Below are positions 1-64,000 of a stretch of DNA of 64,000 nt, piece by piece. Positions within the stretch are counted from its first letter, which is position 1. Every line of letters begins with the position of its first letter. Under the pieces are notes generated by a model. The model had not been told where the DNA came from and made no database searches. It saw only the letters and a list, made by a program, of their open reading frames with translations. Source of the stretch: Kosakonia oryzae (GTDB lineage: Bacteria > Pseudomonadota > Gammaproteobacteria > Enterobacterales > Enterobacteriaceae); the NCBI RefSeq assembly GCF_001658025.2, contig NZ_CP014007.2:4464001-4528000 (forward strand). The letters are read 5' to 3'. The position numbers and the translations under genes are program-made.

Positions 1-822
1 TACACGACCGATAGCCACCAGCACGGCGTCGTAACGCTGCGCTTCAGCAGGGGCTTTTTTGCCTTCCATAGAAACGTAGATACCGTCTTCTTTCGCTTCA
101 ACGGCCGTTACTTTGGTTTCCAGCATCAGGTTGAATTTCTTGCTGACGCGTTTGGTGAAGACTTTAACGATATCTTTGTCTGCTGCTGGGATAACCTGGT
201 CGAACATTTCAACCACGTCGATCTCTGAACCCAGCGCATGGTACACGGTACCCATTTCCAGACCGATAATACCGCCGCCCATAACCAGCATACGTTTCGG
301 TACGGATTTCAGCTCCAGCGCATCGGTGGAATCCCATACACGCGGATCTTCGTGTGGAATGAACGGCAACTGAATCGGACGGGAGCCCGCCGCGATGATA
401 GCGTTGTCGAAGTTGATCACGGTTTTACCGTTTTCGCCTTCAACTTCCAGGGTGTTCGCCCCGGTGAATTTACCCAGACCGGTGACCACTTTCACTTTAC
501 GGCCTTTCGCCATACCCGACAGACCACCGGTCAGTTGGGTGATCACTTTCTCTTTCCAGGTACGGATTTTGTCGATATCGGTTTTCGGCTCGCCGAATAC
601 GATACCGTGTTCAGCCAGCGCTTTGGCTTCTTCGATAACTTTTGCTACGTGCAGCAGCGCTTTAGAAGGGATACAACCTACGTTCAGACAAACACCGCCG
701 AGGGTGCTGTAACGTTCAACGATGACGGTTTCCAGACCTAAATCAGCGCAACGGAAGGCAGCAGAGTAACCTGCCGGGCCTGCCCCAAGTACCACGACCT
801 GAGTTTTGATTTCAGTACTCAT
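1..822 (-). CDS. lpd: Dihydrolipoamide dehydrogenase (E3), partial: N-terminal 274 residues
   Basis: This is the FAD-dependent E3 subunit shared by the pyruvate and 2-oxoglutarate dehydrogenase complexes. It reoxidises the dihydrolipoyl arms of E2 and passes electrons to NAD+ in the cytosol. The reverse-strand reading begins MSTEIKTQVVVLGAGPAGYS, which carries the FAD-binding GxGxxG motif, and runs open to the window edge, ending ...YDAVLVAIGRV in the NAD-binding domain. About 200 C-terminal residues lie outside. The start is taken at the ATG at 820-822; a second in-frame ATG directly upstream (823-825) is possible, because the sequence reads ATGATGAGT. The gene follows aceF but is separated from it by a terminator and has its own promoter region, as in E. 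coli. Confidence 0.97.
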   Translation of the reverse strand, partial: MSTEIKTQVVVLGAGPAGYSAAFRCADLGLETVIVERYSTLGGVCLNVGCIPSKALLHVAKVIEEAKALAEHGIVFGEPKTDIDKIRTWKEKVITQLTGGLSGMAKGRKVKVVTGLGKFTGANTLEVEGENGKTVINFDNAIIAAGSRPIQLPFIPHEDPRVWDSTDALELKSVPKRMLVMGGGIIGLEMGTVYHALGSEIDVVEMFDQVIPAADKDIVKVFTKRVSKKFNLMLETKVTAVEAKEDGIYVSMEGKKAPAEAQRYDAVLVAIGRV

Positions 823-900
823 CATGACCTCTTATTGATTTCCGGCGGTCAGGGGTACTTCGTGTCGCCCTTCATCCACCGGGACGTTCTATCCGCCCGC

Positions 901-940
901 AGTTTACAAAAATGTTAACAATTTTGAAACAACAAACGGC
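901..940 (-). promoter_or_regulatory. Probable lpd promoter with ArcA-like site
   Basis: On the minus strand the segment contains AAAATTGTTAACATTTTTGT followed by TAAACT. The near-palindrome around TTGTTAACA resembles the ArcA-repressed lpd promoter of E. coli as I remember it. The position about 80-120 bp upstream of the lpd start, downstream of the aceF terminator, fits. The exact -35/-10 assignment is inference. Confidence 0.5.
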
Positions 941-992
941 AAACGATTTGTCCTTTGCCCCTGATAACCCCAAAAGCCCAATGAGATTATCA

Positions 993-1020
993 GAAAAAAG
1001 CCGGCCGTCAGGCCGGCTTT
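993..1020 (-). terminator. Intrinsic terminator after aceF
   Basis: Reading the minus strand, AAGCCGGCC and GGCCGGCTT form a perfect 9-bp stem around a 4-nt loop, followed by a T-rich run (TTTTTT). It begins 5 nt beyond the aceF stop codon and separates pdhR-aceEF transcription from the independent lpd unit. Confidence 0.85.
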
Positions 1021-1025
1021 CTCGA

Positions 1026-2921
1026 TTACATCACCAGACGGCGAATGTCCGACAGCATATTGTTGATGATGGTGATAAAGCGCGCACCATCAGCACCGTC
1101 AATCACACGGTGGTCGAAGGAGAGCGAAATCGGCATCATCAGACGCGGCACGAACTCTTTACCGTTCCAGACCGGCTCCATTGCAGATTTGGAGACGCCC
1201 AGGATAGCGACTTCCGGCGCGTTCACAATCGGCGCAAAGTGGGTGGTGCCCAGGCCGCCGATGCTGGAGATGGTGAAGCAACCGCCCTGCATTTCGCCAG
1301 CGGTCAGCTTGCCATCACGCGCTTTTTTGGAGATGACAGTCAGTTCGCGGGACAGCTCAGTAATGCTCTTCTTGTTCACGTCTTTAAAGACCGGAACAAC
1401 CAGACCATTCGGCGTATCCACCGCCACACCGATGTTGATGTATTTTTTCAGCGTCAGCTTCTGACCATCTTCAGACAGAGAGCTGTTGAAGCGCGGCATT
1501 TGCTCAAGCGCTGCAGCAACGGCTTTCATGATGAAGACAACCGGGGTGAATTTCACGTCCAGTTTGCGCTTCTCAGCTTCGGCGTTTTGCTGTTTACGGA
1601 ACGCTTCCAGATCGGTGATATCGGTTTTATCGAAGTGCGTAACGTGCGGGATCATCACCCAGTTACGGCTCAGGTTAGCACCAGAGATTTTCTGGATACG
1701 GCCCAGTTCCACTTCTTCGATTTCACCAAACTTGCTGAAGTCCACTTTCGGCCACGGCAGCAGACCCGGCAGAGAACCACCGGTTGCGCCAGCGGCAGGC
1801 GCAGATTCAGCGCGTTTGATCGCCTCTTTCACGTAAGCCTGAACGTCTTCGCGCAGGATGCGACCTTTACGGCCGGTGCCTTTCACTTTCGCCAGGTTCA
1901 CGCCGAATTCGCGCGCCAGGCGGCGAATCAGCGGCGTCGCGTGGACGTATGCGTCGTTTTCAGCAAAGTCAGATTTGCCTTCAGCTTTCGCCGGTGCCGG
2001 TGCAGCCGCCGGTTTTGCCGCCTGAGCAGCAGGAGCCGGAGCCGCAGCAGCCGGAGCGGCGGCAGGTGCAGCGCCTTCCACTTCAAACACCATGATCAGA
2101 GAGCCGGTGGAGACTTTATCGCCCACGTTCACTTTCAGCTCTTTTACGGTACCGGCGAACGGTGCCGGAACTTCCATAGACGCTTTGTCGCCTTCTACGG
2201 TGATCAGTGACTGTTCAGCGGAAACTTTGTCGCCCACTTTTACCAGCACTTCGGTCACTTCAACTTCGTCACCGCCGATATCCGGTACGTTAACTTCTTT
2301 CGGACCAGAAGCCGCTGCTGCCGGCGCGCTTGTCGCAGCCGGAGCTGCCGCCTGTGCCGGAGCCGCTGCCGGTGCAGCGCCTGCAACTTCGAAGATCATG
2401 ATCAGGGAACCGGTGGAGACTTTGTCGCCGGTGTTGATTTTGATCTCTTTAACCGTACCCGCGAACGGTGCCGGAACTTCCATAGAGGCTTTGTCGCCTT
2501 CTACGGTGATCAGAGACTGTTCAGCCGCAACGGTGTCGCCCACTTTGACGAGGATCTCGGTGACTTCAACTTCGTCGCCGCCAATATCCGGTACGTTAAC
2601 TTCTTTGGCAGCCGCAGCGGCCGGAGCAGCAGCCGGTGCCGCTTCTTTCTTCTCTTCTGCCTTAGCAGGTGCAGCGGCTGCTGCACCATCGGCGGAATCG
2701 AAAATCATGATCAGTTTGCCGGTCTCGGTTTTATCGCCGACAGAGACTTTGATCTCTTTAACGATGCCAGCCTGCGGAGACGGGACTTCCATAGAGGCTT
2801 TATCGCCTTCTACGGTGATCAGCGACTGTTCAGCTTCAACTTTGTCGCCCACTTTGACCAGGATCTCGGTGATTTCAACTTCATCAGACCCGATGTCCGG
2901 TACATTGATTTCGATAGCCAT
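1026..2921 (-). CDS. aceF: Pyruvate dehydrogenase E2, dihydrolipoamide acetyltransferase
   Basis: This is the core of the pyruvate dehydrogenase complex; it transfers acetyl groups from E1 to CoA through swinging lipoyl arms. The protein has 631 residues. Three lipoyl domains each carry the EGDKASME lipoylation motif (Lys41, Lys144, Lys246) and are joined by Ala/Pro-rich linkers. A peripheral subunit-binding domain ([20 protein letters not shown]) follows, then the catalytic domain ending with the acetyltransferase motif [10 protein letters not shown] (His604, Asp608). The length is one residue more than E. coli as I recall it. The triplicated lipoyl domains make this DNA internally repetitive; that is normal for the family. 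It lies 14 nt downstream of aceE in the same operon. Confidence 0.98.
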
Positions 2922-2935
2922 TATCTCTTTACCTC

Positions 2936-5599
2936 TTACGCCAGACGCGGGTTAACTTTTTCTGCATCGATGTTGAATTTGGTGATTGCTTCCGCCACCA
3001 CTTTCTTGTCGATTTCGCCACGTTTAGCCAGTTCGCCCAGCGCTGCAACCACCACGTAAGAAGCATCAACTTCGAAGTGGTGACGCAGGTTTTCACGGCT
3101 GTCGGAACGACCGAAGCCATCGGTACCCAGTACGCGGTAATCATCAGCCGGTACGTAAGTACGAACCTGCTCAGCGAACAGTTTCATATAGTCAGTAGAA
3201 GCCACTGCCGGAGCGTCGTTCATCACCTGAGCGATGTACGGAACGCGCGGAGTTTCCAGCGGGTGCAGCATGTTCCAGCGCTCACAATCCTGGCCATCAC
3301 GCGCCAGTTCGGTGAAGGAGGTGACGCTGTACACGTCAGAACCCACGCCGTAATCGTTCGCCAGGATCTGCGCGGCTTCACGCACGTGACGCAGAATAGA
3401 ACCGGAGCCCAGCAGCTGAACTTTACCTTTGCTACCTGCAACGGTTTCGAGTTTGTAGATACCTTTACGGATACCTTCCTCGGCACCTTCCGGCATGGCC
3501 GGCATGTGGTAGTTTTCGTTCAGCGTGGTGATGTAGTAGTAAACGTTTTCTTGTTTCTCGCCGTACATGCGCTCCAGACCGTCATGCATGATGACAGCCA
3601 CTTCGTACGCATAAGCCGGATCGTAAGAGATACAGTTCGGGATAGTCAGCGACTGAATGTGGCTATGACCATCTTCGTGTTGCAGACCTTCGCCGTTCAA
3701 CGTTGTACGACCGGAAGTCCCCCCAATCAGGAAGCCGCGAGCCTGCTGGTCGCCAGCCTGCCAGCACAGGTCACCGATACGCTGGAACCCGAACATGGAG
3801 TAGTAGATGTAGAACGGGATCATCGGCAGATCGTTGGTGCTGTAAGAGGTCGCAGCCGCCAGCCAGGATGCGCCGGCACCCAGTTCGTTGATACCTTCCT
3901 GCAGGATCTGACCTTTTTCGTCTTCTTTGTAGTAAGCAACCTGCTCACGGTCCTGCGGGGTGTACTGCTGGCCGTTCGGGCTGTAAATACCAATCTGACG
4001 GAACAGACCTTCCATACCGAAAGTACGCGCTTCGTCGGCGATAATCGGAACCAGGCGATCTTTGATCGATTTGTTCTTCAGCATCACGTTCAGAGCACGA
4101 ACGAAAGCGATAGTGGTGGAGATCTCTTTGTTCTGCTCTTCCAGCAACTGGGAGAAATCAGACAGCGCAGGCAGTTCCAGCTTCTCGGTGAACTTCGGCA
4201 GACGAGACGGCAGGTAGCCTTTCAGCGCCTGGCGACGTTCGTGCAGGTATTTGTACTCTTCAGAGCCTTCCGGGAAGGTCAGGTAAGAGAGATTTTCAAC
4301 CTGCTCATCGGTTACCGGAACATTGAAACGGTCGCGGATATAACGCACGCCGTCCATGTTCATTTTCTTAACCTGGTGGGCAATGTTTTTGCCTTCAGCG
4401 GTATCACCCATGCCGTAACCTTTAATGGTATGGGCCAGGATAACAGTCGCTTTGCCTTTGGTTTCCTGCGCTTTTTTCAGTGCAGCATAGATTTTCTTCG
4501 GATCGTGACCGCCACGGTTCAACGCCCAGATCTGCTCATCAGTCCAGTCTGCAACCAGCGCTGCGGTTTCCGGATATTTACCGAAGAAGTGCTCACGAAC
4601 GTAGGCGCCGTCTTTGGATTTGAAGGTTTGATAGTCACCGTCAACGGTTTCGTTCATCAGCTGGATCAGTTTACCGCTGGTATCTTTACGCAGCAGCTCG
4701 TCCCAACGGGAACCCCACATCACCTTGATCACGTTCCAGCCAGCACCTGCGAAGATGCCTTCCAGTTCGTTGATGATTTTACCGTTACCGGTTACCGGGC
4801 CATCCAGACGTTGCAGGTTACAGTTGATGATGAAGCACAGGTTGTCCAGTTTTTCACGGGTAGCGATAGTGATCGCACCTTTGGATTCCGGCTCATCCAT
4901 CTCGCCATCGCCGAGGAAAGCGTAAACGGTTTGTTCAGAGGTATCTTTCAGGCCACGGTGTTCCAGATATTTCAGGAACTTCGCCTGGTAGATCGCACCA
5001 ATCGGGCCCAGCCCCATGGATACGGTCGGGAACTGCCAGAATTCCGGCATCAGTTTCGGGTGCGGATAAGATGACAGGCCTTTGCCGTGCACTTCCTGAC
5101 GGAAGTTGTTCATCTGCTCTTCAGTCAGACGACCTTCAACGAACGCACGCGCGTAGATACCCGGAGAGATATGGCCCTGGAAGTAAACCAGATCGCCGCC
5201 ATCTTTCTCGTTACGGGCGCGGAAGAAGTGGTTGAAGCAAACTTCATATACGGTCGCAGAAGACTGGAAGGAAGCCATGTGGCCGCCCAGCTCAAGGTCT
5301 TTTTTAGAGGCGCGCAGAACCGTCATGATTGCGTTCCAGCGGATAGCTGAACGAATACGGCGTTCCAGTTCCAGATTGCCAGGATATTCCGGCTCATCTT
5401 CAACGGCAATAGTGTTTACATAGTTGCTCGCCCCTGTGCCAGCTGCCACTTTCACACCGCCTTTGCGGGCTTCAGAAAGGAGCTGGTCAATCAGATACTG
5501 AGCACGCTCAACACCTTCTTCACGGATGACCGATTCGATCGCCTGTTGCCAGTCGCGAGTTTCGATCGGATCCACGTCATTTTGGAAACGTTCTGACAT
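2936..5599 (-). CDS. aceE: Pyruvate dehydrogenase E1 component (homodimeric type)
   Basis: This thiamine-diphosphate enzyme decarboxylates pyruvate and reductively acetylates the lipoyl arms of AceF. It has 887 residues, the usual length. The ThDP/Mg motif begins [10 protein letters not shown] near residue 230 and ends about 30 residues later in NCN. The N-terminus [20 protein letters not shown] matches the family. The ATG start has GGGGGGT-type purines upstream (minus strand ...AATACCCCCC then ATG), as in E. coli. It is the first enzyme gene of the operon, downstream of pdhR, with a leader hairpin in the 162-bp gap between them. Confidence 0.98.
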
Positions 5600-5639
5600 G
5601 GGGGGTATTCCTTATCTATCTAATACGTTGATTTGTCTG

Positions 5640-5687
5640 GAACCTGTCCCATTGCACCCTTCGGGAAAGATGCAATAAGACAGGTTC
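5640..5687 (-). other. Long RNA hairpin between pdhR and aceE
   Basis: On the minus strand GAACCTGTC pairs with GACAGGTTC (9 bp), and inside it ATTGCA pairs with TGCAAT around a C/G-rich loop containing CCCGAAGGG. No T-run follows directly, so it is better read as a processing or attenuation hairpin in the pdhR-aceE transcript than as a full terminator. A similar hairpin occurs at this place in E. coli, from memory. Confidence 0.65.
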
Positions 5688-5761
5688 TGCGTTTAGTTGC
5701 CGCGCTCTAAAGTTTGGCGCTGGTGTCACAACTCTTCCGGCACAAACTGCGCCAGAAAATC

Positions 5762-6526
5762 TTAATTCTTTCTCTGCTCTAACCGACGCAGCGAGCGTTC
5801 ACGACGGCTCTGCTCACGGCTTCTGTCCAGCAAAATCTCTTCGATAAACGCCAGGTGGCGGTGCGACGCTTCACGCGCCTCTTCCGGCTGCCCGGCCATG
5901 ATCGCCGCAAAAATACTTGAGCGATGGTTGCTGACCAGCGGGAGCATCTCCCGGCGTGCGTACAGCAATTCGAAGTTCTGCCGGACGTTTTGCGCCAACA
6001 TGGGCTCCATGCAGCGTAGCAAATGAAGCAGCACGACATTGTGTGCCGCTTCGGTTACGGCAATTTGATACTGCACGACAGCACTGGACTCCGCGTCCAA
6101 ATCCCCGGACTGCTGCGCCAGTTCAATCGCCTGGTGCAGCTCGCTGATACGCGCTTTATCTTCATCTGTGCTGCGCAGCGCTGCGTAATAGGCCGCAATG
6201 CCTTCTAATGCATGGCGGGTTTCAAGCAGGTCAAACTGGGATTCGGGATGATCGTTGAGCAGCTCTACCAGCGGATCGCTGAAGCTCTGCCACAGACTGC
6301 TCTGGACAAAAGTCCCGCCACCCTGGCGACGAAGGAGCAGACCTTTCGCTTCGAGGCGCTGAATGGCCTCGCGCAGTGAAGGACGAGAAACATCGAACTG
6401 TTTCGCCAGTTCGCGTTCTGGAGGAAGTTTTTCACCGGGACGCAAGGTCCCTTCGAGAATCAAAAACTCCAGTTGCTGCTCAATCACATCGGAGAGTTTT
6501 GGTTGGCGGATTTTGCTGTAGGCCAT
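5762..6526 (-). CDS. pdhR: Pyruvate-responsive GntR-family repressor PdhR
   Basis: PdhR represses its own operon (pdhR-aceEF-lpd) and other respiratory genes; pyruvate relieves binding. The protein has 254 residues. The N-terminal winged helix-turn-helix includes [19 protein letters not shown] and [16 protein letters not shown], followed by a C-terminal FadR-type helical effector domain ([20 protein letters not shown]). The reading frame is open for 17 more codons upstream, but the start at 6524-6526 ([11 protein letters not shown]) is the family start; an upstream start would lie inside the PdhR operator. The gene sits directly upstream of aceE and divergently from aroP. Confidence 0.97.
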
Positions 6527-6555
6527 GGTTCCCTGTCTCTGCCATTCGCCGGAGT

Positions 6556-6573
6556 AAATTGGTCTTACCAATT
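6556..6573. promoter_or_regulatory. PdhR operator
   Basis: AAATTGGTCTTACCAATTT is a near-perfect palindrome (reverse strand AATTGGTAAGACCAATTT) matching the known PdhR consensus ATTGGTNNNACCAAT. It lies about 30 bp upstream of the pdhR start and just downstream of the predicted promoter, where bound repressor blocks transcription. Confidence 0.92.
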
Positions 6574-6589
6574 TCACGTTCTTGACGCT

Positions 6590-6618
6590 AAAGTAACAAA
6601 GTATTCACCTTCTGTCCA
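6590..6618 (-). promoter_or_regulatory. pdhR-aceEF promoter
   Basis: On the minus strand TGGACA is followed after exactly 17 nt by TACTTT. The expected transcription start falls a few bases before the PdhR operator. The assignment is by consensus and position only. Confidence 0.6.
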
Positions 6619-6793
6619 TACAGGTTTTGATTGAAATCAGGAAACCACGCACATTTTAACAATCATACAGAAATGACGTTTCAAAGATGTAACCTTGCAC
6701 AAATGTCCCATTTACCACGAAAGAGGCAGTTTTAACTTTATTGAAACGCCAGTTAAGGCATATGAACCGATTCAGTTGATTTATTTTTGATTG

Positions 6794-6816
6794 TTTATGC
6801 AATTTATTTGCATAAA
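6794..6816. repeat. Perfect 9-bp inverted repeat in the pdhR-aroP intergenic region
   Basis: TTTATGCAA (6794-6802) and TTGCATAAA (6808-6816) are exact reverse complements separated by 5 nt (TTTAT). It is AT-rich, lies in the middle of the 532-bp gap and has no flanking T-run of terminator type. It looks like an operator-sized palindrome, but I cannot assign a regulator. The rest of the gap, apart from the features listed, shows no supportable gene. Confidence 0.5.
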
Positions 6817-6975
6817 AACAAAATAAGTAGTCGGAAAGGGAGTAGTTGGGGTACTGACAAACGGTTTCTTTTTCATCAGTCGTCATAACAGCTTCATAAA
6901 GCAGATGCATTCACGCGCACTTACCACTATTCTTGGCACTACGAAAGAGCCAGACGAAAAATCACGTCCGCAATT

Positions 6976-7016
6976 CGTAAATAATAAAATACAAAAAATG
7001 GAATTTATTTCTTACA
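6976..7016 (+). promoter_or_regulatory. Probable tandem TyrR boxes upstream of aroP
   Basis: Two 18-bp segments, CGTAAA-TAATAA-AATACA (6976-6993) and TGGAAT-TTATTT-CTTACA (6999-7016), each match 9 of 12 positions of the TyrR consensus TGTAAA-N6-TTTACA. They are separated by 5 nt, so their centres are 23 bp apart, the usual spacing for a strong/weak TyrR pair. They end about 40 bp before the aroP start. E. coli aroP is known to be TyrR-repressed. Confidence 0.6.
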
Positions 7017-7058
7017 CGCAAACGACAGCGTAAACATAATAACCACACACGAGGTTTC

Positions 7059-8432
7059 ATGATGGAAGGTCAACAGCACGGCGATCAGCTAAAGCGCGGC
7101 CTTAAGAACCGCCATATTCAGCTTATTGCGCTGGGTGGCGCTATTGGGACTGGCCTTTTTCTGGGCAGCGCATCGGTCATTCAATCCGCCGGCCCCGGTA
7201 TTATTCTGGGCTACGCCATTGCAGGTTTTATCGCCTTTCTGATCATGCGTCAGTTGGGCGAAATGGTCGTGGAAGAGCCAGTAGCCGGTTCATTTAGCCA
7301 TTTTGCTTACAAATATTGGGGTAGCTTTGCCGGTTTTGCTTCTGGCTGGAACTACTGGGTGCTGTATGTGCTGGTGGCGATGGCGGAACTGACCGCGGTC
7401 GGTAAGTATATTCAGTTCTGGTGGCCGGAAATCCCAACCTGGGCCTCTGCTGCGGCCTTCTTTGTCATCATTAACGCCATCAACCTGACCAATGTGAAAG
7501 TGTTTGGTGAGATGGAGTTCTGGTTTGCCATTATTAAGGTGTTCGCGGTTGTCGCCATGATCGTTTTCGGCGGCTGGCTGCTGTTCAGCGGTAGCGCTGG
7601 CCCGCAGGCGACCGTACGTAACCTGTGGGAACAGGGCGGCTTCCTGCCACACGGTATCGGTGGGCTGGTGATGATGATGGCGATCATTATGTTCTCGTTT
7701 GGCGGTCTTGAGCTGGTGGGGATCACCGCCGCAGAAGCCGATAACCCGGAACAGAGCATTCCAAAAGCCACCAACCAGGTTATCTATCGTATCCTGATTT
7801 TCTATGTTGGCTCACTGGCGGTACTGCTCTCGCTGATGCCGTGGACCCGCGTAACGGCAGATACCAGCCCGTTTGTACTGATTTTCCACGAACTGGGTGA
7901 CTCTTTCGTCGCCAACGCGCTGAACATTGTGGTACTGACAGCAGCGCTCTCTGTTTATAACAGCTGCGTCTACTGCAATAGCCGTATGCTGTTTGGCCTG
8001 GCGAAGCAGGGTAACGCGCCGAAAATGCTGCAAAAAGTGGATAAACGCGGCGTGCCGGTGAACACCATCCTGACTTCCGCGCTCTTCACCGCGCTGTGCG
8101 TGCTGATCAACTACTTTGCACCGGAATCGGCGTTCGGTCTGCTGATGGCGCTGGTGGTTTCCGCGCTGGTGATCAACTGGGCGATGATCAGCCTGGCGCA
8201 TATGCGTTTCCGTCGCGCGAAACAGTTGCAGGGCGTGACGCCACGCTTCCCGGCGCTGTTCTACCCGCTGGGCAACTGGATCTGCCTGCTGTTTATGGCC
8301 GCTGTGCTGGTGATCATGCTGATGACGCCTGGCATGGGGATTTCGGTCTATCTGATCCCGGTATGGATTGCCGTGCTGGGTGTCGGCTATCTGTTCAAAC
8401 AGAAAAATGCAAAAGCCGTAAAAGCCAGTTAA
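7059..8432 (+). CDS. aroP: Aromatic amino acid permease AroP
   Basis: This inner-membrane APC-superfamily permease imports phenylalanine, tyrosine and tryptophan with protons. It has 457 residues, the same as E. coli. The N-terminus (MMEGQQHGDQLKRGLKNRHI) leads into the first membrane segment with the APC motif ALGGAIGTGLFLGSA, and twelve hydrophobic segments follow. The start is the first of two adjacent ATG codons, preceded by GAGG 8 nt upstream. It is transcribed divergently from pdhR, with probable TyrR boxes upstream. In E. coli ampE is next on the far side; here two accessory genes intervene. Confidence 0.97.
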   Translation: MMEGQQHGDQLKRGLKNRHIQLIALGGAIGTGLFLGSASVIQSAGPGIILGYAIAGFIAFLIMRQLGEMVVEEPVAGSFSHFAYKYWGSFAGFASGWNYWVLYVLVAMAELTAVGKYIQFWWPEIPTWASAAAFFVIINAINLTNVKVFGEMEFWFAIIKVFAVVAMIVFGGWLLFSGSAGPQATVRNLWEQGGFLPHGIGGLVMMMAIIMFSFGGLELVGITAAEADNPEQSIPKATNQVIYRILIFYVGSLAVLLSLMPWTRVTADTSPFVLIFHELGDSFVANALNIVVLTAALSVYNSCVYCNSRMLFGLAKQGNAPKMLQKVDKRGVPVNTILTSALFTALCVLINYFAPESAFGLLMALVVSALVINWAMISLAHMRFRRAKQLQGVTPRFPALFYPLGNWICLLFMAAVLVIMLMTPGMGISVYLIPVWIAVLGVGYLFKQKNAKAVKAS

Positions 8433-8443
8433 TTCCTGTCTTG

Positions 8444-8470
8444 CCCCCTTTCTCCACGCGGGAGAGGGGG
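8444..8470. other. GC-rich stem-loop after aroP
   Basis: CCCCCTTTCTCC can pair with GGAGAGGGGG around a short loop, with a two-T bulge. No T-run follows on either strand, so it is a stem-loop in the 3' region of aroP rather than a clear intrinsic terminator. It could protect the mRNA end. Confidence 0.4.
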
Positions 8471-8602
8471 TTACCGCAACGTTACCTCCCTCACACTTTC
8501 TTTTACATAGCTATTTTGTCCATCTCCCCACGCTGATTCTGCTACGCAAACGAAAATTTGCAGGCAAATAATTCATACCATATATCAATGGGAGAATCGG
8601 CA

Positions 8603-10009
8603 ATGGGCAACAACAAGCTGTCTGTTAAAGAAAAGATCGGCTATGGCATGGGAGACGCCGGATGTAACATCATCTTTGGCGCAATCATGCTGTTTGTTAA
8701 CTATTTCTATACTGATATTTTCGGTCTCGCTCCGGCGCTGGTTGGCGTCCTGCTGCTGTCGATTCGTGTGATTGATGCGGTTACTGACCCGCTGATGGGC
8801 GCAATCGCGGACCGCACGCAAAGTAAATACGGGCGCTTCCGCCCGTGGTTACTGTGGATTGCGGTTCCCTATGCTGTATTCAGCGTATTGATGTTTACCA
8901 CGCCGGACTGGGCCTACAGCAGCAAAGTTATCTATGCCTTCGTCACCTACTTCCTGCTGTCGCTTACCTATACCGCCATTAATATCCCCTATTGCTCGCT
9001 GGGCGGCGTTATTACCAATGATCCGAAAGAGCGCGTTGCCTGCCAGTCGTACCGCTTTGTGATGGTCGGCATTGCCACGCTGCTCCTGTCATTAACGCTG
9101 CTGCCGATGGCGGAGTGGTTTGGCGGCGCAGATAAAGCCAAAGGCTACCAGATGGCGATGGCAGTGCTGGCATTTATCGGTATGTGCATGTTTTTGTTCT
9201 GCTTCGCTACCGTGCGCGAACGTATTCGCCCGGCGATACCGACCAATGACGATCTGAAAAATGATTTAAAAGATGTGTGGAAAAACGACCAGTGGGTGCG
9301 CATTCTGCTGCTGACGCTGTGTAACGTCTGCCCTGGCTTTATCCGCATGGCGGCTACCATGTATTACGTGACCTGGGTTATGGGGGAAAGCACCCACTTC
9401 GCCACGCTGTTTATCAGCCTCGGCGTCGTGGGCATGATGCTCGGCAGCATGATGGCGAAGGTACTCACCGATCGCTGGTGCAAGCTGAAAGTCTTCTTCT
9501 GGACCAATATCGTGCTGGCGTTCTTCTCCTGCGCCTTCTACTTCTTTGATCCCCATGCCACTACGCTGATCGTGGTGCTCTACTTCCTGCTCAATATCCT
9601 GCATCAGATCCCTTCCCCGCTGCACTGGTCGCTGATGGCAGATGTCGATGATTATGGCGAGTGGAAAACCGGTAAACGTATTACTGGCATCAGCTTTTCC
9701 GGCAACCTGTTTTTCCTGAAAGTCGGGCTGGCGATCGCCGGGGCGATGGTCGGTTTTCTGCTCTCCTGGTACGGTTACGACGCCGGAGCCAAACAGCAGA
9801 GCGCCAGCGCCATCAACGGCATCATGCTGTTGTTTACCGTGATCCCGGGCGTCGGTTACCTGATTACCGCCGGCGTGGTTCGCTTGCTGAAAGTCGACCG
9901 CGAATTGATGAAACAGATCCAGGCGGATCTGGAAAAACGTCGCATCAACTACCATGCGCTGACCGATCGTCAGCACGTACCGGCAGGCGACAACGTAAGG
10001 AACGCATAA
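8603..10009 (+). CDS. GPH-family (MFS) sugar:cation symporter, XynT/YagG-like
   Basis: This is probably an inner-membrane importer of pentosides such as xylo- or arabino-oligosaccharides. It has 468 residues from the chosen start. The N-terminal block (KEKIGYGMGDAGCNIIFGAI), the motif DPLMGAIADRTQSKYGRFRPW after membrane segments 1-2, and the central ADVDDYGEWKTGKRITGI are typical of glycoside-pentoside-hexuronide symporters. They are very close to E. coli YagG from the CP4-6 prophage region, as I remember it. The frame extends upstream, but the ATG at 8603 has GGGAGA 7 nt before it. The stop overlaps the next start (TAATG), so the two genes form an operon. The pair is absent from this position in E. 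coli K-12. The exact substrate is inference. Confidence 0.85.
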   Translation: MGNNKLSVKEKIGYGMGDAGCNIIFGAIMLFVNYFYTDIFGLAPALVGVLLLSIRVIDAVTDPLMGAIADRTQSKYGRFRPWLLWIAVPYAVFSVLMFTTPDWAYSSKVIYAFVTYFLLSLTYTAINIPYCSLGGVITNDPKERVACQSYRFVMVGIATLLLSLTLLPMAEWFGGADKAKGYQMAMAVLAFIGMCMFLFCFATVRERIRPAIPTNDDLKNDLKDVWKNDQWVRILLLTLCNVCPGFIRMAATMYYVTWVMGESTHFATLFISLGVVGMMLGSMMAKVLTDRWCKLKVFFWTNIVLAFFSCAFYFFDPHATTLIVVLYFLLNILHQIPSPLHWSLMADVDDYGEWKTGKRITGISFSGNLFFLKVGLAIAGAMVGFLLSWYGYDAGAKQQSASAINGIMLLFTVIPGVGYLITAGVVRLLKVDRELMKQIQADLEKRRINYHALTDRQHVPAGDNVRNA

Positions 10010-10959
10010 TGAAAGAGTGGCCGAATCCGTTTATCGAACAACGCGCGGATCCCTTTATTCTGCACCATGAGAATGTCTACTATTTTGTCGCCTCCGTGCC
10101 GGAGTATGACCGGCTGGAGATCCGCCGCGCTGCCACGCTGGAGGGGCTGCGTCATGCCGAAGGCGTGGTCGTCTGGCGCAAGCCGCAAAGCGGGCCGATG
10201 AGCGAGCTAATCTGGGCGCCGGAACTGCATCATATTGACGGTAAATGGTATCTCTATTTTGCCGCGACCTGGACGAAAGCGCTGGATGCGCTGAATATGT
10301 TCCAGCATCGCATGTTTGTGCTGGAGTGCGCCGATGCCGATCCGCTCAGCGGAAAATGGCTGGAAAAAGGCCAGGTGAAAACCCCGTTTGATACTTTCGC
10401 CCTCGATGCCACAACCTTTGTCCACCAGGGCAAACGCTGGTATCTGTGGGCGCAAAAAGCGCCGCACATCGCGGGAAACTCCAACCTCTATCTGGCGGAA
10501 ATGGAAAATCCATGGACGCTCAAAGGTGAGCCGGTGATGCTGAGCAAGCCGGAATTTGACTGGGAGTGCCGGGGTTTTCTGGTGAATGAAGGCCCGGCTG
10601 TCCTGTTCCACGACGACAAGCTGTTTATCAGTTACTCGGCCAGCGCCACCGATGAGAACTACTGTATGGGGCTGCTGTGGATTGATATTACCGCTAACCC
10701 CCAGCTCGCGGAGAACTGGCACAAATCACCGCAGCCGGTGTTCAGAACCAGCCACGAAAACCGTCAGTATGGCCCTGGCCACAACAGCTTTACGCAAACG
10801 CCGGAAGGGGAAGTTGTGCTGGTGTATCACGCGCGGAACTACAACGAAATTGAGGGCGACCCGCTCTACGATCCCAATCGCCATACCCGTCTGAAAACGA
10901 TTCGCTGGCAAGAAAACGGGATGCCTGATTTCGGCATCCCGGCTGCGGATAATCAGTAA
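10009..10959 (+). CDS. Cytosolic GH43-family glycoside hydrolase (arabinofuranosidase/xylosidase type)
   Basis: This is a five-bladed propeller hydrolase acting on arabinose- or xylose-containing oligosaccharides. It has 316 residues and no signal peptide, so it works inside the cell on imported substrate. The three GH43 acidic residues are visible: general base Asp14 in RADPFI, pKa-modulating Asp133 in FALDATTF, and general acid Glu194 in LVNEGP; the WAPEL motif is at 69-73. It is much shorter than the ~536-residue two-domain xylosidase YagH that partners YagG in E. coli, so the transporter is paired with a different GH43 type. Its ATG overlaps the transporter stop by one base. Whether the product is arabinose or xylose cannot be told from sequence alone. 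Confidence 0.85.
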   Translation: MKEWPNPFIEQRADPFILHHENVYYFVASVPEYDRLEIRRAATLEGLRHAEGVVVWRKPQSGPMSELIWAPELHHIDGKWYLYFAATWTKALDALNMFQHRMFVLECADADPLSGKWLEKGQVKTPFDTFALDATTFVHQGKRWYLWAQKAPHIAGNSNLYLAEMENPWTLKGEPVMLSKPEFDWECRGFLVNEGPAVLFHDDKLFISYSASATDENYCMGLLWIDITANPQLAENWHKSPQPVFRTSHENRQYGPGHNSFTQTPEGEVVLVYHARNYNEIEGDPLYDPNRHTRLKTIRWQENGMPDFGIPAADNQ

Positions 10960-10963
10960 ACTG

Positions 10964-10989
10964 CGGCACGCAATCAGATTAGCGTGCCG
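10964..10989. other. Inverted repeat between convergent GH43 gene and ampE
   Basis: CGGCACGC (10964-10971) and GCGTGCCG (10982-10989) form a perfect 8-bp stem with a 10-nt loop that overlaps the ampE stop codon. A second perfect 8-bp stem, GGGATGCC/GGCATCCC, lies just upstream inside the 3' end of the GH43 gene. Neither has a T-run. They probably act together as 3'-end structures of the two converging transcripts. Confidence 0.45.
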
Positions 10990-11828
10990 TAAATCGTCAA
11001 CAATGCGACCACAACAACCAGCACCAGCGAGGTTTTCTTCGCCATCGACACTGCGGCTTTCGGCGTTTCGACTTTGTCCATATGCGGCTCGCGCGCCAGT
11101 GAGAACTGCGCGAGGCGCGTCAGCACCTGGTATTGCGATGTATGGCCGTCGCCAAGAGAAGCAAACCAGGCGGGCAGCGCCTTTTCGCCGTGCCCAACCA
11201 GCGCGTACACCACGCCAGCCAGCCTGACGGGCACCCAGTCCAGCACATGTAAAATGGCATCAATGCCTGACTGCTGACGTTCGTTAGGCGTCTGGTAACG
11301 CGCCAGCCACGACTGCCAGGCTCGCAAGAACGCATAACCCGTCAGCAGCACCGGCCCCCAGTATGCGCCGACAATAAACCAGAACAGCGGCGCCAGATAA
11401 AAGCGGAAGTTGATCCAGACCAGCGCGTTTTGCAGTTCGCGTAAAAACTCACGCTCATTACACCCCGGCGGTACACCGTGTATCAGCGTTAACTCATTCG
11501 CCATCGCATTATGGGCATGGCTGTCATTACGTGCCGCCGCTTTCAAGTAAGCGTGGTAGTGCAGACGCACCTTACCCGCGCCAATGCATAACACACCAAT
11601 CAGGATCCAGACCACCAACAACGGTACGTTGAAAAACAGCCCCTGCAGCGCACGCAGGATCAGAAAAGTCACCAGCATCGCCAGCACTGTCATCAACAGC
11701 GTACGGAACATGGAGTAACGCTTAACCCGCCGGAACAGCGCTTCCAGCCGGTGATCCAGTTGCCAGTGCTCTCCCAGTTTAAACAGCCGTTCTGCTGCCA
11801 GCACCAGCAGCATGGTGAATAACGTCAT
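10974..11828 (-). CDS. ampE: AmpE inner-membrane regulatory protein
   Basis: AmpE is a multi-pass inner-membrane protein encoded with AmpD and linked to beta-lactamase induction; its biochemical role is not settled. It has 284 residues, as in E. coli. The start [20 protein letters not shown] is at 11826-11828, preceded by GGAGA; the frame extends 17 codons further into ampD but the family starts here. Hydrophobic segments include [18 protein letters not shown] and a C-terminal [15 protein letters not shown] anchor. The start overlaps the ampD stop by four bases (ATGA), giving translational coupling. Confidence 0.94.
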
Positions 11829-12388
11829 GGCATCTCCTTTTCTGACGAACCGGCGACCAGCGCACGGAATCTGGCCCAATCGAAAGCCGGACCGGGATCG
11901 GTCTTCCGTTGCGGCGCAATATCGCTGTGGCCGGTCATATTGTTGGCAATCGACGGATAAAGCTCAATGAGCGTTCGCGTCACCGCCGCCAGTTGCTGAT
12001 ACTGCGCGTCGGTATACGGCAGATTATCGGTGCCTTCAAGCTCGATCCCAATCGAGAAATCATTACAGCGTTCCCGGCCGTGATAAGAGGATACGCCTGC
12101 ATGCCAGGCGCGTTTATCGAAAGGCACATATTGCACAACCTCACCATCACGGCGAATCAGGCAGTGCGCGGAAACGCGCAGATGAACAATTTCGGCGAAA
12201 AAGGGATCGGCATCGGGATCGAGCGTGCCGGTGAACAACGCGTCTATCCACGGGCCGCCAAATTTGCCGGGCGGCAGGCTAATATTATGTACCACCAGCA
12301 GTGAAGGCTGTTCATCGTCCGGGCGGCAATCAAAATGGGGAGACGGCACGTGCCGCGCTTCTACCAGCCAGCCCTTGCGTAACGGCAT
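11825..12388 (-). CDS. ampD: 1,6-anhydro-N-acetylmuramyl-L-alanine amidase AmpD
   Basis: AmpD is a cytosolic zinc amidase that cleaves the peptide from anhydromuramyl peptides during cell-wall recycling, which keeps the AmpR inducer low. It has 187 residues. The zinc ligands can be seen as His34 (VVHNIS), the His in MTGHSDIAP near 154 and the Asp in KTDPGPAF near 164; the first is counted, the others placed by family pattern. There is no signal peptide, as expected. The start has AAGGAGT 8 nt upstream. It is transcribed with ampE and divergently from nadC. I see no ampC or ampR in the window. Confidence 0.96.
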
Positions 12389-12484
12389 AAGGAACTCCTT
12401 TAAGAGGATGGTGCTAAAACACGCTTCAGAGTAGCATGTCCGGGCGGTGCCCCGTAATGGTCTCCCGAACAGGACATCGCCTAA

Positions 12485-13411
<927 letters not shown>

Positions 13412-13426
13412 ATCGACCCTTCAAAG

Positions 13427-13449
13427 AAACGGGCCACTGGCCCGTTTTT
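13427..13449 (+). terminator. Intrinsic terminator of nadC
   Basis: AAACGGGCC and GGCCCGTTT form a perfect 9-bp stem around ACT, and the right arm continues into TTTTTG. It begins 16 nt after the nadC stop codon. Confidence 0.88.
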
Positions 13450-13589
13450 GCGAGCGCCCTTCCACGAATAATGTGACACTTTGCAAAAGCGATAAAAGTG
13501 CCGGAAGCCATTTTCCCAAAATCATTTTTGCCTCTCGTCCACTGATTCATCCGCTGACACAGTAACGGCTCTGCATAAGGAGCTGTTTA

Positions 13590-14024
13590 ATGAAACGACA
13601 ACAAGGATTTACCTTAATCGAACTGATGGTGGTAATTGGCATCATTGCGATCCTGAGCGCCATCGGTATTCCTGCCTACCAAAACTACCTGCGTAAAGCC
13701 GCCCTCACCGATATGTTGCAAACGTTTATTCCGTACCGTACGGCCGTTGAACTTTGCGCGCTGGATCGTGGCGGCGTGGAGAGCTGCGATGCCAGCAGCA
13801 ACGGCATACCCGCCCCCACCACTACCCGCTATGTTTCGGCGATGAGCGTAACAAAAGGCGTGGTCTCGCTAACCGGGCAAGAGAGCCTGAATGGGCTGAG
13901 CGTGGTGATGACGCCCCAGTGGAGCAACGCCGACGGAATGCAAGGCTGGGCGCGCAGTTGCAACATTCAGGCAGACAGCTCGCTTCAGCAGGCTTGTGAA
14001 GACGTTTTCCGGACCGGCAAGTAA
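13590..14024 (+). CDS. ppdD: Type IV major prepilin PpdD
   Basis: PpdD is the major subunit of the type IV pilus / competence-type pilus. It has 144 residues. It carries the class III leader MKRQQG, with cleavage expected after Gly6, followed by FTLIELMVVIGIIAILSAIG. Mature Phe1 and Glu5 are required for methylation and assembly. Two Cys pairs are seen in the C-terminal half (LCALDRGGVESC and SCNIQ...QQACE). Its start has AAGGAG 8 nt upstream. A TGTGA half-site at 13472-13476 with a weak second half might be a CRP/Sxy-type site, but I cannot support it. It is followed after 9 nt by hofB; no prepilin peptidase is in the window. Confidence 0.96.
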   Translation: MKRQQGFTLIELMVVIGIIAILSAIGIPAYQNYLRKAALTDMLQTFIPYRTAVELCALDRGGVESCDASSNGIPAPTTTRYVSAMSVTKGVVSLTGQESLNGLSVVMTPQWSNADGMQGWARSCNIQADSSLQQACEDVFRTGK

Positions 14025-14033
14025 GGAGCGCTA

Positions 14034-15422
14034 ATGCAACCCGATAAACTCAGTGCGCTATGCCAGCGCCATAATGCGGTCGTGCTTAAAAGCGAAAACG
14101 ATCTGTTAACGATTGCGGTGGTTGAAACACCCAGCACCGAATTAATGGAATCACTCACTTTTGCCGCCCAGAAGCGGGTCGATATTCGCTGCTGGACACC
14201 AGAGCAAATGGATAAACATTTACAGCTGACAGCGCAAACCGTGGTGCCGGTGGTCCAGGAAGAGAGCAGTACCACCGCGATGGAGATCGTGGAACATACG
14301 CTTCAACAAGCGCTGATGCTGCGCGCTTCAGATATCCATTTTGAGCCCGGTGAAACGCACTATGTCATACGCCTGCGCGTCGATGGCGTTCTGCACGCGC
14401 TTTCGCCTCTGCCCGGCACGCTCGCCAGCACGCTCACCGCAAGGCTAAAAGTACTCGGCAATCTCGATATCGCCGAGCACCGTTTACCGCAAGATGGTCA
14501 GTTCAATCAGGAACTTTGCGGGCAATCGATCTCATTTCGCATCGCCACCCTGCCCTGCCGTCACGGAGAGAAAGTGGTTCTGCGCTTGCTGCATCAGGTT
14601 AACCAACCGCTGGAACTGGAAGCGCTGGGAATGACCACTCAACAACGGGAGCTGTTTGCCGCCGCGCTGGCGCAACCGCAAGGTTTGTTGCTGGTTACCG
14701 GCCCTACAGGCAGCGGTAAAACCGTCACGCTTTACAGCGCATTGCAGGCGCGAAATAAACCGGAAGTTAACATTGCCAGCGTGGAAGATCCCGTCGAGAT
14801 CCCGCTCGCCGGGCTAACACAGACACAAATCAATCCGCGCAGCGGGCTGACTTTTCAAAGCGTATTGCGCGCTCTGTTACGCCAGGATCCGGACATCATC
14901 ATGATTGGCGAAATTCGCGATGGCGAAACCGCCGAAATCGCGATAAAAGCCTCCCAGACCGGGCATCTGGTACTGTCGACGCTGCATACCAACTCCACCA
15001 GCGAAACGCTGGTACGCATTCAACAAATGGGCGTTGCCCGCTGGATGATCTCCTCAGCACTGTCGCTGGTGGTAGCGCAACGCCTGGTGCGTAAACTCTG
15101 CCCGCACTGCCGAAAACTTGCCGTGGAGAATATCCATCTTCCCGGTACGCTATGGCCACGTCCGCTGCCGCGCTGGCGGGCCGAAGGCTGTGAACAGTGC
15201 TATCACGGTTTTTACGGGCGCCTGGCACTGTTTGAAGTCCTCGCCATCACACCGGAAATACGCCAGGCCATCGCTGGCAATATGGGCGCGGAAGAGATTG
15301 GGCTACTGGCGCGGCAAAGTGGCATGACCACGCTATTTGAGCATGGTTGCCAGGCCGTGGAACAAGGGTTGACCACCTTTGACGAACTGGTACGCATCCT
15401 GGGTTTTCCTGATGGCGAGTAA
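14034..15422 (+). CDS. hofB: Type IV pilus assembly ATPase HofB (PilB/GspE family)
   Basis: This cytosolic hexameric ATPase powers pilin polymerisation. It has 462 residues. The Walker A motif is GPTGSGKT in the middle of the protein, with the Asp box DPVEIPLAGLTQTQINPRSG, Walker B region DPDIIMIGEIRDGETAE and His box TGHLVLSTLHTN following in order. A four-cysteine zinc site (CPHC...CEQC) lies near the C-terminus, as in PilB/GspE proteins. It overlaps hofC by 11 nt. The N-terminal MshEN-type region is shorter than in PilB, as in E. coli HofB. Confidence 0.95.
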   Translation: MQPDKLSALCQRHNAVVLKSENDLLTIAVVETPSTELMESLTFAAQKRVDIRCWTPEQMDKHLQLTAQTVVPVVQEESSTTAMEIVEHTLQQALMLRASDIHFEPGETHYVIRLRVDGVLHALSPLPGTLASTLTARLKVLGNLDIAEHRLPQDGQFNQELCGQSISFRIATLPCRHGEKVVLRLLHQVNQPLELEALGMTTQQRELFAAALAQPQGLLLVTGPTGSGKTVTLYSALQARNKPEVNIASVEDPVEIPLAGLTQTQINPRSGLTFQSVLRALLRQDPDIIMIGEIRDGETAEIAIKASQTGHLVLSTLHTNSTSETLVRIQQMGVARWMISSALSLVVAQRLVRKLCPHCRKLAVENIHLPGTLWPRPLPRWRAEGCEQCYHGFYGRLALFEVLAITPEIRQAIAGNMGAEEIGLLARQSGMTTLFEHGCQAVEQGLTTFDELVRILGFPDGE

Positions 15423-16614
15423 ACACCTTTGGCTGTGGTCCGGGCTTGATGACAGCGGTGCCCTGCAAAGCGGTACACACTGGAACGAAAATCGCGACAG
15501 CGTAGTGTTACTGTTGCATCAGCGGCAAATCCATTTGCTGTCGTTGAAACGCTGTCCGGTTCGTCGCGCGCTCTGGCAAGCGGAGCATGGATGCGCCGTT
15601 TTGCAGCAACTTGCTACTCTTCTGCAGGCCGGGCTGACATTACCGGAAGGGTTACAACTGCTGGCGGAACAACACCCCGCCAGACAGTGGCAGGCGCTGT
15701 TGCGCCAGCTTGCCCAAACGCTGGAGCAGGGAGAAACGTTTTCGGCTGCGCTACGCCAGTGGCCTGATGTGTTTCCTCCGCTCTGGCTGGCAATGATTCG
15801 CACCGGTGAGTTAACCGGCAAACTGGATGAGTGCTGCTTCAAGCTCGTCAGCCAGCAGCAAGCGCAAAGGGAGCTGGCATTGAAAGTGAAAAAAGCGCTT
15901 CGCTATCCGCTGATCATTCTCTCCCTGACAGCAGCAGTGGTGCTGGCAATGATATATCTGGTATTACCCGAGTTCTCGGCCATCTACCAGACGTTTAACA
16001 CACCGCTTCCCGCGCTCACGCGGGGAGTCATTGCCACCGCTGACGTTATGCAACGCTGCGCCCTGCCGCTGGTCGTATTTATGGCGTTGGTACTTGGCGT
16101 CATGAGATCGCTACGTCATCACCCCGGCTGGCTTCGTTACCGACAGCGGCTGCTACTGGCCACTCCGGTGATGGGTCAGTTAATACGCGGGCAGCGGCTC
16201 AGCCAGATATTTACCGTCCTGTCGCTGACGCAGCGTGCGGGCATCGCCTTTTTGCAGGGGCTGGAAAGTGTCAAAGAGACGCTTACCTGCCCTTACTGGC
16301 GCGATATCCTGCAACGGGCGCATCAGGAGATAACTCAGGGTATGTCGATAGCCGCTGCCCTGAAAGAAAGCGGTGAATTCCCGACGCTGTGTATTCAGTT
16401 GATTCGCACGGGCGAGGTTTCCGGCGCGCTGGATACGATGCTGTATAACCTGGCACAGCATCACAGCGAACAAACTCAGCGTCAGGCAGATGGACTGGCA
16501 GCCGTGCTTGAGCCGTTGTTGCTGGTGGTGACAGGCTTGATTATCGGGGTGCTGGTTGTGGCAATGTACCTGCCCATCTTCCACCTGGGGGATGCGATGA
16601 GCGGTGCGAGGTGA
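15412..16614 (+). CDS. hofC: Type IV pilus inner-membrane platform protein HofC (PilC/GspF family)
   Basis: HofC is the polytopic inner-membrane platform on which the pilus grows. It has 400 residues. Two GspF domains are visible: the first with LATLLQAGLTLPEGLQLLAEQ and MIRTGELTGKLDECC, the second with LTQRAGIAFLQGLESV and LIRTGEVSGALDTML. The three membrane segments are near the middle (LIILSLTAAVVLAMIYLVLP and VVFMALVLGVMRSL) and at the end (LLLVVTGLIIGVLVVAMYLP). The start at 15412 (MASKHLWLW) lies in the last codons of hofB and matches E. coli; the frame is open a further 11 codons upstream. Confidence 0.93.
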   Translation: MASKHLWLWSGLDDSGALQSGTHWNENRDSVVLLLHQRQIHLLSLKRCPVRRALWQAEHGCAVLQQLATLLQAGLTLPEGLQLLAEQHPARQWQALLRQLAQTLEQGETFSAALRQWPDVFPPLWLAMIRTGELTGKLDECCFKLVSQQQAQRELALKVKKALRYPLIILSLTAAVVLAMIYLVLPEFSAIYQTFNTPLPALTRGVIATADVMQRCALPLVVFMALVLGVMRSLRHHPGWLRYRQRLLLATPVMGQLIRGQRLSQIFTVLSLTQRAGIAFLQGLESVKETLTCPYWRDILQRAHQEITQGMSIAAALKESGEFPTLCIQLIRTGEVSGALDTMLYNLAQHHSEQTQRQADGLAAVLEPLLLVVTGLIIGVLVVAMYLPIFHLGDAMSGAR

Positions 16615-16616
16615 GC

Positions 16617-16646
16617 ACAGGCGCGGCATAATGCTGCGCCTGTTTA
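16617..16646. terminator. Bidirectional hairpin between convergent hofC and guaC
   Basis: ACAGGCGC (16617-16624) pairs with GCGCCTGT (16636-16643), extended inside by GCAT/ATGC, giving a long near-perfect palindrome. It lies 3 nt after hofC and 5 nt before the end of guaC. T-runs are short on both sides, so termination strength is uncertain. Confidence 0.6.
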
Positions 16647-16650
16647 GCGA

Positions 16651-17694
16651 TCACAGGCTGTTGAAAACGCGGTTTTCCTGTTCCTGAACGCGAATGAAGG
16701 TCGTGCGTTTGGTCAGCTCTTTCAGACGAGACGCGCCAACGTAAGTGCAAGCCGAGCGCAGACCGCCCAGAATGTCGCGCGCGGTATTCTCTACAGGCCC
16801 ACGCAGCGCCAGCTTGACGGTTTTACCTTCTGCAGCACGGTAACCGGCAACGCCGCCAACGTGGCGATTCATTGCAGATTCAGAGCTCATGCCATAGAAC
16901 AGCATGAATTTTTCACCGTTCTCTTCAACCACGGTGCCGCCACTCTCTTCATGACCTGCCAGCATACCGCCCAGCATCACGAAATCTGCGCCGCCGCCAA
17001 AAGCTTTCGCTACATCGCCTGGAACGGTACAACCGCCATCACTGACAATCTGCCCACCCAGGCCATGCGCAGCATCAGCACATTCGATTACCGCAGAAAG
17101 CTGCGGATAGCCAACACCGGTTTTCACACGCGTGGTGCACACAGAACCCGGGCCAATACCCACTTTAACGATATCAGCGCCGGAGAGGATCAGCTCTTCA
17201 CACATTTCCCCCGTCACAACGTTACCGGCGCAAATAGTTTTATTCGGCCAGGCTTCACGCGCTTTCGCAACAAATTGTACAAAATGCTCGGAATAGCCAT
17301 TCGCCACATCAATGCAGACAAAATTCAGCGCGGGATGCAGCGCAAGGATCTGTTTGGTCTTATCAAAATCAGCGTCAGATGTTCCGGTGGAAACCATTAC
17401 ATGGCGCAGCACATCTGCAGATTCGCGCTCAACAAAACCTTTCCAGTCTTCAACGGAATAGTGTTTATGCACGGCAGTGAGAATGTCGAATGAGGCCAGC
17501 GCTTTTGCCATCATAAACGTGCCAACCGTGTCCATATTTGCGGCAATAATTGGTACGCCAGACCAGTTCATTCCTGAATGCTTGAAGGTAAACTCGCGCT
17601 CCAACTCAACATCGGAACGGCTTTTAAGGGTAGAACGTTTAGGGCGGATAAGAACGTCTTTGAAACCTAACTTCAGATCTTCTTCGATACGCAT
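16651..17694 (-). CDS. guaC: GMP reductase
   Basis: GuaC converts GMP to IMP with NADPH and release of ammonia, returning guanine nucleotides to the common purine pool. It has 347 residues, the usual length. It forms an IMPDH-type barrel with catalytic Cys186 in [11 protein letters not shown] and the mobile region [20 protein letters not shown]. The C-terminal block [12 protein letters not shown] is conserved; no CBS domains are present, which separates it from IMP dehydrogenase. It is monocistronic, convergent with hofC and divergent from coaE. Its promoter is discussed in a separate entry. Confidence 0.97.
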
Positions 17695-17749
17695 GTGCGG
17701 ATTCCTGGGGTTAATGGCGAAAATACAAACTCACAACTCCAGTGACGCT

Positions 17750-17777
17750 ATCATACGCGCTAATAAGGGCTGCGCAA
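17750..17777 (-). promoter_or_regulatory. Probable guaC promoter
   Basis: On the minus strand TTGCGC is followed after 16 nt by TATGAT, about 55 nt upstream of the guaC start. The -35 and spacer closely resemble the E. coli guaC promoter region as I remember it. The assignment is by consensus only. Confidence 0.55.
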
Positions 17778-17864
17778 GACTGCGAATTTCTCTTTTTTTA
17801 CGCTACAATCCTATAAATTTACCTGGTGAATCGGCAAGTTTAGGTTAATCGATTTCATTGTCGC

Positions 17865-17894
17865 TTGATTAATTCACAAAGCGTTGATTATATT
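17865..17894 (+). promoter_or_regulatory. Candidate coaE promoter
   Basis: TTGATT and TATATT are separated by 18 nt in an AT-rich stretch about 125 nt upstream of coaE. The remaining part of the 323-bp guaC-coaE gap shows no supportable gene. The AT-rich composition makes a chance match possible. Confidence 0.35.
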
Positions 17895-18017
17895 AATAAA
17901 TATATTCGACCTTTTACGTTTTTCTTCCCTCGTGCAGGCGATAAAAAAGCGCCATGAGTATGGCGAAAGAGAACGTGGATTGTGATTTCAGGCAGACCCA
18001 TTTTGGGATGAGGTGTT

Positions 18018-18638
18018 ATGGGGTATACGGTCGCGTTAACCGGTGGCATCGGCAGTGGGAAAAGCACCGTAGCGGATGCTTTCGCACAGCTTGGGGTTAA
18101 CGTTGTCGATGCGGATATTATTGCGCGTCAGGTCGTGGAACCGGGTTCGCAAGCATTAAGCGCCATTACAGCACGTTTTGGGGCAGAAATGCTTCTCGCC
18201 GACGGCTCGCTAAACCGTCGAGCATTACGGGAACGTATTTTTGCTTCTCCGGCTGATAAAGAGTGGCTCAATGGTCTGCTCCATCCGTTAATTCATCAGC
18301 AGACCCAGCGTGAGATTGCGCAGGCAACGTCGCCTTATGTACTGTGGGTTGTTCCCCTGCTGGTGGAAAATCAGCTATATCGTAAAGCCAATCGGGTTTT
18401 GGTGGTGGATGTCCCGGTTGAGACTCAAATTGCACGCACCACGCAGCGTGATGGCGTTAGCCGCGAACATGCAGAACATATTCTTGCTGCCCAGGCCACA
18501 CGCGAAGCGCGGCTTGCCGTCGCTGATGATGTTATTGATAATAATGGCGCACCAGGTGCGATAGCATCGGATGTTGCCCGCCTGCACTCAGCGTATCTGG
18601 AATATGCTTCGCAGGCCGTATCACAGGAAAAACCGTAA
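18018..18638 (+). CDS. coaE: Dephospho-CoA kinase
   Basis: CoaE phosphorylates the 3'-hydroxyl of dephospho-CoA, the last step of CoA synthesis. It has 206 residues, as in E. coli. The P-loop is GGIGSGKST at residues 9-17, followed by the CoA-binding [13 protein letters not shown] and the lid region. The start ATG has GAGGTG 6 nt upstream. The stop overlaps the zapD start by one base (TAATG), so coaE, zapD and yacG form one unit. Confidence 0.97.
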
Positions 18639-19381
18639 TGCACACCCACATCCTTTTTGAACACCCGCTTAACGAAAAGATGCGCACCTGGCTGCGTGTC
18701 GAATTTCTGCTTCAGCAACTCACCGCCCGTTTACCATTGGGCGACCATGCTGATGCACTGCACTTTTTCCGTAACGTCGGTGATTTACTGGATGTGTTCG
18801 AACGCGGCGATACGCGTACAGAATTACTGAAAGAGCTGGAACGTCAGCAGCGCAAATTGCGAGCCTGGAGCGAAGTGGAGGGTGTCGATCTCAATCGTAT
18901 CGAATCCCTGCGCCAGCAACTGAAACAGAGCGGCAATATCCTGATGGCTGCGCCACGCATTGGCCAGCTTTTACGTGAAGACCGATTAATTGCGCTGGTG
19001 CGCCAGCGTCTGAGTATCCCCGGCGGGTGTTGCAGTTTTGATCTGCCCACGCTGCATATGTGGCTGCATTTGCCGCAGGAGCAACGTGATGCGCAGGTCG
19101 CGGTCTGGCTGGAAAGCCTCGATCCGCTCAAATCAACGCTGCAATTAATTCTCGATCTGATCCGCAATGCCGCGCCGTTCCGCCATCAGACGAGCCTGAA
19201 TGGTTTTTATCAGGATAATGGCGAAGATGCTGATTTACTGCGTCTGAAACTGACGCTACGGGATCGGCTGTATCCGCAAATTTCCGGGCATAAGAGCCGT
19301 TTTGCTATCCGCTTTTTACCCCTCGACAGCGAAAACGGGATCGTGCCGGAACGGCTGGATTTTGAACTGGCCTGTTGTTAA
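18638..19381 (+). CDS. zapD: Cell division protein ZapD (FtsZ-bundling)
   Basis: ZapD is a cytosolic dimeric protein that binds the conserved C-terminal tail of FtsZ and cross-links protofilaments. It has 247 residues. The N-terminus ([24 protein letters not shown]) and the helical then beta-rich organisation match the ZapD family; [13 protein letters not shown] and the C-terminal [16 protein letters not shown] are recognisable blocks. It is translationally coupled to coaE (one-base overlap) and is followed by yacG after 9 nt. Its partner ftsZ is about 5 kb away on the other strand. Confidence 0.95.
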
Positions 19382-19390
19382 GGAGCCAAT

Positions 19391-19585
19391 ATGACTGAAA
19401 CAACCATTGTTAACTGCCCAACCTGCGGGAAATCTGTCGTCTGGGGCGAAATCAGCCCGTTTCGCCCCTTCTGTTGCAAACGCTGCCAGCTCATCGATCT
19501 GGGAGAATGGGCCGCGGAAGAGAAACGCATCCCCAGCTCTGGCGACCTGTCAGACAGCGATGAATGGAGCGAAGAGCAACAGTAA
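19391..19585 (+). CDS. yacG: DNA gyrase inhibitor YacG
   Basis: YacG is a small zinc protein that binds the C-terminal part of GyrB and inhibits gyrase. It has 64 residues. The zinc site is formed by Cys9 and Cys12 (NCPTCGK) and Cys28 and Cys32 (FCCKRC); an extra Cys29 replaces a Ser that I remember in E. coli. The conserved [16 protein letters not shown] and an acidic tail follow. AAGGAG precedes the start. It is the last gene of the coaE-zapD-yacG unit and converges with mutT. Confidence 0.94.
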
Positions 19586-19608
19586 TATTTTTGCCGCTGG
19601 CGCACCGC

Positions 19609-19998
19609 TTAACGCTGCGCCAGCCGGTTAATAATGGGTTCGTTAGCCGGCGGGAAATCTTCCGCTTTCAGCATCTGTTGTGCTATCCACTCTCCCGGCT
19701 GTCCCTCTTTTCCCCACGGTTCCCCTTCCCAGCTCTCAACCAGCCAGAACCACAGCGTGATATGGCGATCGGGAAACTGATACTCCAGCTTATCAAACAG
19801 TGTTGCGCTCAGCGGCGTAATACCGACCTCTTCCTGTAATTCACGGCTCATCGCCTGTTCCGGCGTTTCACCCTCTTCTATTTTACCGCCCGGAAACTCC
19901 AGTTTATTCGCCATGTGCGCATCCGCAGCACGGCGCGTAATAAAGATTTCTCCTTGCGGGTTGCGAATGATCCCGACTGCGATGTTGAGTATTTTCAT
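19609..19998 (-). CDS. mutT: 8-oxo-dGTP diphosphatase MutT
   Basis: MutT hydrolyses 8-oxo-dGTP to the monophosphate and so prevents A:T to C:G transversions. It has 129 residues. The complete Nudix box spans residues 38-60 (GX5EX7REUXEEXGU, with Glu44, Arg52, Glu53, Glu56 and Glu57). The substrate-recognition blocks ANKLEFPGGK and PDRHITLWFWLV are conserved. It follows secA on the same strand but is separated from it by a strong palindromic terminator. Confidence 0.96.
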   Translation of the reverse strand: MKILNIAVGIIRNPQGEIFITRRAADAHMANKLEFPGGKIEEGETPEQAMSRELQEEVGITPLSATLFDKLEYQFPDRHITLWFWLVESWEGEPWGKEGQPGEWIAQQMLKAEDFPPANEPIINRLAQR

Positions 19999-20012
19999 TA
20001 GGCAGGCTCCAT

Positions 20013-20042
20013 AAAAAAGGCGCAGATATCTGCGCCTTTTAC
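20013..20042 (-). terminator. Perfect-palindrome terminator between secA and mutT
   Basis: AAAAGGCGCAGAT at 20015-20027 is followed directly by its exact reverse complement (20028-20040), a 26-bp perfect palindrome. On the minus strand the right arm runs into TTTTTT. It would terminate secM-secA transcription before mutT, at least in part. Confidence 0.85.
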
Positions 20043-20057
20043 ATTTTTATCAAAAGG

Positions 20058-22763
20058 TTATGCTAAACGGCCGTGGCACTGTTTGTATTTTTTACCCGAA
20101 CCGCAAGGGCATGGATCGTTACGCCCCACTTTACGCTCGCCCGTCTGCGCAGCAAGTTCTGCGGCCGCTGCAGATTCATCATCCTGATGGCTCAGCTGTT
20201 GCATTTGTGCCAGACGCTCAGCCTCCTGGCGACGCTGCTGCTCCATCGCTTCCACCTCTTCCGGCATACGTACCTGCACCTTGCTCAGCGTGCTGATCAC
20301 TTCATATTTCAGCGACTCCAGCATCGCGGCAAACATGGCGAAGGATTCGCGTTTGTACTCCTGCTTCGGATCTTTTTGCGCGTAGCCACGCAGATGGATA
20401 CCCTGACGCAGGTAATCCATGGCTGCCAGATGCTCTTTCCACAGGGAATCCAGCGTCTGCAACATCACGCCTTTTTCAAAGTGACGCATCATTTCCGCAC
20501 CTACCACGTCTTCTTTACGTTGGTAAGTTTCAACGGCGTTCTGCAGGATGCGCTCGCGCAACGTCTCTTCATGCAGATCCGGCTCTTTATCCAGCCATTC
20601 AGCAATCGGCAGATCGAGATCGAAATCGTTTTTCAGGCGTTCCTGCAGACCCGGGATATCCCACATCTCTTCCAGAGACTGCGGCGGAATATGCGCGTCG
20701 ATGGTCGCTTTGAAAACGTCCTCGCGAATGCTGTTGATGGTTTCGCTCACGTCAGACACATCCAGCAGTTCGTTACGCTGAGTATAAATAGCACGGCGCT
20801 GATCGTTGGCAACATCATCATATTCCAGCAGCTGCTTACGAATATCGAAGTTGCGGCTTTCCACTTTACGCTGCGCGTTGGCAATCGCCTTGGTAACCCA
20901 CGGGTGCTCAATCGCTTCGCCCGGTTTCATCCCCAGCTTACGCATCATGCCGGAAACACGATCGGAGGCGAAAATACGCATCAGCGCATCTTCCATGGAG
21001 AGGTAGAAACGGGAAGAACCGGCATCGCCCTGACGACCGGAACGACCGCGCAACTGGTTATCAATACGACGAGATTCGTGACGCTCGGTACCGATAATGT
21101 GCAGACCGCCAGAGGCCAGTACGGCATCATGGCGTACCTGCCAGTCCGCTTTCACTTTTGCGATTTGCTCTTCGGTCGGGTTTTCAATCTCAGCCAGTTC
21201 TGCCTGCCAGCTACCGCCCAGCATAATATCCGTACCACGGCCCGCCATGTTGGTAGCAATGGTTACCGTGCCTGGGTAACCCGCCTGAGCAACGATATCG
21301 GCCTCTTTGGCGTGGAATTTGGCGTTCAGTACGTTGTGCTTGATACCCGCTTTGGTCAGTTCCTGAGAGACAACCTCTGATTTTTCAATGGAGATAGTCC
21401 CCACCAGCACCGGTTGGCCCTTGGCGGTACGCTCTTTAATATCTTCGATAATGGCCTGGATTTTTTCCGCTTCGGTCATGTAGACCAGATCCGCCATATC
21501 TTTACGGATCATCGGACGGTTTGTCGGCACAACAACCGTATCCAGTTTATAGATCGAGCTGAATTCAAATGCTTCGGTATCTGCCGTACCGGTCATACCG
21601 GCCAGTTTTTCATACAGACGGAAATAGTTCTGGAAGGTAATGGAAGCCAGCGTCTGGTTTTCATTCTGAATTTCCACGCCTTCTTTGGCTTCAACAGCCT
21701 GATGCAGACCGTCAGACCAGCGACGCCCTTGCATTGTACGGCCGGTGTGTTCATCAACGATGATCACTTCGCCATCTTTAACAATGTAATCCACGTCGCG
21801 GGTGAACAGTGCATGAGCACGCAGCGCAGCGGTGACGTGGTGCATCAGCATAATGTTGGCCGGGGAGTAGAGTGACTCGCCCTCCTCCATAATGCCTTCT
21901 TTTACCAGCAGCTCTTCAATCAGCACCAGGCCGCGTTCAGTCAGCGTTACCTGACGCGCTTTCTCATCCACCGAGAAGTGGCCTTCGCCCTGGAAAGTGT
22001 CAGAATCCTCTTTCTCCTGACGAACCAGGTAAGGAATGATTTTGTTCACTTTTTTGTAGAGCTCAGAGCTGTCTTCTGCAGGCCCGGAGATGATCAGCGG
22101 GGTGCGCGCTTCATCGATGAGGATGGAGTCAACCTCATCCACCAGCGCATAGTGCAGTTTACGCTGTACGCGCTCTTCAGGGCTGAACGCCATGTTATCG
22201 CGCAGGTAGTCAAAGCCGTATTCGTTGTTGGTGCCGTAGGTAATATCGGCTGCGTAAGCTTCACGCTTGGCAACAGCAGGCATACCTGGCAGGTTAATAC
22301 CCACTGTCAGGCCGAGGAACTCAAACAATGGACGGTTGTTTTCGGCATCACGCTGCGCCAGATAATCGTTCACCGTCACAACGTGAACGCCTTTACCGCT
22401 CAGGGCATTCAGGTAAGCCGGCAGCGTCGCTGTCAGGGTTTTACCTTCACCAGTACGCATCTCCGCGATACAGCGATCGTTCAGTACCATACCGCCCAAT
22501 AACTGTACGTCAAAGTGGCGCATGCCAAACACACGCTTGCTCGCTTCGCGAACCACCGCAAAAGCTTCAGGCAATAGATTATCTACCGCCTCGCCTTTTT
22601 CCAGACGGGCGCGAAATTCTGCGGTTTTACCTTTCAGCTCTTCATCACTGAGCTGCTCCATGGCCGGTTCCATGGCATTAATCTGAGCGACAACTTTACG
22701 CATGCGACGCAGTGTACGATCGTTGCGGCTACCGAATACTTTCGTTAATAACTTGATTAGCAT
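20058..22763 (-). CDS. secA: Preprotein translocase ATPase SecA
   Basis: SecA drives secretory proteins through SecYEG. It has 901 residues, as in E. coli. The N-terminus [20 protein letters not shown] is followed by nucleotide-binding domain 1 with Walker A MRTGEGKT and DEVD, the preprotein cross-linking domain, nucleotide-binding domain 2 ([25 protein letters not shown] and RGRSGRQGD), the helical scaffold and a flexible linker. The C-terminal zinc domain [13 protein letters not shown] binds SecB. It lies 59 nt downstream of secM, whose stop region and arrest site control its translation. Confidence 0.98.
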
Positions 22764-22822
22764 AATAAAAATCTCAAACGCTCCGCACGGCGGAACTAAA
22801 AAATGGATAAAAGGCTCTTTTT

Positions 22823-23329
22823 TTAGCTGAAGCGTTGAGGGCCTGCGCGAATACCCTGCACCTGGCTCACCCAGGCGAGCACGCTAAACGCGGCTTGAGG
22901 CGTAGAAGGGATATAAACGGCCAGGCGAACAATCGTCGGCGGCTTGCTTTCCAGCATCAGCAGTGCGCTGAGTGAATCCAGCAATGCCAGATGATGTGCC
23001 TGAATAGGCAGTGGCTCTTCCGTTGCTACAGGTAGCGCCTGAGGCGCCATAGCGAACGAAAGATGACGAATCACGGTACGAATGGCGTGTTGATGCCAGT
23101 AATCGACAGTAAAGTTCGGGCGCCGTTTCGCTTCCAGCAAGGAGAAACTGGTGAAATTGACGTTATTGACGCCATCGTGATTGCGGGTTGTTTCGCGCGC
23201 AGGCTGATGTGGCTCAGCGCTACTGGCAAATGCAGGCAAGCCAAAACTTGCCGCGACCATCCCTAATAAGAGATGCGGCCAGAAATAGCGTCTGCCAAAT
23301 TGTCGCCAGCACGTCAGTATTCCGTTCAC
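22823..23329 (-). CDS. secM: Secretion monitor SecM (arrest peptide)
   Basis: SecM is an exported regulator whose translation arrests until SecA-dependent export pulls it; the stalled ribosome exposes the secA start signal. It has 168 residues from a GTG start at 23327-23329 (family start; no ATG fits). The long signal sequence includes the hydrophobic segment [20 protein letters not shown]. The arrest motif near the end reads [17 protein letters not shown]. The key residues Phe148, Trp153, Gly159, Ile160, Arg161, Ala162, Gly163 and Pro164 are kept, but the residue equivalent to E. coli Ile156 is Val. The middle ([22 protein letters not shown]) is highly conserved. The secA gene follows. Confidence 0.93.
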
Positions 23330-23542
23330 CTGCTCCACCCAAAAAATCACGCTTGTCCGATTTTGCTTCTGTCGGTGCCATTTTGCGCCCAAATCTTACC
23401 ACTAAAGCCGCCAGCACCGCAGTAGTATTCAGGCTTCAGAAGGGCGAAATTGACCAGGAAAGCAGCAAACACACCGCTCAAAGCGAAAAAAGAGAAAGTT
23501 CTACATCGAAGTGGGAGAAAGGCCTGGCGGGAGAAAAGCAAA

Positions 23543-23593
23543 TAAAAAACGACTGGTTTCCCTGACCGGAGAGAGTGCCAGGTTAACCAGTCG
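23543..23593 (-). terminator. Intrinsic terminator of lpxC
   Basis: On the minus strand CGACTGGTT (23585-23593) pairs with AACCAGTCG (23550-23558) as a 9-bp stem with a long, partly paired loop, followed by TTTTTT. It ends the long mra-dcw transcript after lpxC. The remaining ~210 bp before secM hold no supportable gene; the secM promoter should be there. Confidence 0.8.
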
Positions 23594-23610
23594 ATTTTAT
23601 GGTTATGGTG

Positions 23611-24588
<978 letters not shown>

Positions 24589-24628
24589 TTAGCACAAAGA
24601 GCGAAGAAGCCCAACTTCCAGTAAATTC

Positions 24629-25777
24629 TTAGTCCGCTTGCTTACGCAGGAACGCCGGAATATCCAGATAATCAGGTTCTTTAGTGGTTTGCGGCGTATT
24701 ATCGTTAACCACTTTCGCTGGTTTCTGCTCCTGTTGCATCGGCTGCATACCATGCTGCTGATAGCGATCCATCACTGGCTGCTGTGCCTGTTTGTTAGTC
24801 ACCAGCGTGATTTCCGGACGTTTGTCCATGCCGATACCTGTCGCAACAACGGTCACACGCAGCTCATCGTTCATATCCGGATCAAGGGACGTACCGATAA
24901 CCACAGTCGCGTTATCAGATGCGAAAGCACGGATAGTGTTACCCACCGTTTCGAACTCATCCAGACGCAGGTCGAAGCCAGCAGTAATGTTAACCAGTAC
25001 ACCGCGAGCGCCAGAAAGATCAATATCTTCCAGCAGCGGGCTGGAAATCGCCATTTCTGCCGCTTCTTCCGCACGATCTTCACCGCTGGCTACACCGGAG
25101 CCCATCATCGCATAGCCCATTTCGGACATTACGGTGCGCACGTCAGCGAAGTCAACGTTCATCAGGCCTGGACGAGTAATCAGCTCAGCAATACCCTGCA
25201 CAGCGCCTTTCAGTACATCGTTCGCTGCACCGAATGCATCAAGCAGAGAAATGCCACGGCCAAGCACTTTCAGTAACTTGTCGTTCGGGATAGTGATCAG
25301 CGAGTCCACATGTTTGGACAGCTCAGTGATACCCTGCTCAGCAAATGCCATGCGCTTCTTGCCTTCAAAATTGAAAGGCTTAGTCACCACAGCAACCGTC
25401 AGGATACCTAAATCTTTAGCGACTTCAGCCACGACAGGAGCCGCACCCGTACCGGTACCACCACCCATGCCTGCCGCGATAAAGACCATGTCAGCGCCTT
25501 CGAGCGCAGCGCGCAGGGCTTCACGATCTTCTTCAGCCGCATTGCGACCAACTTCAGGGTTTGCTCCAGCGCCCAGACCTTTAGTGATGCCACCGCCGAT
25601 CTGAATGGTTTGTCCCACCGCTGTTTTACGCAACGCCTGCGCGTCGGTATTCACGGCGAAGAATTCCACACCCTCAATGCGCTCGCGCACCATATGCTCT
25701 ACGGCGTTGCCACCGCCGCCACCGACGCCGATGACTTTAATCACCGCGTCGTTGGTTAATTCCATCGGTTCAAACAT
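24629..25777 (-). CDS. ftsZ: Cell division GTPase FtsZ
   Basis: FtsZ is a tubulin homologue that assembles into the Z ring at midcell. It has 382 residues. The GTP-binding signature GGGTGTG is at residues 105-111, and the T7 synergy-loop region ([15 protein letters not shown]) is present. A variable Gln/Pro-rich linker ([19 protein letters not shown]) leads to the conserved C-terminal peptide [14 protein letters not shown], which binds FtsA, ZipA and ZapD. It lies 63 nt downstream of ftsA and is followed by lpxC. In E. coli it has several promoters inside ftsQ and ftsA; I have not tried to place them here. Confidence 0.98.
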
Positions 25778-25840
25778 AATTTCTCTCCGTTTTGTGCCTG
25801 TCGCCTGAGACCGCTAATTTTCTGCGCTCTCTGAAAAAAA

Positions 25841-27097
25841 TTAAAACTCTTTTCGCAGCCAGCTGTTGATTCGTTTGAACCATGACCCTACTGACGCGCG
25901 TTTTTCCACTTCTGCTTCACCACTGAGATGCGTCTCTTTTCCGTAGTGCAGCAACCCTACAGCCGTTGAGTAATACGGCTCCTGGGCATAATCGGTCAAG
26001 CCAGTAATGTTGAGCGGCGCACCAATACGCACCTGCGTATGGAAAACGCGCTGTGCACAGGCCGCAAGGCCTTCCATTTGCGCCGCGCCGCCGGTCAACA
26101 CAATCCCCGCCGCCAGGTGATGCTTAACACCCTGCTGGCGAAGCTGTTCCTGCAACTGCAAAATCTCATCGTTAACCAGATTGAGCAACTCGGTATAGCG
26201 AGGCTCAATCACGTCTGCCAGCGTCTGACGCTGCAAACTGCGCGGCGGACGACCACCCACGCTGGGTACTTCAACGCTTTCATCTTTACCGACTAACGAC
26301 CCCAGCGCACAACCGTGGCGAACTTTGATCGCCTCTGCATCACTGGGCGGCGTACCGAAAGCGTAAGCAATATCGCTAGTGACCACGTTCCCTGCATAAG
26401 GGATTACTTTCGTGTGGCGCAGCGCGCCGCCAGTATAGACCGCCATGTCCATTGTACCACCACCGATGTCAACAACGCAGACGCCCAGTTCTCGTTCGTC
26501 TTCCGTCAACACCGAATAGCTGGAGGCCAGTCCGGCGAAAATAAGTTGGTCAACTTTCAACCCACATCGTTCAACGGCTTTAACGATGTTTTTTGCCATA
26601 TCGTTATGGCAAGTAATCAAATGTACTTTTGCCTGCATACGTACGCCAGACAGCCCAACCGGGTTTTTGATCCCTTCCTGGTAGTCAATGGCGTATTCCT
26701 GCGGAATCACATGCAGAACACGGTGTTCATCGCGTACACGCACCGATTTGGCGGTATGCACAACGTTCTCTACATCTTCCTGCGTCACTTCCTCTTCCGA
26801 AATCGGCACCATCCCAATTTCGTTCTGGCAGCTAATGTGCTTCCCCGAAAGCGCCAGGTAGACAGAAGAGATCTGGCAATCCGCCATCAATTCAGCCTGA
26901 TCGATAGCGCGCTGTACGCATTTCACTACCGATTCCAGATCGTTCACGCCGCCTTTATCCATACCACGAGACGGGCAACTGCCCACGCCAATGATATTCA
27001 CAATACCGTCGGGCAGAACTTCCCCTACTAAAGCGGCTACCTTCGCGGTGCCAATCTCCAGTCCAACCACCAGTTTTCTGTCCGTCGCCTTGATCAT
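25841..27097 (-). CDS. ftsA: Cell division protein FtsA
   Basis: FtsA is an actin-like ATPase that ties FtsZ filaments to the inner membrane and recruits later division proteins. It has 418 residues, two fewer than E. coli from a small gap before the C-terminal helix. The nucleotide-binding blocks are [16 protein letters not shown] at the N-terminus, [15 protein letters not shown] in the middle and [14 protein letters not shown] later. The C-terminal amphipathic membrane-targeting helix ([15 protein letters not shown]) is intact. The start overlaps the ftsQ stop by four bases. Confidence 0.97.
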
Positions 27098-27942
27098 TGT
27101 TGTTCTGCCTGTGCCTGATTCTGTTGTGCCTGATTTTGCTGCTGATTCGGTTCCTGAACAGGGGCGGCTTTCCAGCCTACAGCCGCGCCTGAGTCATACC
27201 GTAAATCCACGTAGCTGATCGCCTTACCATCCGTTTGCGCCTGTTGCAGCAGAACCGGATAGAGCTCCACAAAGCGCGCCAGGCGTTTCATTGTATCGCC
27301 ACGACCCAGGTTGAGCCTGATGTCGTTAGTCAGCGTGACCTGCCATGAACGTCGCGCCGTCATCGCCGCTTCTTTTAACGTGAATTTATCCTTCGCCAAC
27401 AATTGCCCCATATCGCGGTAGCCTTGCAATACTTCGCTTTCACTGCCTTCAGGGCCATACAACATGGGCAAAACCTGCTTACTGGTTCGTTCGGACGGCA
27501 CGCTGAACGCATTACCGTCGGCATCGACCATATGCTGATCATTCCACCGCGCAATCGGCACGTATTCAACCAGATGAATCTTCAATTCGTCTGGCCACTG
27601 CTTTCTGACGCTTGCCTGCTTTATCCAGGGCAGACGCTCAATCTGACTCTGAATAATATTGACGTCCTGCGTCATGAAGGTGCCGGGTGCTCCCAGCGCC
27701 AGAATAGACTGACGAATATCATCATTGCGGGTGTAATGACGATCGCCCGTCACCACCAGCTTCGACAACGGCAAGCGTTGTGCATCATCCATCCAACCCA
27801 AAACCACCCAGCCGCTAACAAACACGGTGCACAGCACCGCCAGCAGGAACAAAATCCCTGCAAGACGCGTTCCATTGTTGCGGCGGGAGGTGGTTACAGC
27901 CTCCGCTTCGCGGTTTCGCGTGTTCAGCGCAGCCTGTGACAT
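27094..27942 (-). CDS. ftsQ: Cell division protein FtsQ
   Basis: FtsQ is a bitopic inner-membrane protein that, with FtsL and FtsB, links early and late division proteins. It has 282 residues. A short cytoplasmic tail is followed by a membrane segment ([21 protein letters not shown]), then the POTRA domain beginning [19 protein letters not shown], then the beta domain. The C-terminus is a Gln/Asn/Ala run with an extra repeat compared with E. coli (six residues longer overall), which looks like slippage-type expansion in a disordered tail. The start at 27940-27942 ([10 protein letters not shown]) lies one base after the ddlB stop. Confidence 0.96.
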
Positions 27943-27943
27943 A

Positions 27944-28864
27944 TCACTCCGCCAGATCCAGAATGCGAACAACAAGTTGCGAGAAGCTCAAACCCGCCTG
28001 GCGAGCAGCCATCGGCACCAGGCTGTGGCTCGTCATCCCTGGCGAGGTGTTCGCTTCCAACAAATAAAACTGACCGTCGCTATCCAGCATGGCATCAATT
28101 CGTCCCCAGCCACGGCAACCTAAAAGACGCCAGGCTTTCACTACCAGGGACTGTAATGCCGCCTCTCGCTCCACTTCCAGACCTGATGGGCAGAAATATT
28201 TTGTCTCATCAGAGAGATACTTTGCCTCATAATCATAGAAGATTCCCGCTGGCTGGATACGAATCGACGGTAAAATTTCGTTCCCAAGTATCGCCACGGT
28301 AAATTCCGGGCCACTTAGCCATTTTTCGATCAGAACTTCATCATCATGTTGAAATGCAAGCGCTAATGCCGCATGCAGATCCTCACTTTTATCGACCTTC
28401 GACATTCCAACGCTGGAGCCTTCACGGCTGGGCTTGACAATAACAGGTAACCCCAGTCCATCAATGCGTTGAATATCATCAAAACTTAGGCCTGATTCAA
28501 ACTCACTGCGTTCGAGCGCGACCCATGGCGCAACCGGTAATCCGGCACCCTGCCACAACAATTTGCTGCGCAGTTTATCCATGGAAAGAGCGGATGCCAT
28601 AACACCGCTGCCGGTATATGGCATATCGGTCAGTTCAAGCAGCCCCTGCAGGGTGCCGTCTTCGCCGCCACGACCATGTAACGCAATAAAAGCTTTACTA
28701 AAACCCATCTCTTTCAGGCGGGTGACATCCACATCACGCGGATCCACACCGTGCGCATCCACTCCGCCTTCCCGCAAACCCACCAGCACCGCTGCACCGG
28801 AATTAAGCGAAACTTCACGCTCGGCGGAGGTTCCGCCCAGCAGAACCGCTACTTTCTCAGCCAC
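27944..28864 (-). CDS. ddlB: D-alanine--D-alanine ligase B
   Basis: DdlB makes the D-Ala-D-Ala dipeptide for peptidoglycan precursors. It is an ATP-grasp enzyme of 306 residues. Conserved blocks are [13 protein letters not shown] near the N-terminus, [35 protein letters not shown] and [15 protein letters not shown]. The start codon is GTG (28862-28864) with GAGGAG upstream; no ATG fits, and the start lies inside the last codons of murC (8-nt overlap). Translational coupling is likely. Confidence 0.96.
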
Positions 28865-30332
28865 GGCGCTCCTCCTCTGTGCTCTGCGGTTTCAGTTTGC
28901 ACTCGGCCAGGCTGCGGGCAATCTTGCCAATATTCCCAGCGCCCTGAATCAGGATCAGGTCATTACCGGTCAGTACCGGCGCCAGCATCGTCGCGACCTG
29001 TGCCGGATCGGACACGAGGATCGGATCAATTTTGCCGCGTCCGCGAATAGTACGGCACAGCGAACGGCTGTCAGCGCCCGGGATAGGCGCTTCACCAGCC
29101 GGATAAACCTCCAGCATCAGCAAAGAATCAACCTGCGTCAGCACATTGGCGAAATCATCGTACAAGTCGCGGGTACGCGTAAAACGGTGCGGCTGAAACA
29201 GCATGACCAGGTTTTTATCCGGCCAGCCCGCGCGCGCTGCTTTAATGGTGGCATCCACTTCTGTCGGGTGATGACCATAGTCATCCACCAGCATGGCGGT
29301 ACCGTTTTTGCCATTCACCGCTTCCAGCGGGAATTCACCTAGGAAATCAAAACGGCGCCCGGTACCCTGGAAGCTTTCCAGTGCGCGAAGGATCGCTTCA
29401 TCTTCGATCCCCTCTTCTGTCGCTACTGCTACCGCCGCCGCCGCGTTCAGCGCATTGTGGCGGCCTGGCGCATTCAGCGTGACACGCAGTTCCGGTTTAT
29501 CCTGGCGCACCAAAGTGAAGTGCCCCTGCGGCCCGACCTGGCGGTAATTTTCTACCCGAACATCAGCATCATCGCTAAATCCGTACGTAGTCGTCTGACG
29601 TCCCACGCGCGGTAGCAATTCGCGGATAACCGGATCGTCCACACACATTACCGCACGGCCATAGAACGGCAGGTTGTGCAGGAAGTTGATAAACGTCGTT
29701 TTTAAATTTTCGAAGTCGCCCTGGTAGGTATCCATATGATCGGCTTCGATATTGGTGACAATCGCCACCATCGGTTGCAGATGCAGGAAGGAGGCGTCGC
29801 TCTCATCGGCTTCTGCAATCAGATAACGGCTGTGACCCAGGCGCGCATGCACCCCAGCGGCTTTCACCAGCCCACCGTTAACAAAAGTCGGGTCCAGCCC
29901 GGCTTCCGCATAAATACTGGCCACCATGGCAGTCGTAGTCGTTTTGCCATGGGTACCGGCAATTGCGATGCCATGACGGAAACGCATTAATTCAGCCAGC
30001 ATCTCCGCACGGCGGATAACCGGAATACGCGCTTCATGCGCCGCGACAATTTCCGGGTTATCGGCGGAAATGGCGCTGGAGACCACAACAACACTGGCAT
30101 CGCTCACATTTTCCGGGCGATGATTGAAATAAATAGTGGCGCCAAGTGCCGCCAGCTGCTGCGTCACAGGATTTGGCGCCAGGTCGGAACCGCTAATCTG
30201 GTAGCCTTCATTGGCCAGCACTTCGGCAATACCGCCCATGCCAGCACCGCCAATGCCGACAAAGTGAATGTGCCGGACACGTCGCATCTCGGGCACTATT
30301 GAACGCAGTTTCGCCAGTTCTTGTGTATTCAT
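28857..30332 (-). CDS. murC: UDP-N-acetylmuramate--L-alanine ligase
   Basis: MurC adds L-alanine to UDP-MurNAc, the first amino acid of the stem peptide. It has 491 residues, the E. coli length. The N-terminal UDP-binding fold carries [17 protein letters not shown], the central domain carries the P-loop [14 protein letters not shown], and the Mur ligase signature DEHxxxP-like [12 protein letters not shown] follows. The C-terminal Rossmann domain includes [18 protein letters not shown]. It sits between murG and ddlB; a 55-nt gap separates it from the murG stop. Confidence 0.97.
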
Positions 30333-30387
30333 TCTCTAAACGCCATCGACTACTTAAATTTGCGCGACGCCAACGCGCCGCCAGTAT

Positions 30388-31455
30388 TTACGCCTGAGCT
30401 GCCAGGCTGACTTCATTCGCCACGCGCTCGGTGGCATCCGGGATGGCCGCCGCGCGCGCGCGTTCCGCCATCTCCAGCAATGCTTCGCGATCCCAGCCCG
30501 CCAGCGTCGCGGCTACCGCATCAACGGTGAACTGCGGCTGTTCGAGGATCTTCGCGGCACCCGCTTTTTCCAGCGGTAATGCATTCCAGTACTGCTGACG
30601 ATCTTTGTGCTGGAAAGGCACAAACAGCGCCGGTAAACCTGCGGCTGCGATTTCGCTGACCGTCAGTGCGCCTGACCGACACACCACTACATCCGCCCAC
30701 GCGTAGGCTTTCGCCATATCGTCAATAAATTCCGTCACTTTATGCTGCGGTTCGCCCGCAGCAGCATACGCCTGCTCAACATCCTGCTGCGCACCTTTGC
30801 CGCTCTGATGCCAGATGGTCACAGCATTGCCCAGCTTCGCCGCGACCTGCGGCATTGTCTGGTTCAACACGCGCGCGCCCTGAGAGCCGCCAACAACCAG
30901 CACACGAACCGGCCCTTCACGACCAGGTAAACGCTCCTGCGGTAGTGGCAGTTCCAGCACATCAACACGCACCGGATTTCCAACGACTTCCGCTTTTGGA
31001 AAAGCGCCGGGAAACGCCTGCATCACTTTGGTAGCGATTTTCGCCAGCCATTTATTGGTTAAACCAGCAATTCCATTCTGCTCATGGAGCACTACCGGAA
31101 TACCGAGTGACCAGGCAGCCAGCCCGCCAGGACCAGAGACATAACCGCCCATCCCCAGCACCACATCCGGTTTAAAGCGCTGCATAATGGCGCGAGCCTG
31201 TCGCCAGGCGTTAAAAATACGTACCGGGGCCAGCAACTGCGCTTTGATCCCTTTGCCACGCAGGCCGGAGATACGGATAAAATCGATCTCGATGCCGTGT
31301 TTGGGCACCAGATCGGCCTCCATGCGATCGGCGGTTCCGAGCCAGCGCACTTGCCAGCCCTGATCCATCAAATGGTGCGCAACTGCAAGCCCGGGGAAGA
31401 CATGCCCGCCGGTACCGCCCGCCATCACCATTAACCGCTTTGGTTGACCACTCAT
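30388..31455 (-). CDS. murG: MurG, lipid II synthase (GlcNAc transferase)
   Basis: MurG is a peripheral inner-membrane GT-B glycosyltransferase that adds GlcNAc to lipid I to give lipid II. It has 355 residues. The N-terminal glycine-rich [16 protein letters not shown] and a second loop [11 protein letters not shown] bind acceptor and membrane; the C-terminal donor site includes [10 protein letters not shown] and [20 protein letters not shown]. The ATG at 31453-31455 shares a base with the ftsW stop (TGATG); the GTG directly upstream is in frame but less likely. Confidence 0.97.
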
Positions 31456-32696
31456 CACAAACCTCGTGTAAACGCCTGGGCTTTTTCCAGACGCGTTTCA
31501 TAATCGATGCGTAGCAGCAGCGTAATCGCCACTGACATAATCAGTAAGCTGGAACCACCGTAACTGATAAGCGGCAGAGTCAGCCCTTTGGTCGGCAGCA
31601 TGCCTGCCGCCGCACCAACGTTAACCAGCGCCTGGAAGCTAAACCAGATACCAATCGAGCAGGCCAGGAAACCAGAGAAACGATGATCGATTTCCAGCGC
31701 TTTTCGCCCGATGGACATGGCGCGGAAAGCGACGAAGAATACCATTAAAAGCGCCGCTACCACACCGATATAACCGAGTTCCTCCCCGATAATGGAGAAG
31801 ATAAAGTCGGTATGTGCTTCAGGCAGATACTCCAGCTTCTGTATGGAATTTCCAAGCCCCTGCCCCCACAGCTCACCGCGACCAAATGCCATCAGCGACT
31901 GCGTTAACTGGTAACCGCTACCGAAGGGATCTTCCCACGGGTTCCAGAAAGAGGTTACGCGGCGAATACGATACGGTTCGGCGAGGATCAGCAGCACAAC
32001 CGCTGAAATCCCCATACCGATGATGGCAATGAACTGCCACAGTTTTGCCCCGGCGAGGAACAACATCGCCAGCGTAGTGATAAACAGCACCACCACCGTA
32101 CCGAGATCCGGCTGCGCCAGCAGCAGAACCGCCAGCACCAGAATCACGCCCATCGGTTTGAGGAAGCCGCGCAGGTTATTACGCACTTCATCCACCTTAC
32201 GTACCAGGTAGTTAGCCAGGTAACAGAACAGCGACAACTTGGTGAACTCTGCTGGCTGGAAGCGCATGACGCCGAGGTCGATCCAGCGAGAGGCCCCGTT
32301 GATCGAGCTACCAACCACCAGTACCACCAGCAGCATAATGATCGCGGCAATCAACATCGCCGAGCTGTATTTCTGCCAGAAATCCATCGGCAAACGCAGC
32401 GTGATCATCGACATACAAAACGCCAGGAACAGATACAGCGCATGACGTTTAGCAAAGAAGAAAGGATCGTCCGTCAGGCGTTGCCCTACCGGCATCGACG
32501 CCGAGGTCACCATAATGAAACCGATCGCCGCCAGGCCCAGCGTCAACCACAACAGCGTGCGGTCGTACATCACCAGGCTGTCGGAATCTTTTTGCCGTGA
32601 TCCCATAACCCAACCTTTCAATGCCGCAAACAACCATGCCAGGAGGCTAAATCCTGGCAGGCGCGGCATTCTCGGGCGTGGGAGCGTTAAACGCAT
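31455..32696 (-). CDS. ftsW: Septal peptidoglycan glycosyltransferase FtsW (SEDS family)
   Basis: FtsW polymerises lipid II at the septum together with FtsI. It has 413 residues and about ten membrane segments. Typical SEDS blocks are [35 protein letters not shown] with the catalytic-type Asp, [39 protein letters not shown] and [11 protein letters not shown]. The N-terminal cytosolic extension ([16 protein letters not shown]) precedes the first segment. The start overlaps the murD stop by one base. Confidence 0.97.
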
Positions 32697-34012
32697 CAGC
32701 CTAACTCCTGCGCCAGACGGGTAAAGACATCACCCCGTTGTTCGAAATTCTTAAACTGATCGAGGCTGGCGCAGGCTGGCGACAACAGCACCATGTCGCC
32801 CGGCTGCACACGCGTGGCGATCAGACGCATTGCCTCTTCCATCGTTTCAACCCGATCGGCGATTTCCGGACGTAAATCCGCCAACTCGCCACCATCGCGG
32901 CCAAAGCAATAAAGACGAATACGATCGCCGCCGAGATAGCGCTTCAGTGGTGAGAAATCGGCTGACTTACCGTGCCCGCCCAACAGCAGATGCAGCGTAC
33001 CGTCAACCTGCAAGCCGTTCAGCGCCGCCTCTGTACTGCCGACGTTGGTCGCTTTCGAGTCGTTGATCCAACGCACCCCGTTATGATCCAGCGCCAACTG
33101 GAAGCGGTGTGCCAGCCCGGTGAAGGTTGTCAGCGCCTTCAGGCTGCTTGCCCGCGGTAAACCAGCGGCATCCGCCAGCGCCAGCGCTGCCAGCGCGTTG
33201 GTATAGTTGTGCTGGCCACTCAGCTTCATCTCTTTAACATTCAGAACCTTTTCACCTTTTACACGCAGCCAGGTTTCCCCCTGCTGGCGGTTCAGGTGAT
33301 AGTCGCCGACGTCAACGCCGAAGCTCACGCAACGTTCATCGGCGCCCCGCACCGGCATGGTCAGCGCGTCGTCCGCGTTGACCACACATACTTTCGCATT
33401 TTCGTAAACGCGCAGTTTTGCGGCACGGTACTGTTGCAGCCCGAACGGGTAGCGATCCATATGATCTTCCGTCACGTTCAGGATGGTTGCCGCCGCAGCG
33501 TGCAGGCTGAAAGTGGTTTCCAGTTGGAAACTGGAAAGCTCCAGCACATAGAGTTCGCGGGCTTCATCAAGCAGCATTAGTGCAGGCAGGCCGATATTGC
33601 CGCCAACGCCCACATTAACGCCTGCCGCTTCTGCCATTTCACCCACCAGTTTGGTGACGGTGCTTTTACCGTTTGAACCGGTAATCGCAATGACTGGCGC
33701 TTGCGCTTCGCGGCAGAAGAGTTCGATATCGCCGACGATCTCAACGCCAGCATCGGCTGCCGCGCTCAGAGAAGGATGCGCCAGTGCGATGCCAGGGCTT
33801 GCGACAATCAGGTCAGCCGCCAGCAACCAGTCATCATTGAGACTACCAAGATGGCGCTCTACCGTCTCCGGCAGCTTATCCAGCCCCGGTGGCGAAACGC
33901 GCGTGTCCATAACGCGTGGCGTCACGCCGCGCGCGAGGAAAAAGTCAACGCAGGAAAGACCTGTCAGACCCAGACCGATAATGACGACTTTTTTACCCTG
34001 GTAATCTGCCAT
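32696..34012 (-). CDS. murD: UDP-N-acetylmuramoyl-L-alanine--D-glutamate ligase
   Basis: MurD adds D-glutamate to UDP-MurNAc-L-Ala. It has 438 residues, as in E. coli. The N-terminal domain has [21 protein letters not shown], the ATP domain has the P-loop [18 protein letters not shown] and [11 protein letters not shown], and the C-terminal domain has [17 protein letters not shown] and [19 protein letters not shown]. It lies between mraY (2-nt gap) and ftsW (one-base overlap). Confidence 0.97.
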
Positions 34013-34014
34013 GA

Positions 34015-35097
34015 TTAACGTACCTTCAGCGTTGCCAGGCCAATCAGCACCAGCATCAGCGAAATAATCCAGAAGCGCACGATCACGCGCGGTTCCGGCC
34101 AGCCTTTCAGTTCATAGTGATGGTGAATCGGCGCCATGCGGAAAATACGCTGACCGCGCAATTTAAACGACCCCACCTGCAAAATCACCGACAGAGTTTC
34201 CACCACGAACACCCCGCCCATAATCACCAGCAAGAACTCCTGGCGCAGCAGCACGGCAATAATTCCCAACGCGCCGCCGAGAGCCAGTGAACCCACATCC
34301 CCCATGAAAACCTGCGCCGGATAGGTGTTGAACCACAAAAAGCCCAGCCCGGCACCGACAATCGCCGTGCAGACGATCACCAGCTCGCCCGCGTGACGCA
34401 GATAAGGGATATGCAGGTAGTTAGCAAAATTCATGTTACCGGTAGCCCAGGCCACCAGCGCAAAGCCCGCGGCGACAAACACCGTCGGCATAATTGCCAG
34501 ACCGTCAAGACCGTCCGTCAAGTTAACGGCGTTGCCGGTGCCGACAATCACAAAGTAAGCCAGCAGAATGTAGAAAAGGCCCAGTTGCGGCATCACATCT
34601 TTAAAGAACGGCACCACCAGCTCTGTCGCTGGCGTATCTTTCCCCGCCAGGTAAAGCGCAAACGCAACGCCCAGCGCAATCAGTGACATCCAGAAATATT
34701 TCCAGCGAGCAATCAGGCCCTTGGTATCTTTACGCACCACTTTGCGGTAATCGTCAACGAAACCAATCGCACCGTAACCTACCAGTACAACCAGCACGCA
34801 CCAGACATACGGGTTAGAGGGATAAGCCCACAGCAGTACGGAAACCACGATTGCCGTGAGGATCATAATTCCCCCCATCGTTGGCGTGCCGCGTTTACTG
34901 AAATGCGACTCCGGACCGTCGTTACGCACAACCTGGCCGAAAGAGAGTTTTTGCAAACGGGCAATCATGCGCGGCCCCATCCAAAGAGAGATGAAGAGCG
35001 CGGTCAGCAGGCTGACAATGGCGCGAAACGTCAGATAGGAAAAGACGTTAAAGCCGGAATAATATTTGACCAAATGTTCGGCCAGCCACACTAACAT
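34015..35097 (-). CDS. mraY: MraY, phospho-MurNAc-pentapeptide translocase
   Basis: MraY transfers phospho-MurNAc-pentapeptide from UDP to undecaprenyl phosphate, giving lipid I. It is an inner-membrane enzyme of 360 residues with ten expected helices. The catalytic aspartates are visible in [17 protein letters not shown] and [10 protein letters not shown]; the HHH-type motif is [15 protein letters not shown]. The start overlaps the murF stop by seven bases. Confidence 0.97.
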
Positions 35098-36449
35098 GTT
35101 CCATTCTCCTGTAATTCGCGCACCACCTCTTCCATGGCGGAACTACGTGAACCTTTCACCAAAATGGTAATAATCTGCTGTTCAGCGATCAGCGCCTTCA
35201 AACGCGCCACCACTGCCGCTTTATCGTTAAAATGTTCGCCAACACCGCTGGCAGCGCTCAGAGCCTTGCTCAGCTTACCGACGCTCAGCACTTTATCGAT
35301 ACCGACGCCTTTCGCCGCTTCACCCACCTGAATGTGGCAGGCTTCGCTCTCATCGCCTAACTCTGCCATATCGCCCACCACCATCACCCGGTAACCCGGC
35401 ATTTCCGCCAGCACATGTGCAGCGGCGGTCATTGAACCGACGTTGGCGTTGTAGGTGTCATCGAGCAGCAATTTATTTTCACCCAGTTGCACCGGGAACA
35501 GACGCCCCGGCACCGCTTTCAGGTTTGCCAACCCTTGTTTCACTGCCGCCAGGCTGGCACCCACTGCCATCGCCAGCGAGGTCGCTGCCAGCGCATTAGC
35601 AATATTGTGTCGTCCCGGCAACGGCAGCGTCACATCCACATTGCCCATCGGGGTTTGCAGCGTGAACTCAGTTCCGTGAGAGGTCACATGAATGTTGGTA
35701 GCCGTAAAATCACTGTTCGCCGCATTTGGCGAGAAGCGCCACACTTTGCGATCGCCAATAATGCTCTGCCAGTTCAGCCAGTCGTTATTGTCAGCATTCA
35801 TGATTGCCACACCGTTGGCAGGCAAGCCGGTGTAGATTTCACCTTTAGCTTTCGCCACGCCCGCAAGCGATCCAAAACCTTCCAGGTGCGCCGCCGCCAG
35901 GTTATTGACCAGAGCCGCCTCCGGGCGGGTAAGCCCGACGGTCCAGGCGATTTCGCCCTGGTGATTCGCACCCAGCTCAATCACCGCGTATTGATGTTCT
36001 TTGGTTAAACGCAGCAGCGTCATCGGCACGCCGACATCGTTGTTCAGGTTTCCTGCGGTATAAAGCGTGTTGCCACATTCACTCAGAATGGCGGCCGTCA
36101 TCTCTTTCACCGAGGTTTTACCGGAAGAGCCGGTTAGCGCTACCACACGCGTCGGTACCTGCTGACGAACCCAGGCGCCCAGCTCGCCAAACGCCTGACG
36201 AGTGTCCTTGACCAGCAGTTGCGGCAGATCGCAGTCCAGCTTACGGCTAACCAGCAGCGCGCCCGCGCCGCCCGCTTTAGCCTGATCGGCAAAATCATGG
36301 GCGTCGAAACGCTCTCCCTTCAACGCCACAAAGAGGCAGCCAGGCGTTAGTTTGCGGGTATCGCTGGTCACCGCATCAATCGTCGCATCCTGACCGTGCA
36401 ATTCACCGTGCAGAATGCCGGCAAGCTGGCTAAGGGTTACGCTAATCAT
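35091..36449 (-). CDS. murF: UDP-MurNAc-tripeptide--D-alanyl-D-alanine ligase
   Basis: MurF adds the D-Ala-D-Ala dipeptide made by DdlB, completing the cytosolic precursor. It has 452 residues. The P-loop is [18 protein letters not shown], followed by the ligase block [10 protein letters not shown] and the C-terminal [20 protein letters not shown]. The N-terminal domain ([21 protein letters not shown]) binds UDP-MurNAc-tripeptide. It overlaps murE by four bases upstream and mraY by seven downstream. Confidence 0.97.
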
Positions 36450-37933
36450 GCCACTACCCCCAGCAAACGTGCGGCGGTGACGCGATCGGAGTAATCCAGT
36501 CGGTGCGTCCCGACAATTTGATAATCTTCATGGCCTTTGCCGGCCAGCAGAACCACATCATTCTCTTTCGCTTGCATAATGGTGTTGGTTACGGCTTCGG
36601 CACGGCCTTCCACCACATGCGCACGCCCCGCATCCAGCATGCCAGCGAGAATATCGTTGATAATGGCGCGCGGCTCTTCAGTGCGCGGGTTATCGTCCGT
36701 CACCACCGGCACATCGGCGAACTGCTCGGCAATCGCGCCCATGAGCGGACGTTTACCTTTATCGCGATCGCCACCGCAGCCAAACACACACCACAGTTGA
36801 CCGGTGCAGTGCAGGCGTGCAGCCAGTAAGGCTTTTTCCAGCGCATCCGGCGTATGGGCATAATCCACCACCACCGTCGGTTTACCCGGCGCACTAAATA
36901 CTTCCATGCGTCCACAAACCGGCTGCAACTGTGAAGCGGTTTTCAGCAAATCGCTTAACGGATACCCCAGCGCCAGCAGCGTTGCCAGCGCCAGCAGCAG
37001 GTTACTGACGTTAAACGCCCCCATCAGGCGGCTTTCGATTTCACCTTGACCCCATGAAGAGTCAAAACGAATAGTCGCGCCGCTATCGTGGTATTCCACG
37101 CCGGTCGCCTTGAGCCAGCGGCCGTGACAATCCGGGTTGATATGGTCTTCCATCGATACCGCAACCGCATCAGGCAGATTCGCTAACCAGCGGCGGCCCA
37201 CTTCGTCATCGGCATTGATAATCGCCTGCCCGTAGTGGTGAGAGGAGAACAGCAGCCATTTCGCCGCTTCGTAGTGCGCCATATCGCCGTGATAATCGAG
37301 GTGATCGCGGCTTAAATTGGTAAATACGCCTGCGGCAAACTTCAGCGCCGCCACGCGATGCTGCACCAGACCATGGGAAGAGACTTCCATCGCGGCAAAC
37401 GTCGCTTTCTGCGCAGCCAGCCCGGCAATCACATGCTGAACATCCACCGCAGAGCCGGTGGTGTTTTCCGTCGGGATGACTTTCCCCAGCAGACCATTTC
37501 CGACCGTCCCCATCACTGCACTGGTTTCGCCCACCAATTGGCTCCACTGCGCCAGCAATTGAGTGGTCGTGGTTTTGCCGTTGGTGCCAGTTACGCCAAT
37601 CAGGCGCAATTGTTCAGATGGCTCGCCGTAAAAACGGCCCGCCAGCGCGGAAAGGCGCTCATTCAACTGGCTGAGGTAAATGACCGGAACACCGTGCATT
37701 TCACGAATTTCACCGTCATTTGCTTCGTCTTTCGCTTCAGCAATAATGGCAGCAACACCTTGCGCAATCGCCTGCGGGATATATCGACGCCCGTCCGCCT
37801 GATGACCGACCACCGCCACAAAGAGATCGCCCGATGCAGCCGCACGGCTGTCGAGTGTCATCTCCCGCAGTGCTCGCTCCGGTGCGCCTGGCACCCACGG
37901 AGCGAGAAGGTCGCGCAAATTACGATCTGCCAC
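36446..37933 (-). CDS. murE: UDP-MurNAc-L-Ala-D-Glu--meso-diaminopimelate ligase
   Basis: MurE adds meso-diaminopimelate to the stem peptide. It has 495 residues. The P-loop is [18 protein letters not shown]; the mDAP-selecting motif DDNPRTEEP is present, which distinguishes it from lysine-adding Mur[15 protein letters not shown] and [15 protein letters not shown] are also conserved. The start is GTG at 37931-37933 ([10 protein letters not shown]), inside the last codons of ftsI (14-nt overlap), as I remember for E. coli. Confidence 0.97.
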
Positions 37934-39686
37934 CTGTACCCTCGCCTTGATTAATTACAAACTCACTTTTTTCGCCCGTGGTCAGCGCGTCCGGCTCAAT
38001 GTTCATGGTGCGCAGAACGCCGCCCATGATGGCACCGAAGACCGGTGCGGACACGGCACCACCGTAGTATTTACCCGCTTGCGGATCGTTAATCACCACC
38101 ACCAGCGCAAAGCGCGGGCGGCTGGCAGGCGCGACGCCAGCGGTGTAAGCAATATATTTGTTGATATAACGACCATCCGGGCCGACTTTTTTCGCCGTCC
38201 CGGTTTTGATAGCAATGCGATAGCCTTTGATGGCCGCTTTCACCCCGCCGCCGCCAGGCAGCGCAACGCTCTCCATCATATGCACCACGGTGCGCACGAT
38301 AGACTCATTGAAAATGCGTTCGCCCGGCACGGGCGGGTCAACTTTGGTAATCGACAGAGGACGGTAGATACCGTAACTGCCAATCGTTGCGTAGACTCGC
38401 GCTAACTGTAACGGCGTTACCATTAGCCCATAGCCGAAAGAGAAGGTGGCCCTCTCTATGTCAGACCACCGTTGTTTTTGAGGAAATAAGCCACTGCGTT
38501 CCCCGACCATCCCCAAATTGGTCGTTTTTCCCAGTCCAAAACGTGAGTAAGTATCTACTAACGCTGAGGAGGGCATCGCTAACGCCAACTTCGATACACC
38601 GACGTTACTCGACTTTTGTAGCACCCCGGTAAGGGTCAATTCGCTGTAGCGCGCCACGTCTTTGATTTCGTGGCCGTTAATTCGGTATGGCACGGTGTTC
38701 AACACCGTATTTGGCGTGACGACACCGCGCTGCAGCGCCGTCATTACCACCATCGGTTTCACCGTCGAACCTGGTTCAAAAACGTCGGTGATCGCGCGGT
38801 TACGCATTGCATCTTTCGACGTACCGGTGAAGTTGTTCGGGTTGTAGGAAGGGCTGTTGGCCATTGCCAATACTTCGCCGGTGTTCACATCGACCAGCAC
38901 TGCGCTTCCTGATTCTGCCTTGTTAAACGCCACCGCGTTATTCAGCTCGCGGTAAACCAGCGCCTGCAAGCGTTCATCAATGCTCAGCGCCAGGTTATGC
39001 GCAGCCTGACTGTCGGTGGAGGAGATATCTTCGATAACGCGCCCGTAGCGGTCTTTACGCACAATACGTTCGCCAGGCTGACCGGTAAGCCATTTGTCAA
39101 AGCTCTTCTCGACGCCTTCGATCCCCTGACTATCGACGTTAGTAAAACCGATAAGGTGAGCGGTCACTTCCCCGGAAGGGTAATAACGGCGGGATTCTTC
39201 ACGCAGATGAATCCCCGGCAACTTGAGCTTCTTAATGTAATCGCCGAGGTCGGGGTTCACCTGGCGCGCCAGATAGATAAAACGCATCTTCGGGTTGGCG
39301 TTAATGCGGGAAGCCAACTGATCCAGTGGCATGTTCAGCGCGTCAGAGAGCGCTTTCCAGCGGTTATCCAGCGTGACGCCGCCAGCATCGTGTAACTCTT
39401 TTGGATCGGCCCAAATCGCTTTCACCGGCACACTGACAGCCAGCGGACGCCCGGAACGGTCGGTAATCATTCCACGCGACGTTGCAACTTCCTGCACGCG
39501 CAGAGAACGCATATCCCCTTCGCGCACCAGCATCTCCGGATTGATAACTTGCAGCCAGGCGACACGCCCAAGCAGAAACGCCATCGCCAGCAGAATGCAA
39601 CCGCAAAGCAACGCAAAACGCCAACTCACAAAGTTGGCCTGTTCTTCCTGGCGTTTCGGTTTAAGCGTTTTCGCCGCTGCTTTCAT
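37920..39686 (-). CDS. ftsI: Septal D,D-transpeptidase FtsI (PBP3)
   Basis: FtsI cross-links septal peptidoglycan and works with FtsW. It has 588 residues. A cytosolic tail and single membrane segment ([21 protein letters not shown]) are followed by the pedestal domain with [15 protein letters not shown], then the transpeptidase domain. The active-site motifs are STVKP (Ser near 307), SSN in KSSNVGVSK, and KTGT in AIKTGTAKK. The C-terminal segment ending [12 protein letters not shown], normally removed by the Prc protease, is present. It is the main target of aztreonam-type beta-lactams; I see no insertion after the usual sites. Confidence 0.97.
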
Positions 39687-39711
39687 GCGTCGCGTAATTC
39701 CTTATTCATGC

Positions 39712-40077
39712 CTATTTCTGCACTACGATATTTTCCTGAGAGGGATCCACGTGCTGCATTTGCAGCTTTTCCGTCGCAATCCGTTCCACCCGGCTATGAT
39801 CGCCAAGCGCATTCTCTTCAAGAATCAGGTTGCGCCATTCGATATCCAGCGCGTCGCGCTCGAGAACCAGTTGTTCACGCTGCGCGGTTAATAAACGTGT
39901 GTGGTGAGAGGTAGTGACAACCGTCACTGCCGTCATGATGATGCAAATGAACAGACAGAGTGGCAGTTTCCCAAATCGCAAAAGATCGTCGCCGATCACG
40001 CCAGGCAAGGCATGGCGCTCGTTGCTTCCTAACGATCCTTTCACTTTGCTTAGGGTTTCTGTCACTCTGCCGATCAT
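39712..40077 (-). CDS. ftsL: Cell division protein FtsL
   Basis: FtsL is a small bitopic inner-membrane protein that forms the FtsQLB complex and activates FtsWI. It has 121 residues, the same as E. coli, and is nearly identical in its second half. A 34-residue cytosolic tail is followed by a membrane helix ([19 protein letters not shown]) and a periplasmic coiled coil ([20 protein letters not shown]). The start overlaps the rsmH stop by four bases (ATGA). Confidence 0.97.
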
Positions 40078-41018
40078 GCGTTCGTCCTCTCTGCAATGCG
40101 CAGAACTGAACTACGGGCACGTGGGTTTTCAGCCACTTCTTCTTCACCCGGCATCAACTTTCCTAAGGCTCGCAACTGACGGCCACCCAGTTTCCTGAGT
40201 TGCTCTTCGGTCATCGGCAACCCGGCAGGAACCTGCGGGCCGCGGCTTTGCTCACGCATGAAGCGTTTCACAATGCGGTCTTCCAGTGAATGGAAGCTAA
40301 TGACCGAAAGCCGCCCTCCCGGGGCAAGCACGCCGAGCGAGTTTTTTAGCGCCAGCTCTATTTCCTCCAGTTCACTGTTTACCCAAATGCGCACCGCCTG
40401 GAAGGTACGGGTCGCGGGATGTTTGAACTTGTCTTTCACCGGTGTTGCCGCCGCAACGACTTCCGCCAGCTCTTTAGTGCGGGTCATCGGCTCGAGGCGG
40501 TTGCGCTCTACAATGGCGCGCGCGATACGTTTAGCAAAACGCTCCTCGCCAAAGGTTTTCAGCACCCAGGCGATGTCCGCCTCTTCAGCTGTTTGCAGCC
40601 ATTCGGCAGCAGACTGGCCGCGGGTGGGATCCATCCGCATATCGAGCGGGCCATCGCGCATAAAGGAGAAACCGCGCTCAGGATCGTCAAGCTGCGGTGA
40701 AGAGACACCAAGATCGAGAAGAATACCGTCGATCTTGCCAACAAGTTCGCGCTCGCTGACATAATCAGCAAGCGCAGAGAAAGGACCATGAATGATGGAG
40801 AAGCGGGGATCATCAATGGTTTGGGCTACAGCAATTGCCTGTGGATCGCGATCGATCGCCAACAAGCGTCCTTCCGCACCCAAACGGGAGAGGATCAGGC
40901 GCGAGTGACCACCGCGACCAAAAGTGCCATCGATGTAGATGCCATCCGGACGAATATTCAGGCCATTAACGGCCTCATCCAGCAGCACCGTCGTATGTTT
41001 AAAATTTTCCATCATCAT
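40074..41018 (-). CDS. rsmH: 16S rRNA m4C1402 methyltransferase RsmH
   Basis: RsmH N4-methylates C1402 in the ribosomal P site. It has 314 residues. The SAM-binding segment is [16 protein letters not shown], with [14 protein letters not shown] and the C-terminal [14 protein letters not shown] typical of the MraW family. Three consecutive ATG codons occur at the start; the first overlaps the mraZ stop by one base (TAATG) and is chosen by analogy with E. coli, which has two. It is the second gene of the mra-dcw cluster. Confidence 0.96.
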
Positions 41019-41476
41019 TACAGAGACAAATCCTGCAACCGATCTGAAAGTGCTTCAGAACCCGATTGCTCAGCGTCGATATCTTCCTTGACCTGTTGAT
41101 ACCAGGTCGTTTCGTCCCACAGCTCAAATTTATTGAACTGCCCGACCAGCATCACTTCTTTGGTTAGCCCGGCATGCTGCCGTAAAACAGGCGCAATCAA
41201 TAAACGCCCGGCGCTATCCATCTGGCACTCGCTGGCATGCCCCAGCAATAAACGTTGTACGCGTCGCTCAAGCGGGTTCATGCTCGACAGGCGCGCCAGT
41301 TTTTGCTCAATAATTTCCCATTCAGGAAGGGGATAAAGCAGCAGACATGAATGGCGAATGTCGATGGTACACACCATCTGACCGGAGGCATTCTCCAGCA
41401 GCATATCCCGATAACGGGTCGGAACGGCTAACCGCCCTTTGCTGTCGAGATTGACTAACGTCGCGCCACGGAACAT
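41018..41476 (-). CDS. mraZ: Transcriptional regulator MraZ
   Basis: MraZ is an AbrB-fold ring-shaped DNA-binding protein that represses the dcw operon by binding repeats in its own promoter. It has 152 residues, the usual length. Two DxxxR motifs are visible, [13 protein letters not shown] in the N-terminal half and [17 protein letters not shown] in the second, one per SpoVT/AbrB domain. It is the first gene of the mra-dcw cluster and its operator repeats are 29-53 bp upstream. Confidence 0.97.
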
Positions 41477-41504
41477 GTCCGATTCACCCCCAAGTGACCC
41501 TTTT

Positions 41505-41529
41505 CACCACTTTATCCCACAAATCCCCA
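41505..41529 (-). promoter_or_regulatory. MraZ-binding direct repeats
   Basis: On the minus strand the order is TGGGG-N5-TGGGA-N5-TGGTG, three pentamers with exact 5-nt spacers, so a 10-bp period. This matches the known MraZ operator form (TGGGN repeats spaced by 5 nt). The third unit departs from the consensus. The repeats lie between the -10 of the mra promoter and the mraZ start. Confidence 0.88.
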
Positions 41530-41536
41530 CCAACGG

Positions 41537-41566
41537 AGTTTACGGAGCGGAGGAAAAGCTTGTCAA
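41537..41566 (-). promoter_or_regulatory. mra (dcw cluster) promoter
   Basis: On the minus strand a consensus TTGACA is followed after 18 nt by TAAACT. It matches the E. coli Pmra promoter as I remember it, directly before the MraZ repeats. It should drive mraZ through at least the mur/fts genes. Confidence 0.85.
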
Positions 41567-42060
41567 GCCAGCACAAAGGCTAACCAGAACAAAAGATCTC
41601 TTATTTGCAGCGAATATCTGCAAAGGTGAAATAGTGCTCAACTTACGAGGCAAATTAACGTCATGAATATTTGCAAGAAAAAAAACAGAATATGCGTATC
41701 CGCGTTTAAAACCATTTGATTCCTGCGCGCGAAATATAAAGTGTCAGTTTGCGACGCGGGCGGCATTTTAAGACATATCGACCCAACTGAACAGCACCAG
41801 TTGCATTCGTTCACATTGAGCGCGACGGCTGATCCACTAAGGAAATAGCCATACGCCGATAATGGATGCTAAGGAGAAAGGTAACACTTTTCTGAGATGT
41901 AACAATTTAAGACAGAAATCATGATTACTGCTTTAAAAATATCCTTTTAAAACCACATTTAAAGAGCAATTAGAATTAACTCATCTCGCCCCGTTTAAAA
42001 ATTAAGGATTTATCTTAGGAGCCAACAGGGAATAATTTGATTCAAGGTAAAACAACAAAC
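41567..42060. other. AT-rich cra-mraZ intergenic region, no gene seen
   Basis: About 490 bp between the mra promoter and the cra terminator have no supportable coding sequence, RNA gene or repeat. The half near cra is AT-rich (several TTTAAA-type stretches), which would suit nucleoid proteins or upstream regulation of Pmra; that is inference. Confidence 0.5.
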
Positions 42061-42085
42061 AAAAAAGGCAACTTACGCTGCCTTT
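42061..42085 (-). terminator. Intrinsic terminator of cra
   Basis: On the minus strand AAAGGCA pairs with TGCCTTT around an 8-nt loop and the right arm runs into TTTTTTG. It begins 9 nt beyond the cra stop codon. Confidence 0.8.
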
Positions 42086-42093
42086 ATCTGAAC

Positions 42094-43098
42094 TTATACG
42101 CGACTTAATATCCCGCGACGATAGAGATTACGCCGGATACGGCTAAGCCCCGCTTTCGGCTTACGCGGTTCGTCGAGGCTTGCCAGTACAATTTCCAGAA
42201 CCCGCTCCGCAACATCGCGATGGCGCTGCGCCACCGCCAGTACCGGGCATTGCAGGAAATCGAGCAGCTCGTGATCGCCAAAAGTCGCGATCGCCAGATC
42301 CGACGGCAATTTACCGTCGCGACGTAACGTAACGTCAAGCACGCCCTGCAATAATGCAAACGAGGTTATAAACATCGCCTGCGGCATCGGGTTGGTTTCC
42401 AGCCATTTATCAAATAGCTGAGCGGCGGCTTCACGCTCGTAGCTATTGGCATAGAGATACTGCACTTCACGCGGGTCATCTTTCCACGCCGTGCGGAAGC
42501 CTTGCTCGCGCAGGAAACTGACAGAGAGCTCTGGTAACGCCCCAAGGTAAAGCACGCGCTCCGCCGGAAACTTACGCAGCTCTGCGGCCAACATCTCCGA
42601 ATCATCCTGATCGGCGCCAACAACGCTGGTGAAGTGTTCACGATCCAACGCGCGATCCAGTGCGACAATCGGGAAGGAATCATTGGCCCAGCGCTGATAG
42701 AACGGATGCTCTGGCGGCAATGAGGTGGAAACAATAATAGCGTCCACCTGCCGCTGCAAAAGGTGCTCGATACAGCGCATTTCATTATCGGGTTGATCTT
42801 CCGAGCAGGCGATCAGCAACTGGTAACCGCGCTGACGCGCCTGGCGCTCCAGATAGTTGGCTATGCGGGTGTAACTTGTGTTTTCAAGATCGGGGATCAC
42901 CAGCCCAATCGAACGAGTGCGTCCTGCGCGCAGGCCAGCCGCCACCGCATTCGGGTGGTAGTTATGCTCACGAACAACCGCCATCACTTTCTCAACGGTT
43001 TTGTCGCTGACACGATACTGCTTCGCCTTACCATTGATGACGTAGCTTGCCGTGGTTCGTGAGACGCCGGCTAGCCGGGCGATTTCATCCAGTTTCAC
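42094..43098 (-). CDS. cra: Catabolite repressor/activator Cra (FruR)
   Basis: Cra is a LacI-family regulator that controls glycolytic and gluconeogenic genes; fructose-1-phosphate or fructose-1,6-bisphosphate releases it from DNA. It has 334 residues. The N-terminal helix-turn-helix and hinge helix are visible ([20 protein letters not shown]), followed by the periplasmic-binding-protein-like effector domain ([20 protein letters not shown]). The start is GTG at 43096-43098 with AAGGGG upstream, as in E. coli. It lies between ilvH and the mra promoter region on the same strand as both. Confidence 0.96.
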
Positions 43099-43221
43099 AA
43101 TTGCCCCTTAAATTGATGTACTCCATAACCTTTTTAGGGATATAGGTTAAAACCCTTAACATCTAAGCGCAGAATACTCAGTCCGGCAACCGCTTTCGTG
43201 TCTGGTTCCGGCGGATTTCGC

Positions 43222-43251
43222 AAAAAAAAGCCCGGCGTAGAACACCGGGCC
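43222..43251 (-). terminator. Intrinsic terminator of ilvIH
   Basis: On the minus strand GCCCGG pairs with CCGGGC around a 9-nt loop and is followed by an eight-T run. It lies about 25 nt after the ilvH stop codon. Confidence 0.88.
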
Positions 43252-43275
43252 TGTAAATATGGAAGGTTATTCTAT

Positions 43276-43767
43276 TCAGCGCATGATTTTATCGCCGCGC
43301 GACAACCCCACCACACCGGAGCGCGCAACTTCAACAATCTTCGCCACATCACGAATCGTGGCTAAAAACGCATCCAGCTTGTCACTGGTGCCCGCGAGCT
43401 GAACCGTGTAAATCGACGGCGTAACATCAATGATCTGTCCGCGGAAGATCTCAGCGTTGCGTTTCACCTCTTCGCGACCGTAGCCGCTGGCCTGAATCTT
43501 CACCAGCATGATTTCACGCTCAACATATGCCCCCTGCCCCAGCTCGTTCACACGTAACACATCGACCAGCTTGTGCAGTTGCTTTTCGATCTGCTCCAGA
43601 ACCTTTTGATCGCCGACAGTCTGGATCGTCATCCGCGATAAGGTGGGATCGTCAGTCGGCGCAACGGTCAGGCTTTCTATGTTGTAACCGCGCTGAGAGA
43701 ACAGGCCAATCACGCGCGATAACGCGCCCGATTCATTTTCCAGTAGTACAGACAGTATCCGGCGCAT
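43276..43767 (-). CDS. ilvH: Acetolactate synthase III small (regulatory) subunit
   Basis: IlvH binds valine and confers feedback inhibition on the IlvI catalytic subunit. It has 163 residues. The N-terminal ACT domain begins [31 protein letters not shown]; the C-terminal domain includes [21 protein letters not shown]. The start is taken at 43765-43767 as in E. coli; the frame is open ten codons further into ilvI. Gly14 and Asn29, known valine-site residues, are kept. It follows ilvI after two bases. Confidence 0.96.
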
Positions 43768-43769
43768 AA

Positions 43770-45494
43770 TCAGGTTCTCTCCGTTTTGCTTAACCACATC
43801 TCATCCATGCCGCCGCCGCGGATCTGCATCGGATAAACGTGTTCACTACCATCAACGGTAACGTCAACAAACACCAGGCGATTGTTTTTCACCTGCTCCA
43901 GCGCTTCCGCCAGCTTCGCCTCCAGCTCATCCGGACGCGTAATACGGATTCCCACATGGCCATAAGCTTCTGCCAGGCGCGCAAAATCAGGCAGCGACTC
44001 CATATAAGATTGTGAATGGCGGCCGGAATAGATCATGTCCTGCCACTGCTTCACCATCCCCAGATAGCGGTTATTGAGGTTCAATACCAACACCGGCAGT
44101 TCATACTGCAAGGCCGTAGAGAGTTCCTGAATGTTCATCTGGATACTGCCATCGCCGGTCACGCAGATAACCGTCTCCTCGGGCAGTGCCATCTTCACGC
44201 CGAGCGCGGCGGGTAAACCAAAACCCATCGTGCCCAGCCCACCGGAGTTGATCCAGCGGCGCGGTTTATCAAAACGGTAATAGAGTGCGGCAAACATCTG
44301 ATGCTGGCCAACATCGGAAGTAACGTAAGCGTCGCCATTCGTCAAACGCCAGATAGCTTCAATCACTGCCTGCGGTTTGATCTTTTCACTCTGGGTGTCA
44401 TATTTCAGGCACTGACGCGCGCGCCACTGTTCAATGCGCAACCACCAGTCACGGATCTCATCCAGCGGCTGCGGCTGCTCTTCCTGCTCCAGCAGTTCGA
44501 GCATCTGTTCCAGAACCAGCCGCGCATCGCCGACAATTGGCACATCCGCCTGTACGGTCTTGGAAATGGAGGTGGGGTCGATATCGATATGCAGAACCGT
44601 CGCATCCGGACAGTACTTCGCCAGGTTATTGGTAGTGCGATCGTCAAAACGCACGCCAACCGCGAAAATGACATCGGAGTGGTGCATCGTCATATTGGCT
44701 TCGTAAGTCCCGTGCATGCCCAGCATACCCAGCGCCTGTCGATGCGACGCCGGAAACGCGCCCAGCCCCATCAAGGAAGAGACCACGGGCAAATTCAATT
44801 TTTCGGCCAACTGGCGCAACTGAGCTTCGCACGCGGAGTTAATCGCACCGCCGCCCACATAGACCACCGGCCTCTTCGCCGCCACCAGCGTTTGCAAAGC
44901 GCGCTTGATTTGCCCTTTGTGCCCCTGCGTCGTCGGGTTATAAGATCGCATGCTGACCGATTCCGGCCAGAAATAGGGCAGCTTGTTGGCCGGGTTCATA
45001 ATATCTTTCGGCAGATCCACCACCACCGGCCCCGGACGCCCACTGGCAGCCAGCCAGAACGCTTTCTTTAATACGCCGGGAATGTCTTCGGTTTGTTTGA
45101 CCAGGAAACTGTGCTTCACCACCGGACGGGAAATCCCCACCATGTCGCACTCCTGGAACGCGTCATAGCCAATCAGCGACGTCGCAACCTGCCCGGAAAG
45201 CACCACCAGCGGGATGGAATCCATATAAGCAGTAGCGATACCCGTGATTGCATTCGTCGCACCAGGGCCAGACGTGACCAGTACCACCCCAACCTCACCC
45301 GTTGCCCGCGCAAGCCCATCGGCCATATGCACAGCCGCCTGCTCATGACGTACCAACACATGTTCAATACCGCCAACAGTATGCAGGGCATCGTAGATAT
45401 CAAGGACCGCGCCTCCGGGGTAGCCGAATACTTTCTTTACGCCTTGATCGATAAGCGATCGGACGACCATCTCGGCTCCAGACAACATCTCCAT
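43770..45494 (-). CDS. ilvI: Acetolactate synthase III large (catalytic) subunit
   Basis: IlvI condenses two pyruvates to acetolactate, or pyruvate with 2-oxobutyrate, in branched-chain amino acid synthesis. It has 574 residues, as in E. coli. The catalytic Glu is in [16 protein letters not shown], the ThDP/Mg motif begins [12 protein letters not shown] and ends [12 protein letters not shown], and the FAD region includes [19 protein letters not shown]-type purines lie 7-12 nt before the ATG (minus strand CTGGAGGCAAAGC). It is the first gene of ilvIH. Confidence 0.97.
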
Positions 45495-45835
45495 GCTTTG
45501 CCTCCAGGCTTATATTTGTCGACTGGCGGCGGAACTCATTTCCGCGCTGTCGCTCTGTTCAGAGCAGGAAATCCTGCATTCTGATTATGAATGGCAGTTA
45601 CCATAACCGCTCAAAATCTGGCAGGCAATTAGCAAACTGCCGGGGTCAATAACGTACAAAAGAGGAAAAACAACGCGAGAACAGCAGATTTGGTGAAAAC
45701 ATCTGTAATAAGGAAAGACGATGACCATTCATCATCCAAATGGCAGGTTGTACAGAAAATCATGCATTTTTAGCACAACGAGGGGAAGTCGCTGACGACC
45801 GAAATTAAAATAAAATACTACCCAGGCAAGATTAA
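45495..45835 (-). other. ilvIH upstream region
   Basis: About 340 bp between the leuO terminator and ilvI hold no supportable gene. In E. coli this region carries six Lrp sites that activate ilvIH. The segment nearest leuO is AT-rich (A/T runs around 45800-45835), which fits, but I cannot place individual Lrp sites or the -10/-35 with confidence. Two small palindromes near ilvI (GCTCTG-TT-CAGAGC and GCGGAA...TTCCGC) could form leader hairpins. Confidence 0.5.
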
Positions 45836-45872
45836 GCAGAATAAACCGACTAAACAAGCCGGTCTATTCTGC
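45836..45872 (-). terminator. Hairpin terminator after leuO
   Basis: GCAGAATA (45836-45843) and TATTCTGC (45865-45872) form an 8-bp stem continued by about five more pairs around a short loop. It starts 8 nt after the leuO stop codon. The following T-content is modest (TTAATCTT), so it may be a moderate terminator or a 3'-end stabiliser. Confidence 0.6.
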
Positions 45873-45879
45873 GAGCGTA

Positions 45880-46842
45880 TTACAGCGTACAAACCGAGGT
45901 CAGTAACTCTTCCATCCACTGATGGCCTTTATCGCGTCCTGCAGCTTCATGCCACGAGAGATAACAAGTCCGTGTATTAAGCGCCAGCGGCAAAGGCAAT
46001 ACCTGCAATGGCAGACCATGAGCAAACCGTTCAACCAACCAACGCGGCGCAATCGTCACTAAATGCGTTTGCGCGACAATGTTTAATACGCTGGTGACTG
46101 CCATCCCCTGATAGGCAATACGGCTCTTCTTTTCCGCCGTATCATACCAGGGCTGACTAAAGGAAGCATAACGGTCCAGCGAAACCACTGCATGTTGTTC
46201 ATTGAATACATCGGCTTCCGTAACAAGATTCGCACTGCGCGGATGTTCTTTACTGGTCACCAGTACCATTTCGTCTTTAAATAATGGAACGCAAGAGAAT
46301 TCCGGACGACGAAACTCTTCGTAGCCGATCACAAATTCAATTTCCTGGTAACGCAATTGATGCTCAGTACTGTGATTAAGATCGGCTTTAAACACCAGAT
46401 TAATATTAGGCGCAGCCTTTTCAACGCTATTGTAAATAACTGACGTTAAGAGATTATCCAGCGGGCTGCATACACAAAGATTAAATACACGCTCACTGCT
46501 CAATGGATCAAATCCCGAGCCGGGCAGCTCATTTTGTACCAACTGCAATGCCTGACGGATTGAGCCAAACAGTTGATATGAACGCGCAGTGGGCTGAATC
46601 CCACGGCCATAGCGGACAAAGAGCTCATCGTTAAACATGACTTTAAGTCGCGCAACGGCATTACTCACTGCGGGTTGTGACATTCCCAGCGCGTGCGCCG
46701 CACGGGTAATGTTTTGTTCCTGCATCACCGCATCAAAAACGGTAAGCAAATTAAGATCTACTGAACGCAACTGTGGTTTGTCCACATCGACAATCTGATG
46801 ATTATCAATAGCTTCCCCTGGAACATTGCAATCCGTCGTCAT
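45880..46842 (-). CDS. leuO: LysR-type pleiotropic regulator LeuO
   Basis: LeuO is an H-NS antagonist that regulates many silenced loci, including its own neighbourhood. It has 320 residues, six more than E. coli, owing to a longer N-terminal tail before the DNA-binding domain. The winged helix-turn-helix is visible as [20 protein letters not shown] with [20 protein letters not shown]; the C-terminal half is the LysR effector-binding domain with the conserved end [20 protein letters not shown]. The ATG has AGGGAG 8 nt upstream. It is divergent from leuLABCD. Confidence 0.95.
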
Positions 46843-47257
46843 GATAAAACTCCCTTAACTGTGTAATAATAATATTCAGGAAGATGATTTATCATGCATA
46901 TAGCATTATTAGAAGCATAGCGTGAAAAATTAGGAATATTTAAAGCTCCCTTTTTATATTTTTTTCAAGGATAATTGCGCCGATAAATAATGAGAAAATC
47001 AGTAGAGAGTTAATATATTTTTACTTTATCAAACATTCCGCAACTCATCTGATGATAAAGATAACAGGCATCCATTCCATAACGCAAAGCGTAAAAAGGT
47101 TGTTCTGTAAATTTATCTTTAAATTAGTGATCGCCCACTAAAAAATACTCAAAAGTGATTCGCACGAAATACGCATTTCATTCTAAGGTACAGGATAATT
47201 AACTGAAAAGCAGCCCTACAATCCATCTGTTCTGAAGATGGTTTTCAGGAACAGGGG
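46843..47257. other. AT-rich leuO-leuL intergenic region
   Basis: About 415 bp upstream of the leu promoter contain no supportable gene and are markedly more AT-rich than the flanking genes (for example around 46860-47000). In E. coli this interval is an H-NS/LeuO-controlled silencer region; the composition here fits the same use, but I cannot assign individual sites. Confidence 0.55.
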
Positions 47258-47286
47258 TTGACTTTAACAGGCGTATCCAGTACCAC
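47258..47286 (+). promoter_or_regulatory. leuLABCD promoter
   Basis: TTGACT is followed after exactly 17 nt by TACCAC, and the sequence from GTATCCAG to CTAAAAG resembles the E. coli leu promoter as I remember it. It lies 34 nt upstream of leuL. The -10 is poor, which fits an attenuated, ppGpp-sensitive promoter. Confidence 0.7.
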
Positions 47287-47319
47287 TAAAAGCATATCGT
47301 TTTTCCTGGAGCTTGATTC

Positions 47320-47406
47320 ATGATTCGCAACGTCGGTTTCGCTGGTCTACTACTACTAAACGCATCTCTTGTGCGCGGTAGACCGGTGGACGACATTCAG
47401 AGCTGA
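47320..47406 (+). CDS. leuL: leu operon leader peptide
   Basis: This is a 28-residue leader peptide used for attenuation. It reads MIRNVGFAGLLLLNASLVRG and then RPVDDIQS. Four consecutive CTA leucine codons (residues 10-13) act as the leucyl-tRNA sensor; CTA is a rare leucine codon. GGAGC is 12 nt upstream of the ATG. The E. coli leader has the same length and the same four-Leu block but different flanking residues. GGTCTAC at 47344-47350, at the Leu codons, is exactly complementary to GTAGACC at 47378-47384, giving the protector hairpin. Confidence 0.93.
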   Translation: MIRNVGFAGLLLLNASLVRGRPVDDIQS

Positions 47407-47427
47407 ATTGTCTGCCAGTTAAGACAG

Positions 47428-47457
47428 AAAACCCGCGCCTTGGCGCGGGTTTTTTTA
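47428..47457 (+). terminator. leu attenuator
   Basis: ACCCGCGCC and GGCGCGGGT form a perfect 9-bp stem (12 bp with flanking AAA/TTT) around TT, followed by TTTTTTT. It lies 21 nt after the leuL stop and before leuA, so it terminates transcription when leucyl-tRNA is plentiful. Confidence 0.95.
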
Positions 47458-47498
47458 TGCTCGTAGCGAGGCGACCTCAGATAACAAGGACCTAAACC

Positions 47499-50161
<2,663 letters not shown>

Positions 50162-50163
50162 TC

Positions 50164-51561
50164 ATGGCTAAGAGTTTGTACGAAAAATTGTTTGATGCGC
50201 ACGTTGTGTATGAAGCGCCAAACGAAACCCCATTGTTGTATATCGATCGCCATCTGGTGCATGAAGTGACCTCGCCGCAGGCATTTGACGGCCTGCGCGC
50301 GCACAAACGTCCGGTGCGTCAGCCGGGTAAAACCTTCGCTACCATGGATCATAACGTCTCCACGCAGACCAAAGACATTAACGCCTCCGGCGAAATGGCG
50401 CGTATCCAGATGCAGGAACTGATCAAAAACTGCAACGAATTCGGCGTTGAGCTGTATGACCTGAATCACCCGTACCAGGGGATTGTCCACGTGATGGGGC
50501 CTGAACAAGGCATTACCCTGCCGGGCATGACCATTGTTTGTGGTGACTCGCATACCGCAACCCACGGCGCGTTTGGCGCGCTGGCCTTCGGTATCGGCAC
50601 GTCGGAAGTTGAGCATGTGCTGGCAACGCAGACCCTGAAACAGGGCCGTGCTAAGACCATGAAGATCGAAGTGAAAGGCACTGCGGCACCGGGCATCACC
50701 GCCAAAGATATCGTGTTAGCGATCATCGGCAAAACCGGTAGCGCTGGCGGTACTGGCCACGTGGTGGAATTTTGCGGCGATGCAATTCGCGCGCTGAGCA
50801 TGGAAGGCCGCATGACGCTGTGCAACATGGCCATCGAGATGGGCGCGAAAGCCGGGCTTGTCGCGCCGGACGAGACCACCTTTAACTACGTGAAAGGCCG
50901 TCTGCATGCGCCGAAAGGCAAAGATTTTGATGAAGCCGTTGCTTACTGGAAAACCTTGCACACTGACGAAGGGGCAACTTTCGACACCGTTGTGACCTTG
51001 CAGGCAGAAGAGATTGCGCCGCAGGTAACCTGGGGCACCAACCCGGGCCAGGTGATTTCGGTGACCGATATCATCCCCGATCCGGCATCGTTCGCCGATC
51101 CGGTTGAGCGCGCCTCTGCGGAAAAAGCGCTGGCTTACATGGGCCTGAAACCGGGCATTCCACTGACCGAAGTGGCGATTGACAAAGTCTTTATCGGCTC
51201 CTGCACAAACTCGCGTATCGAAGATTTACGCGCCGCAGCGGAGATCGCGAAAGGCCGCAAAGTCGCGCCGGGCGTACAGGCGCTGGTAGTACCTGGCTCT
51301 GGTCCGGTGAAAGCGCAGGCGGAAGCGGAAGGTCTGGATAAGATCTTTATCGAAGCCGGTTTTGAATGGCGTTTACCTGGCTGCTCTATGTGCCTGGCAA
51401 TGAACAACGACCGCCTGAACCCCGGCGAGCGTTGCGCTTCCACCAGTAACCGTAACTTTGAAGGCCGTCAGGGCCGCGGCGGACGCACGCATCTGGTCAG
51501 CCCGGCAATGGCTGCCGCTGCGGCAGTAACCGGTCATTTCGCCGATATTCGTAGCCTGTAA
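50164..51561 (+). CDS. leuC: 3-isopropylmalate dehydratase large subunit
   Basis: LeuC and LeuD form the aconitase-type isomerase that converts 2- to 3-isopropylmalate. LeuC has 465 residues and carries the 4Fe-4S cluster; cysteine ligands are visible in [13 protein letters not shown] and in [10 protein letters not shown] (two). The active-site blocks [20 protein letters not shown] and [19 protein letters not shown] are conserved. It follows leuB after two bases and precedes leuD after ten. Confidence 0.97.
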
Positions 51562-51571
51562 GGAGCTCACC

Positions 51572-52177
51572 ATGGCAGAGAAATTTACCCAACACACCGG
51601 CCTGGTTGTTCCGCTGGATGCCGCCAACGTCGATACGGACGCGATTATCCCGAAACAGTTCCTGCAGAAGGTTACGCGTACCGGTTTTGGCGCCCATCTG
51701 TTTAATGACTGGCGCTTCCTTGATGATAAAGGTGAGCAGCCGAACCCGGAGTTCGTGCTGAACTTTCCGCAATACAAAGGCGCATCGATTTTACTGGCGC
51801 GCGAAAACTTTGGCTGCGGTTCCTCGCGCGAGCATGCGCCATGGGCGCTGACCGATTACGGCTTCAAAGTGGTGATTGCGCCGAGCTTCGCCGATATCTT
51901 CTATGGCAACAGCTTTAACAACCAATTGCTGCCAGTGACGCTGAGCGAAGAGGATGTTGATGCGCTGTTCACGCTGGTGCAGAACAACCCGGGCACGACC
52001 TTTGAGGTGGATCTGGAAGCGCAGGTGGTAAACGCGGGCGGTAAATCCTACAGCTTTAACATTGATGCCTTCCGCCGCCACTGCATGCTGAACGGTCTGG
52101 ACAGCATTGGCCTGACGCTTCAGCATGAAGACGCGATTGCCGCGTACGAAGGCAAGCAACCGGCGTTTATGGGCTAA
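51572..52177 (+). CDS. leuD: 3-isopropylmalate dehydratase small subunit
   Basis: LeuD is the swivel-domain subunit of isopropylmalate isomerase. It has 201 residues. [17 protein letters not shown] and the substrate-binding [15 protein letters not shown] are the conserved blocks. AAGGAG precedes the start by 6 nt. It is the last gene of leuABCD; a pair of REP elements rather than a classic terminator follows. Confidence 0.97.
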
Positions 52178-52192
52178 CAGCAGCAGAGTGCT

Positions 52193-52274
52193 TGCCGGAT
52201 AGCGCTAACGCTTTTCCGGCCTACGATCCTGAATGTGGTTTGTAGGCCGGGTAAGGCGAAGCCGTTATCCGGCA
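52193..52274. repeat. REP (PU) pair downstream of leuD
   Basis: Two inverted units, 52193-52224 (GCCGGATAGCGCTAACGC then TTCCGGCCTAC) and 52242-52274 (GTAGGCCGGGTAAGGCGAAG then CCGTTATCCGGC), match the enterobacterial REP consensus in opposite orientation. Each can form a hairpin. Such pairs bind gyrase, Pol I or IHF, stabilise upstream mRNA and attract insertions. Confidence 0.85.
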
Positions 52275-52304
52275 TGAGCCGACCAGGTGCCTGGCCAACA
52301 AAAC

Positions 52305-53480
52305 TCACACATTCTTCACGCGGCTGGTCAGCAGCAGCGCCGCCACGGAAATCGCCGCAATCCCCACGTACACCGCCCCGTGACTAAAACTCTGCGCCAA
52401 CGCGCCCTGAATCACCCCGGCAAGAATCACCCCGGTTGAAATACTGTTAGTAAACAGTGTTGTCGCCGAACCGGCACGCCCCGGCATTAAATCCTGAAAC
52501 CACAGCATGCCGATACCGGCGACGATACCGATGAAGATTGCATTGAACAGTTGCAGCACCAGCAGCGCCGTCTGGCTGTGGAAGAAGATCAGCCCCAGAT
52601 AAAACACCACGCCTGCAGCAACGGCTGCCAACATCATCCGCCGCTTGCCCAGGCGTTTAACAAAATACCCGGCCAGGATCATCGCCGGGATCTCCAGGCC
52701 CGCCGCAGTGCCCATCAGGATCCCGGCGAGTTTATCCGGCAGCCCCAGCTCCTGGCTAATCCACAGAGGCATGTCGATGATGTACATGGTGTTGCAGGTC
52801 CACATCAGCGTTGAGGCGATAAACAGCATGCGCACGTTCTTATCGCCCCAGCCGCTCACTTCCGTCACTGCGACAGCGGGTTGCGCCACGCGCGGCACCG
52901 AGGGCAGCCAGAAGGCAATCATCACCAGGCTTACCACAAAAAGCCCGGCGGCAATGGTGAACATAGCAGTAAAGCCGTAATTGAGCGCCAGCATAAACGC
53001 CAGCGGCGGGCCAATCACCCACGCCAGCGAGAGCTGCGCACGCATCACCGAACTGAACATCACCACTTCCCGCGCGGAGCTGTCGGCATATTCGCGCGCC
53101 AGCGCAAAGAGTTGCGGCATCGCGGTATTGGCGAGCGAGGCCAGCAGCACGCCGCAGGTGATAAGCGTCAGATAGTGACGATTGAAGGCAAACAATAGCG
53201 CGTTGCCCACCGCCATCAGGCAACAAAAGAGGATCAGCTTGCGACGATCGCCCTGATTATCGGAACGTTTTGCCAGCCACAGGCTGACCAGGATCCCGGC
53301 TACCGCGTTGACGGTATAAAACAGCCCGATCCAGAAAGGCTGCGCCCCCACTTCGCGGCTGAGAAACAGGCTCAGCGTCGGCGCCTGCACCGCGCCGGCA
53401 ACGCCCATCATAAACGCAACGATCATAAAAGCGATGTAAACACCGTTGAGACGACGTCCCATCGTCATTAACCAGAGCAT
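52305..53480 (-). CDS. setA: Sugar efflux transporter SetA
   Basis: SetA is an MFS transporter of the SET family that exports glucose and lactose analogues; it is part of the glucose-phosphate stress response. It has 391 residues from the ATG at 53478-53480 (MLWLMTMGRRLNGVYIAF), which matches E. coli and has GGAAA 5 nt upstream. Typical blocks are QAPTLSLFLSREVGAQPFWIG and LTLITCGVLLASLANTAMPQ. The frame stays open for 54 codons upstream, but those codons run through the sgrS terminator and a repeat element and are not coding. In E. coli setA is cotranscribed with sgrS/sgrT; here the intervening element may weaken that. Confidence 0.94.
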   Translation of the reverse strand: MLWLMTMGRRLNGVYIAFMIVAFMMGVAGAVQAPTLSLFLSREVGAQPFWIGLFYTVNAVAGILVSLWLAKRSDNQGDRRKLILFCCLMAVGNALLFAFNRHYLTLITCGVLLASLANTAMPQLFALAREYADSSAREVVMFSSVMRAQLSLAWVIGPPLAFMLALNYGFTAMFTIAAGLFVVSLVMIAFWLPSVPRVAQPAVAVTEVSGWGDKNVRMLFIASTLMWTCNTMYIIDMPLWISQELGLPDKLAGILMGTAAGLEIPAMILAGYFVKRLGKRRMMLAAVAAGVVFYLGLIFFHSQTALLVLQLFNAIFIGIVAGIGMLWFQDLMPGRAGSATTLFTNSISTGVILAGVIQGALAQSFSHGAVYVGIAAISVAALLLTSRVKNV

Positions 53481-53526
53481 GAACGTTTCCTTTTCAAAAG
53501 CAGTAAAAGCCGCTGAAATCATAAAC

Positions 53527-53557
53527 GAAAAAAGCCAGCAAAAAATGTTTTGCTGGC
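53527..53557 (-). terminator. Distal intrinsic terminator of sgrS
   Basis: On the minus strand GCCAGCAAAA pairs with TTTTGCTGGC (10 bp) around a short loop, followed by TTTTTTCG. CACCCGCCAGCA preceding it matches the E. coli sgrS 3' end as I remember it, so this is the original SgrS terminator, now displaced by the element at 53567-53800. Confidence 0.85.
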
Positions 53558-53566
53558 GGGTGCAAG

Positions 53567-53800
53567 AGGCTGTATCCCACAATATCATTTGACGGCGACG
53601 CTGAGCCAAAAAAGCGTAATCAAGGCGGAGGGCGCAGGACATAGCGGGACTATGTTCAAGCCTGACAACGCAGAGTACGCTTTTTTAGCACGCGTCCCGA
53701 AGGGCTGGGGCTTTTTTTGCACATTACTGCGTTACTCGCGCCTTGTCCTGTGCAAAAAAAGCCGCCAGCGACGTACAGATGATATTGTGGGATACAGCCT
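53567..53800. mobile_element. 234-bp MITE-like multi-arm palindromic element inside sgrS
   Basis: The element is bounded by perfect 22-bp terminal inverted repeats, 53567-53588 (beginning AGGCTGTATCCCACAATA) and 53779-53800. Inside are two further exact inverted repeats: AAAAAAGCGTA (53608-53618) with TACGCTTTTTT (53676-53686), and GGCTTTTTTTGCACA (53709-53723) with TGTGCAAAAAAAGCC (53749-53763), plus small hairpins such as ACATAG/CTATGT and CCCGAAGGG. Parts of the two arms also complement each other (CAAGGCG/CGCCTTG, AACGCAG/CTGCGTT). It has no coding potential and no clear target-site duplication. The structure is that of a non-autonomous, transposon-derived or REP/ERIC-like intergenic repeat. 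I do not recognise the family. Confidence 0.8.
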
Positions 53801-53833
53801 ACACAATACTCAGTCACACATGATGGCCGCGAT

Positions 53834-53986
53834 TCAGTCCTTCGAGATCGGCGTTGTCACTTCCCACTGCATCAGTTCTTCCAGCATTTTCAGGCGCTGC
53901 CCTGCACTCTGACGGGCGAGCCAGCACACATCCTGCGTGGCGCGAAAATAAGCCAGATAAAACCGTCGTATGGATGATCTCTGCAT
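53834..53986 (-). CDS. sgrT: SgrT, glucose uptake inhibitor peptide encoded in SgrS
   Basis: SgrT binds the glucose permease EIICB-Glc and blocks sugar uptake. The ORF has 50 residues, beginning MQRSSIRRFYLAYFRATQDV and continuing CWLARQSAGQRLKMLEELMQ to WEVTTPISKD. It aligns with the 43-residue E. coli SgrT (RxFYxxYF, CWL, QRLxMLExLMQW). It has a seven-residue longer N-terminus and a different tail. The ribosome site AGGAGGTG is near-perfect and 3-10 nt before the ATG, stronger than I remember for E. coli. It lies in the 5' half of sgrS, upstream of the repeat element, so it should be unaffected by it. Confidence 0.9.
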   Translation of the reverse strand: MQRSSIRRFYLAYFRATQDVCWLARQSAGQRLKMLEELMQWEVTTPISKD

Positions 53987-54073
53987 ACCACCTCCTCGCT
54001 TTCATCGAAGAGAAGTATTGGCTTAATATAGGGATAAATAAATTGCTGAGTTTTTATCAGGAGTTCCCCTTTT

Positions 54074-55729
54074 ATGTCCTCTGGCCGCCTGCAACAGCAG
54101 TTCATCCGTTTGTGGCAATGCTGCGACGGAAAATCCCAGGAAACCACGCTTAATGAGCTGGCCGAACTGCTCAGTTGCTCGCGCCGTCATATGCGCACGC
54201 TGCTGAATACCATGCAGGAGCGCGGCTGGCTGACATGGGATGCGGAAGCAGGGCGCGGCAAGCGTTCGCGCCTGACGTTCCTCTATACCGGGCTGGCGCT
54301 CCAGCAGCAACGGGCAGAGGATCTGCTGGAGCAGGATCGTATCGATCAGTTGGTTCAACTGGTGGGCGATAAAGAAGCCGTCCGCCAGATGCTGGTTTCC
54401 CATCTTGGACGCACCTTTCGCCAGGGGCGACATATCCTGCGCGTGCTCTATTATCGCCCGCTGCGCAACCTGCTACCGGGCACGCCCTTGCGACGCTCCG
54501 AAACCCATATGGCGCGGCAAATCTTCAGCGCGTTGACGCGCATAAATGAGGAAAATGGGGAACTGGAAGCGGATATCGCTCATCACTGGAAGGCGATTTC
54601 CCCTTTACACTGGCGTTTTTATTTACGCCCTGGCATCCACTTTCATAACGGCCGCGAGCTGGAAATGAGCGATGTGATTGCGTCCCTGCAACGGGCAACC
54701 GCCCTGCCGCTCTATTCGCATATCCGCGAGGTCGTCTCTCCAACCCCCTGGACGCTGGATATTCATCTCTGGCAGCCGGATAACTGGCTCCCCTGGTTGA
54801 TGGGGCATGTGCCCTCCATGATCCTGCCGCAAAAGTGGAACACTCTCCCCCATTTCTCCAGCCAGCCGATTGGCACCGGCCCGTATGCCGTGGTGCGCAA
54901 TACCAATAACCAATTAAAAATTCATGCCTTTGATGACTATTTCGGCTTCCGTGCCCTGATTGATGAAGTGAATGTCTGGGTGCTGCCGGATCTCAGCGAC
55001 GATCCAACCTGCGGGCTGACGCTGGAGGGGCCAACCGGCGATGAAAAAGCGGTCGAAAGCCGCCTGGAAGAGGGCTGCTACTATCTGCTGTTTGACGCGC
55101 GTTCCAGCCGCGGTGCCAGCCCGGCGGTCAGGGAGTGGGTAAGCCAGATCCTCTCCCCCGCCAGCCTGTTATGGCATGCTGACGAGCGCTACCAACGTTA
55201 CTGGTTCCCGGCCTACGGCCTGCTGCCGCACTGGCATCATGCCCGTCCCGGCGTCGGCGAGAAGCCTGCCGGGCTGGAATCCCTGACGCTCACCTTCTAT
55301 CGCGAACACAACGAGCACGAGGCGCTCTCCCGTATCATGAGCGACTTACTGGCAGAACAGGGGGTAAAACTTCATGTACAAAGGGTGGAGTACGCCGAGT
55401 GGCACCGGGGTGAAGCGACCAGCGACCTGTGGCTGAACAGCGCTAACTTTACCCTGCCGCTCAACTTCTCGGTCTTTGCCAACCTGTATGAAGTGCCGTT
55501 GTTGCAGCACTGTATTCCGATCGACTGGCAGGCCGCCGCTACCGAGTGGCGTGCCGGGAAGATGAACCTCGCCGCCTGGTCTCAGCAGTTACTGGCCAGT
55601 AAAGCGATGGTGCCATTAATCCATCACTGGCTAAGGATCCAGGGGCAGCGCAGTATGCGCGGGCTGCGCATGAATACGCTGGGCTGGTTTGACTTTAAAT
55701 CGGCCTGGTATGCGCCGCCCGATCCATAA
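54074..55729 (+). CDS. sgrR: Transcriptional activator SgrR
   Basis: SgrR activates sgrS in response to sugar-phosphate stress. It has 551 residues, as in E. coli. The N-terminal helix-turn-helix region is [20 protein letters not shown] with [20 protein letters not shown]; the rest resembles oligopeptide-type periplasmic solute-binding proteins without a signal peptide ([39 protein letters not shown]). It is divergent from sgrS; the 67-bp gap should hold SgrR sites for both promoters. The thi operon follows in the same direction. Confidence 0.95.
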
Positions 55730-55733
55730 CGCT

Positions 55734-55761
55734 TTCGCATTTTTTACCAAATCATTACAAT
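55734..55761 (+). promoter_or_regulatory. Candidate thiBPQ promoter
   Basis: TTCGCA and TACAAT are separated by 16 nt and end about 10 nt before the riboswitch aptamer begins, so the predicted transcript would start just upstream of it. The -10 is good and the -35 is moderate. Confidence 0.5.
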
Positions 55762-55770
55762 AGCGGCGTT

Positions 55771-55854
55771 CTCAACGGGGTGCTGCGCCAACGGCGTGTG
55801 CTGAGAAAATACCCGTCGAACCTGATCCGGATAACGCCGGCGAAGGGATTTGAG
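55771..55854 (+). promoter_or_regulatory. TPP riboswitch (THI element)
   Basis: The aptamer is complete: P1 arm CTCAA pairs with TTGAG at the end, and the conserved cores GGGGTGC, GTGCTGAGA, ATACCC, GAACCTGATC, GGATAACGCCGGC and GAAGGGA follow in order. Downstream, CTCAAAA (55862-55868) can pair with TTTTGAG (55885-55891), which contains part of the thiB ribosome site GAGGTG. Thiamine pyrophosphate should therefore reduce translation start. No T-run follows, so the control is probably translational. Confidence 0.95.
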
Positions 55855-55898
55855 GCTGCCTCTCAAAATCCTTTGCCACCCATTTTTTGAGGTGCAAA

Positions 55899-56882
55899 GT
55901 GTTAAAAAAATCATTGCCATTACTGCTGTTGATTGCCGCTCCCGTTTTTGCCAAACCTGTACTCACTGTCTACACCTACGACTCCTTCTCCGCGGACTGG
56001 GGCCCCGGCCCGGCAGTGAAGAAAGCCTTTGAAAGCGACTGCAACTGCGAGCTGAAATTTGTGGCGCTGGAAGATGGCGTCTCGCTGCTCAACCGTCTGC
56101 GTATGGAAGGCAAAAACAGCAAAGCGGATGTGGTGCTTGGGCTGGATAACAATCTGCTGGAAGCGGCAACGCAAACCAAACTGTTCGCCAAAAGCGGCGT
56201 AGCGACGGATGCCGTCAACGTGCCTGGCGGCTGGAAAAACGACACCTTTGTGCCGTTCGACTACGGCTGGTTCGCCTTCGTTTACGATAAAAACAAACTG
56301 AAAAACCCGCCGAAAAGCCTGAAAGAACTGGTGGAAAGCGATCAGAAATGGCGCGTGATCTACGAAGATCCCCGCACCAGTACGCCGGGCCTTGGTCTGC
56401 TGTTGTGGATGCAAAAAGTGTACGGCGACAAAGCCCCGGACGCCTGGCACAAGCTGGCAGCCAAAACGGTGACTGTCACCAAAGGCTGGAGCGAAGCCTA
56501 CGGCTTGTTCCTGAAAGGGGAAAGCGATCTGGTGCTGAGTTACACCACCTCGCCAGCCTACCATCTGATAGAAGAGAAAAAAGACAACTACGCAGCGGCG
56601 AATTTCAGCGAAGGGCATTATTTGCAGGTCGAAGTTGCCGCCCGCACTGCCGCCAGCAAACAGCCGGAACTGGCGGAGAAATTTTTGAAATTTATGGTTT
56701 CTCCGGCATTCCAGAACACCATCGCCACCGGCAACTGGATGTACCCGGTCAGCAACGTACCGCTACCGGCAGGGTTTGATACGCTGCAAAAACCGCAACC
56801 CTCGCTTGAATTCACGCCGCAAGAAGTCGCTGCTCAACGCGCACCATGGATTAATGCATGGCAACGCGCCGTCAGCCGCTGA
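55899..56882 (+). CDS. thiB: Thiamine/TPP periplasmic binding protein
   Basis: ThiB captures thiamine, its phosphate and pyrophosphate for the ThiPQ importer. It has 327 residues. The start is GTG at 55899, 6 nt after GAGG; no suitable ATG is present. A signal peptide (short basic start, then LPLLLLIAAPVFA, cleavage after Ala) is followed by KPVLTVYTYDSFSADWGPGP. Conserved blocks include RMEGKNSKADVVLGLDNNLL and TKGWSEAYGLFLKGESDLVL. It is first in thiBPQ, directly under the TPP riboswitch, and overlaps thiP by 25 nt. Confidence 0.96.
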   Translation: MLKKSLPLLLLIAAPVFAKPVLTVYTYDSFSADWGPGPAVKKAFESDCNCELKFVALEDGVSLLNRLRMEGKNSKADVVLGLDNNLLEAATQTKLFAKSGVATDAVNVPGGWKNDTFVPFDYGWFAFVYDKNKLKNPPKSLKELVESDQKWRVIYEDPRTSTPGLGLLLWMQKVYGDKAPDAWHKLAAKTVTVTKGWSEAYGLFLKGESDLVLSYTTSPAYHLIEEKKDNYAAANFSEGHYLQVEVAARTAASKQPELAEKFLKFMVSPAFQNTIATGNWMYPVSNVPLPAGFDTLQKPQPSLEFTPQEVAAQRAPWINAWQRAVSR

Positions 56883-58468
56883 TTGCCGGCTGGCTGCTTC
56901 CCGGCCTCACCGCCGCCGCGCTAATGGTGGCGGTGGCGGTGGCAGCTTTTCTGGCGCTGTGGCAAAACGCACCGCTAACCGATCTGTCGGCCTTCTGGCA
57001 CGACAGCTATCTGTGGCATGTGGTGCGTTTCTCCTTCTGGCAGGCTTTTCTCTCTGCCCTGCTCTCCGTTTTCCCGGCGATTTTCCTCGCTCGCGCCCTG
57101 TACCGACGGCGTTTTCCTGGCCGCCTTGCGCTGCTGCGCCTGTGCGCCATGACGCTGATTCTGCCAGTGCTGGTGGCAGTATTCGGCATTCTCAGCGTGT
57201 ATGGCCGCCAGGGCTGGCTGGCCTCGCTGTGGCATATTTTCGGGCTGGAGTGGCATTTCTCACCCTATGGCCTGCAAGGCATCTTGCTGGCGCATGTGTT
57301 TTTTAACCTGCCGATGGCCGCGCGGTTGCTGCTGCAAGCGCTGGAGCAGATCCCCGGCGAGCAGCGCCAGCTTGCCGCGCAGTTAGGCATGCGCGGCTGG
57401 GCCTTTTTCCGCTTGGTTGAATGGCCGTGGCTGCGCCGCCAGATTCCGCCAACCGCAGCGCTGATCTTTATGCTCTGTTTCGCCAGCTTCGCCACGGTGC
57501 TGTCGCTGGGCGGCGGACCGCAGGCCACCACCATTGAGCTGGCGATCTATCAGGCGCTGAGTTTCGATTTTGATCCGGCCCGCGCTGCGCTGCTGGCGCT
57601 GATGCAGATGATCTGCTGCCTCGGTCTGGTACTGTTAAGCCAGCGCATGAGTAAAGCCATTGCCGTCGGCAGCCACCAGATCCAGGGCTGGCGCAATCCG
57701 GAAGATCGCTTATTCAGCCGAATATCTGATGTCGCCCTGATTGTGCTGGCACTGCTGTTACTGCTGCCACCGCTGCTGGCGGTGATCGTTGATGGCCTCA
57801 ATTTGAGTCTGCTGAAAGTGCTGAGCGAACCGGTTCTCTGGCAGGCAACAGCCACATCGCTACGCATCGCGCTGGCCGCCGGGTTGCTGTGTGTCGTGTT
57901 GACGATGATGCTGCTGTGGAGCAGCCGCGAGCTGCGCGCCCGCCAGCAGATAATGGCTGGCCAGGCGCTGGAGCTGAGCGGTATGTTGATCCTTGCGATG
58001 CCGGGGATTGTGCTGGCAACCGGCTTCTTCCTGCTGCTCAATAACAGTATCGGGTTGCCCGCTTCCGCCGACGGCATCGTGATTTTCACCAATGCGCTGA
58101 TGGCCATCCCTTACGCATTAAAAGTGCTGGAAAACCCGATGCGCGACATAACCGCCCGTTACAGCATGCTGTGCCAGTCGCTCGGAATGCAGGGCTTCCG
58201 TCGGCTGCGGGTGGTGGAGCTGCGCGCGCTGCAACGCCCGCTGACGCAGGCACTGGCATTCGCCTGCGTATTGTCGATTGGCGATTTCGGTGTGGTGGCG
58301 CTGTTTGGTAATGACGACTTCCGCACGCTACCGTTTTACCTTTATCAGCAAATTGGTTCCTATCGCAGCCAGGACGGTGCGGTAACGGCACTGATCCTGC
58401 TGCTGCTCTGCTTTATCTTATTCACTGTGATTGAAAAACTTCCGGGTCGCCATGCTAAGACTGATTGA
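56858..58468 (+). CDS. thiP: Thiamine ABC transporter permease
   Basis: ThiP is the inner-membrane permease of the thiamine/TPP importer. It has 536 residues and two fused permease halves, each with an EAA-type loop for contact with ThiQ (near [20 protein letters not shown] and [20 protein letters not shown]). About twelve hydrophobic segments are visible. Its ATG ([16 protein letters not shown]) lies inside the 3' end of thiB in another frame, so translation is coupled. It overlaps thiQ by 17 nt. Confidence 0.96.
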
Positions 58469-59153
58469 TGTCACCTGGCTTTATCAGCATCTGCCGATGC
58501 GTTTCACCCTGACGGTGCAAGCGGGCGAGCAGATAGCCATTCTCGGGCCGAGCGGCGCGGGGAAAAGCACCTTGCTGAATCTGATTGCCGGTTTTCTTAC
58601 CCCGGCAAGCGGCACAATAACCATTGCAGGCAACGATCATACCTACACGCCGCCGTCGCAGCGTCCGGTATCCATGCTGTTTCAGGAGAACAATCTGTTC
58701 ACGCATCTGACGGTGCGGCAGAACATTGGGCTGGGGCTTAATCCGGGACTGAAGTTAAACAGCGAACAGCAGCAAACGCTGCGCCAGATCGCCGAAACGA
58801 TGGGGCTGGAAGAATTACTGGATCGCCTGCCGGAACAGTTGTCCGGCGGCCAGCGCCAGCGTGTCGCCCTCGCCCGCTGCCTGGTGCGCGAGCAGCCGGT
58901 GCTACTGCTGGATGAGCCGTTTTCCGCGCTCGACCCGGCACTGCGCCAGGAAATGTTGTCGCTGGTGCAGGAGGTGTGCCGCCGCCAGCAACTGACATTG
59001 TTGATGGTTTCGCACAGCGTTGAGGATGCGGCGCGCATCGCTGAACGCTCGCTGGTGGTTGCCGATGGACGCATTGCCTGGGATGGGAAAACGGATGACC
59101 TGCTGAGCGGCAGATCATCGGCCTCCGGGCTACTGGGTATTCGCGGTCAGTGA
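58452..59153 (+). CDS. thiQ: Thiamine ABC transporter ATPase
   Basis: ThiQ energises thiamine import. It has 233 residues. Walker A is GPSGAGKST at residues 32-40, the ABC signature is [15 protein letters not shown], Walker B is [12 protein letters not shown] and the switch His is in [15 protein letters not shown]. The start [15 protein letters not shown] is inside the last codons of thiP; the frame is open seven codons further upstream. Its 3' end overlaps the 3' end of the convergent yabI by seven bases. Confidence 0.96.
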
Positions 59154-59917
59154 CCGCGGATCACTTTCCCCAGAATCGAGAGATACACTGGCATCAACGG
59201 GTGATTAATCAGCGCCACCGCAGCCGCCGCACCAGCTACCAGCATTCCCGGTGCCAGCAACAGCAAACGCGGACGCGTCAGGTAACGGGTTAACTTATCC
59301 ACGCCCGCCTTGCCGGAACGCCACAGACGCCAGCACAGCCAGCCCGCCAGCCACAGCAACACGGCGGTCAGCAGCAGCAGCCATTTGAAGCTGCCGCTTT
59401 GCATATCGGCAGGAATATCAATCGCCGCGCCGGCCAGAATACCGGGCAGGAAATAGAACGGCGGCCAGAACAGGCAGCCAATAATGTTCGGCGGCAGGAA
59501 TTTGCGTACCGGCAGATCGAGCATACCTGCGACCATCGGCACCAGCGGACGGGTTGGCCCGACAAAGCGCCCAACCAGAATGGTAAACATGCTGTGTTGA
59601 TGCAGCGCGTGTTCAGTTTTATCCAGCAGCGCTTTGTTCTTTTTCATAAAGGACCAGCGGTGCAGCGGCGCTTTAAAGCGCCAGCCCAGCCAGAATGAGA
59701 TCCAGTCACCCAGCAAGCAACCGATAATGCCCGCCAGCCACGCCTGCCAGAAATTGACTTCGCCGCTGCCAATCAGCGCGCCCAGCCCGGCCATCATCAC
59801 CGTACCGGGCAGAATCAACCCGACCAGCGCCAGCGATTCAAAAAATGCCACCAGCGCAATGGCCGTCAGCGAGTATATTGCCGATTGCGTAATAAAATGA
59901 TCCAGCAGTGCTTCCAT
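59147..59917 (-). CDS. yabI: DedA-family inner-membrane protein YabI
   Basis: DedA proteins are membrane proteins linked to polyprenyl-phosphate or phospholipid recycling and to envelope integrity; the specific role of YabI is not certain. It has 256 residues. The family blocks [59 protein letters not shown] and [20 protein letters not shown] are visible, with about five hydrophobic segments. It converges on thiQ with a 7-base 3' overlap and lies head-to-tail with araC on the same strand. Confidence 0.92.
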
Positions 59918-60044
59918 AACCCGTCCTGTTCAGAATGAAGGCTGGATTCTCCGGAGCGACTCCGTGAGCGTCAACCTTTCAATTATCTGAAAGTTTTACA
60001 GGTTATGTCGTAATGCCGAACCCTTTATTGCCAAACTTTACGTT

Positions 60045-60890
60045 TTATTCGCACCCTGCGCGGAATTCGCTGGGGCTGGCGCCGGTGCATTTTTTAAATA
60101 CCCGGGAAAAATAGAGCTGATCGTCAAAGCCAACATTGCGCCCAACGCTGGCTATCGGCATTCGCGTGGTGCTAAGCAGCAATTTTGCCTGACTGATGCG
60201 CTGATCCTCGCGCCAGCTCAGCACACTCACGCCCAGTTGCTGACGAAAAAGGTGCGACAGCCGCGACGGTGACAGACAGACATGTTGCGCTACGCTGGCG
60301 ATATCAAAATGGTTGTCTGCCAGGTGATCGCTGATGTACTGGCAAGCGTCGCGCACGCGGTTATCCAGCGGTGGATGCAACGATTCGTTGATCGCCTCCA
60401 TGCGCCGCAGCAATAACTGCTCCAGCAGGTTGATTGCCAGCAGTTCAGCGTAACGCCCGCCACTTTGCCCGGCATCGATAATTTGCGCAAAAAGATCGCG
60501 AAAACATTGCATATTGCCGTCATCAGGACGGTAAAATCCCGTCTGGGAAAACAATGTCGGCCAGTTAAGCCACTCGTGCCAGTAGGCACGCGGGCGGAAG
60601 TAAACCCACTGGTGATACCACTCCGACGCATCGGGATGACGACCGTAGTGGTGAATTTCCCCCGGGGGAAACAGCAAAATATCGCCAGGACGGCAGATAA
60701 ACTGCTTACCGCCGTTTTTTACCACCCCTTCTCCCTTCACCGTCAGGTTGAGGATATAGCCCTTCATCCCCAGCGGACGATCGATGAAAAAGTCGAGATA
60801 GCCTTCCGAATCAATCGGTGTTAACCCCGCAACCAGATGCGCGTTAAACGAGTACCCAGGCAACAGTGGATCGTTTTGTGATTCAGCCAT
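60045..60890 (-). CDS. araC: Arabinose-responsive regulator AraC
   Basis: AraC represses or activates araBAD and other arabinose genes depending on L-arabinose. It has 281 residues. The N-terminal arm ([19 protein letters not shown]) is followed by the cupin-like arabinose-binding/dimer domain ([13 protein letters not shown]), a linker and the C-terminal DNA-binding domain with two helix-turn-helix motifs ([20 protein letters not shown] and [20 protein letters not shown]). It ends ...SEFRAGCE, 11 residues before the E. coli end, like the Salmonella protein as I recall. The start MAESQND is the family start; the frame is open a further 36 codons through the araO2 leader. Confidence 0.96.
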
Positions 60891-60918
60891 AAACGCAATA
60901 CTCCCATACCCGACAAGG

Positions 60919-60934
60919 AAACCAATTGTCCATA
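60919..60934. promoter_or_regulatory. araO2 operator half-site
   Basis: AAACCAATTGTCCATA is identical to the core of E. coli araO2 as I remember it and lies in the araC leader. Its centre is about 212 bp from the centre of araI1, close to the 210-211 bp of E. coli, so the repression loop geometry is kept. Confidence 0.85.
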
Positions 60935-61059
60935 TTGATAAACCCCTCATTCTGCGGCGGCCCGCCGCCCTGAGGCGTTGCACACGGGTACGGATCAATC
61001 CCGCCAGACAAAAGCAATTACGCCTCTTTTTCGCCCTGAAATGGGCTGAAAAGGGATAA

Positions 61060-61094
61060 CGAAAGTGTCTATAAAGGTGGCAGATATGTCCACA
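61060..61094. promoter_or_regulatory. araO1 operator (two half-sites)
   Basis: CGAAAGTGTCTATAA (61060-61074), a 4-nt gap and GGCAGATATGTCCACA (61079-61094) match the two araO1 half-sites of E. coli with few changes. It overlaps the expected araC promoter and serves AraC autorepression. Confidence 0.8.
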
Positions 61095-61102
61095 TCGAAT
61101 TT

Positions 61103-61120
61103 TTGCACGGCGTCACACTT
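61103..61120. promoter_or_regulatory. CRP site of the ara control region
   Basis: TTGCACGGCGTCACACTT has a near-consensus TCACA right half and a weaker left half, in the same place as the E. coli ara CRP site, 10 bp upstream of araI1. Confidence 0.8.
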
Positions 61121-61130
61121 TGCATTGCCA

Positions 61131-61168
61131 TAGCATTTTTATCCATAAGATTAGCGAATCCTGCCTGA
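61131..61168. promoter_or_regulatory. araI1-araI2 activator sites
   Basis: TAGCATTTTTATCCATA (61131-61147, I1, identical to the E. coli core) and TAGCGAATCCTGCCTGA (61152-61168, I2) are direct repeats spaced by 4 bp. I2 overlaps the araBAD -35, as required for AraC activation. Confidence 0.9.
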
Positions 61169-61194
61169 CGGTTTTAAGCGCCGCTCACTATGGT
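61165..61194 (+). promoter_or_regulatory. araBAD promoter
   Basis: CTGACG, overlapping araI2, is followed after 18 nt by TATGGT. Both hexamers are in the positions of the E. coli pBAD promoter; the weak -35 fits an AraC-dependent promoter. Confidence 0.75.
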
Positions 61195-61228
61195 TTTCCT
61201 AACGGTTATTCTTCTTGGAGCAACACAC

Positions 61229-62920
61229 ATGGCAATCACAATTGGCCTCGATTTCGGCAGCGATTCAGTACGTGCGCTGGCGGTAGACTGCACATCCGGG
61301 GCGGAGATCGCCACCAGCGTTGAGTGGTATCCGCGTTGGCAGGAGGGGCGTTATTGCGATGCGCCGAACAATCAGTTTCGCCACCATCCGCGCGACTACA
61401 TCGAGTCGATGGAAGCCGCGCTGAAAAGCGTGCTGGCTGAACTCAGCGCCGAACAGCGCGCATCGATTAAAGGCATCGGCGTGGACAGCACCGGCTCAAC
61501 GCCAGCGCCGATAGACGCGGAAGGGCGCGTGCTGGCGTTACGCCCGGAGTTCGCCGACAACCCGAACGCCATGTTTGTGCTGTGGAAAGATCACACCGCC
61601 GTCGAAGAGGCAGAAGCCATCACCCGCTTGTGCCATAGCGCCGGTAAAACTGACTACTCACGCTACATTGGCGGCATTTATTCCAGCGAATGGTTCTGGG
61701 CCAAAATCCTGCATGTCACCCGCGCCGACAGCGCCGTTGCTCAGGCGGCCGTTTCCTGGATTGAACTGTGCGACTGGGTGCCAGCCCTGCTCTCCGGCAC
61801 GACGCGCCCGCAGGCGATTCGTCGCGGACGTTGCAGCGCCGGGCACAAATCGCTGTGGCATGAAAGCTGGGGCGGCCTGCCGCCGGCAGCCTTCTTTGAC
61901 GAGCTGGATCCGATTATCAATAAACACCTGCGCTGGCCACTGTTTACCGACACGTACACCGCAGACCTGCCGGTCGGCACGCTGACCGCCGAATGGGCGC
62001 AGCGGCTGGGGCTTTCCGAATCGGTGGTGATTTCCGGTGGCGCATTCGACTGCCATATGGGTGCCGTCGGCGCGGGCGCACAGCCCAACACGCTGGTGAA
62101 AGTGATTGGCACCTCGACCTGCGACATCCTGATTGCCGATAAACAGAGCGTCGGTACTCGCGCGGTGAAAGGGATTTGCGGTCAGGTGGATGGCAGCGTC
62201 GTGCCCGATTTTATCGGCCTTGAAGCCGGGCAATCCGCCTTTGGCGATATCTATGCCTGGTTTGGTCGCGTCCTCGGCTGGCCGCTGGAACAACTGGCGC
62301 AGCAGCATCCGGAGCTGAAAGCACAAATCAAAGCGCAGCAGAAACAGTTGCTGCCCGCCCTGACTGATGCCTGGGTGAAAAACCCGTCGCTCGAGCATCT
62401 GCCCGTGGTGCTTGACTGGTTTAACGGCCGCCGCACACCCAACGCCAACCAGCGTCTGAAAGGGGTGATCACCGATCTCAATCTGGCGACCGATGCGCCC
62501 GCGCTGTTCGGTGGCCTGATCGCCGCGACCGCCTTTGGCGCGCGCGCCATTATGGAGTGCTTCACCGAGCAAGGTATCGCCGTGGATAACGTGATGGCGC
62601 TCGGCGGTATTGCCCGCAAAAACCTCGGCGTGATGCAGGCCTGCTGCGACGTACTTAACCGCCCATTGCAGGTCGTGGCCTCTGAACAGTGCTGCGCACT
62701 GGGTGCCGCGATTTTCGCCGCTGTAGCGGCAGAAGTGCATGCGGATATCCCGGCAGCACAGCGCTCGATGGCCAGCGCCATCGAGAAAACCCTACAGCCT
62801 TCGGCGCAGGCGCCACAGTTTGAACGGCTCTACCGCCGCTACCAACAGTGGGCGAAAAGCGCCGAACAGCACTATCTCCCTTCCGCCGCGACAACCTCGC
62901 AGGCCGCGTTAACTCATTAA
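61229..62920 (+). CDS. araB: Ribulokinase
   Basis: AraB phosphorylates L-ribulose to L-ribulose-5-phosphate. It has 563 residues. It is an FGGY-family kinase with the N-terminal phosphate block [16 protein letters not shown], the substrate-region [10 protein letters not shown] and [11 protein letters not shown], the central [15 protein letters not shown] and GTSTCDILI, and the C-terminal ATP region [16 protein letters not shown] and ALGGIARKN. The ATG at 61229 has TTGGAG 8 nt upstream; the frame is open 13 codons further into the promoter. araA follows after 10 nt. Confidence 0.97.
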
Positions 62921-62930
62921 GGACAAGATC

Positions 62931-64000
62931 ATGACTATTTTCGACAATTATGAAGTATGGTTCGTTATTGGCAGCCAGCACCTGTACGGCCCGGAAGCCC
63001 TGAAACAGGTGACAAAGCATGCCGAGCAGGTGGTCAACGCCCTTAATGCAGAAGCGAAACTGCCCTGTAAGCTGGTGCTGAAGCCGCTGGGAACCTCGCC
63101 GGATGAGATCACCGCAATCTGCCGCGACGCCAACTACGATGACAAATGCGCCGGGATGGTGGTGTGGCTGCACACCTTCTCTCCGGCCAAAATGTGGATT
63201 AACGGCCTGACCATCCTCAATAAACCACTGCTGCAATTCCACACCCAGTTCAACGCGTCCCTGCCGTGGGACAGCATCGATATGGACTTTATGAACCTGA
63301 ACCAGACCGCGCACGGCGGCCGCGAGTTCGGCTTTATCGGCGCGCGCATGCGTCTGCAACACAGCGTGGTCACCGGCCACTGGCAGGATCGCCATGCCCA
63401 TGTACGCATTGGCGCGTGGATGCGTCAGGCGGTTTCCAAACAGGATACCCGCCATCTGAAAGTGGTGCGCTTTGGCGACAACATGCGTGAAGTGGCAGTG
63501 ACGGACGGCGATAAAGTCGCCGCACAGATCAAGTTTGGCTTCTCGGTGAATACCTGGGGCGTTGGCGATCTGGTGCAGGTAGTGAACGCGGTTAGCGATG
63601 GGGACGTCAACGCGCTGGTGGATGAGTACGAAAGCAGCTACCGCCTGACACCTGCGGCGCAGGTTCACGGCGACAAACGCCAGAACGTGCTGGATGCCGC
63701 GCGCATCGAACTGGGGTTGAAACGCTTCCTTGAGGAGGGCGGTTTCCATGCCTTTACTACCACCTTCGAAGATCTGCACGGCCTGAAACAACTGCCAGGT
63801 CTGGCGGTGCAGCGTCTGATGCAGCAAGGCTATGGCTTTGCCGGCGAAGGCGACTGGAAGACCGCCGCGCTGCTGCGCATCATGAAAGTGATGTCCGGTG
63901 GTTTAAGCGGCGGCACCTCCTTTATGGAGGATTACACCTACCACTTTGAGAAAGGCAATGACCTGGTGCTGGGTTCTCACATGCTGGAAGTGTGCCCGTC
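62931..64000 (+). CDS. araA: L-arabinose isomerase, partial: N-terminal 356 residues
   Basis: AraA converts L-arabinose to L-ribulose, the first step of arabinose use. The reading starts [20 protein letters not shown] at 62931, with AAGGAC 6 nt before it, and runs open to the window edge. The manganese/active-site residues seen are the Glu in FAGEGDWKT near 306, the Glu in FMEDYTYHF near 333 and His350 in GSHMLEV. About 144 C-terminal residues, including the last metal His, lie outside. araD should follow. Confidence 0.97.

Follow-up and report, generated by a model that had tools for sequence, protein, structure and literature searches.

Bacterial MITEs such as Correia/NEMIS, RUP and ERIC are short elements that carry no transposase gene and are bounded by terminal inverted repeats. 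They have TA ends, duplicate a TA target, occur dispersed, share an end type with an IS and are mostly genus- or family-level repeats (PMC10969869, PMC2229807). A Correia MITE in a host mRNA is cleaved by RNase III (PMC10969869). Among other palindromic repeats of enterobacteria, the published lengths are 20 to 40 bp for REPs (PMC3733652) and 127 bp for RU-1, 168 bp for RU-2 and 103 bp for RU-3 (PMC2759123, PMC2229807). YPAL/RU-2 has internal repeats and lacks the TA ends that ERIC, too, possesses (PMC2229807), and PU-BIME, ERIC and BoxC are known in E. coli (PMC2267715). The small RNA SgrS is relevant here as the host of such a repeat. Most SgrS homologues have an extra stem-loop ahead of the terminator, and both matter for Hfq binding (PMC4021124); PMC5558911 and PMC4509938 cite Ishikawa 2012 for the Hfq-binding module of SgrS.

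In this study, we analyzed a 64,000-nt stretch of the genome of Kosakonia oryzae (the window), in which a 234-bp branched palindrome lies inside sgrS. Like other bacterial MITEs (PMC10969869, PMC2229807), the family to which it belongs is short, lacks a transposase gene, has terminal inverted repeats, is dispersed, shows TA ends with a TA duplication at four of five K. oryziphila sites and, in one lineage, has an end type in common with an IS. It differs from these MITEs in that its members measure about 267 bp and share a branched interior, conserved and made of two long arms and a mini-hairpin, and in having one recognizable core across a phylum, the ends varying between lineages while the core stays. 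We are strongly inclined to conclude that sgrS has received the 234 bp by insertion of a MITE-like, non-autonomous element in this lineage and that its family is likely moved in trans by IS5-type enzymes. The features of the locus are as follows.

52305..53480, minus strand: setA, downstream of sgrS (open reading frame list; setA-sgrT-sgrR synteny in E. coli)
53528..54006, minus strand: sgrS with its insertion, from the 5' end at 54006 through the terminator hairpin (53557-53534) to the end of the T-run at 53528 (Rfam RF00534 and terminator scan)
53567..53800, no strand: inserted branched palindromic element, 234 bp (inverted repeats, folding z, absence in relatives, homologues elsewhere)
53567..53591, plus strand: left terminal inverted repeat, forming the closing helix P1
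53597..53696: arm 1 (consensus helices 2-4) with the conserved internal motif CAAGGC...AACGCAG; limits approximate
53696..53704: junction mini-hairpin CCC-GAA-GGG (consensus helix CCC/GGG)
53704..53769: arm 2, about 34 nt shorter than the family arm 2; limits approximate
53776..53800, plus strand: right terminal inverted repeat (inverted-repeat search)
53801..53824, minus strand: SgrS pairing region, intact and adjoining the element; GTGTGACTGAGTATTG on the minus strand (Rfam alignment)
53834..53986, minus strand: sgrT-like open reading frame of 50 aa, intact (open reading frame list, translation)
54074..55729, plus strand: sgrR, the divergent regulator gene (open reading frame list; synteny)

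A first-pass annotation had placed the element inside an otherwise conserved small RNA gene. The gene is indeed sgrS, which Rfam (RF00534) matches on the minus strand at 54006-53754 with 85.8 bits; the element does not lie in its conserved part but in the variable loop of a small hairpin beside the terminator. Read from the 5' end, SgrS consists of the sgrT-like open reading frame, which we take to be SgrT from its resemblance and position, the pairing region, the element, and a terminator hairpin with a T-run. The stretch CTCAGTCACAC of the pairing region is present in 14 other Kosakonia genomes as well. The 3' end of the Rfam match enters the element, where three of the eight pairs of the supposed terminator stem are non-standard. 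The hairpin at 53557-53534 with T6, beyond the element, is the only terminator-like site that the terminator scan found on the minus strand in 53450-54200. Because of the non-standard pairs and because no terminator-like site was found there, we doubted the Rfam 3' end at 53754 and regard the hairpin at 53557-53534 as the likely terminator of SgrS, although early termination may occur at a U7 run near 53754, inside the element. Since the pairing region and the terminator both lie outside the element, the basic SgrS layout of pairing region, hairpin and terminator is kept. In the mechanical open reading frame list, an in-frame ATG from the element, upstream of setA, extends setA by window 53481-53642 to a frame of 445 aa at 52305-53642, which is probably meaningless.

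The 234 bp is an insertion relative to all close relatives that were compared. The sgrR-sgrS region occurs in 15 of 15 Kosakonia genomes, and in the 14 others sgrS has no element, the terminator standing about 50 nt from the pairing region; two of these empty genes are 98% identical to the window across the adjacent 445 bp. Where the nearest relatives read GGGTGCATTCGCACTTAATACTCAG, the window reads GGGTGCAAG, then AGGCTG...CAGCCT, then ACACAATACTCAG, and the insertion hit the loop of the small hairpin ahead of the sgrS terminator. The junctions are CC|TA on the right and GA|GG on the left, with no clean TA duplication, and the flanks there are unlike those of all relatives, so a target duplication cannot be read at sgrS. 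A pattern search found the element in the congeners K. quasisacchari, K. pseudosacchari and K. oryziphila. The last has five full copies at five sites, each with different neighbor genes: one presumably beside a pstS-like gene and others between what we take, from their flanks, to be cpdA/yqiA-, moaE/ybhL- and acpS/yfhL-like genes, while the neighbors of the fifth have no assigned name. Six other Kosakonia supplied 29 loci for comparison with these five sites, and all 28 that were compared lack the element. Four of the sites show a single TA where the element is missing (TG in one of the 28 loci) and, where it is present, a TA flanking GG...CC at either end; the remaining site is ambiguous. 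The check for a target-site duplication proposed in the first-pass annotation thus gave TA at four of the five K. oryziphila sites and no clean duplication at sgrS. If TA is the target rule, the element proper is 53568-53799 (GG...CC).

The multiple copies sought by that annotation are not seen in the genome of the window, in which blastn and a covariance model both found one copy only. With no second copy, there is no local parent, and we infer that the window copy arrived by transfer or from a parent copy since lost. The single copy is the one point in favor of treating the 234 bp as a lineage-specific part of sgrS and not as an insertion. Such a reading would require presence in sgrS of all relatives and nowhere else; both halves are contradicted, by absence from sgrS in 14 of 14 relatives and by copies elsewhere in other genomes, and we give it almost no credence. 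Only marginally better placed is an assignment to the REP/BIME or ERIC/RU type, which the earlier choice of "MITE or REP/ERIC-like" had kept in play. ERIC/RU-1, YPAL/RU-2, RU-3 and REP/BIME are likewise palindromic repeats of enterobacteria, and ERIC also has TA ends (PMC2229807). However, their lengths (PMC3733652, PMC2759123, PMC2229807) differ from that of the element, and the element had no match in 5,426 E. coli genomes (blastn, E ≤ 1e-5), whereas ERIC, RU-3 and REP/BIME are known in that species, as are PU-BIME and BoxC (PMC2267715). REP/BIME, made of hairpin units in high copy, was therefore rejected for an element of 234 to 268 bp with one copy in its own genome, and ERIC/RU-1, RU-3 and BoxC for the lack of a match in the same E. 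coli search. YPAL/RU-2 was rejected because the element has terminal repeats, with TA at insertions of its sister copies; this comparison was made from the published properties of YPAL. The MITE half of the earlier choice is the one that agrees with the dispersal, the empty sites, TA at four of five sites and the end type shared with an IS5-family IS in another lineage.

The architecture proposed in the first pass was borne out. Its coordinates, 53567-53800, are correct to about one base. The perfect 22-bp terminal inverted repeats are the exact outer part of repeats of 25 nt with 96% complementarity, the exact 15-bp inverted repeat is found at 53709-53723 / 53749-53763, and the exact 11-bp repeat belongs to a 17-nt repeat at 53605-53621 / 53673-53689 (88%). 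The expected branched folding was also recovered, both strands giving a similar branched figure in prediction: the predicted folding energy is -122.4 kcal/mol on the minus strand (shuffle mean -68.6; z -13.0) and -127.6 kcal/mol on the plus strand (shuffle mean -69.8; z -11.5), and none of 200 dinucleotide shuffles folded as well. The 234 bp contains no transposase gene and is overlapped by mechanical open reading frames only. The window copy is short of 34 nt of arm 2, a stretch that is bounded by CTCGCG direct repeats in a full-length relative. An origin of the arms by duplication was not supported: in a search for homology between the two arms, only one of eight copies beat all 300 shuffles, and it is the alignment alone that shows the mirrored motif.

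The family extends far beyond Kosakonia. The full enteric element measures 264-268 bp, about 267 bp, and typically reads AGGCTGTGTCCC...GGGACACAGCCT. By blastn, 12 of 97 genomes matched at E ≤ 0.01, the own genome included; eight of the 11 others had long matches (121-151 nt, 76-85% identical) and three had short ones only. At the family level, 23 of 392 genomes matched at E ≤ 1e-6, again with the own genome. An exact core pattern was found in Serratia, Salmonella arizonae and diarizonae, Raoultella, Enterobacter, Citrobacter and Intestinirhabdus, and a plasmid of Citrobacter braakii carries a copy. In I. alba, the end motif occurs 68 times against 0 for its reversed control; seven pairs of the motif span exactly 267 bp and three only 61 bp. 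A covariance model (R1), made from 32 full enteric copies with their predicted pairing, matched 8 of 15 genomes in the genus sample, 46 of 295 in the order sample and 55 of 299 in the phylum sample, the last two sets of matches each covering 14 families; the own genome is included in all three counts. Most of the matches listed cover the whole model, at about 260-272 bp; some in the order and phylum samples consist of one arm or of about 90-220 bp, and some exceed 300 bp. In the phylum sample, 36 of the 55 matching genomes belong to one family from a different class; its members have small genomes, and many of them carry several copies. The copy numbers are lower bounds because only part of the candidates in each genome was scored (8 in the 97-genome blastn search, 2 in the 392-genome search and 6 in the R1 searches of order and phylum), and the R1 loci lean toward well-paired copies because of the way in which the model was made. 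A sequence-only profile matched 19 of 19 order loci and 17 of 17 phylum loci, with no match in reversed controls, although this check is not fully independent, since its loci had been chosen by R1.

With a class-level copy as query, blastn found replicons of Azotobacter (2), Pseudomonas aeruginosa and Halomonas, 76-85% identical and none under a listed feature. Six public plasmid matches likewise had no annotated feature under the element, in a plasmid gene table that is incomplete. No Rfam 15 family matched the element above the gathering threshold; the 20 element loci searched gave only SgrS, the host gene, and one JUMPstart elsewhere. Therefore, many intergenic regions could be re-annotated. 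Viral contigs did not match a core pattern, and phages gave no match. Very short derivatives of about 54-122 bp, which retain the two ends and at most part of one arm, were seen at L121, L122 and L157 (around 940-1000), and one genome of the order had longer variants (L153, L154 and L155), with 315-383 bp between the outer end motifs and extra arm sequence.

The branched core carries compensatory changes. We examined two alignments: 32 copies, being the full-length ones among 43 distinct rows (the 11 omitted were partial or cut off), and 40 diverse copies from 52 sources, aligned by sequence alone (L131, L132, L134, L152, L156, L158, L206, L207, L208, L209, L218 and L223 were omitted). In the former, RNAalifold predicted 91 pairs, of which 48 are changed on both sides, and 97.2% of cells pair; the covariation score is 0.359, compared with 0.157 in shuffles and at most 0.067 with partners slid. 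Helix P1 of this set has 26 pairs, 18 of them changed on both sides, with 97.5% of cells paired. The 40-copy set shows compensatory changes at 77 of its 83 predicted pairs; 91.3% of cells are paired, with a covariation score of 0.766 (0.205 shuffled, at most 0.162 slid). The junction helix CCC/GGG is paired in 99.2% of its cells in the same set. The near-invariant letters are CAAGGC...AACG in arm 1, the mirror GCGTT...GCCTTG in arm 2 and CCC/GGG at the junction; this internal motif is nearly constant while the ends of the element vary between lineages.

How the core came to be conserved can be read in several ways. It may act in its own right, as a structured RNA or as folded DNA, having been selected for that function and become mobile only secondarily. 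The lengths of about 260-272 bp in most full matches listed across the phylum would agree with this, as would the compensation in 77 of 83 pairs, the near-invariance of CAAGGC...AACG while the ends change, and the ugpE-ugpC copies described below, in which the element is better conserved than the ugpE flank. However, the motif stands on opposite strands in the two arms, which a DNA-level or strand-symmetric feature would explain better than one RNA would; in K. oryziphila the copies adjoin different genes, and Rfam 15 gave no family for the element. We hold a selected function of this kind to be rather unlikely. Alternatively, the compensatory changes could stem from templated repair of long palindromes, one arm being copied onto the other, and not from structural selection. 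Templated repair is a known mutational process in quasi-palindromes. All long helices of the element behave alike, the 22-bp ends are exact even in a copy short of 34 arm nucleotides, and further pair types in the 32-copy set do not exceed those of shuffles (86 versus 90.9; 492 of 500 shuffles were as high), all of which speak for arm copying. In contrast, the near-invariant internal-loop motifs and the near-constant length are not explained by it, and in the 40-copy set all five covariation measures lie above all 500 shuffles. Templated repair as the source of the changes is therefore a reading we regard as doubtful. We also put forward, as a tentative proposal, that the elements form a hitherto undescribed, phylum-wide class of non-autonomous mobile DNA. 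A factor of the host or of transposition would recognize its conserved cruciform-like core, with mirrored CAAGGC...AACG motifs and a CCC-NNN-GGG hairpin, in the form of folded or strand-symmetric DNA; different IS ends would have been acquired or evolved repeatedly, and some copies would have been domesticated (ugpE-ugpC) and one accommodated in a small RNA.

The ends of the elements point to their putative helper. End types differ by lineage (AGGCTGTGTCCC, GGGYSTGTTKAYSTTT, AGAGCCTGTCTCATAA, TACCCAAGC and AGGGGGCGTTCTCAATT), and for the type GGGYSTGTTKAYSTTT none of the 13 genomes searched contained the reversed control. This end type bounds, as inverted TAGGGCGTGTTGATCTTT ends, a complete 882-bp IS in a genome from the order sample (G257); the IS has CTAG, hence TA, on both sides and encodes a 252-aa transposase of the IS5 family (NCBIfam transpos_IS5_3, NF033580, 272 bits; Pfam DDE_Tnp_1). 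A palindromic element of a different genome (L138) begins with exactly the letters of the IS end, GGGCGTGTTGATCTTT, and the ends of elements within G257 depart from it at 1-3 of 16 letters. The element differs from the IS5 family in being palindromic and without a transposase gene; only the ends were seen to be common, and no such IS was seen in Kosakonia. This common end type argues for mobilization by IS5-type transposases, at least in the lineage of G257, and, judged from the sequences, the elements are likely moved in trans by IS5-type DDE transposases that recognize their ends. At L152:793-1674, the 882-bp IS seems to have inserted itself into a palindromic element with another end type, TACCCA.

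Among 12 IS5_3 loci inspected for their ends, a full matching pair was found at L159, in G257. Degenerate similar ends surround decayed IS5_3 copies in the same genome (L167 and L171), and one matching end lies beside a partial IS5_3 gene in each of two further genomes (L162 and L172). Different ends were seen at L160/L168, L161 and L165, and no matching ones at L163, L166 and L173, so other IS5_3 elements have unrelated ends; these include loci in genomes G071 and G194, which carry the palindromic element. In genome G003, the ends of an IS5_3 match are presumably those of IS5 itself; they do not match the element. On the Citrobacter braakii plasmid, a nearby IS630-family gene was rejected as a helper, the best inverted repeats around it (13/18) being unlike the element ends. 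A search of 18 enteric genomes, run without a positive control, gave no related transposase, and the NF033580 profile gave two weak matches below the cut-off in eight enteric genomes, compared with five matches in the positive genome; these eight yielded no IS5_3 member whose ends match those of the element. No IS bearing the enteric end type of the window copy, AGGCTGTGTCCC, was found. Since no related transposase was found in Kosakonia or I. alba, the helper of the window's subfamily either escaped identification or has been lost; that an IS5-type enzyme moved the window copy is what we infer.

In the modeled SgrS transcript, a giant branched hairpin formed by the element takes the place of the loop in the small hairpin that precedes the terminator. 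The closing stem of the element continues the stem left from the hairpin, beside GUG/CAC, and in the predicted fold the pairing region does not pair with the element and the terminator hairpin forms as in a relative. A perfect RNA stem of 22 bp is a typical RNase III substrate. Cleavage of this stem by RNase III would part the pairing region from the Hfq-binding 3' end. The Correia element, whose terminal-repeat stem is cut by RNase III when transcribed (PMC10969869), offers a model for SgrS, with the difference that the host here is a small RNA and not an mRNA. On the grounds of the substrate stem and the Correia precedent, we lean slightly toward a reduction or loss of the base-pairing function of SgrS over tolerance. 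That SgrS tolerates the insertion would be a prospect with a little less than an even chance.

A further group of copies occupies one and the same position in several genera. In Salmonella arizonae, diarizonae, Citrobacter, Raoultella, Enterobacter 10-1 and five Kosakonia, a copy lies at the ugpE stop codon, just before ugpC, a site that is empty in the E. coli strain examined.

L086:4263-4530, L087:2363-2630, L098:7093-7359, L106:7651-7918, L108, L004-L008: ugpE-ugpC copies

In six between-genus pairs, the element is 91.8-95.9% identical, above the ugpE flank (84.3-87.1%), while the ugpC flank ranges from 82.2 to 92.6%. In a seventh pair, Enterobacter 10-1 and Raoultella, the element is 100% identical and the flanks 93.4 and 97.6%. 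The ugpE-ugpC copy looks like a domesticated element under purifying selection, and these copies hint at one-sided changes that are retained as G-T pairs until the opposite side changes as well.

The MITE kind is known; no description of this family was found in the open PMC literature, as searched by end sequences and family terms with partly weak coverage, nor one of the conserved branched core or the range of the family. A phylum-wide branched core of near-constant length with changing ends would imply either a host function or a structural need for mobilization. With its insertion, sgrS offers a natural experiment on the degree of change that the Hfq-binding 3' part of a small RNA tolerates, and the ugpE-ugpC copies are a testable candidate for domestication. 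Elsewhere in the window, positions 25769-25861 strongly match PssrA (109.9 bits); this Rfam family is described as a plasmid-encoded Shigella sRNA, and the match lies in the single 5.4-Mb contig of this Kosakonia genome.
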